Source: Ustilaginoidea virens
Taxonomy: Eukaryota; Ascomycota; Sordariomycetes; Hypocreales; Clavicipitaceae
Length of the DNA: 64,000 nt
NCBI RefSeq assembly: GCF_000687475.1
Contig: NC_057318.1
Span: 3,410,001 to 3,474,000, forward strand
Direction of reading: 5' to 3'
Shown here: in pieces, positions 1 through 64,000 of the stretch
Layout of the letters: every line of letters begins with the position of its first letter
How positions within the stretch are numbered: the first letter of the stretch is position 1
Notes under the pieces: model-generated
The model's input: the letters and a program-made list of their open reading frames with translations, nothing else
What the model was told of the DNA's origin: nothing
Database searches by the model: none
Made by a program: the position numbers and the translations under genes

Positions 1-330
1 TCTCCCAACTGAAGGGAACCTCGCCATTGATTATTTACACATGCCCTCCCCTCGCCCGCCGCCCTGTTCCACCCCGTCCGAAGCCGCAGGTATCCCAAGC
101 CAGGCCCGTCCATCATCAGACACCGCCGACAGCTGGGCCGACGCGGCTCAATGCAGCGGTCTAGAATCCAGCTAGATGCACGCAGCAAGCACCGCCGTCC
201 AAGTCACACAAAACGGACAAAGGAAAGCCTACAGCAACACGGACGGCTGAGGGCGGAGGAGGGGGAAGGGGAACAAAGAGAAGAAAACAAGACAAGGGAA
301 AGAAAACAGGGCAAGAAGGGGGCGAAAAGA
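1..330. other. 3' flank of the cutinase gene, no gene seen
   Basis: No convincing coding sequence on either strand. It holds the 3' flank of the cutinase gene, which is read from the minus strand. Purine-rich tracts lie around 245-330. The cutinase stop codon begins immediately after this stretch. Confidence 0.5.
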
Positions 331-2572
331 TCATTCTCGAAGCTTGGACATGATGAAGTCGATCTGCTCCTTCACGCGAGGTCCGTACATGAAGTGAGCG
401 GGCGTCAAGGCATACGAGCCGTTGCACATGCCGTCGGCATTGTCGCAGACGATGTGGGTTTTGGACTTGGGGAAATTGGCTATTTGACCTTGTTCCTGCA
501 GCACCCAAAAAAGAAGAAAAAAAGAAAGGGAGAGAGAGAGAGAGAGAGAGAGTTAGCTAGGCCCGCGTGACACAAGTTGGACCAGGGAAGGGGGGGGGGG
601 GGAAGGAGAGTGGCTGTCAACGTACCCAGATCATCAGAGGATCGCCATAGGTAATGGCAGCTACGATCCTGCGCTTCTGGCTTCGCGGAAGGCCGCTGAC
701 AGACCGGTGCGTGAGCGAGGCGCCCTGGCTGTATCCTCCGACCACGAGCTTCGTCTTGGGGCAGCTGTGCAGGATGTCTGCTATCTGCTTCTGCATGATC
801 ATGACGTCGGCCGGGTCGGCGCCCATGTTAAAGTTGCCCTGGACAGAGGCTGCGTATTTCACGCCTTGGACCGAGAGTCTGTCGCCGCCGAGGGCTGCTT
901 GCAGGGCCTGCGCCGTTGCAGGACCAAGTGATAAGCCCAAGTCTCCCGGTTCGCCTGTTCCTCTTGCGAAGAGAAGGGTTACCTCTTTGCAACCCCCCGA
1001 GGATGAGTCAGAGTCGCCCGCTGAGTCGCCCGAGTCTTTGTTTTTCCCCGAGAGCGACGCTTGATCCGAGCCTCCGCCCAGGCTTGGGCCGGGAGTCCAA
1101 CCACTACCGCCCCCAAGGCCGCCTCCATACCCAGGGAACAAGCTGCCGCCTGCGCCTGGGCTTAAACCGCCAAAACCGCCAAATTGCCTGCGGAAAATGC
1201 CGCGTCTGGGAATCTTGCCGCCGAGCCACGTCCGTAAAGTCGCGCCGCTGAAAGCTTTACCGACGGCCCCGACGGCCCAAGTGGAAGAGCTGTCACTGGA
1301 ACGTTTGACGTGGTTTCCAGCACCAGCAGCATCAGGCATAGGGTTCCCGCCGGCAGCTTTACCGCCCGGTAGAGGAGTATCACTGGAGTCTTTGCCAGTA
1401 GCTGGGGGTTTATCGCAGGGAGGTTTGCCGCCAGGTAGAGGAGCATCAGTAGTATCCTTGCCAGCAGGTGGGGGAGTATCGCCGGGAGCTTTGCCGCCAG
1501 GTAGAGGAGCATCAGTAGTATCCTTGCCAGCAGGTGGGGGAGTATCGCCGGGAGCTTTGCCGCCAGGTAGAGGAGTATCACTAGAGTCCTTTCCAGTATC
1601 TGGGGGGGTATCACCAGAATCTTTGCCGCCAGGTACAGGACTATCACTACAGTCCTTGCCAGCAGGTGGGGGAGTATCGCCGGGAGGTTCGCCGCCAGGT
1701 AGAGGACTATCACTAGAGTCCTTGCCAGCAGCTGGGGGGGCATCACCGGAACCTTTGCCGCTATCACTAGAAGTGTTGCCAGTGGCGGGAGGAGTAGGAG
1801 TATCGTCCGAGTCTTTTTTCTCATCGCTGGAATCTTTGCTGCTGTTCTCACCAGAAGTCTCGCTAGTGGCTGGAGTAGGAGTGTCGTCCGAGTCTTTATC
1901 ATCATCGCTGGAATCTTTGCTGTCGTCACCAGGAGCCTTGCCAGTGGCTGGAGGAGTAGGAGTGTCGTCCGAGACTTTAGCATTGTCGCCGGAACCTTTG
2001 CTATTATCACGAGAAGCCTTGCTAGTGGCTGGAGGAGTAAGAGTGTCGCCCGAGGCTTTGGCATCAACGCCGGAACCTTTGCTGTCAATATGAGAGGTCT
2101 TGCCGGTGGCTGGAGGAGTGTCGTCCGAGTCTTCATCGTCATCGCCCGAGTCTTTGCCATCGGATGAAGAAGAACTGCCACCGGCCCCGAGGCCACCAAG
2201 GCCACCAGGTGGAAAGCCACCACCAAACATTTTGGCCAAACCACCAAGGCCCCCTGCTCCAGAACCGCCGCCGAGTCCCTTGCCTAGGCCCCCCAGGCCA
2301 CCGGGCGGAAACCCGCCGCCCAGTCCGCCTAGGCCCCCAGAGCCACCACCCGGCGGAAACCCGCCGCCGAGTCCCCCCAAGCCACCCGGTGGGAACCCGC
2401 CGCCGAGCCCCCCTAAGCCACCGGGCGGAAACCCGCCGCCGAGTCCGCCTAGGCCCCCAGAGCCACCACCCAGACGCCCAAAGGTGCGTTCCTTCAACTC
2501 GGCGGGGACAGGGGCGGGGACAGGGGCCGAGAGACAGGTCGAAGCCAGAGTTAGCAGGATGATTGGCTTCAT
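331..2572 (-). CDS. Secreted cutinase with long Gly-rich and Ser/Asp/Pro-rich repeat stalk
   Basis: Two exons, 2572-626 and 495-331, joined in phase 0 across a 130 bp GT-AG intron; 703 residues. The start was set at the Met opening MKPIILLTLASTCLSA, a clear signal peptide, rather than an in-frame Met 15 codons upstream. After the signal come Gly-rich repeats built on GGLGGGFPP (about residues 30-150), then about 300 residues of Ser/Asp/Thr/Pro repeats such as GKAPGDTPPPAGKD, then a cutinase domain at about 527-703. That domain shows FARGTGEPG, the nucleophile elbow GYSQG (Ser615) and, in exon 2, CDNADGMC (Asp670) and TPAHF (His683), so the triad is complete. Cutinases hydrolyse cutin and other polyesters outside the cell and are normally about 200-230 residues, so the stalk is exceptional. 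It may tether or space the enzyme at the wall (inference). Confidence 0.9.
496..625 (-). other. Cutinase intron with (GA)n and poly-C/G tract
   Basis: This phase-0 intron has donor GTACGT and acceptor CTGCAG on the minus strand. On the plus strand it contains a GA dinucleotide run at about 529-552 and a G run at about 590-602. Without it, the Ser exon would be separated from the Asp/His exon by stop codons. Confidence 0.75.
1300..1780 (-). repeat. In-frame minisatellite coding the cutinase stalk
   Basis: Tandem units encode variants of the Pro/Gly/Asp motif in the stalk. The clearest pair is a 66 bp unit starting at 1441 and repeated, apparently identically, from 1507. The unit length is a multiple of three, so gain or loss of a unit keeps the frame. 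A second in-frame repeat field, coding Gly-Leu-Gly and Phe-Pro-Pro, lies at about 2180-2480. Confidence 0.85.
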
Positions 2573-2681
2573 AATGGAAGCGTGACGGATTTCTGAATGA
2601 ATTTCGACTCGACACAAGTAACACCAGGCACCTGCATATTCGTGGGTTATGAGATTTCGTCGTCAAGAAAGCAGGCAGACG

Positions 2682-2690
2682 CTTATATAG
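2682..2690 (-). promoter_or_regulatory. Probable TATA element of the cutinase gene
   Basis: The minus strand reads CTATATAAG about 110 bp upstream of the chosen cutinase start, a normal TATA distance once a short 5' leader is allowed for. This supports the start at 2572. Confidence 0.5.
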
Positions 2691-4951
2691 TACGGCTGGT
2701 TAGTTCTCCGAGCTCCTCTTAGTAAGCCTAGCCTTGCGTCATGCTCTGTTCTGGCTGTTTTCATATATCCAAACCTCCGCATGATCGACTGTTCCAGATG
2801 ACTGAAGACTCTGCCGGTTCAGGTAAAGACTGCCACGTGTGGCCATTGTCAAAGCATCCGTATGACATTTTCATACTGAGGCTAGTCAGGTACCGGGAGA
2901 AAAGCCGCCAGAGAGATATTGCAAAAGCGGAGTGGGTTTCATCTGGCCTCCTGCGGTAGCGTATCGTCGTTGTGTGAACTTTATCTGCGCTGCAAAAACA
3001 AAGCAGCTTCCGGTGCTGCTGAGTCATGGCACGGACTATGTTAGACATTGATATCTGAGACATAGTGCCAGTTGCCCGGGTTTGTGCTGGAGCCTGTTGA
3101 TTCGCCAGATCGCCATGGTGCTTTCCATGCGACGGTGGGACGGTCCAGAACCCCAGAATAACCTGATTTCTACTGTGAGCAGCACTCATGAACCTATCGA
3201 TTCAAGAGCTTGACGACTACTTTTGCCTGTACCCCTGTGCAGAAAATGAATAGAGATATAGCAGGCTGCGCAGTTTATGAAAGAGATTAATTATGTTTGT
3301 CTCAGTTACTCCACCAGCAATGTAAATGTCCAGGATTCAGGAGCATTGGCCCTTGGTCGGGTGAAGAGAAGCATTAAACTCTCTCTTCATCTGATGCGTT
3401 CGTTTAGCTGTTTGAAAACAGCAATTGAGTACCATTACCCATTGGTTTGTAGACCTACACACTCCCAAGCAAGGGGCTTCCATGCTCCCCGGCAGCATTG
3501 AATGGGTGTTGCAATGATACTGCGTAATTTGCTGGCGGCGTAGCATCGGTTGGCCCGTGGGACAATAACCTAGCCAGCTAGCTGCCCGCAGGGAGGAGGA
3601 GGATGATGATGATGATATTGTCGATAGGTCATGGCTGGTTCTGCGACTAGTGCTTTTGTGACCCTGTCGCGGGTTGTTGGCTTCAAAGGCAAGCCTGATC
3701 GATAGGTTCTGGCCATCATCGTGCGGAAAATGAAGTAATTGTGAATGACAGACTGACTACTCCGTAGACGGCCGCCATGGGTCTTGTCAATTGGAAACGG
3801 CCTCAGGTTTCAGCCAGGGCCCCCCGCCCTTTGATCAAGCTCAAGAACATGTGACGAAAAACGGCTCTGCATGGGGCATCTCCATGGAGCAAGTCCACCA
3901 ACGGCGAGTCAGGGGTGGTCCGATCGCCGGTTGTTTCCGCTCATCATCGCATGTGCGGCCACGTTCGTAATGGAAATACGGCGTTGCAGTCGTGCATTGA
4001 CCTTCTTCGGCCGAAGCAAGCAGAACAAGGAAGGACATCTGAAAAGGACAGCCAAGGATCGGAGTCTGGGGGACTCGGTGGCATGTGTTCCTGGGTCAAC
4101 CGCCCGTTATGGCTTCTGAGAACTCGTTGCTCCATAAGTTCATATGCTTCTCCGCAAGCTTGAGTTTCTCACTACCATGCATGGCGAGCCAACCCCGACA
4201 CCGGTGACAAGTGTTCCGTTCGTTATCAATCGTAAGATGGCCCAAGAATCAATCACCCAGAGGTCCGTGACTACGTTGGCTGCAGCCCTATCAGAGCCGA
4301 CGAGCTGGTGACCGTCACCCAGGAACCAGCTTAGCGCGCCATGGTACATAGTTGTGCATGTGTCAAGGTGCTTGGACACCGAAGGTTGCCAATTTCGTGG
4401 ACTCTGCTCACCCGTCTTATAATGCGAGAGTCAACAACACTGGTTTCTTGACGAAAGACTGTGCGTCGTCCGGCTGCCACGAATCCATAGGTGAGTAGTA
4501 TGTATTGACGACAACCTTCTCCGCACGTTGCACCTGTATTGTGGGGTATCGAATGTGTTAGTTCATGTCTCAGTTTGTGTCTGCCAGTCAGTTGGCTGCT
4601 TTTCCACTGGTAAAATCAAAAGATGGCTCTCATGACCCAACGTCTGCCGAGAATGTAATTGTCCGGCCCGCCGGTGATCCAGCCACCGGCACCTCTACCA
4701 AAGCGTTTGTTTTAACTGCATCGTGCTGCCAAGCAAGTCTGTTCCTCATGATTCGTTACCCAAGTAAGCTTTAACTTTTCTGTTCGCAGCGACAAGAACC
4801 CTCCGGCGCGACTGATGGTCTATTTGCCGCCATCTTCTGCCTTGCTGAGTGACAAAAGAACCGGAATTCCGCTTCGGTTTATGTTCCGCTCTTCTCATCT
4901 TGCGGGGCTCGCCTGGTACGAGCTGTAGTGCATCGTCATAGCAGCCGGAAA
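2691..4951. other. Gene-poor intergenic region with possible decayed coding remnant
   Basis: No intact gene is evident. A GAT/ATG triplet run lies at about 3600-3616, and one TACTCCGTA motif at 3758-3766. Between about 3915 and 4490 the plus strand carries broken protein-like segments with cysteines, such as GDKCSVRYQS, DYVGCSPIRADEL and LTKDCASSGC, separated by stops and a frame change. They may be remains of a small secreted protein gene, but I cannot name a family. Confidence 0.4.
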
Positions 4952-6599
4952 ATGCAGCTGCCAAGGACGGCTACCTGGCTGGCGGTGGCGCTGAGCGTCG
5001 GCCGAGTCGGGGCTCAAACGACGAAGTCTGATATAATTGCGATTGCGGCCTCCGACTTTCCACACTGCACTGTTCGTGGTCCCCGGTAAACACAGACGAA
5101 GCTTAAACTGACCAAGCTTCATGTCTAGTTGGACTGCATCCGACCAAGTAATCTTCTCGACTCGAATTGCACAAACAGCATATGCGCCTGCAGGCTTGAT
5201 GACGCGTTGGATGATGCCCGGTCGTGTCTCCGACGATCTTGCGGCTATCCGGATATACTAGGTATGTTTCCCGCTTTCCGATCCTCGCTCTCTTTACTCC
5301 CAAGGCTGTATACGTTTTGGGCGGAGAAGAGAAGGAAAGAAGGGGAAAAGCTCACCGAGGTTTTTTGGAGTGGGTTTTTTTGGAGTGCAGCCGCGAAACA
5401 CATCACCAGCTCAGCTTGTAACGGCCGGGATTACAGAAGAGACAGCGCTGGCGCGTATAAAGTGATGAACATGGCCCTCAGCATATTGACCGGCGTCGTC
5501 TGTATTTCTCGATTTGTGTTCAAACGAAAGTTTAGCGCTGCTCGCCGATATACCCCGGACGACTGGATACTCATGTCAGCCTTTGCCGTTGGTCTCCCCT
5601 GTGCCCTCGTCAATCGTCACGGTCTTGTACACAGTGGCTTGGGCAGGGATGCCTGGACATTGACGACGGATGATATTTACCATTTCGCCATATACTTCTA
5701 CATTTTGGAGATTCTATACACGATCTGCATGGCTCTCATCAAGTTGACGCTTCTGGCCTTTTACCTCACGTTATTCCTAGCAGCCAGCACAAGCGTATGG
5801 ACGCGCCGACTTTTGTGGGGATCAATAACTTTCCAAGTGGTGCTCGCAACAGTTACCATAATGTTGGCTGTTTTCCAATGCAGCCCTGTTTCATACTATT
5901 GGAAGCAGCTTGTTGCCTCGGATGCGTCGGCATCTTGCATAGCGTCGACACCTATTGTATGGACGAACGCTTCGCTGAATGTGGCGCTCGACATATGGAT
6001 AGTCCTCATACCACTGAGAGAGGTGCGGAATCTTCGAATGCCTCTGAGGAAGAAGCTTGGCGTCATCTTCATGTTCTTGATGGGGACTTTGTAAGACCTG
6101 CTCCGCCATGTTGCTTCCCCGCAGGGGATGTTGTCTCCCCTGGAAATTCTAGAGCAAACGTGAATCATGTTGCTTCGACGCTAATCAATGGCAAAATAGC
6201 GTGACCGTAGTGTCAATCTTACGGCTGTCATCCATATATCTGACGAGCGCCTCCATCAACATCACGTGGGATTATCTCCCACTAGCATTGTGGTCCACCG
6301 TCGAAATCAACGTGGGCATCATCTGCACGTGCCTTCCGACCCTGAGACTGATATTCATGAGCATCTCGCCGAAAGTATGCGGTTCCCAGGAACCTCGTTC
6401 CAAGACGGTGAGCAAAAGTACAGAAGCGCAGTTGGGGGCAGCAGCGTCGAGGAGGCAAAGACGACTGTCAAGTCTGGAAACAAATGTTGGGACGGAGGAG
6501 GGAGAGTTGGGTGCATATGCCGGGCCGAAGTTTAACGTTGTCGTCACAGACCAAGAGCTTGGTATCCCTTTTTCTGAAGGAAGAGGTCATCAGGAGTAA
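4952..6599 (+). CDS. CFEM-domain seven-transmembrane receptor (Pth11-like)
   Basis: Four exons: 4952-5071, 5129-5261, 5415-6090 and 6200-6599; 442 residues. A signal peptide (MQLPRTATWLAVALSVGRVGA) precedes a CFEM domain with its Cys pattern intact only after splicing: FPHCTLDC, then SNCTNSICAC, then ARSCLRRSC. Seven hydrophobic segments follow, with the TPDDW motif typical of the fungal rhodopsin-like domain before helix 2 and VTVVSILRL in helix 6, which spans the last intron. The cytoplasmic tail is Ser/Arg-rich. Pth11-type receptors sense surfaces and host cues and signal through G proteins and cAMP. The ligand cannot be inferred here. The small first exon supplies both the secretion signal and the first CFEM cysteine. 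Confidence 0.9.
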
Positions 6600-7116
6600 T
6601 AAAAGAAAAAAGAAGGTAGACAGACATGGGCGGGGGGGGGGAGTGTCTTCGAGAAATACGAGGAAGGTGGTGGTCTGGTCTGGTCACTTGGTGCCAACTC
6701 CACCAACAACCTAACGCTAGGTATACTCTGTACATAAAAAGGCCCTAGTAGGTACCTAGCTAGGAGGTACCTAACCGTGCCTAACCTAGCCTACTTGAGC
6801 ACCTAATGAGCTATGTAATCACACGACTATCTTACTCCATCGTATTATCGTGATCAAGCTTTGCTCGGCTGAAAAGAGGTCTGTGTGTGGCCTGGTGCCT
6901 GCCTTTAACGCCCATTGACCGAGTCCGACTGACATGAAACAAATGCTCGCACCTGCCGCGGGTCAAACTCGTCAAACGAGGATCAAACCAACTGAATGAA
7001 ATCCTCGACTCAAGCTCGGCAAAGCTTCCAGTTTCCAGCTTCCAGCTTCACCGTGTCTGTGCAGCGACATTTCTTGAAGGAATAACCCAACCACGCGAGA
7101 CGAGACCCGCTTCACC
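6600..7116. other. Intergenic region with palindromic AGGTACCT cluster
   Basis: Contains a dense cluster of TAGGTACCTA-like and CCTAACCTAG-like repeats at about 6715-6815, then the promoter and leader of the racemase-like gene. No coding sequence is supported. Confidence 0.5.
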
Positions 7117-8448
7117 ATGGCAGCGTTTGGGCCTCCCCCCCTCACGGGCATCAAAGTCCTCGAGTTTGCTGGTCTGGCTCCAGGTTGGTTGATGACGATC
7201 CGACCGCGGACATGCCTTCATCTTGGAAACGCTTCCCCCCCTCTCCCCCTACTTCAAACTAACAAACGTCTGGTCACTCCGTCTCGCGATAATTGAGGCC
7301 CTTTTGCGGGAATGCTCCTCGCCGACGCAGGCGCGTCCGTCATACGCATCGACCGCGTCTCCTCCAATCCCTCTCTGCCCACCAATGACATTCTCGCCCG
7401 CCGCAAGGCCTCCGTATCCGTGGACCTCAAAACCCGCGCAGGCGTGGATTTTATCAAAGAGCTCGTTGCCCGGGGCGCCGACGTCCTCATCGACCCCTTC
7501 CGACCGGGCGTCCTCGAGAAGCTCGGCCTTGGGCCCGACGAGCTTCTCGGAATCAACCCCCGCCTCATCTACGGACGTCTGACGGGCTTCCGCCGCGACG
7601 GGCGGTACGCCGACATGGCAGGCCACGATATCAACTACTTGGCTGTGTCGGGAGTACTCAGTCTTCTCGGCCGAGCCAGCGACACTCCCCATCCGCCCGC
7701 CAACATCCTCGCCGATTTCGCAGGTGGCGGTGCAAACCTCGTTCAGGGCATACTCTTGGCTCTTCTTGCTCGCCACACATCAGGCAAGGGCCAAGTTGTC
7801 GAGGCCAACATGGTGGACGGATCATCCTACCTCGCGACCTTCCCGAGGCTCGCGCTCAAGACTGCCATGGGTGCTCGCGGTCGCGGTAGAAATCTGCTCG
7901 ACGGCGGGTGCCCCTTTTACGATACCTACGAGACCAAGGACGGTAAATATTTCTCCGTCGGAGCTCTAGAACCGCGTTTCTTCGAGCTCCTCACCAAAGG
8001 AATGGGCCTCGAGGGGCGGGGCCTAGAAGAGAATCGCTTCAATGTTGACGAGTGGCCCGCCATTTATACCTTGTTCAAGGAAACGTTCAAGAAAAAGACT
8101 CGCTCAGAGTGGGAGGCCATCTTTGACGGCACGGACGCCTGTGCCGCTCCCGTCCTGGACTATGACGAGCTGGAAAATGACCCTAGCCGGGAGGGAGACC
8201 AGCGCCCCTCTGTGACGTTGCGTGGGACTCCATGTCTGGCAATCAAGCCGCGGCCAGAAGAAGAATCCGATCCCGTGAAGTACGGCCAGGGCTCCGGTGT
8301 TGCTGGGGGCGGGTACGTCTGTGAGCCGCTGGCGCCTGGTCATGGTGGACCCATTCTGCTGGAGAAATGGTTGGGGTGGAGGAAGGGAGAACACTATGAT
8401 ATCAAGGGGGACTTCTATGTGTTGAGAGGCGGCGGATCCAAGCTGTAA
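7117..8448 (+). CDS. Alpha-methylacyl-CoA racemase-like CoA-transferase family III enzyme, peroxisomal
   Basis: Two exons, 7117-7183 and 7298-8448 (phase-1 intron of 114 bp); 405 residues. The join restores [17 protein letters not shown], the conserved N-terminal signature. The body follows the AMACR pattern: [49 protein letters not shown] and [13 protein letters not shown]. His132/Asp133 and Asp162 have the same 30-residue spacing as the His/Asp catalytic pair of the bacterial racemase MCR. The protein ends in SKL, a textbook type 1 peroxisomal targeting signal. Expected role: racemisation of 2-methylacyl-CoA (2R to 2S) so that branched acyl chains can enter peroxisomal beta-oxidation. No partner gene is adjacent. 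Confidence 0.92.
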
Positions 8449-9152
8449 CAAAGCACCTGAATCTCCCAAAATCGACGAGTAATGGATAGTACACAAAAAT
8501 AGTAAAATAGACCACATGAAAAGGGTTAGAGTACTGGAACGACAGCAGCAGCAGCAGCAGCAGCAGCATCGACACATCTCCCTTGAAAATGCCACAGATT
8601 CTGTCCTTGTTGTTGGACTCGTTTGGCTGGGCTATTCAAGACATGACGACGGGACAATCAATAATGTCCTATGCAATAAAATTCGGCTAAATGCTTCATC
8701 TAGTCTCGTTTGCCCGTTCGTTCGTTCCATAGCTACCCGTCCAGCATGACCGAAATCGCCAAGCAACAGTATTCATCGTTCAACACACATTGCATCGACC
8801 CCTCCGTCTCATTTTCTGTAACCAAAGCTAAATTCAACCGATGCCACATGAGAAAGCTTCGTTTCTGCGTAGCGGCTCACAGGAAAACGAAATCGTCTAG
8901 AGGTTCCGTCCTCAAGACCCATGGATATCTTATCTTTTCGCGCTGATCTACTCTAACCCTTGTAAAACCACCCGTGGTATCGAGGAAAAAAGAGAATGGG
9001 GGAGTGGGACGAAGAATATACCTCCAAGCCTGATTACTACGGCAGTGACGCCACATCAAGTCTTCATACTCGCCATCGTCTTGACGAACCAACAAACCTG
9101 TTTTCGTAACAAAGATGTCGCCTTCTGCGTCGCAGTCACCATCCAAGTCTCT
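8449..9152. other. Convergent 3' intergenic region
   Basis: Lies between the 3' ends of the racemase-like gene (plus) and vps1 (minus). A CAG run at about 8546-8567 is the main feature. No gene is supported. Confidence 0.5.
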
Positions 9153-11605
9153 TTACTGGACTTGGCTAACGATTTCGCTAGCCTTGCCCAGCGACTCCAC
9201 CATCTGTTGACACTCTTTTCGTCGGCGAATGGTAAAATCGCTCTCCTTCAGTAGATCGTCCAGCGTATCGGTTCGGTACATGTTTTCAAGAAGTTCGCGT
9301 TGCATCTCATCCTTGGTGAATCTAAACAGCACCGATTAGAATAGAATGCCAACTAGCCGCCATACCAGGCCCAATTCTGGACATACTGGACAAGATTAAG
9401 CATAATGGCCTTGGGGACCATGTCGATCATGGTTCGCTTGACAATGTTATAGTATGAAGATATCAATAGCTCTGTTCCATTTCAGCGTCGAGTCCCTTGT
9501 TCTTCTTTCTCCCACGGGGATACCATATCCGAAAACTTACTGATGACCTCAACCTCGATATTCTCGCGCTCAGAAAGAGTCCCGGAGGCCTTGAGTGTAG
9601 GAGGAGGTGCCTCCATCGCCGCAGCCTTCTTCTTGTTCTTGGCGGCGAAAAAGCTCCCGAAGAATCCAGCGTTGCCAGTGCCATCAGTCTCGGGGACCGT
9701 AGGGCTTCCAGTTCGTGCCGGCGTGCTGGGCACAGGCAGAGGCTTGCCAGTCTTGGGATCAACCTGGACAGGCTTGGAGGGGTTGTAGCGTTCGTTGACA
9801 ATCGCCATGGCCTAAAAAGATGAGAAAGCGTTAGGACGAAATTAGGGAATGAAACCGGTTAGTCGCAAGCTGTTTCTTGCACCTACCCGATGGCCGTTTA
9901 AAAAGTCGGGGTGGCCAGTGTTGATGTAGCAAGCCTCCATAGCGACGAGATCTCGGACTAGCTTGTTCGTCGGCTCCATGGCCTTTTTGAAGAAGCCGAT
10001 GACGACCCCGTGCATCTTTTCCTTGAGCTGAGGATATCTGCGGTACAGAGACTTGGCAAGAAGTTGCGACAGAATGCGCACCAACTCATCATAGGCCAAA
10101 GAGACACACTTCAAGCTAGGGTCTTCGAGGCGCTTGATTTGCTGCTTCACAATGAGCTCGAAAGCAGTCGTGCCGACAAAGAGGGCGGGAGAAGAACCAG
10201 AAGAGTTGTACAGGATAGTGCGAATATCGACATCTTTGACCACATCGAAGGGATCCAGAGCTTTGACGCCGTTTGAGTAGAGTTCATGGAAGACAAAACT
10301 GATACGGGCACCGCCGGACAGTTCCGTGCTAGACAGCTCCGTGTTGTTGCCATCGAGGACTGTGCGCCACTCGTTGGTAAACTCGGTAATGATGTTGAGA
10401 ACAATGTTGGCACTGTTTCCGAGCATGGAAGGACCTAAGCTCTCCAGTTCCGAAGTATATTTCAGTAGAGAGCTGGAGATTCGGGCCTTGATGTCGGGAA
10501 GAGTCTGTTTGATATGCATCATCAGGATCAAGTTGAGTTTGCGCGCTAGATAGGGGGTGCCGCAGTATGAGCTCTTGTTCCGGTAAGCCTTGTGGTTTTC
10601 GAAGAAGGCCTTTTCGGCTTCTAGCGCTACGTTGATGGCCTTCTTGTTGTCAATGTCTCGTTGACCTCGGTTGACGACTGGAACATAGCCCAGCCGCAGG
10701 GGGATGACGCGGTTTGACAGTATGTCAATAACGTCGGTTCCCTCATCCATAAGATCGACCTTGGTCAAGACGCCAATGGTTCGTTGACCTTCGGGATCAA
10801 CCTCGCGCGCGAGCTTCAGTCCATCCGAGTTGGCCAAATCAATGTTGGCAGCGGTAACGGCCAGGATAATGGCATTCGACTTTCCAATGTATTTCAAAAC
10901 CATCTCTCGGATCTGTCGTTCAATATCGCGGGGCTGGTCTCCGACGGGGACTTTGGTCAGGCCTGGTAAATCCACCAACGTCAAGGTGAGCACGTTTGGA
11001 GAGTAGATGCGGAGGTTGATGGGGGCGGGAGAAATGCCAGCATTCTTTCCGACTTTTGACTCAGTTTCGCGGGCAATCTCCTCGCGAATCATGCCAAAGT
11101 CGTAGTATTTTTGGCCTGGAATATGCAGGAACTCCCCCCATTCGTCGGCATTGGCGGCTTTGTCGTTGGCTGTAGACACTTCATCGGCACTGACACCGTT
11201 TGTCTGCGCTGGTCGGTTGATGAGCTGCAGCACCAGGGGACGCCGTGTGACGATGCCAGAACCTCGGGGTAAGCTGTTGCATCGCAGGATGGTCAGCTTC
11301 ACGGCGCTGGATAGGAGACTGACTGGGCATCAAGAACGGCGACCTACAAGTCTCGGCCCACAATATTTTCCAACACTGAACTTTTACCGCTGGACTGGCT
11401 GCCCACGACGACGATCTGAGGCAAATCGATGGGGTTGTTGACACCGACAGTCGCGAAGACATCTTGAAGCTTGTTGACAAGCCTGGGCCGCATATCAGCA
11501 TTTTTCCACGATACACCGGCACGTTCAACGGGAAAGCGACATCGTCACCTACTGGATCAAGGCAGGGTCCGAGATACCACCCGGAGTCGCGAGAGAGCCG
11601 CTCAT
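9153..11605 (-). CDS. vps1: Dynamin-like GTPase Vps1
   Basis: Six exons on the minus strand: 11605-11553, 11482-11348, 11273-9887, 9811-9541, 9471-9387 and 9321-9153; 699 residues, the usual Vps1 size. G1 is GSQSSGKSS (exon 2); the GRDFLPRGSG segment spans intron 2. Further motifs are DLPGLTKVP (G3) and TKVDLMDEG (G4). The middle domain follows, then a Lys/Pro-rich variable insert in exon 4 instead of a PH domain, and a GTPase effector domain ending [13 protein letters not shown]. Vps1 self-assembles on membranes for Golgi-to-vacuole transport, endosome recycling and peroxisome fission. Every exon junction keeps frame and restores family sequence, for example LNLVQ/FTKDEMQ across the last intron. 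The variable insert is the only poorly conserved part. Confidence 0.97.
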
Positions 11606-14600
11606 GGTTGCGTCAACTCTATGGCCTCGACCTATTCCGACAGTGTGGGTTTGCTATGATGTTGGATAGGGCTCTGGGACGTGGTTTTGTTGGACAGCAG
11701 CCAGCTGTTGTCGGAGTGGCGGTGCGTCGATTTTTAGCAACAGGAGCGTCTGTCACCAACAACAACAGGGGAAAAAAAAAAAAAAAAAAAAAAAAAGAAA
11801 GAAGGAAAGAAAGAGAGAGCCTTTGGGGTGTAACAGTTGCCGCCCAACGTCGGGAATAGAGGCGAAACAGTATCTTGGTCAAGAATATCGCGGTGCAGCA
11901 AGATGTTCCCGGCCGGGAATTGAGCAGCTGGATGTTGTAGCGGCAGGTCCTTGGAGCAAGTTGGGTTGGAGACGTTTACGTGATGGAACAGGAGTTGGTT
12001 GGTGTGATTAGCAAGAGCCTGACGAGGGAAAGGGACACCGAAGTGAAGGTTGTGTCGGTGTCCTGGCAGGGGCAAGTTGTAACTTGTAACCAATCTGGGC
12101 CTTGTTCCCTTGAGCTACGTGATCAGATCTACTCCGTACTGCGCCTTCGGGTCGGGACTGGGGAGCTCAGGCTGGTGAGGTACCCTATGCCAGACGGATT
12201 ACGCACGCCGCTACAACAGCCGTTGGTCCCGCCAGGTACCCAGACTCCAGCCACATGTGGCGGGCCCTTGGCGCGGGTACAGCGTGACCAACAGGTACGA
12301 GGTATCTACCAGATCCTGAGCAGAACTACATGTAGCGACTGGGAGATTCCGAAACGTAATGTTACGCCGTGTTGTCGACAGTTGCTAATCCGCAGACGAT
12401 ATCTGGCATTCAAGTATTCAGCCCACTCACTGCCTTTTCCCTTCTCCTTCTTCGGTTTTTTTTTCCTTTCTTTTTCTTTTTTAGGGACGGCCATTTCCCT
12501 GCAGGTCCAGCGTTGTTAATTCTAACTGGAACTCTTCTCAACTGTTAAACATAGGGTCAATTGCACAGTGGTCTGCCGACGGAACAGTAAAGGGCCTGGA
12601 AGCCCGCGTGACAACTCCTTTCCAAGTCAACCGAAACCTGTCCTAGAAGCGCACCTAAAAAATTAAAGAAAAATAAGAGAGAAACGGGTTTGACGAATGC
12701 ATGCATTCGATAGACCGATATGCACCGAGGAGGCTGGCTGTTTGGCAGTCGCTGTGGTCACTTGATGACCTGTTGGTGGACCTTATGACCTGTGACACCA
12801 ACAAGACTGAATGTGACTGGCCTGGCGAACCCACTAACTAAACCAAACTAAAAAGTGCCAGGCTGCTGTGCCCTTGGATGCTGGACTCTGAATGGTCGAG
12901 GCACGACGCAAGATAACAGCTTCAAAGGTTCAGGGCGAGCAAGAAGAGATGCTTGACAGTTGGATTAAAGGGGACCCACCACCCTAGTGGTTCCGTTGCA
13001 AAAGCAAAAGACGATCATGTACGGTCCGTACGGAGTACTCTATAGACCGCGAAGGTCAAAGTACTCGGGATGGGTTTTAATAAACAAAGCAACTCCGGTT
13101 GCCAATCTCTATCATGGCGCCACGTCATGGGGAAGCGTCATGAGTATTGGCGATGTATAGTCGGTGTCGGTTCGACAGGGGTTTGCCGTTTGCCAAGGAC
13201 CGACTTCAATGAGCCTACGGACTACTTGCCAGACTGCGTTGCGTTGCTCGTACTCGGCAAGGAAAACGGAGATACTCCGTACATGCCGGAGCATGGTCTG
13301 CTGGTATGAATGATATCAGCTGCCAGCATGGCATTGGGTCACATCTCGAACATTCAGCGGGGTCCGGGTCCGCAGTCCGCACGCAATCAGTGACTTACCT
13401 TGCCGGTCATACGTCTGGTCCGATGTGCACCGCCCGCCCGCCCGTCTGCTCTTATCGTTCGAACCTGGGGCGGATGTTGTCGTAACTCGTAAGCTGGCTG
13501 GGCCCCGAAGAAACGTTGGGTGCCAGCAAGCGGGAAGACGATGGCATCGTCCGGGCGTTGAGCGTTTGCACCCGCAGGGCAGGGGATGAATAGCGGACGG
13601 AGTCCATGTCGGGTTCCTGAACTCACCCATATGAGATTAGTAATGGGATAGTAACGAAACAGCAACCTTCAAGGCTTCATGCCTCGGCGGTTTGGAAAGG
13701 TTGGGTTCTTCATGGTCGACGTGCTGTGATGGGGATAACTTTGATAAGTTGAACAGTAACCTGGAGGATCAGGTAGGGTACATGTACCTACCAGACCCCA
13801 TTGCATCCCGTAGCAGTGACTTATGTTTTTGCCTTTCGCCAGTAGCGCTCCGTACTAGCAAGCTACCTGTTGCCTGGTAGCTACTACCACAGGAGCTACG
13901 TGTCGATGGACGTACCAGGCCGAACCTAAGCCCCGCTCATCTCCAGTGCTGCAAGCTTGAGACGGCATTGAGGTCATGGATGCCCTTAAATGCCACATCG
14001 CCATGCCTAGTCCTTTTCCCTCCTAGTCGAGCTTCAAGCCTCCCCCCCCCCCCTCGGCCGGGCTGCTGCTGCTTTCCGCTGAAATCAAATGCTCAAATGC
14101 TCGCCGAGTCTCTGGCTGGTGCTGGGGCGTCTTGTGCCAGTGACCCCACTGACCGTGCCGGGGCCAGTGCCACGTACCCACTGGGCCACTGCTATTGACC
14201 CGAGTGTTGGACGGCCCAGCAGTGGCAGTGGTTACGTTCTATCAATTATCAAGTACCAGCAGACACCAGACACTACTTGTAGGTACATGTGCCCTCACCC
14301 GCCCGCGCTGCCGGTTATCGATTAGCCGCTTCGTTCCCAAACTGACAGAGACCTGACCCAGACGCACTTCCGGCCTTGCTGCAACTCCAACCCTCCGCCA
14401 ACTACAACACCTACAACACCCGGACCAGACTCTTTCATGGTGTGCTCCAGTACTTCTGCCGGACTGATGAGCTGGCGTTTCCCATATCTCCCGGCGCCCA
14501 TCTACAGAACGAAGCACGTCAGATAATATCGTCTGGGAGCCCAGCACGCTTTAGCTATTTGCAACCATCACCTCCCGTGTCTTGGTTCCTCTCGTCCTCG

Positions 14601-14810
14601 TCCTCGTCCTCGACATCACATGCGTGTCTAACCTGCAGGGCGTTTTAAAGTTGCGAAGCGACCTGGCCTTTAGCGCCGCCATCTACTTTTCCGTTGGCCT
14701 CTTTGCCAAGAACATCTGACGACTCGGGGCTTGTTTTGGTCATCACGGTCCTTGACCCCCAAATTTCTCCTCGAATGACGCCTCGACTGGTTACGACCCA
14801 GGTCACATAA
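11606..14810. other. Divergent intergenic region between vps1 and gid7
   Basis: About 3.2 kb without a convincing gene. It holds the vps1 leader (A-run at about 11768-11796), three TACTCCGTA motifs (12130, 13029, 13273), AGGTACCT-type repeats (12177-12240, 13765-13800) and a pyrimidine-rich stretch upstream of gid7 with repeated TCC/TCG triplets at about 14585-14615. Short open frames here show no domain. Confidence 0.5.
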
Positions 14811-14855
14811 GCTCGACTGCAACTCCCACCGCGGCTCGCCCGCGGAACGGTCGAC

Positions 14856-17379
14856 GTGGACCAAATCTCCGACACTCGTTCCCTTCACCCCATTTCCGCC
14901 TCCGACGACCCATCCACTCCGCAGCCCCTCGAAAATCCTACCAGCACCGTCCTCTCAGCACCCAATCCCCCGCCGCTTCACCACTCTGATCCAAACCCGC
15001 CCTCTGAACCAGCTTCGGCTTCGACTGTGAATATAGAATCTTTCAATCCAAGACCGGCTCGTTCCTCCGGCCAGGTGTCCCAGGTGCTCGGCAGGCGAAG
15101 ACGGCCGTCTGGCTCCTCTCCGCCGCAAGAAAGCTCCGGTTCGGCCTCTCCCGGCCAAGGTCTTGCTGGCGCAGATTCCTCTGCTTCCCCTTCCTCTAGT
15201 GGCCCACGCCTTTCGAAACGACGACGACGTGACAGCCCAGCCATGGCATCTGATACTGGGTCCGTTACGCTGTCCAACGGGAGTGCGATAGCTCGCTCCA
15301 ATGGGTCAACTGGAGGTGCAGCTTTGCAACGACCGGCCATCGCAGCCGGAGTCACCAACGGTACACACAAAGCCGCTCCTCTGGCCGCAAATGGTTCGTC
15401 CAACGGAGAAAAGACTCCCGTGCCGACGCCGCGATCAACAACGTACTTCGGCCACAATAGAGAGGAAGTGACGCGGATCCTCATTCAAGCGCTGTCCGAC
15501 ATGGGTTATCAGGCGGCGGCCGAAAGCGTCAGTCGGGACAGCGGATATAAATTGGAAAGCCCTACCGTAGCGGCGTTCCGCTCCGCCATACTTGATGGAT
15601 CATGGCCCGAAGCTGAAAACCTGCTGACGGGAGCTATTGTTTCAGGGCAAGGCAACGGAAATGGTGGTGAAGGCAACGGGCTCGTACTAGCACCAGGCTC
15701 GGACCGGGACGTGATGAGATTTCGCATGCGGCAGCAGAAATTCCTCGAGTTACTGGAAAAAAAAGACACAACCCGGGCGCTTCACGTCTTGCGTACCGAG
15801 CTGACACCGCTACACCATGACACGAGCAAGCTGCATTTCCTTTCGAGTCTTTTGATGTGCCTATCAACAAACGACCTGATGACAAAGGCAAACTGGGATG
15901 GCGCAAAGGGCGACTCTCGCAAGAAGCTACTCTCAGAACTCTCAAGTATGTTTGACTAGCCTGCCTGCACGCGAAGCCCCTTGGCAATGCCTGATTTGGC
16001 AATCTAATCCCGTGTCTCGCAGGGTGCATTTCACCGTCTGTCATGTTGCCGGAAAATCGCCTGGCTATCCTTCTCGAGCAAGTGAAGCAGAGCCAGATCA
16101 ACACCTGCCTCTACCACACAGCTGCCTCATCACCGTCATTGTACTCGGACCACTTATGTGACAGACGGAACTTTCCAACAGAAGTAGTACTGGAGCTGCA
16201 TGAACCCAAGGGAGAAGTCTGGCAAGTGCAGTTTTCTCATGACGGGTCCAGGCTCGCGGCTTGCGGTTCAGACGACAATGTTTTGATCTGGGAGACAACG
16301 ACCTTTTCAGTCGTGACTAATCTCGCGATTCAAGTGCAAAAAGAGCATGCGTCCGGCGTGGCAAGCGTTTCGTGGAGTCCAGATGACTCCATGATTGTCA
16401 CCTGCTCGCTTGATAACCATGCACGGTTATGGGATGCCAAGGTACGAAGGAAGTGCTTACCTCGGGAGAGTCTTTCCTTTCACTTGACAGCCCAACTGAC
16501 GTACCAAAACACACACACACGAGCTAACGAGTTTTCTGTGCTTTAGACGGGATCGTTGCTCAAGAAACTCAAGAGATTCGATGAGCCGATTAGTGGTTGC
16601 GTATGGGTCGGTGAGGGCGATTCCTTCATATTGGGCACGTTGGATACTAAGCGAAGCATATGCACCTTTGATATCCAAAGCGAAGAGCTGCTGCAGTGGA
16701 ACAAGGAGCACCGCGTTCAAGTGCTATGCGGCTCACCCGATGGGAGATGGTTGGTTGCAGCCGATAACGTCAAGACTATATACGTGTACAACATGATGAC
16801 GCGGGACCTTGAATATGAGTTGAATCTGCTTACGGCGCCTACATCGCTAGCCATCAGCCAGGACTCTCGGCAGCTGCTAGTCAACAAGAAGGATAGTGAA
16901 GCACAACTCATTGACCTGGAGACGCGGAGCACCGTGCAGAAATATCTGGGGCACAAGATTGACGAATGCATCATCCGATCTATATTCGGAGGTGCGAATG
17001 AGAGTTTTGTGGTTAGCGGCAGCGAAGACGGATACGTGTTCATTTGGCATAAAAACATAGGGGCTGCCGTGGAAAGGTTGCCGGGTCATATTAAGAGATG
17101 CAACGGTGCGGCATGGAACCCAGCAGATCCGTGTATGCTTGCGTCGTGTAGTGACGAGGGTTCTATCAAGATGTAAGTGGAACCGACGCATCGTACTGCA
17201 ATGAATGGAGTTTTTTTTTTTTTTTTTTTCCTTTTGTGTTTGAACCTTGTCGAGCTAACCCAAATGTCTGCAAAAAAAAAAAAAAAAACAGCTGGTCAAG
17301 TCGCGCCAAAGGCTTCGAGCTCAGGTCGAGAGTTCCGAGGACATCAAACGGATGGCGAGCCTTGTCAGATGTTGCGTAA
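14856..17379 (+). CDS. gid7: Gid7/WDR26-type LisH-CTLH-WD40 protein (GID/CTLH E3 ligase)
   Basis: Coding blocks: 14856-15945, 16023-16441, 16547-17172 and 17292-17379. Domain order: a Ser/Pro-rich N-terminus with a basic patch (SKRRRRD), LisH (NREEVTRILIQALSDMGYQA), CTLH (FRSAILDGSWPEAENLL onward), then WD40 repeats with WQVQFSHDG, VLIWE, VASVSWSPDD, VFIWH and IKIWSS, the last spanning the final intron. Gid7/WDR26 is a scaffold of the GID/CTLH ubiquitin ligase, which in yeast degrades gluconeogenic enzymes. The first exon is open from 14811 but has no ATG before 15243. Translation could start there, or an upstream mini-exon could be used (ATG at 14775, donor at 14802, acceptor before 14925 keeps frame). 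The given start is therefore only the limit of confident coding. Confidence 0.9.
17173..17291 (+). other. gid7 last intron bounded by T-run and A-run
   Basis: Donor GTAAGT; the acceptor CAG is preceded by about 16 adenines instead of a polypyrimidine tract. A run of about 18-20 thymines lies near the donor side. The two runs are complementary and could pair in the transcript. Confidence 0.75.
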
Positions 17380-20300
17380 AGGGCCTCTGTCGAATCAATC
17401 AATAGTACATGTCTTATTGCCAAATCAGCTTGATATCGAGGTCCTTGAGACAAACCGGTTCTACTGCTTCATTACGTGTTGTTGTTTCCACGCTTCTTGG
17501 TCTAGACTTTGCACACAACTGACGAATAGAATACATGGGCATGGGGTTCGGGAGGTTGAAGGGGCTTTTCTTGTCTTATAATGGTTTGAACCTTTTCATC
17601 TGCTGCTTTGTATCAAGTTTGGCTCAAATGGAAGATGCCGTGGAGAAGGGCAAGAAACTGGAGGAGTCAAATGTAATTTTCCCCTTCTTCTTCTTCTTTT
17701 TTTCTTTTTCTTTTTACACCATGGCTCGGTGCCCAAAGGCAAGCGATTTGGCAAGTTTCTCTCCTTGTAGTTTGAACCGTTTCAACTAAAGCTTCTGTCT
17801 CTCTTTTCTTTTCTTCTTCCCCCCGCGTCTACCGGCTCATTCCACTTTTGGGGTCTGGGAGCGTTCTGAAGAGGAAAAAGAAATAAGGGATAGAAAGCCA
17901 AAAAAGGAAAAAAACCCCATCTTTATAGCAAAGCACAAGCACAAAGCTCCAATCTGCATGGGTGAAGGGTGGCTCATGGATAGTCTAGGACTGTGGCTGC
18001 TGCTCGCTGCCCAGGGTACCTGCAGACGGCGTCTCTACTTGTTGGTTGAGTTGAGCCCTTTGACAAGCCCATTCCCGTGAGGTCTGAGCGGAGCGAATCA
18101 ATGACGGAGAGGATGAGTGCAGCCAGATGCCCATGACAGCCACCTGACGACGACAAAAAAAAAAAAAAAAACAACAACAACAACAACAACGAGACAAAAA
18201 CAAGCCAAAGCAAACAAACGGCACGCCTTAGTTGGCAGTTTGCCGACATGAGACGGCATCGAGCAACCAAACAGGTGTGCTTCCTTCCACTGACAAGTAT
18301 ACAGCCATGCGTGACGGGGACAGCGGCGGGATCTCAAGATTCCTGGGTTCGAGACAAGCATGACCGGGGCCATTTGCCGTTGGTCAATCTGGGGGAGGCA
18401 ATACTCCGTACAGCATGGATGGTCCCGGTCGCCAGGGCAAGAAGGAGGCCAGCGCGAGGTTTTCGAGGGCATCTGCATCTGCATCTGCATCTGTATATGC
18501 AGGCCCGATGCCACAGTCGATGTGGCAGAGCCCGCCGCGGGCAGCCCAGACGACGACGCGTATGCGACGGAATCGTTCACGACGTGCCGCCAATCGAGAT
18601 CATGGTGAGAGGCTGCGTAGAGGGCCCGGCAGCAGCAAAGTTTTATATCCTGGCCGTCGGGGTCGGGGAATGATACGATCGCATGGAGGGAGGAAAGGGG
18701 TGGGGGGGAGGGGTTGGTGGGCCTTTGGCGATGATTCTGTCAAGACTGGACTAGACTAGACTTTTGGTGTTGCAGAGCCATTAGTGTTTCAGGGCGGGTT
18801 GTTTTGCCCATATGATCTTGCGCTCACATGTGCCTCGGGAGGTACCTGGGAGGTGCCGGGTAGGTACCCGAAAAGAGAAGTACGTCCGACGTTGTTTCCA
18901 TTGGCTGTGTGTGGTAAGGTGTAGCTTCCGTGTCGGACCCACTTTTTGCCGAGCACCTAGGTACCTCCTCGGCAACCAGCCCAGCCGCCAAACCTTTCAT
19001 CACCAAAATCCTCATACTAGGAATTCCGACATATCTATTGGAGCTAATAAGTGAATTCATAAGCGTTGATACTATAGATGACGCGTTTTTCGTCTGCCTT
19101 ACAAAGTTAGCCCCTAGGCCAAATTAGCGGGAATAGCCATGTGCCCCATGCAGCTCTTTGTAAGTCCGGAAATTGCCGGCGCCTATACCAATATACTATT
19201 TCTTAGTCTGCAGAGGTTACCCTTTTAATCTTCGGCTTTCTATTGGCTCCAAGCCTGATCCGTTACAAAAGCTACACCTAACACGGTCAAAGGGATGGCC
19301 GGCCGCCGTGCCCTCGGGGGCTACTCGTCCGGGTGGTCCCGGACAAAGTCACCAGGCACCCGCATTTGAAGCCAACAAGCCATCAATACCTGTTTCGTCT
19401 GGTTTCCAGCTCTCGAACCAAGCCTTAATCTGCCACCGCGGCGCCGGGAGGATCAGGTCACTCAACCCACGAACCCACGAATCCATGAACCAGGAATCGA
19501 GACAAGAGAAACGGCGACAGTGGCAGGCAACCCGCAACCTCGGCATACCAACCTTGGACCACGGTCCGCATAGAAGCATTGACAGATGAAGTCGTGGGAA
19601 AAGAAGAAAGAAAAGAAGGTGGATGCTTGCCGGACCGCTCAGCCGGGAAAAGGCACCGTCAGATCGTGCTTGCTCGGTTGGAAACCGGTTCGGCTCTTAC
19701 GTCGGCTTCGTTTCGTTTCATCCAACCTCCTGGTTTTGTTAGTAATCTTCCTGGCCTGCTACCGACGCCGTAACTGCAAGGGCAGGGACAGGCTACCCAG
19801 CACCGCCTGTCTGTGCCTGCTCATCGCTCCGGGTTGACATGGAGTAGGTACGGCGCTAGGCCGCTGCTTGAGCCTTGCATATCAACCAATCGTCCAGAAC
19901 TACTCCTGTACCGAGTAACTACGTCATATAGACGCCTACGCTGCATCACCTCGCCGGACCCCGTCTCGCAAGCTGAGGATTCATGCTAATTGGGGGGGGA
20001 AAGAACCATGTGATGATGGGACACGATGCCATTGCGTACTATTGTACCTGAAGATGAGGCAGGCACCCCCGCTTCTCTGCTGCCGGCTTTCATCTCGATT
20101 GCTACTGTTGCGGGCGCCCAAAAAAAAGAAAAGGAGAAAATATAAAAGATCGTACTCCCCGTGCTCGGACGACACGCGCAATTGCGTGCCTATCACGTCT
20201 TGGAGATATATTTAGCCCCGAACCCCCAGGGAAGAAGCACGCACTACGGACTACTCCATACGTAGGCGGACTTCAAGGATGAGCTAGTAAGCAAGGGAGA

Positions 20301-22850
20301 CGGGCGATTTTTCGCATGCCCCAGGGCCCAGGGTCCCAGGCGATGGAGCCAACGGACCCGACGAGGCGGACATTCCCATGCTGATATTATAAAAAGCAGG
20401 GAACTTTCCGGCCCGAGCTTCTCCGATATCACCAAGTGCACAAACCACTTGACTTCTCCACAGCTCTCTCTCTGTTCATGTAGCACGGGATACCTAAACC
20501 GGACATGCCTGGGCTATGTAGCGAATGGACCCCAAATGAATTGTTGCGGCAAGGCCAACGAAGTGCAACAGTTAAGCAAATACACTGATGAAATGAAATC
20601 ATCAAAGACCTGGGCAGCTAGCGTGTCATGGCGAGCCCCTATTGACCTTATTGACCTTACAGTATTGACCCTATTGACGGACTCGATCATGTTGAATGCA
20701 TTTGGTCGGATCGAAAACCGCTTGGGCATCCTTGGATAGCTGCTGCATTGCATTGAGACACTCTCCTGCACCACGTGGCGCCTCTCAGAAGCCAGATTTC
20801 TTGCTCGCATGTAGGTCATGGCTGTATCAGATGTTCGCTGGCCAATTAACATAGGTCCTAGGTCCTAAGTGTTCGTTACAGGCCAGCCTCCTGGATTACA
20901 TATTATGTATTATAGCTGAGGGTCGCTGGAACTGGCCGTCGTTGTGCAAGACGGGGACGGGCTCGGGTTCTAGAAAAGCCCGCGAGGCAATATTGAAGTT
21001 CTGTACTCCGTATATCTGTCCTGCATCGCAGACAACGGCAGCGTTGAACACAGCCCCTCTCCCCGCTCGAGGCGGACCAGTCGCCGTCTCTTGCTCGGTG
21101 TCATTCTCCTACCTAGCTGTCTTTGGTGGGAAGTGGAACGGGGAAAATGTCATGGAAGCGAGGCAAGCTTAAAGAGTCAATCTGGTCTGGCAGCCATTGA
21201 AGGGGGGAAACATGTCGGGGTGGATCCGCAATGTTGTGCTGCTTCTCTACGGATATAAATAAACATATTCCCTTTTTTAGAAAAAAGAAAAAAAAAAGGA
21301 AGGCAAAGAAGAAGAAAATGAAGAAAAAGAAAGAAAAAAGTTGCGTCATCCCCGAGTTGGCACACTGCTCCGTGCCTGCCAAACCCATCTATTAGAATTC
21401 AACACCGACCAGACGAAAGAAATCCCGCCAAGTCTTGGCGCACCCAAAGAGATAACACCTGGGTTATGTACGGAGTACCTACCTGGTAACGGTTGCATGC
21501 TGTCATTTCGCATGATGATAGGCCCCTTGCATCCTGACCAGAAAAAATCTGTTGAGGGCACGTGCAATATTGAACGCATCATGGGGGGGGGGGGGGGGGG
21601 CACCTTCTCCAACGAACGCGCACCTGCTTGCCACAAAAATGTTCGCATACATACAGTTGCATCCTGTCTTGTTTCAGCCTGGATACATGCCAATTTCTTC
21701 AAGCGAACCATGCGCCGCCGCCCCAAGTCTCCGGCAAAACCCGACCTACCTGTCACCTGCTGTCAATGCTGTCCGGTGCTTTCGCTGCCGCATGGAAACG
21801 CCCTGGAAACGCGACATGTTGCGTTTAATCACGGATTGGGGGCGCTTCTGGATGATGAACACCCAGACCCAGGATCCGGGCGCCGAGGAGGGTTTTGAGG
21901 ACAGGGGCGCATCAATCCGCCCGCATTTGCACAAGCTGCCATTGAGGCTGCCCCACTCTCTTATTCCCGCTAAAAGTTTGGGTCCAGCACGGCCCTGCTG
22001 CAGCTGGACGGGCAGCTGGACGGACAGCTGGACAGACAGCTGGGCAGCTGGACAGCAGAGAGCACAGTCCTTTGCTCAAGCTCGCTCGCCGGCTGGCATC
22101 TTGACGTATGGATGGATGGATGGATGGATGGATTGACTGATTTGTTGTGGCAGGTTGATTGCCTTGCTGCGTCCTGGAATGGCTTCTGTCACTGCCCGGA
22201 CTCTGGACTCTGGACTCTGGACTCTGGACTCTGGATTCGAATCTTAGACAACTCCCTGCCGCCTTGCCCTCGTCGTGCAGTCATTTGCCTCGCCCGCCCC
22301 TGTCGCGCCTCATTTCCCACAGGTCGGGAGACCCAATGCGGCGAGATCGTCCTTGGCCTGAAGGACGGAACTAGTTTCAACACCATCGAAAAAAAAAAAT
22401 CGGGACCCCATCATAGCGGCATATCTGCCCACCTGTCTCCGTAACTCTCTTTTACGCCAATCTTCACCGTTGTTTTTGCTCTCGCCTTTATCCGTCCTGT
22501 TGTCTGTCTGTCTTGCTTGTTCCCCAGAAGTGCGCTACTGACCTTGGCATCGCCAACTTTTGTCAAAACTCCCAGCTCTTACGCCTTCACCCCGTTTGTT
22601 GCAACAGCTTCATAGGTCCAAGTTTCTCCATCCCTTTCGACGTCCCTTACCTGTAGAGGAGGGGAGATAAAAGGTCCACAAGTAAAAAAGGCAGCTGTCG
22701 CCTTGCCACAAGCGGAACCCAAAAGGCCCCGGACATCATCTGTTGAGACTCCCGTGCGGCTTTTCCAAATCAGAATGCGACTATAACGCCGGCTAATCTT
22801 GCTGGTGGCCTGTCTTCATCATTCCGGCCTACGAATTCTCGTCGCCAGCC
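17380..22850. other. Long gene-free region with low-complexity repeats
   Basis: About 5.5 kb without a supported gene. Contents: 3' flank of gid7; A-run (18158-18173) next to an ACAACA run; a hexamer repeat at about 18470-18495; AGGTACCT clusters (18838-18970); TACTCCGTA motifs at 18402, 21004 and 21469; a G-run (about 21583-21600); and minisatellites at 21995-22060, 22105-22131 and 22199-22236. The last 400 bp is the pyrimidine-rich leader of the PH-domain gene. Short frames here lack domains and conserved motifs. Confidence 0.5.
21995..22240. repeat. Three adjacent minisatellites
   Basis: A GGACAGCTGGAC-type repeat (21995-22060) is followed by (ATGG)n at about 22105-22131 and a seven-base repeat GGACTCT at about 22199-22236. 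Their closeness suggests a local slippage hotspot. No coding role is seen. Confidence 0.75.
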
Positions 22851-25452
22851 ATGGATAGCCTGGATGGCTATCTCCAGGTTCCTCCGGATCGGAGCCAAAT
22901 TTTAGGCAGGCAATCGTGGAAGGTGAGTGCCATCCCTATGCTTCCCTCCCCCCCCCATCTGATCATGTTGCGCGGAGGTTTTGAGGTAGACTAGGCGTCA
23001 TGGGGTCCCTTTCCTTACTTTACGAATCACCAAGTGGAATTATCACGACATTGACTTGCTCCAGACACGGTATATTGTCGTTGGTCCTTGCGCAGCATCC
23101 GGCAAAAGCTGGCAAGGAAGCTCCGGCTTCTGTCAGAGGCCTCGCGGGAACAGTGTCCTGCCAAAGCCTCTCACGAAAACTGCGACGGATGAGCTCTACC
23201 TATCTGTCTACAAGTCGAAAGTAGGTAAATTGCCTTCGAATATGCTGCATGAAGCCATGGATTAGCTAATGTCGCTCACAGGAGGATTCGGAGCCGATGC
23301 AGAAATGGCGGCTTGGCGATATTTCCGACTGTGAAGTCCAATCAGTTTCGCACCGTAAACAGGCTCCCGTGCTACCAACACTTGTCATCACCATTTCCGA
23401 TACTCAGCGGAAACGCCGGTCCAGTCGAGCAACGGGCTTCATTTCAACGAATAAAGATTCTAGCGCGACTATACTGTTGTTTCGCACTCCGCCTCATGAT
23501 GATGACCATATCAGTCTTGAGGAATGGTCGCGCGTCATCAACACAAGGAAGGCCTCCGCAATCGCTATCGGAAACCCCATGTCACCCATGTTTACGTCGC
23601 CTTTTCAAACACGGCCCAATGAGATTTCTGAGTCCCATCCTCGTCCCAGCAGCAGCAGCCGTGGCCTTCAGCATAAGAGCTCTACCGCTACGTATTCCAC
23701 AGGCCCCTGGGACCGTTCCTTCACCTTTAGTTCCGAGTCCCCTAGTCTGCGATCGAAACGAAGCGACCTTTCGTCTCCCTCCAGCCACACTCATCTGACT
23801 CAAAACGGGTCGTACCCTATTCCGGAACAGCATTATACCACCATTATGCCAGGCGACATAGTAGCGTCGAGTCCAAACGGAGAGTATCAAGGCCAGTTCA
23901 TCGAGGGATGGGCGGCAACTCAGCGTCGCTTCTCCGCGATGACTTCTCCGATACGGGGCAGGAATAGCATAAGCTCACAATCGCAGCAACGATCTATACT
24001 AGATGTCGCATCACCCCCTGCCCCTGGAGAGTCAATCTTGGACCGGGCCTTCCAACTCGGACAAATTCCTGGGGCCAGGTCCTTGGTACCCGGCGAAGAA
24101 AATCTCAGTTCTATCGCGCGATTTGATGCTCTGATGCGTGATACCGAGGAAAGAAGACGCAGACGAGAGACCATTCACCGAATCCGGCAGACAGGGACCC
24201 GGGTCGCTGTCGACCACGACGGCAAGACAATAGAGGACCGGAACGAGGACGGCAAAGACTTGGATGAATCCGAGTCGGATAGTGATGCATTCCCTCCGAA
24301 TCTGTTCCGGAATGAGGAGCTTAGTGCAACACCCATGTCGCCATCTACCCAACGAGCACTGGCGTACATAGCTGAACGTCATGAACAGCGTCCGCCAATG
24401 TCAAGAACCCATCTCAGCTTCCACGCAGGCATTGCTTCAGCGCCAGCGCCAGCGCCGGTGTTAGCTTCACGCCCACATACCGCTTATGCCAAGAGCGGTC
24501 CAAATGCCTCACCAGGACAGACTGCATCTCACATGATTCCCACAGCCACAACTACTTTGACTTTACTTCCATCGCCCCGGGAGGAAGACCACGGTCGTTC
24601 GACCCGAAGTACAGAAAAACTCTGCTCCAACTCGAGTTCGAAGAGGTCGAGCTTCACGGAATTCACCAAGAGGCTGTCTAGCACCAGCAGCTTATTGCTA
24701 GGCCAGACCAACACGAGTGGAGCGAGCAGTCATGTGAGCAGCGACGAAGCCGACACCCAGAACTGCTCGTCTGCTCCACGGACGAATCTTGGTCTCCGCG
24801 GCAGTGGCGCTTCCCCGCGACCCAGGGACAGGTATGACCAGGACAGGCGTTGCGGCTGGAGAGGCAGCGTCAGTATGGTACGCCCAGAGGGAGCGTTTAC
24901 TTTTATGAAGTGAACGATGAAGCCGAATCTGGGACGCCCATGTCGCGCTGGCTTGACGAGTCGCTCGCTTTGGTCAGCGGCTGTCCATGACGCAAAAATC
25001 AAAACGTCGTCTTTTACTTGCAGCCTTCTTCCCGGCCTTTTTTTTTTTTTTGTCAAATCGAACCACTTTAAATATTTGGAAGGCGTGGCGATCTCTTTCT
25101 CTTTCTCAGTCGCATATTATCTCGATTTTTGGGTTCATCTCCCTTTAACGGAGGAAATTACATCGACTTGTTCCGATCAATCAGATTTCGATACCACGAC
25201 ACAATGACTTGCTCTTTTCAATGACAGCATTTTGGAGATTGTTGAAATTCCTACTGAGTCCGACCTCGGCCCGTCTCCGGGAAAAAACCTATGGCAAGAT
25301 TTACTTGGCAGCATGGGAAGATGGGGGCTCTTTCGGCGCCCGAAATGGTCAACTAGGTACCTATTCATTCCACATGACCCGGAACCACCCTTTTCTGTGG
25401 AGAAAGTCGTCTTGATGATCAAGATCCCTTCTCACCTTCATCCTCCCTCAGC

Positions 25453-25487
<35 letters not shown>

Positions 25488-25574
25488 AGCACGATCCCCG
25501 CGATGGGATACACAGGGGCGGAGGCACTGCAGATTTGGGGCTGCATAAGACCGGCAGATGATGACGATGAATGA
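22851..25574 (+). CDS. Fungal PH-domain protein
   Basis: Clear exons: 22851-22922, 23065-23220 and 23282 to about 24810. The start MDSLDGYLQVPPDRSQ and the next about 130 residues form a PH-like domain (WKTRYIVVG, ATDELYLSVYKSK, DCEVQSVSHRK, ATILLFRTP). A long Ser/Pro-rich region with an Arg-rich helix (TEERRRRRETIHRIR) follows. The third exon is open to a TGA at 24913. However, another frame (24860-24990, with GSVYFYEVNDEAES and SRWLDESLAL) and two later blocks look coding: 25228-25356 (ILEIVEIPTESDLG to FRRPKWST) and, across an intron ending T31-GCAG, 25490-25574 (IPAMGYTGAEALQIWG to the acidic end DDDDE). I therefore give the longer span. The exact 24.8-25.2 kb splicing is unresolved. PH domains bind phosphoinositides; the role is unknown. 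Confidence 0.75.
25357..25489 (+). other. Putative last intron of the PH-protein gene with T31 tract
   Basis: Donor GTACCT after 25356 and acceptor GCAG at 25486-25489, directly preceded by about 31 thymines. Removing it fuses PKWST with STIPAMGYTG in frame and leads to a TGA after an acidic tail, which supports a real intron. Confidence 0.6.
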
Positions 25575-26469
25575 TGATTGACGACGAACGTTTTTACACG
25601 AAAAAAAAATAATACCATGCTTTATAATATCTTTTCTTGCATTCCATTTGTTTTACCCAATCTCAACGTGTATACCTCAAAAACGGCGGCTGTGGAAATG
25701 GCTGGAAAGCAAAGGAACAAATTTCGACCCTTGAGCGGAAACTGGCATTGTAGCGTTGTCCTGTCATATTTAGTGATATACGGTGGTGCTTACCGCTTAC
25801 AAAATAAAAAGGCTGTATGTAGCAGGCAACTGGACCAGGGTTTGCATTTTTGCTTGGATGCCAAAATTGCTTGAATCGCTTGAATTGCAGCGCTGGGTCC
25901 GCCCGCTGCACTCCCGTGCCGAAACAGGCTGGCAAAGCTTCAGAGATGTACATGTAGACATACGTACAGATAGATTGGACGGAAGCAAACACGACAGAAT
26001 GACTCTCATCTTCCCGAAATGGGGCCTCGCTTGTTCTCATGAGAGCCGTCAAAAAGAAAAACTGTTTCCTACTTTGGTATTTGACGACGTCTAAAGAGGC
26101 ATCATGCTCATCGGCCAATCTTGTGTGTGCACGGTACGGCCCTGGTGACTTTCCTCCGAGCCGAGCGAAACGTTTGTTCTGGCTGTTCCGTGAACCAGTT
26201 GCTCAACCAATCAATCTCACACATGATGTTGACTTTTGTATAATTTAGCCTGTTTCGTTTCATCCTCACTGTATCCCCATGTCCAGAATGCCAGAACCAC
26301 AGAAGCGTTTTACACTGTTCTTTGCTGGTGCGTCGCGTCGAATTGGACCCAGCCTTTCTTTACGCCCTTTTTTTTTTTTTTTTTTTTTTCATTTTTTTCA
26401 GCATGGGATTTAAAAAAAAAAGGAGAAAAAAAAAGTCAAACGAGTCGGTTTCCTTGCAGAAGCCCTCGT
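25575..26469. other. Convergent 3' region between the PH gene and cse1
   Basis: Fairly AT-rich DNA with homopolymer runs (T at about 26369-26389, A at about 26412-26432). No gene is supported; it holds the 3' untranslated regions of the two converging genes. Confidence 0.5.
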
Positions 26470-29400
26470 TTAACGGATATATTGTGCAATGGCTTGCTGT
26501 TGCTCAGGCGGAAGACGCTGGGTGATGAAGCCCTGGATAGCTCCGCTGTGTCGCTGGTTGGCTGCAGCCATGTAGTCCTTCACCCACGTAGACACGTTTT
26601 GGATATCGGGAAAGTCGTCCCGCGCCAGAGGTTTGCACGTGTTAAGAGCGGTGTACGTCATTCCGAATCCGATATCGTCAACGGATGCCTCGGATATGAG
26701 CTCGTCTCCTGCCCCCGCCACAACGGCGGGGGGGTTGGCTAGAAGGGATAGCAGAATGCGGCAGCTGTTGGCCCAGCCCTTCATGAACTTCTGGGCAAAG
26801 ACTTGCGAGTCGCATACAGTCTTGGTCAAAGACACAACGGCTGTTTTGCGGTCGACTGGCTTGGCAAGTTTTTCCGTCTCGGCGAGCACGAACGGCGGGT
26901 ATACTTGAGCAAAAGCGCGGCCATCCACCTGGTCGGATTGGTTGATGAAGTAGTCGGCGCCATATCCAGCTTCCAGCCTGGCACTGACCAGGTGGTAGAA
27001 CCGAGCGAACCGAAGCTTGAACGAATCTGCAGGCGAGCCTTGCAGTTTGGTGTATAGTAGCTGCAGGATGGTTCCAAAGTATTGGCCCATGGCCGAGCTG
27101 TAGAGTGGTTAATTGGTTTTTGCAAAACTATTTTTGGCCCTTGAGTGGCGCGGAAATCACAGCAAAAGAAAGAACCAAGGGTGAAAAAAAAAAAAAAAAA
27201 AAGTTCGTAGCTCAGGCACATGAATCGACTTACGGTTCAAACGAGCTGATAATGGCGTCAAGTATGTCAAACGCCTGGGTCTCGGATTTCTTGAATCCAA
27301 GCAACTTCTGGAATATACCGAGGACGGCCTCCAGCTGGTTGCCTTGAAGGATTAGCTCCGATGTCTTTGGGATAACGGCCGACAGTAGCCGCACGCAGGC
27401 GGGGACGTTGCCACGAGTTTCCCACAGGGGCGCGGCGAGTAGAGGACCGAGAAGAGACTTGAAATTTTCTGAAATGCTGTCTGCGGGGCTTGACTCAATG
27501 AGTTGAGCCAGGATCTGAAAGACGTAAGGAATGAACTCGGTGACCTCTTCGGCCAGGATTTGGTTAAATGGTTCCCACAGCTTCTGGTTGAAAACAGCGG
27601 CATTGTTAGCGGAACAATATCGAACTAAAGCGCCCATTGCTTCGAAGTGATAGTAGTAAAACTTGGGGTTGCTTGGATTATGCTTCATAACGTTTGTAAT
27701 TAGGATCAGATGCGTCAAGACGCTGTCCAACATGGGGGAAGCGCCATCCTTGATGACTATGAGGATTCGCATCACACATCGCATCAAAAACTCATTCTCT
27801 TGAAGCTTCGCGGCATTCGTCTCGCGCTCAATGAGCTTGAATAAGTGGTTGAGCAGATCCTTGGCGAAAGGCTCAATATCGGCTCGTGGGAACATCTGGC
27901 TTCCGGCATCATCTGTCAAGAACAACACACGTTCCACAGCAACGGCGGCATATGTGTACACGACATAGTTGGATGAGTTTAGGTTCTGGATCAGAGGAGC
28001 CAGAGCCACTCTCCATTGCTCTTTTGACAGTTGACTTCGGAACGTGTAGAGGTATTTGATGGCGTCAACTTTGGAGATGGGCTCGACGCCTTCGGTAGCA
28101 ACAAGGTCTGACGCAATGTGCTGTTCGAAGAACTCGACCACATTCACCAACGGGTTGACTGTCTTGACACCTTGAGCTGCAGTCACTGCTCCCTTGGCCG
28201 CGATTGACAGAAACAGGTAGACCGCCGTGTCCTTGGCTTTCCAATCTGTCTTGCCCTGGTTGAGGTAATGGGTGATGTACTTGGAGACGGCAGTAGTGAC
28301 TGGGGTTTCAAACCTTTCCTGCAACTTCCGTAAAAAGTCGGTGGACGATCGTCGCCTCGAGTCTGTGTCTGAGCCTTCCAGGTCTCGCCGAATGAACTCA
28401 ATAGGCTCGTCTTCAAACATTTCAATGTCTGATTCGCGAAGAGCAACGTTTGGTAATATAACCTTTTCGACAATCTGGGACAAGACGTTCTCATCGTTAA
28501 ACATAGCAGCGTGCTCGGCTACGGAGGCTACGGCGGTTAAAAAGTGCAACGTCTTGCTCACCAGGTTGTCATACTTGGTTTCGGTTCCGACGGTGGTCAA
28601 CAAATTCCAGGCACTGGTGATGAAAGGCTGAACAAACTTTGAAAAGTCTTCATCATACTTGATGGTGTAGAGCTCCAAGACTTCGCAGATGCCAGCCTTG
28701 ACAGTATCGACAATGCTGGCCTCATCATCATCGCCCGTTTCCAGTTGGGGGTTGGAATACGTGAGGTATTTGTGGAGAAGCCCGGAGATTTCTGGGAGGT
28801 GGTCTTCAAAGATGGGATTCAAGTCATGGGATGACATATCATGCAGAATCTTGATTTGCAGATCCAAGGTTTCGAACCATCTCTTTAGAGTCTCTTTGTT
28901 ATTGCCGTGTTCGTCGATCTTTCTGTCTGTTGTCTGGAAATAATCTTGGTCAGCAACTGGCCGTTTGTGCTCTCTTCTTCTTCTTCTTCTTCTTATCTCA
29001 GTTCACCTACAGCTAGCAACTGAATAAAAGGTTGCCCAAACGTGTTTACGACGTGGTTGATTTCAATGTACAATTCGTCCGATCTGTTGAGGGGGCGCCA
29101 TCTGTTGAAAATGGAGTGGGCGACTTCGAGAACCCCGACGTTGATCTTGGGATCGGTTGCAGAGAATCGACTGACAAGTTCCTGCGGACTCCATGGTTAA
29201 TGCTAGAGAAAACTTCAGCAACTGGGAGCGGATTTACCTGGGTAAGTGTGTCCCACCGCCTCCAGAAGTCAGAGTCAGCGATGACGCTGATTGCCTCACC
29301 GAGCTGCTTCTGGACATTGGGCGGACTGGATATCATCAACCCAATAAGTCGTTCTTTTATGATTTGGACCTCGTCCTGCGTTACTTTGTAGTTTCCTTCC

Positions 29401-29784
29401 TCATCCTATGGAGGAAGAAAAAAAAAAAACCACCGGCGTTAGGGACCAATGGACGACGAGTGGTAGGGATGAAAGCGAGACGCACGACATAGTTGGAGCG
29501 GATGAAGTTCTTGAAGGCGAGAGACGCAGCTAATCGTGTGTTGGGGGGAAGAGAATCAGAGTTGACAATATTCAACAGCGCGAGCGAGTATTGGGGCTTC
29601 GTGGCCTCTTGCTTCAGTGCGTTTTCGGCTGCAGAATCGCGGTGGTTAGCCATCGAGGATATGGACGAGGAGCGGGGCAGTAAGAGATGGCCCAGCGATG
29701 GTGCCTTGACGTGCCTTTGCGGTGTTGAGCAGGATCAAGGGTGGCATTCAGCAGCTGGGAAATTTGACCAATATCGGCCGCCAT
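26470..29784 (-). CDS. cse1: Cse1/CAS exportin, importin-alpha re-exporter
   Basis: Six exons: 29784-29715, 29628-29486, 29405-29238, 29181-29011, 28933-27234 and 27097-26470; 959 residues, essentially the yeast Cse1 length. Family signatures include the N-terminal importin-beta helix (RLAASLAFKNFIRSNYV), IGLMISSPPNVQKQLGEAIS, VAHSIFNRWRPLNRSDEL, LRESDIEMFEDEP, EFIRRDLEGSDTDSRRR and VDAIKYLYTFR. Cse1 binds importin-alpha and RanGTP in the nucleus and returns importin-alpha to the cytoplasm. All junctions keep phase. Intron 1 uses GC rather than GT at its donor (AAAG/GCACGT); the nearest GT would break the frame. Confidence 0.97.
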
Positions 29785-31159
29785 GGTAAGACCTCGTCGG
29801 TGAGAGCTTCACTCTGGTTGGATTGTTGGAGAGTTGAGGATAATGCTGCCTGCGAACTGCAGCAGGTGGCTGTCTTTTTTCTTCTTTTTTTTTTTTGGTG
29901 TTTGCACAAGCTATCGGATTTCCATGGGGACGGGAGCGTGACAGGGGGTTCCATGTGAGTGGGGGGTGAGGAGGAGGAGACTGGAGCTTGAGGCAAAGAG
30001 TGCTCGGTCGGCCCAGTGCCAATCGTGAACTTTGCAAGAGGGTCATCGAAAGGGTGTTTGATAAAGCATATCATGAATGAAGTCGCCGGAAATTTTCTAC
30101 TTTTCTCCCTAAATTTTTTTTGCTGATTCGACGATGTTTTCACGTCATGGAAATGGAGGTCCTTAAGTACCTCTGGACCAAGGTAAAGGCACCGGCATAT
30201 TTCGGTCTTGCCAGCATCCCCCTCCTTTCCAACGATACTTCATTGCTCGTTCAGCTGACTAAACTCATGTAGTAGTTGGCAAGATTCATTAATATCTCAT
30301 ATACATAAGGTTGGTATTTATTCGAAAGATGAATTCCTGAAGGCTCGAAATACTACTGACCTGTACCTTCGAGGCCCACTTATGGCCCACAGCCCGCAGA
30401 CAAGCAACCTAAGGTGGGACCGGGGGAGGTAGGTACCGAGGTATACTGTACCCGCACTCCGTGCATAGGATGTACCTTACCTACCTAAATAGGTGCCTAG
30501 GTACCTATAACTTCCATTCGCAACTGATGGTGACAAATTTTGGCTTCCAAGTTTGAGTGATGACTTATTGAATGTATGGATTCCAGCGTGCAAAGGATAC
30601 CATGAGATACATTGTCGATTCTCGCTCAAACCATCTTGAAACTGATGCTGGTGACGGAAAGACCTGTCACAAGTTGATGTGGGGTCGATTATCAATTGTT
30701 TTGCAGCACTTGCCCGTTTCTCCCGCCTCTCGCCTCAACTTCAAGTCCAGATTCAGCCTCGTCTTGAATCCTAGCTTCTGTCGCTTTTCGTTGCTTGGTT
30801 CCGCCCACAGTCACCCACGCCGCCTCTGTTTTGAATGCTTTTTTTAATGCGAAAGATTATCCGGGCTGACCTTCAGGTAAGAAGCTGATTTTTCTCGCTA
30901 TCGATTGTTATGTGCCAAGTCTCCCTCGCATTAGGTGCTTGGAAGTTGGGACTGGAACTTGGTTGGGGTACATGAGCGGCCCGGGACCTTGGCTTTATTG
31001 CATCCAGCCTTTCAAGAACGAGGGGTCAAGAGAGAAAAGAAAACAAAAAAGAAACAGAGCCTTTCCTTGTTCAACAGCCACGGCAGCTGATGCGGTGTCA
31101 TCAACTAACATTCCATAGTCCGTCGCTGCCATCCACAAACCCTCTCGGCAGACGAGCAT
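29785..31159. other. Divergent promoter region of cse1 and tsc2
   Basis: About 1.4 kb upstream of both genes. It holds T-runs (about 29875-29896), an AGGTACCT cluster at 30425-30510, and an AC/T-rich leader for tsc2. No coding sequence is supported. Confidence 0.5.
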
Positions 31160-34100
31160 ATGTCCCCGCGACCAGAAGATGAACCTCGCGCTCCAGATTC
31201 TAGCCGCCCCAGCGGCCTGGGTACGGTTTTCCGCAGCTTGACGAACAAGTCAATGAAGCATCCGCCGCCCCTGTCAGCTCCTTCGACCGCCTTGCCTCGA
31301 GCCGAGTTTATCAATGCGACTCCTACCAGCTCCCGAGAGCTTTCGAGCAACCACGTGGACGCGCTCGAACTCTTGAGGAATGGTAGTCCGAACGAACGAA
31401 TCTCTGCCGCCAATAGCTTAAAACTCGCCATCACCGAGTATCCCTTGAATCCAATCCTCGACATCTGGTATGCTGGAAAGGACCTTATAAACCCATCAAA
31501 TTCGCCACCGACGAGAGCAGCTGGTTGGGAGCTTTTGTCAGAACTTGCTAAACACTCATCATCGACCGATCTGGAACGGAGAGGCTATTTTCAAACTCTT
31601 TCCGCACCGTCCAACCCCGAAGATTTTCATCTCCAGCTGGCAGCTCTCGTGGATTTGACGAATCATGGTCGCGTGCTCGCCGGCTTTGACTACGAACTAC
31701 TGCCTCTACTCACAGTTTGGCTTCAACAAGCATTCAATGCTGCCCGTACCGCGAGAAAGAATTCGCACTCCGGGCGTGTTGCAGGTAATTCTTCGCGAGG
31801 CAAGGCGACGGTTTTGGGAGAAGATGAGAACTCTGCTCAGCTATTCATCTTTCTCTTGGATGTTATCAAGTTCAGCTTCAACACTGCCGATGAAGCTGCC
31901 GTGACCGATCTCATCAATACTATACTAACCATTTGCGAGACTACAAGCCAAGAAGATGATTTGCGATCCGGCATCAATGTGCTAGATGCAATTGTCACAT
32001 TTGGATCGATACCCCAGAGCAAGCTGAAGGACTGTGTTCAGGTGCTCAGTTCGATTTATTGCCTGGTGCCGAATCTACAGAAGAATTCGTGGCACACAAT
32101 AGCCAATCTCTGCAAGTCTCACAATGGGCAGGCCACAGTTCGCATCCTGCTTGATACCCTCCGCAACCTTCAGCCAGGCGTCAATGAAAAAGTTACAAGA
32201 AAAATTCGCAGCAGCTTGGCTGTGCTACAGAAGTTGTTGACCAAAACAGCCGAAAAAGGATATCCTACCGTTCCCTATGCTTTACTAGTTGATGGTCTAT
32301 CCAGCACGTTGAAGGCCACGAAATCATTGCTAGTATACGTATCCGTCTTGCAACTCATCAACTCACTCTTCGATGACGGAGATGGACGTGTTCACCGCTT
32401 GATCATTGATGAGGACTGGTCAACGTCTCTCGATAGCGCCGTCGAGTGTTATCGACGTGTCAGGGAAGCTGGCGACAAGCAACGAGGTTATCATGAACAG
32501 TTACAAGTCGCCAACGTCGACCGAGAGCTCTCGACCCTCATTCTGCGCTTAGACACTGTTGTGAAAGGACAGTCGGGCGAATTCATACCGCGGCAGACCG
32601 TCGTCAAGTTTTTCGCGGATGTACATAGGCTGCTGCCAGATGAGACTGCCAAGACGGTCCTTGATTACTTCCAAGAGTTTCGTTGCTGCTCTCCATCAGA
32701 TTTGAGATGGGAGGAAAACTTGGACCTGGTGCTGGAAGCATTCTTTGGCAACAGAAGCCGCAGTTCCGATACCCGGCTCAGAGCCCTACAGGCTATGATG
32801 GATGCTTATGACATTGTCGACCTCGTAGGTGACGGAGCGGAGCAAAACTTCATCCCCAAACTGGCCAAGAGCATATTGCAAAATGTTGCCGAAGAAAGCG
32901 ATGTTTTCGTCCTTGATGCGATTGTGTCATTGATGGTTTCCGTCATCATATCATGTGATATGGAACTATTTGACTTTATCATCGAGGCCCTACGAACCAT
33001 CATCATGAGTGACAGAACCAGGTCGCCTATATCGTCACCAACCACGTCGACCATAACTTCTCCAACCGATGGTGACTCACCGGCGCCGGGACTCGCATCG
33101 CCGCAGTCGCCTTCCAGCGTCGCAACTGCAGGTTACGTGAGGATGTTTCTTCGCACTATGAACCTTAATAGCGAGAAGAGTGTCAAATTGTTCAGTGTTC
33201 TCGTTGGCATTGCTAGGCCGAGCCAGAATGAAGTGGATGCCAGGCTGACTGCGATGAAACTTCTCTTTCGTTTGCGCGCCGACTGGGCCAACAGGGTTTT
33301 TGTGACGGATGACCTTGACAACACTTCTTTGGCAACTGCTATGTGCCGCACTGACGCTTCTTTTGCCAAGAAGCAAGCTGAAGAAGCAATGCAGTCCTTC
33401 CGTCTGTGTCGGAGTGATCATGGCAATCAGTCTCGGACATCCCGTGGGGTATCCTTTGGACAATCTCCAATTCAAGAGCGAGGAGTTCCTGTGCGAACCT
33501 TGAGCGGCGGAAAAAGCTTGTCTGTGAGGTATCATCAGCAGTGGAAGTGCCCCGACGCCGGCGCATTGCCCGACGCGATTCCCAGTCTCATTAGCCCTGT
33601 CCTCGCTTCTCATGACTGGACAGCTAATGCTGGAGATGACGATGCAACAAACACGAGTCACACAAACCCCAGCGACAGGCTACCTAAATCCTCCGTTCTA
33701 AGCATGACCGTTTGGCTGGATGCTGTACTTGATATGCTTCAAGGCAGTGATTGGGAAGTCTACAGCTTCGCGCTAGTCCATCTGCCATCGCAATTGAGCA
33801 ACCACGCCATCTTTGTGGATGCCATCCCACAAATACAGGCATTGCGGCGGATAATATGCGATCAGATTCGAACAAATTCCTTCCAGGAGCCTCCGTTTGT
33901 GTCTGGTCTTAGGCGAGCGGATGTGGCCATCTGCCTATTTCACAGCCTGACAATGATCCTAAGCTACCATGAGCATTTCGGCAAAGGAGACGAGGACGAA
34001 ATTGTCAAAACATTTATTCTAGGAATTGGTACATGGGAAAGGACTGCCAAATACTGCATCCATGCTTTGTCGATTTGCTGCCACGAGCTCCCGCTGTCGA

Positions 34101-35941
34101 CCAGCAAGTCCTTGGTTCAGATGCTTAATCAGATGGCTGCGAGTATCACGCAGCCTCATGTATCTGTACACATCCTGGAGTTCCTGGCGTGCCTGAGTCA
34201 TTTGCACAATGTCTACGTCAACTTTAGAGAAGACGAGTATCGGATTGTGTTCGGGATTTGCTTTCGTTATCTGGAATATGCCAGGGATAAAAGACAGGCG
34301 AATCGAAACAGCCATAGCAGCGAACCATCGACTCCAGGAACACCGGGCACGGGCGTGGTTGCGGATGCTGCATTTACAGCTGCGCCCCCGGAAGAGCTCC
34401 CTCAATATGTTCACGCCCTGGCATATCACGTCATCCTGTTCTGGTTCTTGGCACTGAAGCTTCCCGATCGAGCCACGCATGTCGGGTGGATTGTGAAGAA
34501 GCTCTTTGCTGATTCCGACCAGAACGGACAGACGGCTGATGAACACGCCTTGACTTCTATCGACTTTATGCAGAGGGTTACGTACGCTGACGTGGACGAG
34601 TCCCGCGAAGACCCATACTTTACTGAGGATCGCTTCGGACGGATTGTGAAGAAGCAGTGGCTGGTCGGCAACAGCATAGTGACCATCAAACAAGCTTCCG
34701 CTTCGGGTTGGGCCCAGATTGTTAAGAGACAACCCTCAGGGACTTCAGCGTACACGATCCGCGAGTCCTACGCGTGTCCCCCACCTCATCAGGTAGAAAA
34801 TCACGTCGACGTGAGCAGAGAAGGCCAAGCTAGCTCCAACGCGATCCTTCCGAGTCATATCCTCCTCCAGCTCATGTCGCCAGTACCTCAAAGCTTTGAG
34901 TCTGCGCGTCCTATCCCTCTACCAGACGATGACGCCGTGGATCGTGCCATTCGAGTGTTTGACCGGAGTTCTACAGTGGACAGCCACAAGATCGGCGTCA
35001 TCTACATTGGAGAGGAGCAAACGAGTGAGGCGGAAATACTTGCCAACGTCTCTGGCAGCAGTGACTACACGGAGTTTCTGAACAACCTGGGAACCCTAAC
35101 CAGATTGAAAGGTGCCACGTTCAATACCCAAGGGTTGGACCGCGAGTACGACACGGATGGCCGATACACCTTTTGCTGGCGAGATAGAGTGACCGAGATT
35201 GTTTTTCACGTCACCACGCAAATGCCGACAGACCTGGAACGAGATGCACAGTGCACACTCAAGAAACGGCACATCGGCAATGACTTTGTCAACATAATTT
35301 TCAATGACTCGGGCAAACCGTTCAGATTTGACACGTTCCCAAGCCAGTTCAACTATGTGAACATTGTTATAACGCCAGCATCCCGGGCGTCCTTTATCGC
35401 CACACGCACGGCCACAACATCTAGCGGATTACGTGGGCAGCCCTTTTATCGAGTTCAGGTCTTGAGTAAGCCAGGCTTCCCGGAACTATCGCCAGCGTCA
35501 GAAACCAAGATGATCTCGCTGAATGCGTTGCCAGGCTTTATCCGTCTTCTGGGCCTTAACGCGTCCGTGTTTTGCCATGTCTGGACCGCTAGAGAAGGCG
35601 GCGAACACATAAGCTCATGGAGTAGCCGGCTACGGGAGATTAAGCGTCTCCGGGAAAGGTATGGGCCGAAGACAGTGGTGCCAGTGGTGCCGTCGCCGCC
35701 ACCTCCCTCTGCCTCGCATACGCAGCCCTCGGAGCTGTCCCGCCCAAGCAGCAGCGTCAGGGACAGCTTCAGTAGCTTGCGACGCACGAGCGTAGCCACT
35801 TTCTTCAGCAGCACGAGCGAACAGGCGTCCCACCGATCGTCTATGCTGTCAACGTCGACTTCGGCGAATGACACTGAAGTCGGGAACCCCAGCGGCACCA
35901 ACCCGTTGATCGAGTCGGTCGACTTTTCCAAATGGGCTTAA
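31160..35941 (+). CDS. tsc2: Tuberin (Tsc2), Rap-GAP domain protein
   Basis: Single exon, 1593 residues. The long N-terminal part is alpha-helical and solenoid-like, as in tuberin (for example LDALELLRNGSPNERISAAN shortly after the start). The C-terminal Rap-GAP domain spans about 1276-1500: KIGVIYIGEEQ, EFLNNLGTLTRLKG, DGRYTFCWRD, KKRHIGNDFVNIIF and FNYVNIVITP. Asn1374 in HIGND matches the catalytic asparagine thumb of this GAP family. A Ser-rich tail follows. With Tsc1, Tsc2 stimulates GTP hydrolysis by Rheb and so restrains TORC1; in fission yeast it also controls amino-acid uptake. The absence of introns in 4.8 kb is notable beside its multi-exon neighbours. Confidence 0.95.
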   Translation: MSPRPEDEPRAPDSSRPSGLGTVFRSLTNKSMKHPPPLSAPSTALPRAEFINATPTSSRELSSNHVDALELLRNGSPNERISAANSLKLAITEYPLNPILDIWYAGKDLINPSNSPPTRAAGWELLSELAKHSSSTDLERRGYFQTLSAPSNPEDFHLQLAALVDLTNHGRVLAGFDYELLPLLTVWLQQAFNAARTARKNSHSGRVAGNSSRGKATVLGEDENSAQLFIFLLDVIKFSFNTADEAAVTDLINTILTICETTSQEDDLRSGINVLDAIVTFGSIPQSKLKDCVQVLSSIYCLVPNLQKNSWHTIANLCKSHNGQATVRILLDTLRNLQPGVNEKVTRKIRSSLAVLQKLLTKTAEKGYPTVPYALLVDGLSSTLKATKSLLVYVSVLQLINSLFDDGDGRVHRLIIDEDWSTSLDSAVECYRRVREAGDKQRGYHEQLQVANVDRELSTLILRLDTVVKGQSGEFIPRQTVVKFFADVHRLLPDETAKTVLDYFQEFRCCSPSDLRWEENLDLVLEAFFGNRSRSSDTRLRALQAMMDAYDIVDLVGDGAEQNFIPKLAKSILQNVAEESDVFVLDAIVSLMVSVIISCDMELFDFIIEALRTIIMSDRTRSPISSPTTSTITSPTDGDSPAPGLASPQSPSSVATAGYVRMFLRTMNLNSEKSVKLFSVLVGIARPSQNEVDARLTAMKLLFRLRADWANRVFVTDDLDNTSLATAMCRTDASFAKKQAEEAMQSFRLCRSDHGNQSRTSRGVSFGQSPIQERGVPVRTLSGGKSLSVRYHQQWKCPDAGALPDAIPSLISPVLASHDWTANAGDDDATNTSHTNPSDRLPKSSVLSMTVWLDAVLDMLQGSDWEVYSFALVHLPSQLSNHAIFVDAIPQIQALRRIICDQIRTNSFQEPPFVSGLRRADVAICLFHSLTMILSYHEHFGKGDEDEIVKTFILGIGTWERTAKYCIHALSICCHELPLSTSKSLVQMLNQMAASITQPHVSVHILEFLACLSHLHNVYVNFREDEYRIVFGICFRYLEYARDKRQANRNSHSSEPSTPGTPGTGVVADAAFTAAPPEELPQYVHALAYHVILFWFLALKLPDRATHVGWIVKKLFADSDQNGQTADEHALTSIDFMQRVTYADVDESREDPYFTEDRFGRIVKKQWLVGNSIVTIKQASASGWAQIVKRQPSGTSAYTIRESYACPPPHQVENHVDVSREGQASSNAILPSHILLQLMSPVPQSFESARPIPLPDDDAVDRAIRVFDRSSTVDSHKIGVIYIGEEQTSEAEILANVSGSSDYTEFLNNLGTLTRLKGATFNTQGLDREYDTDGRYTFCWRDRVTEIVFHVTTQMPTDLERDAQCTLKKRHIGNDFVNIIFNDSGKPFRFDTFPSQFNYVNIVITPASRASFIATRTATTSSGLRGQPFYRVQVLSKPGFPELSPASETKMISLNALPGFIRLLGLNASVFCHVWTAREGGEHISSWSSRLREIKRLRERYGPKTVVPVVPSPPPPSASHTQPSELSRPSSSVRDSFSSLRRTSVATFFSSTSEQASHRSSMLSTSTSANDTEVGNPSGTNPLIESVDFSKWA

Positions 35942-36875
35942 AACCCCGTGGTCTTCCCCCAAGTCATGGAGCGCGAGTGTACGCGCTGAAACCGGGAGGG
36001 AGGGAAAGGACATGTGTGATGATGATGTGATGTTTCTATCCTGTTTATTGCAACATTGACGATTTGCGAAGGCGCAATTAAAAAAATGAAAGGAAGGATT
36101 TCTTCCGACACCAAAAGTTTAGTGATTTTCTCTTGACTTTGTTTTCTAGTTTCAACAAGGCCGGACTTTTAGGGCGGGAAGGGAAGTTGTATAGTTTTGG
36201 GATAACCATTCGTTGCCATGATTATATTTTCATTGTATTTAGTTCAATTCTGTTCTATTCTCCTTTCCTGGTCTCTCTTTCATCTTTTTCTCGCTGAATG
36301 GATGATAAAAAGGTAGTGACTGGACCGGTCCGACCAGCGGCGTCAAACGGTTAAAGTCACCCACGGGGATGATGGTAGAACTGAGATGTCAACGAACCGG
36401 AGAAGGAGACAGCATCACGCCTTCATTTCTCCGAGCGCCATGTGCGCTATGGAATCCGTCTTGAGAAAGGTTGATCACCAGACGGATCACCAGACGGCAA
36501 GAAAATAATCAAGCAGGGGTGCAGGAAAGAGCACACGCAGGCATGCTGTGCTGCTGTGCTGCTGGAATGCACGGAGACTTTGGCCCTGACGTGCGCTGTG
36601 GACCCACAATTGCCCCCCTCCCCCCCCCCCCCCCCCGCCAGCCAATCGATGATCGCCCTCGACTTTCAAAGTTGAGTTGAACGCGTTTGCACGAGCCCAA
36701 CGAGCCTGCCATCCTCCGAAGGATTCAGGAACTTGTTGAATCAGAATAGGTACTCCCTCATTGTCATTGCGAGAGATACTCAACGGTATGGACTGACATG
36801 ACACGCAAATGAGAGAAGGCGGCATGGTCCCCCATACACAATACGAAGCACAGCGCCGCCGACGCATCAACCACA
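35942..36875. other. Intergenic region between tsc2 and mis6
   Basis: Holds the tsc2 3' end and the mis6 promoter. A C-run lies at about 36621-36637. No coding sequence is supported. Confidence 0.5.
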
Positions 36876-39553
36876 ATGGTTGACGACAACATCAACGATC
36901 TCATTGAAGATGTCATCAACGGTAACTCACACCCGCTCATGATGACGTTGGCCTACATGGGTGTGCTTCCAATTTCCGGCCGCGAATGCAGACTCACGTC
37001 TCTCGGTAGCATCCAAACTCCCCGCCAAAGGCCGCGCCATCAATATCAAGACGACCGTTGCCTCCCTGTCAACGCTGGCGTACGACAACGGCCTCGACTC
37101 TGCCGCCGTTGACAAGCTCGTTGATCTAGTCACCACTCCAAACTACCTTGACCAAGCAAGCTTGGCAGCTGTCGTGCGAAACCTGTACCCCGCAGAAAGG
37201 GTTTCGCATGATGTTGTTCTGCGCGTCGTATCCGCCTTGGGCCACGGCACCCTCAAAGCGCCTCTGGCGCTGCAAGGAGCGCTGCTGAAATGGCTCGTAA
37301 TGGTGTACCATGTGCTGGAGACGCCGGGCGTACTGGCTCAAGCCTATTCTGTTTTGTTCAATCTCCTTGACACGGCGGCCATTCGGTAGGGGATGCCACC
37401 ACCGCATAGTCTTGTTCTTAGCAAGTGGTGGAGGCTCGAGAAACTGACGGAGGAGGCTTCTGTTAGGCCCCAACTTGCGCATCTGTTGGCGCTGATCACA
37501 AGGAGAAGACACGTCCGCCCGTTTCGAATCCAACAATTGTGAGCAGCCCCCTCCCCCCCCCCCTCTCAGGTTTGCAAGACTATGCACCATACCAGAACGG
37601 AGCTAAAGTGCAAGGGGATCAGATTGAATCTGTCGAGACAAACAGGTAACGATCCGCCACTTGTGGGACTGCTCCGCGTGTTTAAAGACTACTACCCCGA
37701 GATTATCGTTGGAGAGGCCGTCCGCGGAAAAGCATCCGCGTTCAAGGTACGCTGCTGGAACCCGGCTCAGGTAATCCCGGAGGCAGAGAATAGGGACTGA
37801 TTGATATGCTTCTTGGACGCAGCACCCGGATGTTCTGTGGCGGTCTAGACTCGGTGAGATTCAAGACGCGCATCGCCAACGCGTCGCTGGGCAGAGATCG
37901 ACCGGACCGCAGAGCGGATTCAGGGTCAACCGGCCTGTCAATCGGGCTCAAAGGAACAAAGCTGTTCCTGTTGTATTGACCTCTCATGCTACCGAGGTAA
38001 GACGACCCGAAGAGAGGACCCACGCTTTGACGCAGCCTTGCTGAACATGGATAAAATTGCCTAGGACTCGGTAACGCTGGAAGAGGTTGAGGATGTGAAT
38101 AGTTTCGTCTCGAAAATGGACAAGCTGGAGTTGCCCAATCAGCTGGTGGCCGTCCTGGCCGATCCTCTTCTTCAAAAGCTACTCATCTTGCGACCTGATC
38201 CGGAATCCTATCAGAGAATATCCAACTGGCTCAGCGCCGTGTTTGATGAAGTCCTGTCGGGTGACGCAGACGCAGCCACGCTGTGGGAGGTTCTCGATGT
38301 GGTGAGGGAGTTTGTTGTGCGGACAAGGACAATCCCTCCGCTGCTGCTGGGCTTCTTTACGCGGTTCTTTGAGATATGGGATGGTGAGGGACCGAGGGAT
38401 ATTGTGTTTGACATACTCGGCTTTGTGCCCATGCATGACTTTACAGGTAAAAAAAAAAAAAAAAAAAAAAAAAGAAAAAAAGAAAAAAAGCAGTCGGCTC
38501 CCTTCAACCCTCTTCCAGTCCTTTGCTGTCACTGACAAACAGACATGGCGACGACACGTAGAGCTGCATGAGCTATTGTTCAAACCCCTCGAAGCTGCAG
38601 TCGAGAGCTATGCTCCGGCTTCCCAGCTGAGTCTCCTCAAAATGTACACGCATCTCCTCCGGCACTGGACGTCGGTGCTGCAGTCCAGCGATGCAGTTCC
38701 CGAGAACGCAAGCGACGGTATCTCAGCCCTCGTCCGCCACGTCAACATCCTCGGCCTTACGCTCCTGCAGACTGCGCCATCTGTCGGCACGGACTCGCTG
38801 ATTCTCGACTTTTACGAACAAGCCGCGCGTCTGGTCATCGACGCCAAGCTGAAGCGATATCTCCGCATCGAGCTGCCCCCTCCTCCGCTGATATACACCT
38901 TCCTCTTCAGCAACTCCCTGGCCACCCTGTCACGCATGTGCTACATCCTGGCCGTGTACAAACGGGGCATAGAAACCGCCGTTGCTACCCGGCCACGCGA
39001 TCAAGCTGACGCGGGCGCGGGCGCGGGCGCTCGCCGGATCGACTCCCACACGTACGACCGGTCGTATGTGAACCTCTTCAACGGCTACATCATGGACATG
39101 TGCAACTGCTTGTGGAGAAGCCGCGCCTTCAACGACACGGACACCAACGCGAGAGCGTGTACGCTGGCCCCGGCGACCATCAACGCCATGGCCGCGTATG
39201 CCCTGTCGGTGGATCGCGCCTTGCCCCTCAATGCCTACTTTTCGCTGTCGCATCACCCGGTCCTGTGCTACCGGAGCATCGAGCGCGTGCGAGATCTCGA
39301 GGACGACGCGATGGAGCACGACGGTTCGATCCGGGTGAGGCACGGGGGCCCGGTGACGCAGAGCACGCTGACGAGGCTGGCCAACGCGGGGGGGATGAGG
39401 CTCAGCTGGCAGGATTATAGGATAGAAGTGCTGAAGAACCTGGCGGACAGCGGGTTTCCCGGGGTGGCGGAGCTGTTGAAGAATGCCATGACGGTTCTTA
39501 AGAAGTCCATGGATGGTAGGCTGAGCATTCAGGGAACGCCCATACAAATGTAG
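36876..39553 (+). CDS. mis6: Mis6/CENP-I, inner kinetochore (CCAN) subunit
   Basis: Seven exons: 36876-36921, 36992-37385, 37467-37538, 37623-37746, 37823-37996, 38065-38446 and 38562-39553; 727 residues. Joined sequence matches the Mis6/CENP-I family: NLYPAERVSHDVVLRVVSAL, RPQLAHLLALITRRRHVRPF, then RIQQLL/NLSRQTGNDPP across intron 3, LLRVFKDYYPEIIVGE, and a long C-terminal helical region. Mis6 (Ctf3 in budding yeast) belongs to the constitutive centromere-associated network and helps recruit or maintain CENP-A chromatin. Intron 3 needs the distal acceptor GATCAG at 37622; the nearer CTCAG leads to a stop. Intron 6 begins GTAAAA followed by an A-run and ends at the distal TAG at 38561, restoring MHDFTELHELLFKPLE. 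Confidence 0.9.
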
Positions 39554-39828
39554 GGTTTATACGGTTTATATACTAGCTGCTTCGGGAGCAATGCCTGTTA
39601 GCTAGCCCCTTGGCCCCGTCTATTCTAGATAGTTGGAATGAGACGGCGACATGTATTTGTAATGAGGCGCGCTCACCCCCCTTGTGGTTGATGAAAAACG
39701 ACCAAAGCCGGGCAAGACATGGCGCGGCACGCCTACCCCTGTTGAAGGTATGTATTTTGAAGCGCCGAGAATGCAGATGACGAAAAGAAGGACGGACGGG
39801 AAGGGGGAAAAAAAAGAAAAAAAAATGA

Positions 39829-39859
<31 letters not shown>

Positions 39860-39902
39860 GAAAAGAAGAAGAAGAAGAAGAAAGTAAAAGAAAGAGCAGA
39901 GT
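39554..39902. other. Convergent 3' region between mis6 and caf16
   Basis: Short 3' region with a GA-dinucleotide run at about 39832-39855 followed by GAA repeats. No gene seen. Confidence 0.5.
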
Positions 39903-40760
39903 TTATACCGCCTTTTGCTTCGACTCGTCGCCGTAGCCGCCAATCCCGATGCTTCCGAAATTATACGTCTTGCCCTCGGACCCCAGGTTGAGGCTGCTCC
40001 TGGGCCCCCGGGCCTCGAGGTCCTCCCTCAGCCAGCCCAGGACCAGCTCGCCCAGGCGGCTGTTGCCGGACCTGGCGACGGTGCCGTCGATGGACCCGAG
40101 CATCCTGTCCGTCTCGTCCCACTCCTTGACGGTGCCGAGGTGCATGTGCACCAGGTGCGTGGGCCAGCCGGCCAAGTTGTCCAGGATGTGGGTGGCGTAG
40201 ACGACAGTGCACTCGCGCTGCTGCGTCTCGCGCTTCAGCCAGGCCAGGAACTCGGCGCGGCTGAGCACGTCGAGATCGACGGTGATCTCGTCGAGCAGGA
40301 GGACGGTCCAGGGCCGGAGCAGCCCCATGGCGAGCTGGACCCTGCGGCGCTCGCCGTCGGACACGGCGTGCATGCGCCAGGCCGTGTCAATGTCCAGCAT
40401 GGCGACGAGCTCGTCCCTCCGGCGGGGGAAGGCGTCGCCGCCGACGGAGCGCAGGAGCTCCGTGACGCCAATGTCGTTGCGGACGATGGGGTTGAGCACC
40501 CATTCGAGGCCGAGGTACGTGACGCCCTCGACCGACTCCTTGAAGGGGTCGACGCCGCAGATGGCGATGGTGTTGCTGGGCGCGAGGCGCTTGCCGGCGA
40601 GGAGGCGGAGCAGCGTCGTTTTGCCGGCGCCGTTGGCCCCGATTAGGAGGGTGCGCGAGCGAGGCGGCAGGTCGAGCACGATGTTGCGCACGCCCGTGGC
40701 GTGGTCGGGGAAGCTGTACGAGAGGTTGTTGACCTGGATGCGGGGGGGGGTTGGTGGCAT
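39903..40760 (-). CDS. caf16: Caf16-type soluble ABC ATPase (CCR4-NOT associated)
   Basis: Single exon, 285 residues, close to yeast Caf16 (289). One ABC cassette without membrane segments: Walker A GANGAGKTT (41-49), Q-loop region VTYLGLEW, signature VSDGE (133-137), Walker B VLLLDE (153-158) and the H-loop ATHILD. The signature is VSDGE rather than LSGGQ, as in the Caf16 group. Caf16 associates with the CCR4-NOT regulatory complex and RNA polymerase II mediator subunits in yeast; its substrate is unknown. The Met at 40760 gives the usual start just before the first beta-strand. Confidence 0.9.
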   Translation of the reverse strand: MPPTPPRIQVNNLSYSFPDHATGVRNIVLDLPPRSRTLLIGANGAGKTTLLRLLAGKRLAPSNTIAICGVDPFKESVEGVTYLGLEWVLNPIVRNDIGVTELLRSVGGDAFPRRRDELVAMLDIDTAWRMHAVSDGERRRVQLAMGLLRPWTVLLLDEITVDLDVLSRAEFLAWLKRETQQRECTVVYATHILDNLAGWPTHLVHMHLGTVKEWDETDRMLGSIDGTVARSGNSRLGELVLGWLREDLEARGPRSSLNLGSEGKTYNFGSIGIGGYGDESKQKAV

Positions 40761-41546
40761 GGCGGGCTTGATGAGGCGACGACGGCGACGACGACGACGA
40801 TGATGATATGATGTTGGAGGCGGGGGGGGTGGGTGCTTCCTGCTTGGCTTTGATGAGCTGCCGGAATGGCTTCAATCTTGGGTGAAATTCCCTTTTCCCC
40901 TGAACTGGATTTTTCTTCTTCTTTCCTTCTACTTCTTTTTTCTCTTTACATCGCCGTCCCTTGTCGTCGCTCCTTCCTTACCGTTGAGGTTGGCGGGGGC
41001 GGGGCAGGGCGGGGCAGGGGCTTCGTCGATTCGTCACCGAGGAACAGGGAGACGTTTGCGTTGTCATCAGTGGGGCTTCATCGCCAGGCTGTCATGGTAC
41101 ACGCACAGGTACACACACTCTTCTCTATGCGCCGCAAAATCCCCAAGCCAAGAATAATAATAGACGGCTAGGAGCTGTTAGAGCGATATAGTCGCGTGAT
41201 TGGTCACATCTTGAAAAGGAACTGTCCTTCTGTTGTGATGTATAGTAGGGTTGCTTGCCTACTTAGGTACCTAGGTAGGTAGGTACCTTACCTAAGGTGA
41301 GGTACGTACCTAGGTACTTAGCGCAGGTCTCACGTAGGTCTCTCTTTCCAAGCATATATCTAATAAGCTATATAAAACAGTCTTGATTATTCCTTCGTTA
41401 TTATTTACATATTAGGCACTAAGGAAGCCTAATAATCCCTTTTATTGCGTTATTTACAATTGGAACGAAAAAGCCGACGACCACCAAGACCCACGTACTG
41501 ACCGTGACCGACACAGCTGTACAACCTACCAGTATCAAGGAACCTG
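40761..41546. other. caf16 promoter and AT-rich boundary to the transposon relic
   Basis: Upstream of caf16 are GAC/GAT triplets (40779-40810) and a G-rich stretch. At 41255-41325 comes the densest AGGTACCT palindromic cluster in the window, then AT-rich DNA to about 41460. That is the left edge of the degenerate retroelement. No gene seen. Confidence 0.5.
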
Positions 41547-43330
41547 AACGAAGATCCGAAAAGTGATTGCCGCTCTAAGGAAGGACCTCGAAAGAATAAA
41601 CAAGAAAATAGAGCCTCTCACGAAACAAAGCCAACAAGTCAAACGAATCAACAATGGTATAGTCTTCTCACAAAAGAAATCCTACGAAATGAACGAATCA
41701 ATAAAGATACAGAGTCACTCACGACACGACGCCAATAAGAAGAAAGAATGGGAATAAAAAATCCCCCAAGAAAATCGAAAATACGGCAAAGTGTTCAAGG
41801 GAGAACTAGAGACCGGAGTACCCAAGCACAGTCAATAGGATCACAAAATATGCCTAGAACTCGCCCCACGTTCCGCAAGATTTACAACCTCTACGAGAAG
41901 CAACTGGAAACGTCCCGCGACTACCTCGACGATCACCTTCATAAAGGTTACATTCGACCATCTACTTCTAAAGCAGGTTATCCTATTATACTCGTTCCTA
42001 AGTAGAATGGAATGTTACAGTTAGTTATCGATTACCGACGACTCAACGACATCACTCTTAAGGACCGCACACCATTACTTCTTGATCTGGGAACTTCGAG
42101 ACCGACTTTATGGCAAATAAGGGTTTGCAGCCATCGACCTCAAAGGAGCCTACAACCTAATCTGTATCAAGAAAGGAGACGAATGGAAGGCAGCATTCAG
42201 AACGAAATTTGGGCTATTTAAATATCTACTTACGCCGTTTGGACTTAGGAATGCACCAGCAACTTTTCAGCGAATAATTAACAACATTCTATGCGGGTAT
42301 CTAGACATATTTGTGGTAGTGTACCGGGATGATATCCTACTCTTCTCAGAAACCCTTGAAGAACACACAGAACACGTCCATAAGGTATTATGTGCACTTC
42401 AGACGGAACTACATGCACATCCCTCGAGTGGACATGAAGGAAATCGCAAGATAATGGATCGAATACTACGAATCCTCGACTCCCTAAAAGTCCCAAAAAA
42501 GGTACAAACAAGTATAGGCGAATGTATCACATGCGCACGAAGCAAAGCCGCACGCCAGACACCATACGGAGAGCTCCAACCATTGCCAGTACTAACGAAC
42601 CCTTAGGACTCGATCCCATTCGACTACATCACAAAGATACCACCATCAAGAGAGCTAATGACCAAGACGGAACATGACAGCAGATTTGTGATTACAGACA
42701 GACTCACGACCGTACAAGGAAGCAAGCAACGCACAAGACTTAGCCTATGTGTTCTTACGAACAATTGTATGCAATCATGGACTACCGAACGAGATTATAT
42801 CTAACAGAGGAACTACAATTACAGCAAACGTTTGGCAAGCGCCAATGGCACAACTTGGAACAAAACACAAACTCAGCACTGCATGCCACAGATGGAACGA
42901 CTTGACCAAACACTTGAACAATATCTACGATGGTATATCAACTACGAACAGAATGATTGGGTAAATGGCTACGCATAGCGCAATTAGCAGAATCAAGCAA
43001 AGTATCACTAGATTACGCGAACCACGAAAATTACACGGAGAAATGAGAAAAAGAATTGGAATTCGTTAGAGAACGAATGGCCACTTACTACAACAAGAGG
43101 AGATGGAAGGGACCAATCTCAATCGTTTGGGAGGGAGACATGGTCTACGCACTACGACGAAACATCAAGACAACGTGACCAAGCGACAAATTAGAATTGA
43201 AGAAACTTGGACCAATTCAAAGTTGAAACAATGATTTCAAAAACCAGCTGCGAACTTTCGCTACCGAAAAATGAATTATGCGAATACATCCGATTTTTTC
43301 GTACCGGCGTACGTTCCTCGATACATGCAT
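41547..43330 (+). mobile_element. Degenerate Ty3/gypsy retrotransposon, internally deleted
   Basis: Pol fragments in order, scattered over frames with stops: a pre-RT region (KVFKGELETG near 41780-41820); reverse transcriptase (KGYIRPSTSKAGYPIILVPK, LVIDYRRLND, AAIDLKGAYNLICIKKGDEW, FGLRNAPATFQRIINN, VVYRDDILLFSE); then directly at about 42390 the integrase zinc-finger part (HPSSGHEGNRK, CITCARSKAARQTPYGELQP); integrase core pieces (FVITDRLTT, RTIVCNHGLPNEIISNRGTT, GTKHKLSTA); and the pol 3' end (DMVYALRRNIKT, KLELKKLGPI). RNase H and the RT-IN linker are missing. The YxDD box is YRDD. No flanking LTR pair was found. The element is dead; its base composition is lower in GC than that of the genes. 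Confidence 0.9.
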
Positions 43331-44027
43331 GTGGTGAACAGGGTTAGGATGCCTCTATAAAATTGTTGCCATCAAGTGGTGGATCCTTACCAATTCTGGT
43401 AAGGCGCCATGATTGACGTCGACATAGTGCGCCAATTCTGTGCCTTTGTAATAATGATTTATTTAGTCTTTAGCAGGGCATAGCGGAGCTCTGCTGGTTG
43501 GTGGCGCTGATATGGTGCGACGAATGACGCTAAACCAAAACGCCACATCGGTAGGGAAAAAGGATTAGTAAGAAGAGTTAGAAGAAGAAGAAGAAGAAGA
43601 AGAAGAAGAAGAAGAAGAAGAAGAAGAAGAAACAAAGAAACTCAGCCACAATGGCATGGCACCATTCCCCTTGTTGGACATCGGATAGATATTTGGGTAG
43701 TTCCCATGTGTTGATTAAAGTTATTCCGACCCGTCATGGTCTTGTCTTCTCTTCCCTCCAAGCCTTTGGCCTGTATGCTAGTTTCTTCATCTGTCATCAT
43801 CTGTCATCATCGTCATCATCAATATATCCATATCATCTTGCCTTGACCACTCCCACCACTCGACTCAACAAGGAACTCCCTCAGGACGAACAACGAACAA
43901 CGTATCTAAAAATAAAAGGAGAACGATTTCCCGGCAGGCATCATTCTACTTTTCAGACGTAGATAACCTCCAGTCGAGAGGAAGGAGGGTATATCGCTTC
44001 CCAAGTTGTCGTACTACAATCATCAAA
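43331..44027. other. Transposon edge, GAA microsatellite and promoter of the secreted protein gene
   Basis: Includes a (GAA)n run of about 15 units at 43583-43631 and AT/CAT-rich DNA. No gene is supported. Confidence 0.5.
43583..43631 (+). repeat. (GAA)n microsatellite
   Basis: About 15 perfect GAA units between the retroelement relic and the secreted protein gene. GAA runs can form triplex DNA and are mutation-prone. Confidence 0.9.
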
Positions 44028-45047
44028 ATGCTACAGTCACTTCTGCTTGCGGCTCTAGCTTGTCGGGCCTTTGCCACTCCGTGCCATGCTCCCGAGCACT
44101 GGCTTTACAGCAGTGACTTGGACAACAAGACCCTGGACCTCCTGGATCGACCTGACATTGCCGGCGTCCAATTGCTCTACTCCTGGAGATCCCTCGAATC
44201 TGCAAAAGACGATTATGCCGAAGGCTTTCAGCTGTTGCAAGGAGACCTTGACAAGGTCCAAGCCAAGGGCAAGAAGGTCTGGATCCAGATTCAGGACAGG
44301 ACTTTCGACCCCGCAAGAGACGCAGTGCCCAGGTATATGAAAACGCCAGAGTACAGGAACGGCAGTTCGCCGCAGGGTGAAGCCGACGCGCGCGGCGTTT
44401 TCGAGCCGCAAGGCCACGTGGCCGCGCACTGGGTTCCGGCCGTGCGCAAGCGCTTCCAGTCACTGCTAGATGCCCTGGGCAAAAAGTTTGATGGCAAGAT
44501 TCACGGCATCAATCTTCCGGAGACTGCCATCGACGTCACGCCCAGCTCTCCGCAGAACCACGGGTTTACCTTCGAGGCGTACTTCGACGCCGCGCTCGAA
44601 AACGCGAAACACGCCTCAAGCGTCTTCCGCAAGACGTTTGCGGTCCAGTACGTCAACTACTGGCCCGGCGCCAATGGCAACGACGACATCGTTGCCGCCA
44701 GGAAATACTTTACGAGGTCGTTTGAGTTTTATGCTCGCAACCACATCGGTGTCGGTGGGCCGGATCTTGTTCCTGAGAATGCTCAAGGTCACCCGCCCTA
44801 CGCGGGTGCAATGAAGAACTCATACCCCTTCATTCATGACTATGGCAAGAGAGTCCCCATTAGCGTCATGTCTGCGCAAGAGCCTGATTTCTGCCTCACC
44901 AACGGTCAAAACGGCACCAGGTTCAAGAAGGACGACTTTGTAAAGATTGGCGCATATCTCCACGCCCGAATTATCTTCTGGGCGACAATGGCGCCTTGGT
45001 TGAATGGGGCGGATGTTCCCTATACCGGGGATTTTTGCAAACCTTGA
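44028..45047 (+). CDS. Secreted protein, possible (beta/alpha)8 glycoside-hydrolase-like, function unknown
   Basis: Intronless, 339 residues, with a clear signal peptide (MLQSLLLAALACRAFATPC). I do not recognise a named family with confidence. Features suggesting a TIM-barrel hydrolase are GVQLLYSWRSLE near the start, KGKKVWIQIQDRTF, KIHGINLPETAID with a Glu in a strand-like context, and later FAVQYVNYWPG and YGKRVPISVMSAQEP. These alternate strand and helix in the usual way. Three Asn-X-Ser/Thr sites (NKT, NGS, NGT) fit secretion. The gene sits between retroelement relics and AT-rich DNA, immediately left of the DIT cluster. Recent acquisition or unusual mobility is possible but not shown. 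Confidence 0.75.
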   Translation: MLQSLLLAALACRAFATPCHAPEHWLYSSDLDNKTLDLLDRPDIAGVQLLYSWRSLESAKDDYAEGFQLLQGDLDKVQAKGKKVWIQIQDRTFDPARDAVPRYMKTPEYRNGSSPQGEADARGVFEPQGHVAAHWVPAVRKRFQSLLDALGKKFDGKIHGINLPETAIDVTPSSPQNHGFTFEAYFDAALENAKHASSVFRKTFAVQYVNYWPGANGNDDIVAARKYFTRSFEFYARNHIGVGGPDLVPENAQGHPPYAGAMKNSYPFIHDYGKRVPISVMSAQEPDFCLTNGQNGTRFKKDDFVKIGAYLHARIIFWATMAPWLNGADVPYTGDFCKP

Positions 45048-46416
45048 GCCCAACCAGCGACCAGACCACTTGGAATATCACCGAAACTTGGAGTTTTCTT
45101 CTTCCAAGAACAGAAAGAAAACACCCAACAAGAACAAGATAGAGACGACAGAAAAAGTCCTTGTATATAATTAGCGGCTAAACGGTCTCAAGGACAAGAC
45201 CAACAGGAGAGGGACATTGTATTACGTCTTAGATACGACTAAATGCAGACGGTCGCATATACAGTCAGCGTAGCCCGCGATTGGGGCAGGGTAGAACAGA
45301 ATCAATACTTGGAATAGTTACTGATTATAAGCCTCTTTTCCTTCGTAGTGCCTAGCTTAATAAGGCATTTATATCGAACATATATATATATATATATATG
45401 TATATATCTATCTATAGGAATCCTTAGTAATCCTAGCCTTATAGTAATTATATCAAGGATTATGCCTATTATAAACAAGTAGCCCTAGGGCGACTGCAAC
45501 TAGGCGTCAAATAAATATATTATATAGACCAAGGAGGAAAAGAAGAGGACCTCTTAAGGTGTCCTCTACATAGTCTATTTATGTATATAGTAGCCTCATT
45601 CGCCGATTTCCTTCGTAGTTAATAAGGACCTTTCTGCGCTCCTCGCTTATATACCCCACTCTATGTGATACCTTCTTTGCATTATAAATCCGGATAACGA
45701 TTGGGAAGTACGTCGTACGTACGCGGTATATCCAAGTGCTTGAAATCGGCTCACGCTAGGAGCTATCTACCTTCCTACCTACCTCCTGGTAACCATCATC
45801 CTTCCCCTTTTCCACCCTTTGCCTGCCTTTTCACGTCCGCAGCACTCCAGTATTCCAAGACTCACAGTCATGTGTTAGTCTTCCTCTCAGCTTCGTCTGC
45901 TGACTCCTTTGCGAGCAAACCAGGCGTTTACCCGGCCAGTTCACACAACATGACACGCAGCGGCCACGACTCTGTAGCACTACCACCAGCGTCACGCCAT
46001 GACAGAAAAGGGTCCGCAACGAGTTACGACGACTGGCCAAGGAAAGCAGAGTGAATGGCCGAGTCAAGAGCATGCAGTACCTTGGCCCCGGCCGAACATT
46101 CGAGAAATCTTACCGTAGGACAAAACGACAGCATGTCCTGACAGGCCTCATCGTCGTCGTCGTCGTCGTCACATGAGAACTCGAGCCAAGCCGTGATTAG
46201 TTGCATACGTGGTCCCGTCTGTGGTGCGCGCATCTGCCCGTTACACAGGTTCCGAGCAGAGTAATCTGGGGTAAGATGGCTGAAGGTGGGTGAGTAATGA
46301 GGGGATAAATCTTGTCCTATTCCGCGGTAATGTAGCTCTTGTAGGTCGTACCTCACAAGGAAAACTTGGCCATCCTTGTGCTCTCCATTCCTTCCATGTG
46401 CGTCGCACATTCGGCC
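45048..46416. other. AT-rich relic DNA and 3' flank of the P450 gene
   Basis: From about 45330 to 45700 the DNA is strongly AT-rich, with a TA run (45381-45400) and repeated fragments such as CCTTCGTAGT and TTAATAAGG (about 45343 and 45610). This resembles decayed transposon DNA. A GTC/GAC triplet run lies at 46150-46168. No gene is supported. Confidence 0.55.
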
Positions 46417-48227
46417 TTATCTTGACCGTGGCACCCGTTGCTCGAAAACGAGACGCAGATTTCTCGGACAAAGCGGCCCAGCCTGCCATGACAAATTAGA
46501 ATAGAGCGGCTCCCCCCCCCCCCCCCCCCCCTTTTTTTTTTTTTTTCATCAAACGTACCGGCGTCATTCTATCCGGCCACGTGGGATCAAGTTTCCATTG
46601 CAAGCTCCGCAAGAGGACGTACAAGGTTGCCTTCAGCTGCAGGAGCGCAAACCTCTCCCCAAGACATGCCCTCTGACCGCCGTGAAAGGATATAAACTCT
46701 GCGCGAGACCGTCGGCGTCTGTACTCCTTCTGGATGTCTTGGCATGTAGTCCCCCATCTGGAGGGCCGAAAGGCATCGGCATCAGCACCCCAGGCTCCTG
46801 GGTCGCGATTGGTGGAGTAGCAGTTGTAGCCGACATAAGTGCCTTGTGGGAGGTGGATTCTTCCTCCAAGAAGAATGGGCTGGGCGACTTGCCGGTTGAC
46901 CAGTTGACCTATGGGAGGGAAGAGACGGAGGCTTTCATAGACGACGGCTGACAGCAAGGGTATGGAATGGAGAGATTCTTGCGTCACGTCGTCGAGGGGC
47001 GAATCTTCGAGTGAGAGCTCTTTGTGTAATTGCTCTTGGATATGCTGTGCAAGAGAGACGGGGTCAGACAAGCAGGGAGAGTGGTTAGGCGCCATGCTTT
47101 CGTTTCTCTCTTCTTTTTTTATTTTATTTTTTTTTTTTTTAATTTGGGCGGGAGGATTTGGTTTTGTCAAAGAATGGGGCACTTTACGGGATGTTTGGCC
47201 AGCAAGTACAGCGTGGAAATGATGGCCAGCTGCGGATTTTCCTGCCCGGCCACAAACAGGACAGTGACGTTGTCCCGGAACTGCTTCTCCGTAAGGGTGC
47301 CGCTCCGTCTCGCTTCCAAGAGGGCGGTGGTAAGGGGTTGGCGAGAGGAATCAAACTTGCTGTCCTGGCTGGCCTGGTCCAAGGCCAGCACCAACTGATC
47401 GGTAAAATGGGAGGCGAGCCATCGAGCGCGACGGCGACTGGGAAGCCCTAGACGGTCGAGGAAGGGAAAGTTCAAGAAGACGGGCTTGAAGATTTCCCTT
47501 TTGATGCGGTACTGGATCTGGTGGAGGTAGGCGTCGGAGGATTCCAGCGTCTGTTGCCATCTGGTCAGCAAGGGGGTCACATGAGATGTCGTGGAGCTCT
47601 TGGGTGTGCTGTCGTGGCTCTCTCGAAAGCGTTTGGGCGTCTCCATACCCCAAAGTCGACGCCGAAATGGACCTGGGCAAAGTTGGCAATGGTGTATCTC
47701 TGTATGCAAGACTGGACACCAACGCCGCCGTGGCCGGCCGCGGCCTGGGCCTCGACGAGGACACGGCACAGCTTGCGGGCATTGACGAGCAGGACGCCGA
47801 GGTCGGGGGCGGCCTGCAAGCCCGGCTTGATGACGTGTCTGTAGGTGTGCCAAGGCTGACCGCGGCTGGAGATGATGTTGTCGCCCAGCAGGGAGGCGAG
47901 GACGCTGTGGGGGATCTTGTTCTGGTTGCCGCTCTTCTGATATACGGACTCGTGCCTGAAGACGTCGGCCAGAAGCGACGGCTGGTGAAGGAGGATGTTC
48001 CACCGCGAGGCAAAGAAGAGCTTGACGGCGCCGTGCTTGCGCAGAGGCCCGTCTATGTACCTGGCGAAGATGTCCTGCTGGTCGACGTCCTTGACGAGAG
48101 GGAGAAGGGCCACCCAGAAGGGGATGGTAGGGATGCCGCGAGTGTCTGGCAAGGGGAAGAAGAGACGGACGACGGCGTATGCGGCGGCGGCGGCCAAAGG
48201 GGCTAGGAGCAGGACAGTCACGGTCAT
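46417..48227 (-). CDS. dit2: DIT2-like cytochrome P450 (CYP56 type)
   Basis: Four exons: 48227-47649, 47550-47188, 47044-46559 and 46482-46417; 497 residues, all introns phase 0. The start was chosen at MTVTVLLLAPLAAAAAYAVV, a membrane anchor, over a further Met 35 codons upstream. Then GIPTIPFWVALLPL, HGAVKLFFASRWNIL, KSGNQNKIPHS, the I-helix VAGQENPQ, ExxR in YESLRLFPP, the heme loop FHGGQRACLGERF, and in the last small exon AGPLCPRNLRL. These segments follow yeast Dit2 closely. Dit2 oxidatively couples N-formyl-tyrosine into N,N'-bisformyl dityrosine for the ascospore wall. It is transcribed divergently from the DIT1 homologue, as in yeast. The canonical I-helix Thr is replaced by Asn, as expected for this family. 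Confidence 0.93.
46483..46558 (-). other. dit2 last intron with poly-C/poly-T block
   Basis: Donor GTACGT and acceptor GGCAG on the minus strand. The plus strand has about 21 C followed by about 16 T. Reading through without splicing gives a nonsense Lys/Gly tail, while splicing gives the P450 C-terminus. Confidence 0.85.
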
Positions 48228-49505
48228 TGCAACTTCTTGCCTATCGGGCAAAATACGAAAAAGACAAATCAACATTGGGAGAAGGAGAAGAAGAAGAGGA
48301 AGAAGAAGAAGGTTCTCCGACCAGAAAAACACCTAAGAAAATAAACCAGATGAGGCCAATTCAAATTAACTCTCGCGAGGTATTTCATAACCCCGACAGT
48401 AACCTTGCACAGTATCTTGTACAGTATGGAGTACAAGCCACAGCCAACAAGCCAGCAGGGCAATGGCCAACTTGGCAAAGTGCACAGTTTCAAGTCGCAC
48501 CATGCTCATACGAGAGCACGCGACGCGACAGGATGATGTGCCTGTCACCTGGACCCGTGTAACTTTTAGCTACATCACGAGCGGCAAAAAAAGAAAGGAT
48601 GGAAAAAAAATAAAAAAACAAGAAACAAAAGGGCGACCGCAGCGTCTCGCACGTTTTCATTCCCCACAACTCGACTCCATAATGTAGAACGATCAAGGAT
48701 GATGACATGACAGCTGGAATCGATACATCTAGGTACGTGACAGGGATGTAACAATAAGCGGGCGAGTGCGATGCACAAAAGTCCATCGAGTTATACAAAA
48801 GTCACACAAGGAAGAACGCCAAGTTATACTTGGGTTCTGTCCTGGTAGAGGACGACAAACGCAGACGACAATATTTCATGATGTTGCTTATGATCTACCC
48901 CCCTTGCTACCTGCTACCTTCTTGTTTTGGTATAAAAAAGAGAGAGAAAAAAAAGAGAATTTCAGCTCGCGATGGCTCGTGAGTAAAAAAAAAAAAAAAA
49001 AGGGCAAAAAAGGCAAAAAAAAAGAAGGAAAAAAAAAACAACTTGCTCAAATACCGCGGCACTAGCCAGAAGCCCCCGGATCCAACATTTAGACCCAACA
49101 CGAACGGGATCCATCAGCATCACGGCCCAGTTCTCAGCAGCAGGGGCAGAGGAGCTGCAAGGCTTGCTTCGTCCAAAAGCATCGAAAGCTTACGCTGCCA
49201 GCTCCCTTTGGAAAATAACTCCGCAAAAGAAATCCCGGATAAGGACAGGGAAGAAGAAGAAGAAGAAGAAGAAGAAGAAGAAAAAAGCCTGCTACAGGGG
49301 AAAACAAAGGCAGGAAAATCAAAGTTATCAACCCATCACCCTGACTTCCAACCTTGACGGCGAGTATCCGAGCCGGCTCTTCTTCTCCAACGTTACATCC
49401 ATGGTCCCGACTCCCGACTCCCGACTCCTGCTTCTTACCACTCGCACTCACGTCAAAAGTTGATTTGACATTGCGTCCAGACTGCCGAGCACCGAGTGAA
49501 ACAGA
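48228..49505. promoter_or_regulatory. Bidirectional promoter region of dit2 and dit1
   Basis: The 1.28 kb between the two divergent start codons. It holds GAA runs (48275-48312, 49253-49283), several A-runs (48583-48630, 48984-49040) and a TATGGAGTAC motif near 48424, close to the recurrent TACGGAGTA. Such a shared region would allow joint regulation, as for yeast DIT1/DIT2 during sporulation. I could not identify a specific operator. Confidence 0.6.
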
Positions 49506-49705
49506 ATGCACCCTTCCTCCCCCGCCCCGGGCGTGCATTTGGAACCCAGTCCAGCAAAAGCCTCCGTGCACAAACGCTTCGTGGCAGGCTTTGTCCGACG
49601 CCCCTGCGGTGATCTCATCGACTGCTTCGGCCCGTCCCAAGCCCAGGTCAACTCGGCGTGGTCTCAGATCCGGCAGCACGCCTTGCAGAGCCCGAGTAGC
49701 ACCAC

Positions 49706-49740
<35 letters not shown>

Positions 49741-51606
49741 GAGCGGCGTCTCTGACAACCGCCCACTTTGAGCTTGAGCTTGAGCTTGGGCTTGGGCTTG
49801 GGCTTGGGCTTGGGCTGGGCCCTGGGCTGAACGCCACGACGGCGCCCCAAGCACAGCCCAGCAAGCCCAAGCAATCCTACTCGTTGTATCAGGCGTACCG
49901 GCCCACGTCTCAGCAGTTTGTCGGCATCATCCTACAATCAGGACCCAGCCGCGAGCACGACGTCTTCTTCTCCCATCTGCTTCTGTCAAGCCTGCATGTC
50001 GACACCGCGGTGGACCACGACGTGCTCCGCGGCCTCGACAACAACGTCCACGTCCTCACAGATTCCATCGTCGACCTGTTTGACCGGCGTCTCCGATATG
50101 TTGCCAAGAACGACAAGTGGTCGTCGGGCGGCAAGGACGTGTTCCGCCAAAACGTCTACTCCTTCACCTCGCGAGGCGCAATGGTGGAATTCTGTCTGCC
50201 CGCCTTCCCCTGCAAGTCGTCCAGCCTGAGCAAAGTCTTGTCCGCGGCCCCGGACCGAGGCGAGTGCCTGGCCCTGACCAACATGCACGACTTTCTGCAC
50301 GACGTGGAAGCCATCTATTCTCCGGGGGCGAAGCTCTGGATCATTAGCGACGGACACGTCTTTAGCGACTGCAGTGAGTTTGTCCTTTGCCTCGTTTCCG
50401 TTCATATATGTATATATGTATATATATATATATATATATTTATACACACACACATTAAATCTCTGTGCAATGGGCCCAAAAAAGAGAACAAAAGAAGAAG
50501 AAAAAAAAGCCCCAAGAGAAAGAAAAACCTTACTGAAGCGAAAATCTGCTAGTCGGTGTGGACGACGATGTGGTTGACGAGTACGCATCGCAGCTCAAGG
50601 CCATGAACGACCGCATCGTGGCGCTCAGAGACGGCAAGCACAGGATCGGCTTCAAGTCCCTGCCCGACTTGTTCAGCTGCGGTGCCCCCGACGGCAGCCT
50701 GGACGACACTTCCAAGATCGCCAAGGACCTGCCCGAGCTGGACCACCACATCTCCACCAAGATGAACCCCGAAGCCGAACTTTGCCGGCAAGTCTTGACG
50801 CTGGGATTCCAGCTCGACCAGGCAGAGTTGCGAAGCATCCTCTCGTCCCAGGACGCCGCCATGATTGCCCTCTACCGCGGATTCTCAAAGTTCATGCTGG
50901 AGGATCTCACCACGAACCAGTACACGCGCCATCTGAACCGTAGCCAGCTGAGGAAAAAATCGGCCAAGGTGGCCTTTGAGATGATTCAGGTATGAGCATG
51001 CCAGCATTGTCTTTTTTTTTTTTTTTTTTTTATCTCCTTCTCCCCACGACAGGTACAGCGTTGACGTGAACTGGATTTGGATGCCCAGCGCAACCAAGCT
51101 TACTCGAATCTTGTGCAAATGCTCTTCCCGCACCACGTGCGTCTGTCTATCCACGCGTAAGTCGAAACCGCTATGCGAGATTTCCCCCCCCGTTCTTTTT
51201 TCCCTATGCACCCTCTCATTACCCCACCTACCTACCTATATATGTGCATATGTGAAAATCATCAGTATGCACATGTTATACACGGTGCTTTGAGTTTTCC
51301 ACTGAAACCCTCCCTAGCCATGACAATTCTGGCCCCAAATTCGGAATCCAGATGCTGGGAAAAGGAATCATACCCACCGATACGCTCCCCCCTGACGGCA
51401 AGGACGTCAACTGCTGCGACCAGCTGCATGTCCCTACGCCCTGGCACAACTGCGTCGTGGAGATGAGCGGACACGCCAATCTGTACATAACAAAGTCCGG
51501 CATCGCGCGACGGGCATTATCGTCGGTGGACTTGTCGGGCGGGATTGTGGAGTCTCCGGATCAGGGCCAGTATGTTTATATGGAGCGATCATGTAACTCT
51601 TTGTAA
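49506..51606 (+). CDS. dit1: DIT1-like enzyme, isocyanide synthase family (DIT1/PvcA)
   Basis: Four exons: 49506-50373, 50553-50989, 51089-51156 and 51318-51606; 553 residues (yeast Dit1: 536). The N-terminal 130 residues contain a poly-Ala run and a Glu-Leu/Gly-Leu repeat. The DIT1/PvcA domain follows: FSHLLLSSLHVD, DSIVDLFDRRLRYVAKNDKW, VEFCLPAFPCKSSSLSKVL, RGECLALTNMHDFLHDV, IYSPGAKLWIISDGHVFSD, then RNQAYSNLVQMLFPHHVRLS, AHDNSGPKFGIQML and TPWHNCVVE. The tyrosine-derived product is N-formyl-tyrosine for the spore wall in yeast; bacterial PvcA/IsnA relatives and fungal homologues make isocyanides from Tyr or Trp. Which chemistry applies here cannot be decided from sequence alone. Introns 1 and 2 hold TA and T runs. 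The gene is divergent from dit2 and ends near the Atg22-like gene, which converges on it. Confidence 0.93.
49700..49820 (+). repeat. In-frame GCC and GCTTGG repeats in the dit1 N-terminus
   Basis: About 11 GCC triplets (about 49707-49740) encode an alanine run. A six-base repeat (GCTTGA changing to GCTTGG, about 49770-49815) encodes alternating Glu-Leu then Gly-Leu. Both keep frame and sit before the conserved domain. Confidence 0.9.
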
Positions 51607-51842
51607 ATTTGTTGGAGCCGGAACCGTCTTGCCAGGGCTGAGGTTTTTTTTTTTTTTTTGGTTCCTTTTCTTTCCCTTTATCCCCGCATTTAGATTCTTT
51701 TGAACTTTTCCAGTTTTTTTTCCTTCTTCCAAGCTTCTATTTTTTTTTTTTAAATTTTCTATTTTCATACTTTTTTCTGTTCGTCCTGCAAACATCAGCA
51801 ACGAAATCTAGTGTGGCTTGAATAAACAATATCCTGACGTCT
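51607..51842. other. Short convergent 3' region between dit1 and the Atg22-like gene
   Basis: T-rich 3' flanks with several T-runs (51644-51659, 51739-51750). No gene seen. Confidence 0.5.
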
Positions 51843-53829
51843 CTACGCCGTCGCATTCTTTGAGACATTTCTGCTGTCAACTCTTGTGAAACCAGGTTGT
51901 GCCTGTCCGCTGGGACTCGACGCCAAGGGCACTTCGGCATCCCGCATCCCCTGATCAACATCTGTCCAGACATACAACGCCAACGCCACAAGCATGAGCA
52001 GCAGATTAGGAATCATGGGGAACCGGAGGTTATGCGTCCTATTCTGGATAACGCCCTGCACGAGGGGATTAATCCACCCCGTGGCAAGGTCCAGCGTAAT
52101 TTCCAGGCCAAAAAACGCGGCCTCGGACCCCTTTGGAATGAGCGATGCGTAAAGCACTCGGTTCAGCGACCTCAGCGCACTGCTTGTGCTCATGAAGAGG
52201 AAATCGGCGACCCAGAATTCAGCCTGATGCTTGTACCCGATGCTCACGTTCTTGCTTATTCCAATGCAGCCCCAGAAGACGCACAGGATGTTGACAGCGA
52301 GGAATAGATACGCCCAGCTCTTGATGTGTAACTTGGCGTAGCGGAAACTAAAAAGCCAGCCGAGAGAGCCCATGCATGCGAAAATGACCATCATGAAGGT
52401 GTAGACGGTGTAGACGTCGCTCCCTCGCTGGATGCCTGTCGTTTCGAGAAAAAGCGCGCCAAGGAGCTGGAGAAAGTTGCTGTAGCCAGTGTTCCAAAGG
52501 ACCCAGCCTATGCACAGCTTGAAGGCGTTGGGATACTTGCGTATGGAGCCAATGAGTTTGAGCCCTGGGCACCGCGTAACGGTCAGTAGTCTGGCGTAGA
52601 TTGGAAACGGCGAGTGGTAGGGACGTTGCGCGTACAAGTGCGCAATGGGAGCAGAAATATGCTCTTTCCTTTGGGCCTTTCGGCACCGGGAACATTTGGT
52701 AGCAGAATATGACCGATTATCGCGCAGACGACTGCCAGGAAAAGTTAGCACAGTAGTGGGAGCAGGGGTCTGGGAATCCTTTTTTGGGTGAAATGTTCTT
52801 ACTGGTAAGGCATCCGCCTACGGTAATGGCGAGCAGGAAGCTGTTTAAAAATAACGGTTAAAAAAAAAAAAAGCCGCCATGTGTATTTTGCCGATTGCCT
52901 CACTTGAAATATCCTTCCGTGACATAGCTTCCTCGAGTATAGGTAATGATGACTCCGATAAGAAGCGCCAGTATCGCACCGAGATTACCAGATACCAAAC
53001 CAAGAACACTGACAAGACTACCTTGGATCCAGGTCTGGTTGTCTGAGGTGGCCGTCTGTTCTTGGTCCTGAAGTCGGGCTCGCTTACTGAACCAACCGAC
53101 CGACCTCATGAAAATCGGGATGTACGACGCTTCGATAACGGTGTACACACCAGACACAGTTGAAATGACGACATAAAGGGTAGACAGGGCGTTCAGATGG
53201 CTATAGTCGTTGCCTGTCAGCCCAGCAAATGGCAGGGCCAGGGCGCCAAAGAGATAGATGGAGCACATCATCATAGTTTTGCGGTAGTTGGAGAAGTCGG
53301 CCAGACCCGATGCCAGGATAGATACAACGCCCTCGGTGGCTCGGCTGATGGAACGGAGGTACAGCCTTTGCATGCGTTTGTCAGACATCCGTGGCAAGAC
53401 TGGGAGGGAAATGGCAAGACTCACAGGTAGCTGAGATAGTCGACATCTCTGCCTCCCAGCTTGACCGCACATGAGATGGCACCTCTTCGGGCACATGGCT
53501 TATTGGTGCCGGGAATGTGTCCTACAGCATTGGCCGCCGATTGAATGCTGGCCGTGACATAGCTATTCACCATGCCATTGGTCGGGCCGGTCTGGTCATG
53601 GCACTGTTGTTTAGTGGTATCCTGCCTGGTGTTGTGCACGAGGGTTAAGGACGTCTCTCACGGAAAAGCACAGAATGAGCCAAGCCCAGAGGGCCTTTTT
53701 GCTGCTCAGCGGCGACGTCGTTTCGTCGTGGGATGCCTCGGCGGAATCCAGGTCGTCCTCGGTTGGATGGTGTTGGCTGACAGCTGCAGCTGCAGCCTTG
53801 TGAATTATTGCAGCATCGTCCTGACTCAT
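51843..53829 (-). CDS. Atg22-like major facilitator transporter
   Basis: Six exons: 53829-53662, 53603-53425, 53365-52904, 52840-52803 (only 38 nt), 52731-52636 and 52564-51843; 554 residues. Family features: TGPTNGMVNSYVTASIQSAA, NKPCARRGAISCAV, LYLRSISRATEGVVSILASG, FSNYRKTMMM, then SLVSVLGLVSGNLGAI and, near the C-terminus, KGSEAAFFGLEITLDLATGW and GVIQNRTHNLRFPMIPN. About 12 membrane segments. Yeast Atg22 exports amino acids (Leu, Ile, Tyr) from the vacuole after autophagy. Its relatives in filamentous fungi are more numerous, and this is likely a cluster-specific paralogue. Placement between dit1 and the DHA1 exporter suggests transport of tyrosine or a pathway intermediate (inference). 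All junction phases agree. Confidence 0.9.
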
Positions 53830-54530
53830 GTCTGCGGGTGTGCCTGCGGGTGTGTCTGTCCGTGTGTCTGTCTGCCGTCTGTCTCTAAAGCTTTGTTCGA
53901 TTATCGCAGCCGGGATGAGCGCTTGTCAGCAAAGAGAATTATCACGGGGACAGGGGACGCAAGAGCAAGAGCAAGAGCAGGAGCAAGTGCGAAAGTCCAT
54001 GTTATGCTATGTGAGTCAATTTCTCTAGAGTCAAGTCTACTCGGCATAAAAGAGTTGAAAGTCTGGTAGCAAGTGAAATTGACCTCCAGTCGCACGCAAC
54101 AAGGCGAGCTAATTCCTGCAGAAACTAAAAACCGCGATCATGTGGAGTCGCCTGGGTACTACGGAGAACTTGGGTACCTTGGTACCTACTTAGTCTTGGT
54201 GCAGCTGCCAGGATCATGTGGGGCAATGCAATAAGTCAGGCACAAGTGACATAAAGTTGGCAAGAACAGTTGAAACAAAAAAAGGTCCTTCCAGGTACCG
54301 GCCACTGGCCATGATGGCACTAATGCAAAGACAAGGGCAGGGGGCAGGGGGCAGGGGGCAGAGGGCAAGGGGCTGGGGGAAGGATTCTAAACTTGCTCAT
54401 TCTCCCGCAGCCCTGCAGATGCGCCGCGCCGCAGGGGACTTTTTACGGAACCATTGTCTCCTAACCGCCGCGGCTGGTGGATCGTGGCGAATCCGTTTGG
54501 CGGTGATGCGATGCAATAGAAAATGAATTC

Positions 54531-54569
<39 letters not shown>

Positions 54570-54607
54570 TTTTTAAAAAATAGAAACAAGGGGGGCGGGG
54601 GGATGGG

Positions 54608-54642
<35 letters not shown>

Positions 54643-54820
54643 CCCGTTGCAAACCCGTGCCATTCATTGTCCACTGCTCGCTCGTGACATGTCTGTCGAC
54701 GGCACCTGCAATCGAACAGCCACAACTCCCAACGTCAAACATCATCGCCGAAAATCATCTCGCCATCCTTGACTTCTTTCCGTTGGTTCATGTCGACAGT
54801 CCTCTTTGTACGCCGTGGAC
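53830..54820. promoter_or_regulatory. Divergent promoter region of the two cluster transporters
   Basis: About 1 kb between the Atg22-like gene (minus) and the DHA1 exporter (plus). It contains an AAGAGC-type purine repeat (53959-53990), AGGTACCT-like motifs (54150-54190), GGGGCA repeats (54336-54370), an A-run of about 34 (54534-54567) and a GA-dinucleotide run (54611-54640). The arrangement mirrors the dit2/dit1 divergent pair. No gene seen. Confidence 0.5.
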
Positions 54821-56900
54821 ATGCAACGCTCGCCATGCGCACAGCCCCATCCCTCACCCGTAGCAAGTAGTCATCATCAACATGATGATGATGATGATCC
54901 GGAGGCGATCCGTGTTCGAGATAGAGTCCAACAGCACACCGCCACTTCAATGTCTTCAGCCGACTCGGGCGTCCTTGACGCAACGGCGCCGAAGCTGCCT
55001 GCATCACCGCCACCCGTCTACTGCGCCTTTCCGCCCGCCCGTCGCCGCTTCATTCTGGCGGTAATCACCTTGGCTGGGATGCTTGGCCCCCTCTCTGGAG
55101 CTATATATCTCCCCGTGCTGCCGCTGCTGGAAAGAGAATTCAATGTCGGCAGCACGAGCATCAATGCCACGGTTTCCGTATTCATGGTCACCTTTGCCAT
55201 TGCCGTGAGTTTGCCATGCCATGCCATGCCATGCCATGCCATGCCCCGCCGCGTCTGCGTTCGCGCTGCATCCGCGTTGCATCCGCGTTGCATTCGCGTT
55301 GCGCTATAGAATAAACAGCTCTGCTGACATGACATGACGGAACGTGACGGACGTGAAATTAGCCATTGTTCTGGTCCAGTTTTGCTGATTATGGCGGACG
55401 AAGACCGCTCTACATTGTTTCCTTGGCCATCTTCATAGCCTCAAATCTCCTTCTGGCGGTCTTGCCCAAAAACTACGGCGCCTTGTTGATTCTGCGCATC
55501 GTCCATGCCTTTGGCTCCGCGGCCGTCGTTTCCATGGGCGCAGGCACAGTAGCAGATGTGAGTCATCCCCCCCCCCCTGTAGCTGAGCTCTGATCTGAGC
55601 TACCGAGCCTGGCTGATGGAACGATAGATGACGGAGCCAAAGAAGCGTGCAAGTGCAATGTCGGTATTTCTACTCGGACCGCAATGTGGTCCTGTCCTTG
55701 GTCCGGTGCTGGGATCGGCCCTGGCTGGCCAGCTCAATTGGAGATGGATCCCAGGCTTCCTAGGTTCGTCACCCTCCGCAACGCACCTGAAACCGAACCG
55801 CGACTGCGACTGGAAGTCAGGAAAGAAAAGGAGAGTGCAGGAGTGGTTGACCATTGAGCTGTAGCGGTGTTTTGCTTCGTCTTATGGCTCATCATCGTGC
55901 TGATGCTGCCCGAAACACTGCGATATCGCGTGGGCAACGGAGAGATGTACAAGCATCAAAGCTGGGTACTGCTTCCCCCAAGGCTGTCCTCCGCCATGGT
56001 GCCGGAATCCGAGCGTGGCCCCAAGCCCCCCAAGCCGACCTTGCTGGGATACTGGAAGCTCTTCTCGTACCCCCCAATTGGCATCGTGACGGTCAACACC
56101 GCCATTCTCTACTCAACATACTTCGCCATGGCGGTAGCACTGCCGCATGCCCTGGAGAATGTGTACCACTGGTCTACGACAGAGGTTGGTCTCGGATACA
56201 TCGCCGTTGGCATTGCCCTCATGATCGGTTCGCTCGTCGGGGGTAGGCTGAGCGACTGGCGTCGCAAGAACAAGGCAGCAGCGTCTTCGGATGGAACGGT
56301 CGAGCCTGAAAGCAGGTTGTACGACCAGATTTGGGGAGTGATGTTGTGTGTGGCTGGCACAGTCATGTTTGGGTGGTTTGTGCAAAACTCGCTGCATGTT
56401 TCGTCTGTCATAATAGCGACCTTTCTGAGTAAGTGCTCTGAACCGACAGAGGTCCTCCCTTGCCCCCCTCCTCCTTTCCTTTCCTTTCCTTTCCTCTCCC
56501 TTCTCTTGCTTCCTTCATTCGTTGGCGGAAATGGGCTGATGCGTGTTTTGCAGCCGGTTTCGGCATGAGTTGGGTGTTCGTTGCAACTACTGCGTTTCTT
56601 GGCGAATGTGCACCGCTACAGGCTGCTGGCGCCTTTGCTCTCGGCAACATGCTTCGCAACCCCGGGGCGGCCATTGCTTCTGTCGTGTATCCTCCCTTGG
56701 TAGCGAGGATGGGACTGGCGTGGTTCTTTACCGGCTTTGCCCTGCTGGATCTTGTTGTTGTGGGAGGTGCAGTTATAGGTACGTCTAGTCTGCTACCTGC
56801 ACTTGAAGCCGAGTATCTCGTGCTGACGATATCATGGGTAGTCTTGCGAGTCAAGGGCGAGCACTGGCGGAGGAAAAAGGCAGGCAGTGCTGCAAAATAA
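54821..56900 (+). CDS. DHA1-family drug:H+ antiporter, Dtr1/Qdr-like
   Basis: Exons 54821-55204, 55363-55557, 55628-55763, 55865-56428 and 56554-56900. The last exon may contain a further 63 bp intron (56779-56841) that keeps frame either way. About 541 residues from this ATG, or 43 fewer from the Met at 54950, which may be the real start. Twelve membrane segments; motif A as SSFADYGGRRPLY between helices 2 and 3; antiporter motif C as GPQCGPVLGPVLGSALAG; the central loop carries SWVLLPP. In yeast, Dtr1 of this family exports bisformyl dityrosine from the prospore, and Qdr1-3 confer drug resistance. Next to DIT1/DIT2 homologues, a dityrosine-type or isocyanide-product exporter is the natural reading. 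Confidence 0.88.
55207..55246 (+). repeat. ATGCC pentanucleotide repeat in intron 1 of the DHA1 gene
   Basis: Consecutive GCCAT units just downstream of the first donor (55205), followed by GCATCCGC/GCGTTGC repeats up to about 55310. Purely intronic. Confidence 0.85.
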
Positions 56901-56971
56901 ACAAAAGGGGTTTGGTTTGCGCGGGGGAGGTGGCAAGGAAGCACTGGGGTGGCTCTCACAACAACAAAAGG

Positions 56972-57011
<40 letters not shown>

Positions 57012-57817
57012 CACAGTATCAAAAGACGCCGAAACAAAGCAGCAAGCACGGTCGGATCTTCGATTGTACGGCGGTTGAAGGATACGCAGCACCCGCGTTT
57101 CGGAAAAGCGAGAACCAGCAGCAACTGCGGTGTCCCAGGCCTCGATGGATGATTTTGAAAAAGCTCGTCGTCTACCAAGTCGAGCTCTCATGCTGACCCG
57201 TCCTTAAAGTTTCTGCTCTATTTCTTGCTTTACTTCAAACCCCCACGGGTTCTGGAGAATGCCTCTCGCACCGACCACGGCATCGCATTCTTGATCCAAG
57301 CGGGAGAAAACAGCCACCGAACCATTTCCCTTCCTCCTTGAAAGGTTTTCAACAATCAGATCCTCCGCAAATCTGCCGCGAAAACCAGCCCCTTCGAGCC
57401 TGATTTTGCCATTCAAACGAGCCGTTGCGTCCCCGTCGCCGCCATCGCCGTCCCCTCCAAGATGACACGTCTGCAGTGCAGGAAGCCCAAGGCCAACGGC
57501 TTCGCAACGACTAGTGTTTCTGCTCATGGCTCCCCGAAACTGCAAGGCGGCATCGACTTCGCTCAGGGCCCCGAGATGACCTGCCGCGCACTTGAGCTCG
57601 TGAGTGCTGCTGAGTTGAGCAGTGACTGATTTGCCTGCTTGGTGGTAACTCTATCCACGGACCCCGGCGGCACTGCACACCAGAAGCCCCAGGTCCAGGT
57701 CCAGGTTCCCGCCCTGCCCGTTTGACGAGCCTACGTGCATAGCATGTCAGCCGGTCCCGTGCAGGATTCCAATTTCCCACGTGCCCCCCCCCGCCGCCCC
57801 GGTCCGAGGAAGGGAAG
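56901..57817. other. 3' flank of the DHA1 gene; A-run, no supported gene
   Basis: An A-run of about 39 at 56972-57010. A 113-codon frame on the minus strand (57545-57204) has plausible composition but no recognised domain and no clear promoter. It is left unannotated. Confidence 0.45.
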
Positions 57818-57827
57818 CACTTGAGCC

Positions 57828-58122
57828 CAAGCAAGTAAACAAGTCGTCCTCGTTTTTTTTTATATAAAGTCCGCGCTTAGAAAGTGACCTTTATTTTTAG
57901 TACACTAAGTAGCCCCGCTTTACCTTACAATACATTTTTTGCTGCCAATAGATATCAAGTCCTTAGACTATGACAAAGTGATATAGGGCGTCAGAGTCGC
58001 TTCTGAGGCTATGGCGTGGGGAAATTGTGTGAAAAGGATGTGTGTGCAGTAGGAAGAAAAATGCGGTATATAGCTGCTTACAGAGACTATATGCGAAGAT
58101 ACAAGCGCGCGGACTTTATATT

Positions 58123-58154
<32 letters not shown>

Positions 58155-58176
58155 GAGGACGACTTCTTTACGTGTT
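57828..58176. mobile_element. 349 bp non-autonomous TIR element with 10 bp target duplication
   Basis: The two ends are inverted repeats of about 50 bp. The left end reads AAGTCGTCCTCG, a T-run, then ATATAAAGTCCGCGC; the right end shows the same on the opposite strand, with the homopolymer grown to about 27. The outermost bases also pair (GTAAA next to AAGTCG). The element is flanked by the identical 10-mer CACTTGAGCC at 57818-57827 and 58177-58186. The internal 230 bp encodes nothing. A 9-11 bp duplication fits the Mutator-like superfamily best; such elements move only with a transposase from elsewhere. Confidence 0.85.
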
Positions 58177-58186
58177 CACTTGAGCC

Positions 58187-58483
58187 TGGCCTGGCGGGTT
58201 CGGTGTTCATGGCAGAATGGGCTGGACTCGTGCAAAATCCAGGCGGAAATTCCAATTACAACCCAATCAGCTAATATAATCTGGTGCAGAAAATGGAGTG
58301 AGACTGTTTCGTATTTTCTCTCTATGTACGAGGTATCTCTAAACCTTCCACCTTCTAACGAACCCAACTATGGGCAAAGCCCGAAAATCACACCTGCTTA
58401 CGCGCTGGCAACATAATGGAAGTCCTCTCCAAGAGGCAATATGGAAGGATGATAGCGACGCCTTCTACCCGCGGACCACTTCC
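58187..58483. other. 3' flank of small secreted protein gene
   Basis: No coding sequence supported; separates the TIR element from the small secreted protein gene. Confidence 0.5.
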
Positions 58484-58729
58484 TTAAAACTTGTGCAGCA
58501 GGCAGTTGACGAAGCCATCGTCGCAGCAGTTGATTGAGATGACGCGGCCGGAGCAGTCATCGCTGTCGTGGGTGAGTTCGCAAAAGCCCGTCTTTGCCTG
58601 GCATGCCGCAGGCGTTTTGATGTCGCGGAAGTTGGGGAGTCGGCAGGGGTATGCGTCGGCGCAGGTGCCCGCGCTGGCCAGGCCGGCGAGGCCGGCTGCC
58701 ACAAGCAGCATCATGGTTTGGTGAAGCAT
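58484..58729 (-). CDS. Small secreted cysteine-rich protein, 8 Cys
   Basis: Single exon, 81 residues. Signal peptide of about 20 residues (MLHQTMMLLVAAGLAGLASA), then a 61-residue mature part with eight cysteines, including one adjacent pair (INCC). No named family recognised. The even cysteine number suggests a disulfide-stabilised extracellular protein such as an effector or antimicrobial peptide (inference). A TATA element lies about 150 bp upstream, which supports expression. Confidence 0.75.
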   Translation of the reverse strand: MLHQTMMLLVAAGLAGLASAGTCADAYPCRLPNFRDIKTPAACQAKTGFCELTHDSDDCSGRVISINCCDDGFVNCLLHKF

Positions 58730-58879
58730 GTTGACGTTTGGTGGAGCGTGGTGATGATGATGATGATGATGATGCAGTCGAAAACGATGGTTTCTCGTAT
58801 GTGGAACTGACGGAAGACCGGCTTGTGGTGTTTTTGGCCTTGGGACTTTCGTGATGGGGAGTCGACCGGGTCCGTCCTC

Positions 58880-58887
58880 TTTTTATA
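58880..58887 (-). promoter_or_regulatory. Probable TATA box of the 58.5 kb small secreted protein gene
   Basis: Minus strand TATAAAAA about 150 bp upstream of the ATG at 58729. Between them an (ATG)n run lies at about 58749-58775. Confidence 0.5.
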
Positions 58888-60770
58888 ACCTGCAACGCCC
58901 ACGGAACTTACGGCCCCTTAGTAATCGCTGCATGACTCTTGCTCGTCTCTCACCATGCGATGATGCCTTCGTAAGCCCCAATCTCTGGGATGACCGTGAG
59001 TGGACCACAGGCCCTTACAGTGGCGAGGCTTGCGTCCATTCGGCCAAATTTAAACTTTGGACGTTTAAACTTTGGACGGGCCTGTTTCAACACGTCAGCC
59101 CTGCCAGCTCGAGCCGGAAATGCGGATATGTATGTATATACTACTATGCTCGGGGGCCTGTCTCTGTTTGGGTCCCAACATGCCGGTTGCCACGCGATTG
59201 ACAAGGCCGGCAAGAAAGATGGCGGTGGCGCGGCTACATGGGCCGAAGCGGACCAGTAATACGGTAGTCCGTAGTAATGCGCTTTGATGGTGCTCGAGGC
59301 TTTGGGACCGTCATTTCTTACTGTCCCACGTTTTCTTCTCTTGTCTCCTCCCCCCCCCTTTCCCACCCCGCCCCCCCTTCAGGCCAGCAAATATAGTATA
59401 GTGTCGCGCCTGTTCGTCGCATTATTGGATCCCCGCATCGTCGGCTCGCCACAGGGGTTGCAGGGGCTGAGCCCACCAAGCCATATTCATATTCGTGGGC
59501 CGTGGCCGCCTGGCCCTCGTCGTGGCTACCAATGCTGCAACAAAACTGCATCGGGGAGAATAGTATGAGCCAGCCAGTTTCTCTGAGCGATGGAAACAAA
59601 GCGTCTTGAGGGCACCAGACAGCACCATGAGTCCATGACCCACGCACCCACCCTTTCGTTCGTTCCGTCGTCCTTCTTTGTAGCCTGGTGGCTGGCTGGC
59701 AGCTCGACTCAGTGAGCGGGGAGCCGTTCCATTTAGCGCGAGTTTAGTGCATCTCGAAGAAATTTTGATTATGTTAGCGTTGGAAGTCCCTTTGGCCAGA
59801 GGCAAAACAGGCTACGACTTACGACGATCAACAAGAGCAACCTTTTGCATCCAGTGCTGCGCCCCCCTTGGGCCCGCCCTCTGCTGGATCGAGATTGCGA
59901 AATGAGCAGACAACTTGCCTGGGGGAAAGTCTGTGGCGCTCGCCGCTGGGCCGGTATTATTTTACACTTTTACACATTTACAAGTGCGGAAGAGGCCAGG
60001 CAACGACGACTTTATTTCTGAGCATCTCGCTCGGCTCTAGGGAACCCGTCAGGACGTGGCCCTGATTGGGGGACGGGACCTGCCAGGGCAGGAGCGACTG
60101 CGTTCTGGTCGGTACATACCAGACATGTACCCACCCAATCGTTGTGGCCTTGGCAGCCAGGCGCCAAGGCCCAAATCCGTGACTTGACATAGTCTACGAC
60201 TTCGGACAAGGAGCCGCCTGTCAAGCCGGGAATCGAGCCGTATGCCCGAGTTGACGGCAGCTATTCTGGACAGTGTATGGAGGACATGGCCGCTGTTCGC
60301 AGGGTCGCGTTTGCCAGAAGGAGAACAGCTGGACTACGCTGCTGATGCGTGTTTCTGCCATTCGGGCGCTGCACGGAGTAGGTTAGTGCCGACTGGCCGC
60401 TGCAGCGAGGTAAGTAAGCCACACCCCCAACCCCCCGGCCGCTCGGGCTTCGCGATGCCGACATGGCATGTATAAAGTCGACACGGCTGGTTAGTGCTTG
60501 TGGCCTTTCCCCTTCCGCACCAGTCAAATCAATAACTTCTGCTTCTTGATAGAACAACGTACGTATATCGATACGCCTCGCCTGCTTGCTGTTGAGCTGG
60601 ACAAATGCTGCAAACGCGCATCGATACGCCGCTTACAAGTATGCTTGACGGCTCCCACACCCATCGTGCCTCACCAACAGGCCGCTCCGTTTCCAGTCCA
60701 TCCTCTCCAAGAACCGGGTCTTGCCGCAACCAAAATCAAAACCGCAACCACAAACAAGCACACCAGCCAA
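58888..60770. other. Intergenic region between the two small secreted protein genes
   Basis: About 1.9 kb without a convincing gene. A short direct repeat of TTTAAACTTTGGACG occurs twice at about 59049-59080. The far end holds the promoter of the next gene. Confidence 0.5.
60471..60477 (+). promoter_or_regulatory. Probable TATA box of the 60.8 kb small secreted protein gene
   Basis: TATAAAG about 300 bp upstream of the ATG at 60772, compatible with a long pyrimidine/CA-rich 5' leader ending in CACACCAGCCAAA. Confidence 0.45.
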
Positions 60771-60771
60771 A

Positions 60772-61111
60772 ATGAAGACCTTTGCTACTCTCCTGGCTGT
60801 CCTCGGAGCCTTCACCGCCCTCGCAGCAGGACTCGAGATAAACCCGCGGTCTTGTACCACCAAAGCTGATGCTCTCAAGCAGGCTCAAAATGCAGGGTGC
60901 AAGAACGCTTCCGCCAAGTGCAATTCATACGGCTGCCAATGCGTCTGGGGGTGCTTTTCCCCGATAGGTGGCGGCCGCCTTACGTTGTGGACAAATCGAT
61001 GTGGTACGAAGACGGTTCAGTATGGCTCAGACCTGCAGGCCATGGTAAGATTCTTCCCACGCCCTTTTTTCTCCCCTTCGGTGCGCTGCTAATCTAGGCA
61101 TGCAGTGCTAG
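60772..61111 (+). CDS. Small secreted cysteine-rich protein, 8 Cys, with a 6-nt last exon
   Basis: Exon 1 60772-61044; proposed exon 2 61106-61111 (TGC TAG); 92 residues. Signal peptide MKTFATLLAVLGAFTALAAG, then a 72-residue mature part. Without splicing the frame runs into a Phe/Pro-rich nonsense tail. Splicing GTAAGA to GCATGCAG adds only Cys-stop and brings the cysteine count to eight. An alternative acceptor at 61098 (AATCTAG) would give a longer, less convincing tail. Motifs such as CNSYGCQCVWGC and NRCGTKTVQYG suggest a compact disulfide fold. Family not recognised. Probably a secreted effector or antimicrobial protein (inference). Confidence 0.7.
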
Positions 61112-61652
61112 GTTCGTGGTTCGTCGCGCCCGTAGCAAATGCGGTATTCGCTGCATTAGTGGGCAGATTTCGCTCAGCTTCAACAGTCTAGATCTTGTCG
61201 TTGTGTGTATTCAGACCGCCGCAAACTCCCGAGCTGAAAGAAACTCCGGTATCCTGGGTTTCCGAGGAGACGTTGTGACGGGTCGGATGGCGAATATATC
61301 ATCATGTCCATAAATGAACAGTGACAATGTGAGATGCAAGTTCACAGGTTCACGTAGAAATGAGTCATAGCAGCAAATTTCGATACATTATTTATATATA
61401 TAAATATCTCACCGAGGCGAGGGCTACACAGTCCCTCGCCGCCGTGTAGGATTCAAAGATGGGAGGGATAATGGAATACTTTTGCTTCTGGTGACTTGCG
61501 CGAGGGGGCCGTTTCACTGTGCTGCGCCCGTGGTCATTGACCCTCGTCATCTGACATTTTAAACAGGATTCATGCTGGAAGCTATCTGTCGACATTCCCT
61601 GCCGCTTTGACTTGCGTGTTAGGGGAAAAAAAGAAAGAAAAAAAAATAAGAC
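61112..61652. other. Intergenic, no gene
   Basis: 3' flank of the small secreted protein gene, AT-rich around 61380-61400, then the A-rich strand downstream of the tRNA. No coding sequence seen. Confidence 0.5.
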
Positions 61653-61656
61653 AAAA
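61638..61656 (-). terminator. Pol III terminator of tRNA-Ser
   Basis: On the minus strand, four thymines begin 5 nt past the tRNA 3' end (61653-61656), with a longer T9 run at 61638-61646 as backup. Confidence 0.7.
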
Positions 61657-61660
61657 TAAA

Positions 61661-61757
61661 CGACACCTGCAGGATTCGAACCTACGCACACGAATGTAAT
61701 GCCTTACTCACTTTTCAGAGTAGCAGGGCACCGCCTTAACCACTCGGCCAAAGTGTC
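61661..61757 (-). tRNA. tRNA-Ser(GCU) with a 16-nt intron
   Basis: Minus strand, 97 nt. The acceptor stem GACACTT pairs with AGGTGTC (one G-U), with discriminator G, typical for Ser. The D-arm has GGTTAA. The anticodon stem GTGCC/GGCAT holds anticodon GCT at 61724-61722. A 16-nt intron (61720-61705) follows position 37, the canonical site. A long variable arm (ACA-TTCG-TGT) marks it as type II. The T-arm is GTAGG-TTCGAAT-CCTGC, containing the B-box. It reads AGC and AGU serine codons. Confidence 0.93.
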
Positions 61758-62360
61758 TTCCTTACCAGAATGACAGGAATTTATAGCTAGATATAATATA
61801 CTTAATTTCTTCCACATCTCCGGAATTAAATACACATCAACTTACCTGACCAGTTAATCGTATATACTGAAACATCTCCAATGAGAGAGTCTGGGTAAGT
61901 CTTCAAAATTTGCACAACCTGCAAAACAAGCATGACTTGCATGCCATTGCATCAAGCACAGCTCAAGGAACGGTACGAGGGTGTCAAAGTCCTCGACTCC
62001 CAAGGACACAAGAGGCATTAACGAGAACTCTTCCTTGGACCAGACTCTACCTGGACTGGAGCATTCATCCGTCCGACTCTGGAGGCTGCACCAGCGCGCG
62101 TTGCCACATTGCTGTCGACCTGCAGACTAGCCACTCCGAAGCCTGTACTTGCGCAGGCGTCATGCTGACGTGTCCGACCATCTTACCGGGAGGAGGGGGA
62201 GGGTGATCTGATTTGCTTTCCCACGTCCCGACCTATCCCTGCTTCCTACTTTTGAACTATGATAGTTTCGACACTGTAAAAAAGCACGAGTTCCTCTCAA
62301 GTGCGAGCGCAACTTGTCTTTCAGATCCCCGAGACGCGGCATTGTATCCCCATTTCCAGG
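61758..62360. other. Intergenic region upstream of the SDR gene
   Basis: No supported gene. The end is the leader of the short-chain dehydrogenase gene. The frame stays open upstream of its ATG, but only with non-ATG codons. Confidence 0.5.
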
Positions 62361-63413
62361 ATGCCAGACATGACCCAGATTGCTTGCCGCATTGGATGGC
62401 TGGTAATAGGCATCACCATCCTCCGAGCCCTAAACTTGCTCTACATCCACCTTCGTCCTTCAAGGTTCCACCGCTTCGCCCATGTTTCGCCCAAGGGTGA
62501 CCAGCCTTGGGCCCTGGTGACGGGCGCCTCTGACGGTATTGGCAAGGCGTTCGCGCAGGAACTCGCAGCCCGCGGTCTCAACCTTGTCCTGCACGGACGG
62601 AATCACGCCAAGCTGACCCTCGTCATGTCTCAGCTGCAGAGAGCGTACCCAAAGAGATCCTTTCGCCTGCTGGTTGCCGACGCCGGCATGGTGTCCTGCC
62701 TGAGCTGCACTCGCCCCGCCGGCGACAACGGCGACAAGGCTCGCTCCGGGGACAAAGGCCCCTCAGACGCTGCAGCATCAGCCGTCGCAACCGTCGAGTT
62801 CTCCTCGATAAGGGAGGCCGTGGCCGACTTGCACCTCACCATCCTGGTGAACAACGTCGGCGGCGCCCCGAGCCCGGCTTTCCTCCCCGTGAGCCAGTCA
62901 TCTCAGTCCGGCACCACGGGCAACATCAGCCTCAACGCCTTGTTTCCATTTCACCTGACGCGGGAGCTGCTGCCCCTGCTGGCCCAGAACGCCCCGGCTC
63001 TCGTGCTGAACGTGGGCTCGCTGGCCGATGCTGGACTCCCCTTTCTGGCGACCTACGGCGCCAGCAAGCAGTTCCTCATGACCTGGACGCGGGCGCTGGG
63101 ACTAGAGCTGGCGTTCGAGGGCAAGGCCGAGCCGGTCGAGATGCTGGGCCTACGCGTCGGTAGGGTGACGGGGGCTTCTGGCCACAAGGAAAAGCCGTCC
63201 TGGCTGGTGCCGGACACTCGCACAATGGCCCGCGCGGCGCTGGATCGGGCTGGCTACGGCTCCGGCATCGTCGTTGGGCACTGGGCCCATGCGCTGCAGG
63301 ATGTTGGCTTTCACTTGCTGCCGAAATGGGTGGGGGACAAGATTATTATTTCCTTGATGAGGCGGGAGCTGGCGACCGCGCAGACGAAACAATCGACCTC
63401 GAAGCAAGATTAA
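62361..63413 (+). CDS. Short-chain dehydrogenase, 3-ketoacyl-CoA reductase/17-beta-HSD type
   Basis: Intronless, 350 residues. An N-terminal membrane segment (IGWLVIGITILRALNLLYI) precedes a Rossmann SDR domain: TGASDGIG (54-61) for the nucleotide, NNVGG instead of NNAG (as in the HSD17B12/Ifa38 group), LNVGS with the catalytic Ser, and YGASK with Tyr232/Lys236. The set Ser-Tyr-Lys is complete. Relatives reduce 3-ketoacyl-CoA in very-long-chain fatty acid elongation or steroid/polyketide ketones at the ER. The C-terminus lacks a clear KKxx signal. A low-complexity insert (about residues 120-145) separates beta-strands and is unusual. A housekeeping Ifa38 would be expected elsewhere, so this may be a paralogue with a specialised substrate. 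Confidence 0.85.
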   Translation: MPDMTQIACRIGWLVIGITILRALNLLYIHLRPSRFHRFAHVSPKGDQPWALVTGASDGIGKAFAQELAARGLNLVLHGRNHAKLTLVMSQLQRAYPKRSFRLLVADAGMVSCLSCTRPAGDNGDKARSGDKGPSDAAASAVATVEFSSIREAVADLHLTILVNNVGGAPSPAFLPVSQSSQSGTTGNISLNALFPFHLTRELLPLLAQNAPALVLNVGSLADAGLPFLATYGASKQFLMTWTRALGLELAFEGKAEPVEMLGLRVGRVTGASGHKEKPSWLVPDTRTMARAALDRAGYGSGIVVGHWAHALQDVGFHLLPKWVGDKIIISLMRRELATAQTKQSTSKQD

Positions 63414-64000
63414 AGATGGTGCAGAGTTGGGGGGAGGGGGGGGGGGACCCTGTCGATTCGACCGTGGAGGCTGCTGATGACTCAAGACTGTGGATGGCAC
63501 GGGTTTATTCAGGTGGACAGACACCCGTTGGGTCCTACTCGGTCTGTCTGCCAGTTCCTTGATTTTGATTGATCAGTCATTTCAGTTGTATGGTGATTTG
63601 AGGCTGGAATTTCATGGGCCGAACAAGCATCGTCGGATGGTCAGATTATTCCCCAACCAGAAGCGTTTATGAGAGTTGCTGCTACACCGAAGCAACCCGA
63701 AGACAAGCTCTAGCATCGCCTGTCCATGGTTGTCATAGCAGCCCGTTTCAGCCGTTATACTTTGCTGTGTGGTGTAATCAGGACATGGCTTTTTCCTATT
63801 CATATTTTTTTCTAATAATTACAGTTTGTGAGCAGAAGCCGATGCATCACTTGGGCCACAAACATGACTGGACCCTTGATATCGGGATGAATTGCGCAGA
63901 TGAGGGAATAGCACGCGTAAGTGCAGCTTGGCAGTGAGTGTCAAGACCACATATATAGCTTAGCAACTTGACGGCATAAATGGCGAGGGATGATTAAACT
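63414..64000. other. 3' flank of the SDR gene, no gene seen
   Basis: Short G-run at about 63430-63448, otherwise ordinary sequence. No coding sequence is supported to the window end. Confidence 0.5.

Follow-up and report, generated by a model that had tools for sequence, protein, structure and literature searches.

A dit gene cluster including an Atg22-family carrier gene in the rice false smut pathogen Ustilaginoidea virens

Four adjacent genes of Ustilaginoidea virens, found at positions 46417-56900 of the window (the whole stretch of 64,000 nucleotides that was analysed), encode a Dit2-like P450, a Dit1-like enzyme, an Atg22-family carrier and a DTR1-type exporter. What does such a block make, and does the carrier take part in the same task as its neighbours? 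The kind of cluster is already known, and the U. virens locus adds another copy of an old ascomycete dit cluster.

Gene content and organization of the locus

Gene models were built by hand from the window sequence (Table 1). All introns (16 of 16) are of the GT-AG type, and frameshifts and internal stops are absent from all four models. The idea that dit2 or the carrier gene are frameshifted or pseudogenes was discarded, because the apparent changes of frame correspond to GT-AG introns; in the case of the carrier it is also dismissed by the letter-for-letter identity of the model to the public protein UV8b_03838 (P0121). The exporter model initially covered 54950-56900 (+), with 6 exons and 477 aa. 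Since the public record (P0241) contains this model whole, after 43 extra N-terminal residues, the start of the gene was moved upstream.

Table 1. Features of the dit locus of U. virens (positions in the window)
Feature	Position	Strand	Description
dit2, P450 of putative CYP56 type	48227-46417	-	4 exons, 497 aa
dit2 exons	48227-47649, 47550-47188, 47044-46559, 46482-46417	-	spliced model without stops
dit2/dit1 divergent promoter region	48228-49505		1,278 bp between start codons
dit1, putative single-domain PF05141 isocyanide synthase-like / N-formyl-tyrosine-forming enzyme	49506-51606	+	4 exons, 553 aa
dit1 exons	49506-50373, 50553-50989, 51089-51156, 51318-51606	+
dit-linked Atg22-like carrier (PF11700), UV8b_03838	53829-51843	-	6 exons, 550 aa
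Atg22-like exons	53829-53662, 53591-53425, 53365-52904, 52840-52803, 52731-52636, 52564-51843	-
Atg22-like/MFS divergent promoter region	53830-54820		991 bp
DTR1-type MFS exporter, UV8b_03839	54821-56900	+	520 aa in public record

The original prediction of four genes arranged in two divergent pairs is confirmed. Dit2 and dit1 are head to head, as are the carrier and exporter genes, and dit1 and the carrier gene converge. All are intact and encode the expected Pfam domains (Dit1, PF05141, 291 bits; P450, PF00067, 184 bits; carrier, PF11700, 466 bits; MFS, PF07690, 157 bits). The yeast-type meiotic MSE motif is not enriched in the dit2-dit1 interval, where 2 sites were found against 1.6 expected; MSE-like sites were found neither between the carrier and MFS genes (0.8 expected) nor between dit1 and the carrier gene. 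Inverted repeats in both divergent promoters are just short scattered pairs. The neighbouring tag UV8b_03835 is named in one paper as a putative-effector control.

The two enzymes and the exporter

PF05141 spans residues 217-525 of Dit1 and is the only domain of the protein, the TauD dioxygenase of XanB-type enzymes being absent. The best 120 of 475 Dit1 matches are PF05141 proteins, many of which are named DIT1 or dityrosine biosynthesis protein, and a dioxygenase domain is listed for none of these 120. Thirty-three of the 120 listed proteins, picked by hand, were aligned (A2), and all the 58 columns invariant across these homologues are conserved in U. virens Dit1. Relatives of solved structure are the isonitrile synthases 9dhm and 9dh4 (tyrosine/tryptophan) and PvcA (3e59). 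An ICS-TauD gene of U. virens lies apart from the cluster, on C4, and its match to Dit1 is confined to a single stretch of exon (34%, 157 residues). A cluster of the xan type was ruled out, as Dit1 has no fused TauD and the TauD-containing locus is that on C4.

Dit2 features the haem motif FISFHGGQRACLG at residue 431, an ExxR motif (ESLR) at 351 and an I-helix tract, AGQENP, at 294, which lacks the usual threonine. The match to yeast Dit2, for which at least 40% would be expected of a CYP56 member, is 40.8% over 471 residues, with a provisional and possibly inexact yeast sequence as reference. A close Dit2 paralogue was not found in the U. virens genome, the next best match scoring 79 bits. 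Of the proposed DIT2/CYP56 type, the CYP56-like features are in place; membership of CYP56 partly rests on the provisional yeast sequence.

Several relatives of the exporter, among the matches listed, bear the names Dityrosine transporter 1 or DTR1. In alignments of 451-507 residues, the protein shares 44-48% identity with four relatives from yeasts, namely Candida tropicalis, Cyberlindnera (both named Dityrosine transporter 1), Wickerhamomyces and Millerozyma, whereas the best U. virens paralogue aligned over nearly full length is 31% identical. By the names of its relatives, and by an identity closer to yeast dityrosine transporters than to its own paralogues, the exporter is of the DTR1 type, in keeping with its initial description as Dtr1/Qdr-like. 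Its best relative of solved structure is Quinidine resistance protein 2 (142 bits). One stretch of 157 residues of another U. virens MFS protein is 42% identical to the cluster MFS.

The carrier and its neighbours in other fungi

The label Atg22-like is correct as a family name, the PF11700 match of the carrier being well above the cut-off (24.1 bits), and is misleading as to function, as the protein does not group with canonical Atg22. Both the Pfam score and the database names of relatives, such as autophagy-related protein 22, would fit an autophagy Atg22 sitting by chance beside dit genes. Against this, U. virens hosts another PF11700 gene, which scores 605 bits, and a third Atg22-family gene, both on C2. 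BLAST was run against the 120 listed Atg22-like proteins and the two C2 copies, with results printed for 21 of the former and for the copies: the carrier aligns to the C2 copies over 139-159 residues only, at 25-26% identity, versus 41% over 529 residues to Ashbya AAR080W. Similarly, a provisional sequence of yeast Atg22 matches the C2 gene along 538 residues with 259 bits, and the carrier in two stretches only, one of 115 residues (52 bits) and one of 227 (40 bits). Identity with autophagy Atg22 was rejected on these three grounds, and is highly improbable.

Hand-picked subsets of the 120 listed Atg22-like proteins were used for alignment A1 (35 sequences) and for a tree (59 sequences, the linked P0136 being omitted). 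In the tree, the C2 copies fall outside the carrier group, on saturated branches, and cluster-linked carriers are found on the yeast side and on the filamentous side alike. Judging from these comparisons, the carrier looks like a member of a subfamily separate from canonical autophagy Atg22. The AlphaFold2 model is helical (pLDDT 81.9), and nearly all its best 50 Foldseek matches are MFS-type carriers, which share 10-16% identity and give no clue to the substrate. A search by sequence for solved structures gave 0 matches at E 0.001.

Association of the genes in other fungi was monitored by equal contig size between entries of the three lists of 120 matches, and by locus tags, rather than by direct reading of gene order. 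Among the matches listed, Dit1 and the carrier share 13 contigs, Dit1 and MFS 25, the carrier and MFS 26 (one of which is from U. virens itself), and all three 7. Locus tags of these matches, compared by eye, are 1-3 apart in all 9 Dit1/carrier pairs with both tags, 1-2 apart in 6 of 6 carrier/MFS pairs (U. virens included), and at most 3 apart in 10 of 11 Dit1/MFS pairs, the eleventh being 7 apart. The partners thus share contigs in many filamentous fungi, and the carrier and the exporter do so in yeasts too; the linked entries belong to yeasts and to several filamentous classes. On the yeast side, the carrier is linked, among the matches listed, with MFS only and never with Dit1. The finding that 88 of the 120 listed carriers share no contig among the matches listed is uninformative at that scope. 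Dit1 and MFS matches listed for Claviceps citrina, Claviceps africana and Zalerion maritima are on different contigs, because of either assembly breaks or lost linkage. Pairwise distances are moderately correlated for Dit1 and the carrier (r 0.47 over 13 contigs), and r is 0.92 over 26 contigs for the carrier and MFS, both values being confounded by species history.

Proposed pathway, alternatives and known systems

The U. virens locus probably represents an old type of ascomycete cluster, which many moulds, like yeasts, likely employ for making and exporting spore-wall dityrosine, with the carrier as fourth component. By analogy with yeast, Dit1 would convert L-tyrosine to N-formyl-tyrosine, perhaps via tyrosine isonitrile; Dit2 would couple the phenols of two N-formyl-tyrosines, yielding N,N'-bisformyl-dityrosine, which the DTR1-type MFS would export to the spore wall. 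To judge from its family, the carrier may transport either tyrosine or some intermediate through an inner membrane, for example that of the vacuole. Both the predicted gene identities and the general dityrosine or isocyanide reading of the block are upheld.

A secreted or copper-binding isocyanide is an unlikely product. In that case Dit1 would form tyrosine isonitrile, Dit2 would perform a xanthocillin-style coupling, and both carriers would serve export. The nearest solved relatives of Dit1 are indeed isonitrile synthases, the xanthocillin P450 XanG is described as a Dit2 homologue, and stable tyrosine isonitrile is reported from the culture supernatant of Phycomyces, which has a Dit1-like protein (2026 paper). 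However, the lack of a XanB-type TauD in Dit1, the separate ICS-TauD gene on C4 and the absence of an isocyanide hydratase among the four genes all argue against such a product, and PvcA is reported not to rescue loss of yeast Dit1, the product of which is most likely formyl-tyrosine.

As to the carrier gene, it might be a mere neighbour with an amino-acid transport job of its own, held in place by slow rearrangement, the functional unit being dit1-dit2-dtr1. S. cerevisiae makes dityrosine and is not known to have a cluster-linked Atg22, and Remersonia, Mycothermus and Corynascus, in which the tags of Dit1 and MFS differ by 2, are all missing among the Atg22 matches listed. Yet the linkage to Dit1 or MFS, recurring from yeasts to filamentous classes, seems too ancient to be accounted for by slow rearrangement alone, the carrier subfamily is distinct from canonical Atg22, and co-regulation is reported in Pichia stipitis (PMC2784038). 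A mere neighbour is less likely than not.

What looks new here, on sequence grounds, is that the cluster "Atg22" may be an overlooked fourth component, distinct from autophagy Atg22. We tentatively propose that the carrier is a dedicated and ancient part of fungal dityrosine (or tyrosine-isonitrile) biosynthesis, associated with DIT1, DIT2 and DTR1 since before the yeast/filamentous split. It may have been overlooked because S. cerevisiae, in which the pathway was worked out, is not known to have this dit-linked carrier. As a dedicated component, it would likely deliver vacuolar tyrosine to Dit1 or shift an intermediate over an inner membrane. S. pombe Atg22p is reported to function in uptake into vacuoles, a direction opposite to that needed for providing the cytosol with tyrosine, which counts against this role. 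The carrier gene is a testable fourth gene of the dit cluster, and, were the carrier to affect spore dityrosine, the textbook pathway based on S. cerevisiae would miss a part.

AUT4 is the old name of ATG22, and P. stipitis AUT4 is by its name a candidate member of the carrier subfamily. The suggestion that the four-gene set is an undescribed variant went too far: DIT2-DIT1-DTR1 with AUT4 were printed for P. (Scheffersomyces) stipitis in 2009 (PMC2784038), dit1/dit2 of filamentous fungi have been described, and further fungi too show the partners together. In P. stipitis, as in U. virens, all four gene types are co-located, and DIT2 and DIT1 are divergent; they are also described as co-regulated. 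Unlike in U. virens, DTR1 is in tandem with DIT1, and a chitinase is also named. No literature naming U. virens together with dityrosine, or pairing Atg22 with dityrosine or with dit1, was found in our searches, which synonyms such as the AUT4 of the P. stipitis paper escape. Publications on U. virens and isocyanides include a genome note on Conoideocrella.

Up to 30% of Ascomycetes are reported to carry pairs of dit1 and dit2 (Nickles 2023, PMC10153163), and in the same source the presence of dityrosine in walls of filamentous fungi is termed unclear. To these clusters, the product of which is putative in filamentous fungi, U. virens adds an intact, chromosome-level example in a rice pathogen. 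The dit superfamily of isocyanide synthase clusters defined in that source similarly combines a PF05141 enzyme and a P450 in divergent orientation; Clan 2 covers Eurotiomycetes and Sordariomycetes, and flanking genes often have common promoter motifs. Atg22 and DTR1 are not named in the consulted main text of that preprint. Clustered DIT1 and DIT2 orthologues are found in another filamentous fungus, Aspergillus nidulans (ditA and CYP56B1, PMC5863032), the relevant passage making no mention of carriers. The A. fumigatus xan cluster (PMC5974471) also associates an ICS domain with a Dit2-like P450 acting on tyrosine, but XanB has the dioxygenase domain that U. virens Dit1 lacks. In the six-gene DIT cluster of Coccidioides (PMC12077801) DIT1, DIT2 and DTR1 are adjacent, and their deletion is reported to result in thinner arthroconidial walls; unlike in U. 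virens, three more genes are present, one labelled cutinase, which are linked to pigment and not to wall thickness. Coccidioides also has a member of the carrier subfamily (P0154, among the matches listed).

Gene models and protein assignments

Spliced gene models have been drawn up after reading both strands of the window, which lies on contig C3 (C3:3410001-3474000) of the 37.16 Mb, 8-contig genome of the rice false smut fungus U. virens (family Clavicipitaceae). The original prediction of a four-gene cluster is correct: its outer coordinates are exactly those of the two outer stop codons, and spliced models and Pfam domains agree with it. All 16 introns are of the GT-AG type, none of the four models has internal stops, and the four proteins score far over cut-off for PF05141, PF00067, PF11700 and PF07690. 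Homopolymer runs of 14 or more (e.g., 20 C adjoining 15 T; 20 T; 33 A) are confined to introns and spacers.

Features of the cluster and flanking open frames (window coordinates)
Feature	Coordinates	Strand	Description
Open frame upstream of dit2	43782-45047	+	421 codons, secreted-looking start
dit2	48227-46417	-	4 exons, spliced model
dit1	49506-51606	+	4 exons, spliced model
Atg22-like gene	53829-51843	-	6 exons, spliced model
MFS gene	54950 (public record start 54821) to 56900	+	6 exons, spliced model
Downstream open frame	58484-58882	-	small cysteine-containing, secreted-looking protein
Downstream open frame	60649-61092	+	small cysteine-containing, secreted-looking protein

Dit2 features the haem, ExxR and I-helix motifs, the last reading AGQENP and lacking the usual threonine. 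Identity to an approximate yeast Dit2 sequence is 40.8% over 471 residues, only just over the 40% line quoted for P450 families; membership in CYP56 is likely. A close paralogue of this P450 was not found elsewhere in the genome, where the next best match scores 79 bits.

The best 120 of 475 Dit1 matches in the protein database are all PF05141 proteins, led by Conoideocrella (60% identity) and followed by Claviceps, Epichloe, Pochonia, Metarhizium, Beauveria, on to Eurotiomycetes. U. virens Dit1 retains all 58 invariant columns in an alignment of 33 of the 120 listed homologues. Solved structures matching at E up to 1 are three, the isonitrile synthase sequences 9dhm and 9dh4, and PvcA. The public dit1 model may be missing or very different in length, because a U. 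virens match of about 100%, expected for the spliced model, is absent among the best 120 of 475. Exon 1 (49506-50373) encodes poly-alanine and leucine-glycine repeats, derived from GCC and TTGGGC repeats, in a variable-looking stretch N-terminal to the catalytic domain. A Collariella relative (P0070) carries a second domain, PF04145, of a copper transporter family, and is either a fusion or a gene-model error. Only one other PF05141 gene was found in the genome, an isocyanide synthase of the XanB type (C4:4250728-4251692), followed in the next exon by a TauD dioxygenase domain; it is a system separate from the dit1 of the window.

Several relatives of the MFS exporter among the best 120 of 643 matches, yeasts included, are annotated as Dityrosine transporter 1, as DTR1 or as putative dityrosine transporter. 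Identity is 44-48% to four yeast proteins, and 31% to the best U. virens paralogue aligned over nearly full length; another U. virens MFS reaches 42%, in a 157-residue stretch only. Among solved proteins, Quinidine resistance protein 2 is the best match.

The two downstream proteins have no Pfam match over the curated cut-off, and the upstream frame none at E 0.01. UV8b_03835, used in one paper as a putative effector control, probably adjoins dit2, its place in the window being guessed from tag order.

A separate subfamily of Atg22-like carriers

The carrier model equals the public record UV8b_03838 across 550 residues. At least three PF11700 genes have been found in U. virens. The one at C2:2586928 scores 605 bits to PF11700 and is, judging by likeness to an approximate yeast Atg22 sequence, the canonical Atg22 (ATG22 being the gene formerly called AUT4). 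BLAST aligns the cluster carrier to the two copies on C2 over only 139-159 residues, at 25-26% identity; relatives of the carrier are 19-25% identical to these copies in alignments of 400 or more residues, and reach 32% at most where the aligned stretch is short. Identity of the cluster carrier to Eremothecium gossypii AAR080W, by contrast, is 41% over 529 residues, and the best 120 of 127 matches are all PF11700 proteins, 39-100% identical. In a tree of 59 of the 120 rows and the two C2 copies, built by a quick method with SH-aLRT support only, the latter fall outside the carrier relatives, on saturated branches. The AlphaFold2 model (35 sequences, pLDDT 81.9) is a bundle of long helices, and Foldseek matches the predicted fold to MFS carriers. 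The cluster carrier is therefore a subfamily of its own.

The Favolaschia claudopus protein P0191, from a basidiomycete, is placed within the Xylaria group of this subfamily, by either contamination or horizontal transfer. P0199 and P0206, from Monosporascus and Lasiosphaeris, sit together on one very long branch, of 2.06 changes per column, despite linkage to MFS or Dit1, which points to fast evolution of Atg22-like proteins in some Sordariomycetes.

Linkage in other fungi

Foreign gene order was deduced by assuming a common contig for rows of different best-120 lists having equal longest-contig sizes, an equality that is not proof. Common contigs number 13 for Dit1 and Atg22-like proteins, 25 for Dit1 and MFS, 26 for Atg22-like and MFS (one being U. 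virens itself), and 7 for all three; those of 100 kb or less are 8/13, 7/25 and 11/26 of the pairs, respectively. Locus-tag distances were read by eye, only where both rows have tags. Dit1 and Atg22-like tags are at most 3 apart in 9/9 pairs (Conoideocrella, two Claviceps, Hirsutella, two Ophiocordyceps, Emydomyces, Caeruleum, Pyrenula), Atg22-like and MFS tags at most 2 apart in 6/6, U. virens included, and Dit1 and MFS tags at most 3 apart in 10/11, the eleventh being 7 apart. Claviceps maximensis tags 000875, 000874 and 000873 follow the U. virens order. Against this, Dit1 and MFS rows are on separate contigs in three species (Claviceps citrina, Claviceps africana, Zalerion maritima), reflecting either assembly breaks or lost linkage.

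Overall, a contig in common with a listed Dit1 or MFS was seen for 32 of the 120 Atg22-like rows (U. virens among them), and 31 of these are in the tree. Six, of which Wickerhamomyces ciferrii is the one named, are on the yeast side, where the listed partner is MFS, not Dit1; the remaining ones are scattered across lichen fungi, Eurotiomycetes, Leotiomycetes and Sordariomycetes. Linked rows are 0/7 in the Dothideomycete-Xylaria group and 0/3 in another group of the tree. The linkage label is somewhat clustered: it changes 15 times, shuffled labels change 20.7 times on average, and 4 of 500 shuffles are as low. The other 88 rows are uninformative, not negative, because each list holds the best 120 matches. 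The carrier subfamily travels with DIT1, DIT2 and DTR1 in many Ascomycetes.

Possible pathway and known systems

By analogy with yeast, Dit1 would convert tyrosine to formyl-tyrosine, Dit2 would couple the latter, and Dtr1 would export the product to the spore wall. Most simply, the Atg22-like carrier may supply vacuolar tyrosine or move an intermediate, because family members handle amino acids at the vacuole and Dit1 uses tyrosine as its substrate. The paper on S. pombe Atg22p cites work on the S. cerevisiae protein as an amino-acid recycler, but itself reports uptake into vacuoles, the opposite direction to tyrosine supply. The cluster carrier is, moreover, far from canonical Atg22, and the vacuole analogy is weak. 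As to the product, a dityrosine-like wall polymer or a secreted isocyanide had been proposed, and this reading is sound. Yeast Dit1 has been argued not to be an isocyanide synthase (Basiony 2020); a 2026 paper, on the other hand, detects tyrosine isonitrile in Phycomyces and attributes it to the Dit1-like protein of this fungus.

In the literature searched, no paper was found treating Atg22 together with dityrosine or dit1, or U. virens together with dityrosine. The suggestion of an undescribed variant is too strong for the cluster, which is of a known kind. The narrower point deserving attention is the dit-linked carrier subfamily, undiscussed as a pathway part as far as searches show. According to a preprint (Nickles 2023, PMC10153163), 17.1% of Ascomycete species have dit1/2 co-located and another 11.2% have them in fragmented form; three clans are distinguished, and the product is unproven outside yeasts. 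DIT1 is head to head with DIT2 in every DIT2-bearing genome among 372 budding yeasts surveyed. In Aspergillus nidulans, ditA and CYP56B1 are clustered (PMC5863032). In Coccidioides, deletion of DIT1, DIT2 and DTR1 results in thinner arthroconidial walls, and three further cluster genes are linked to pigment (PMC12077801). In Pichia stipitis, DIT2-DIT1-DTR1 are listed as co-regulated with AUT4, itself co-located (PMC2784038).
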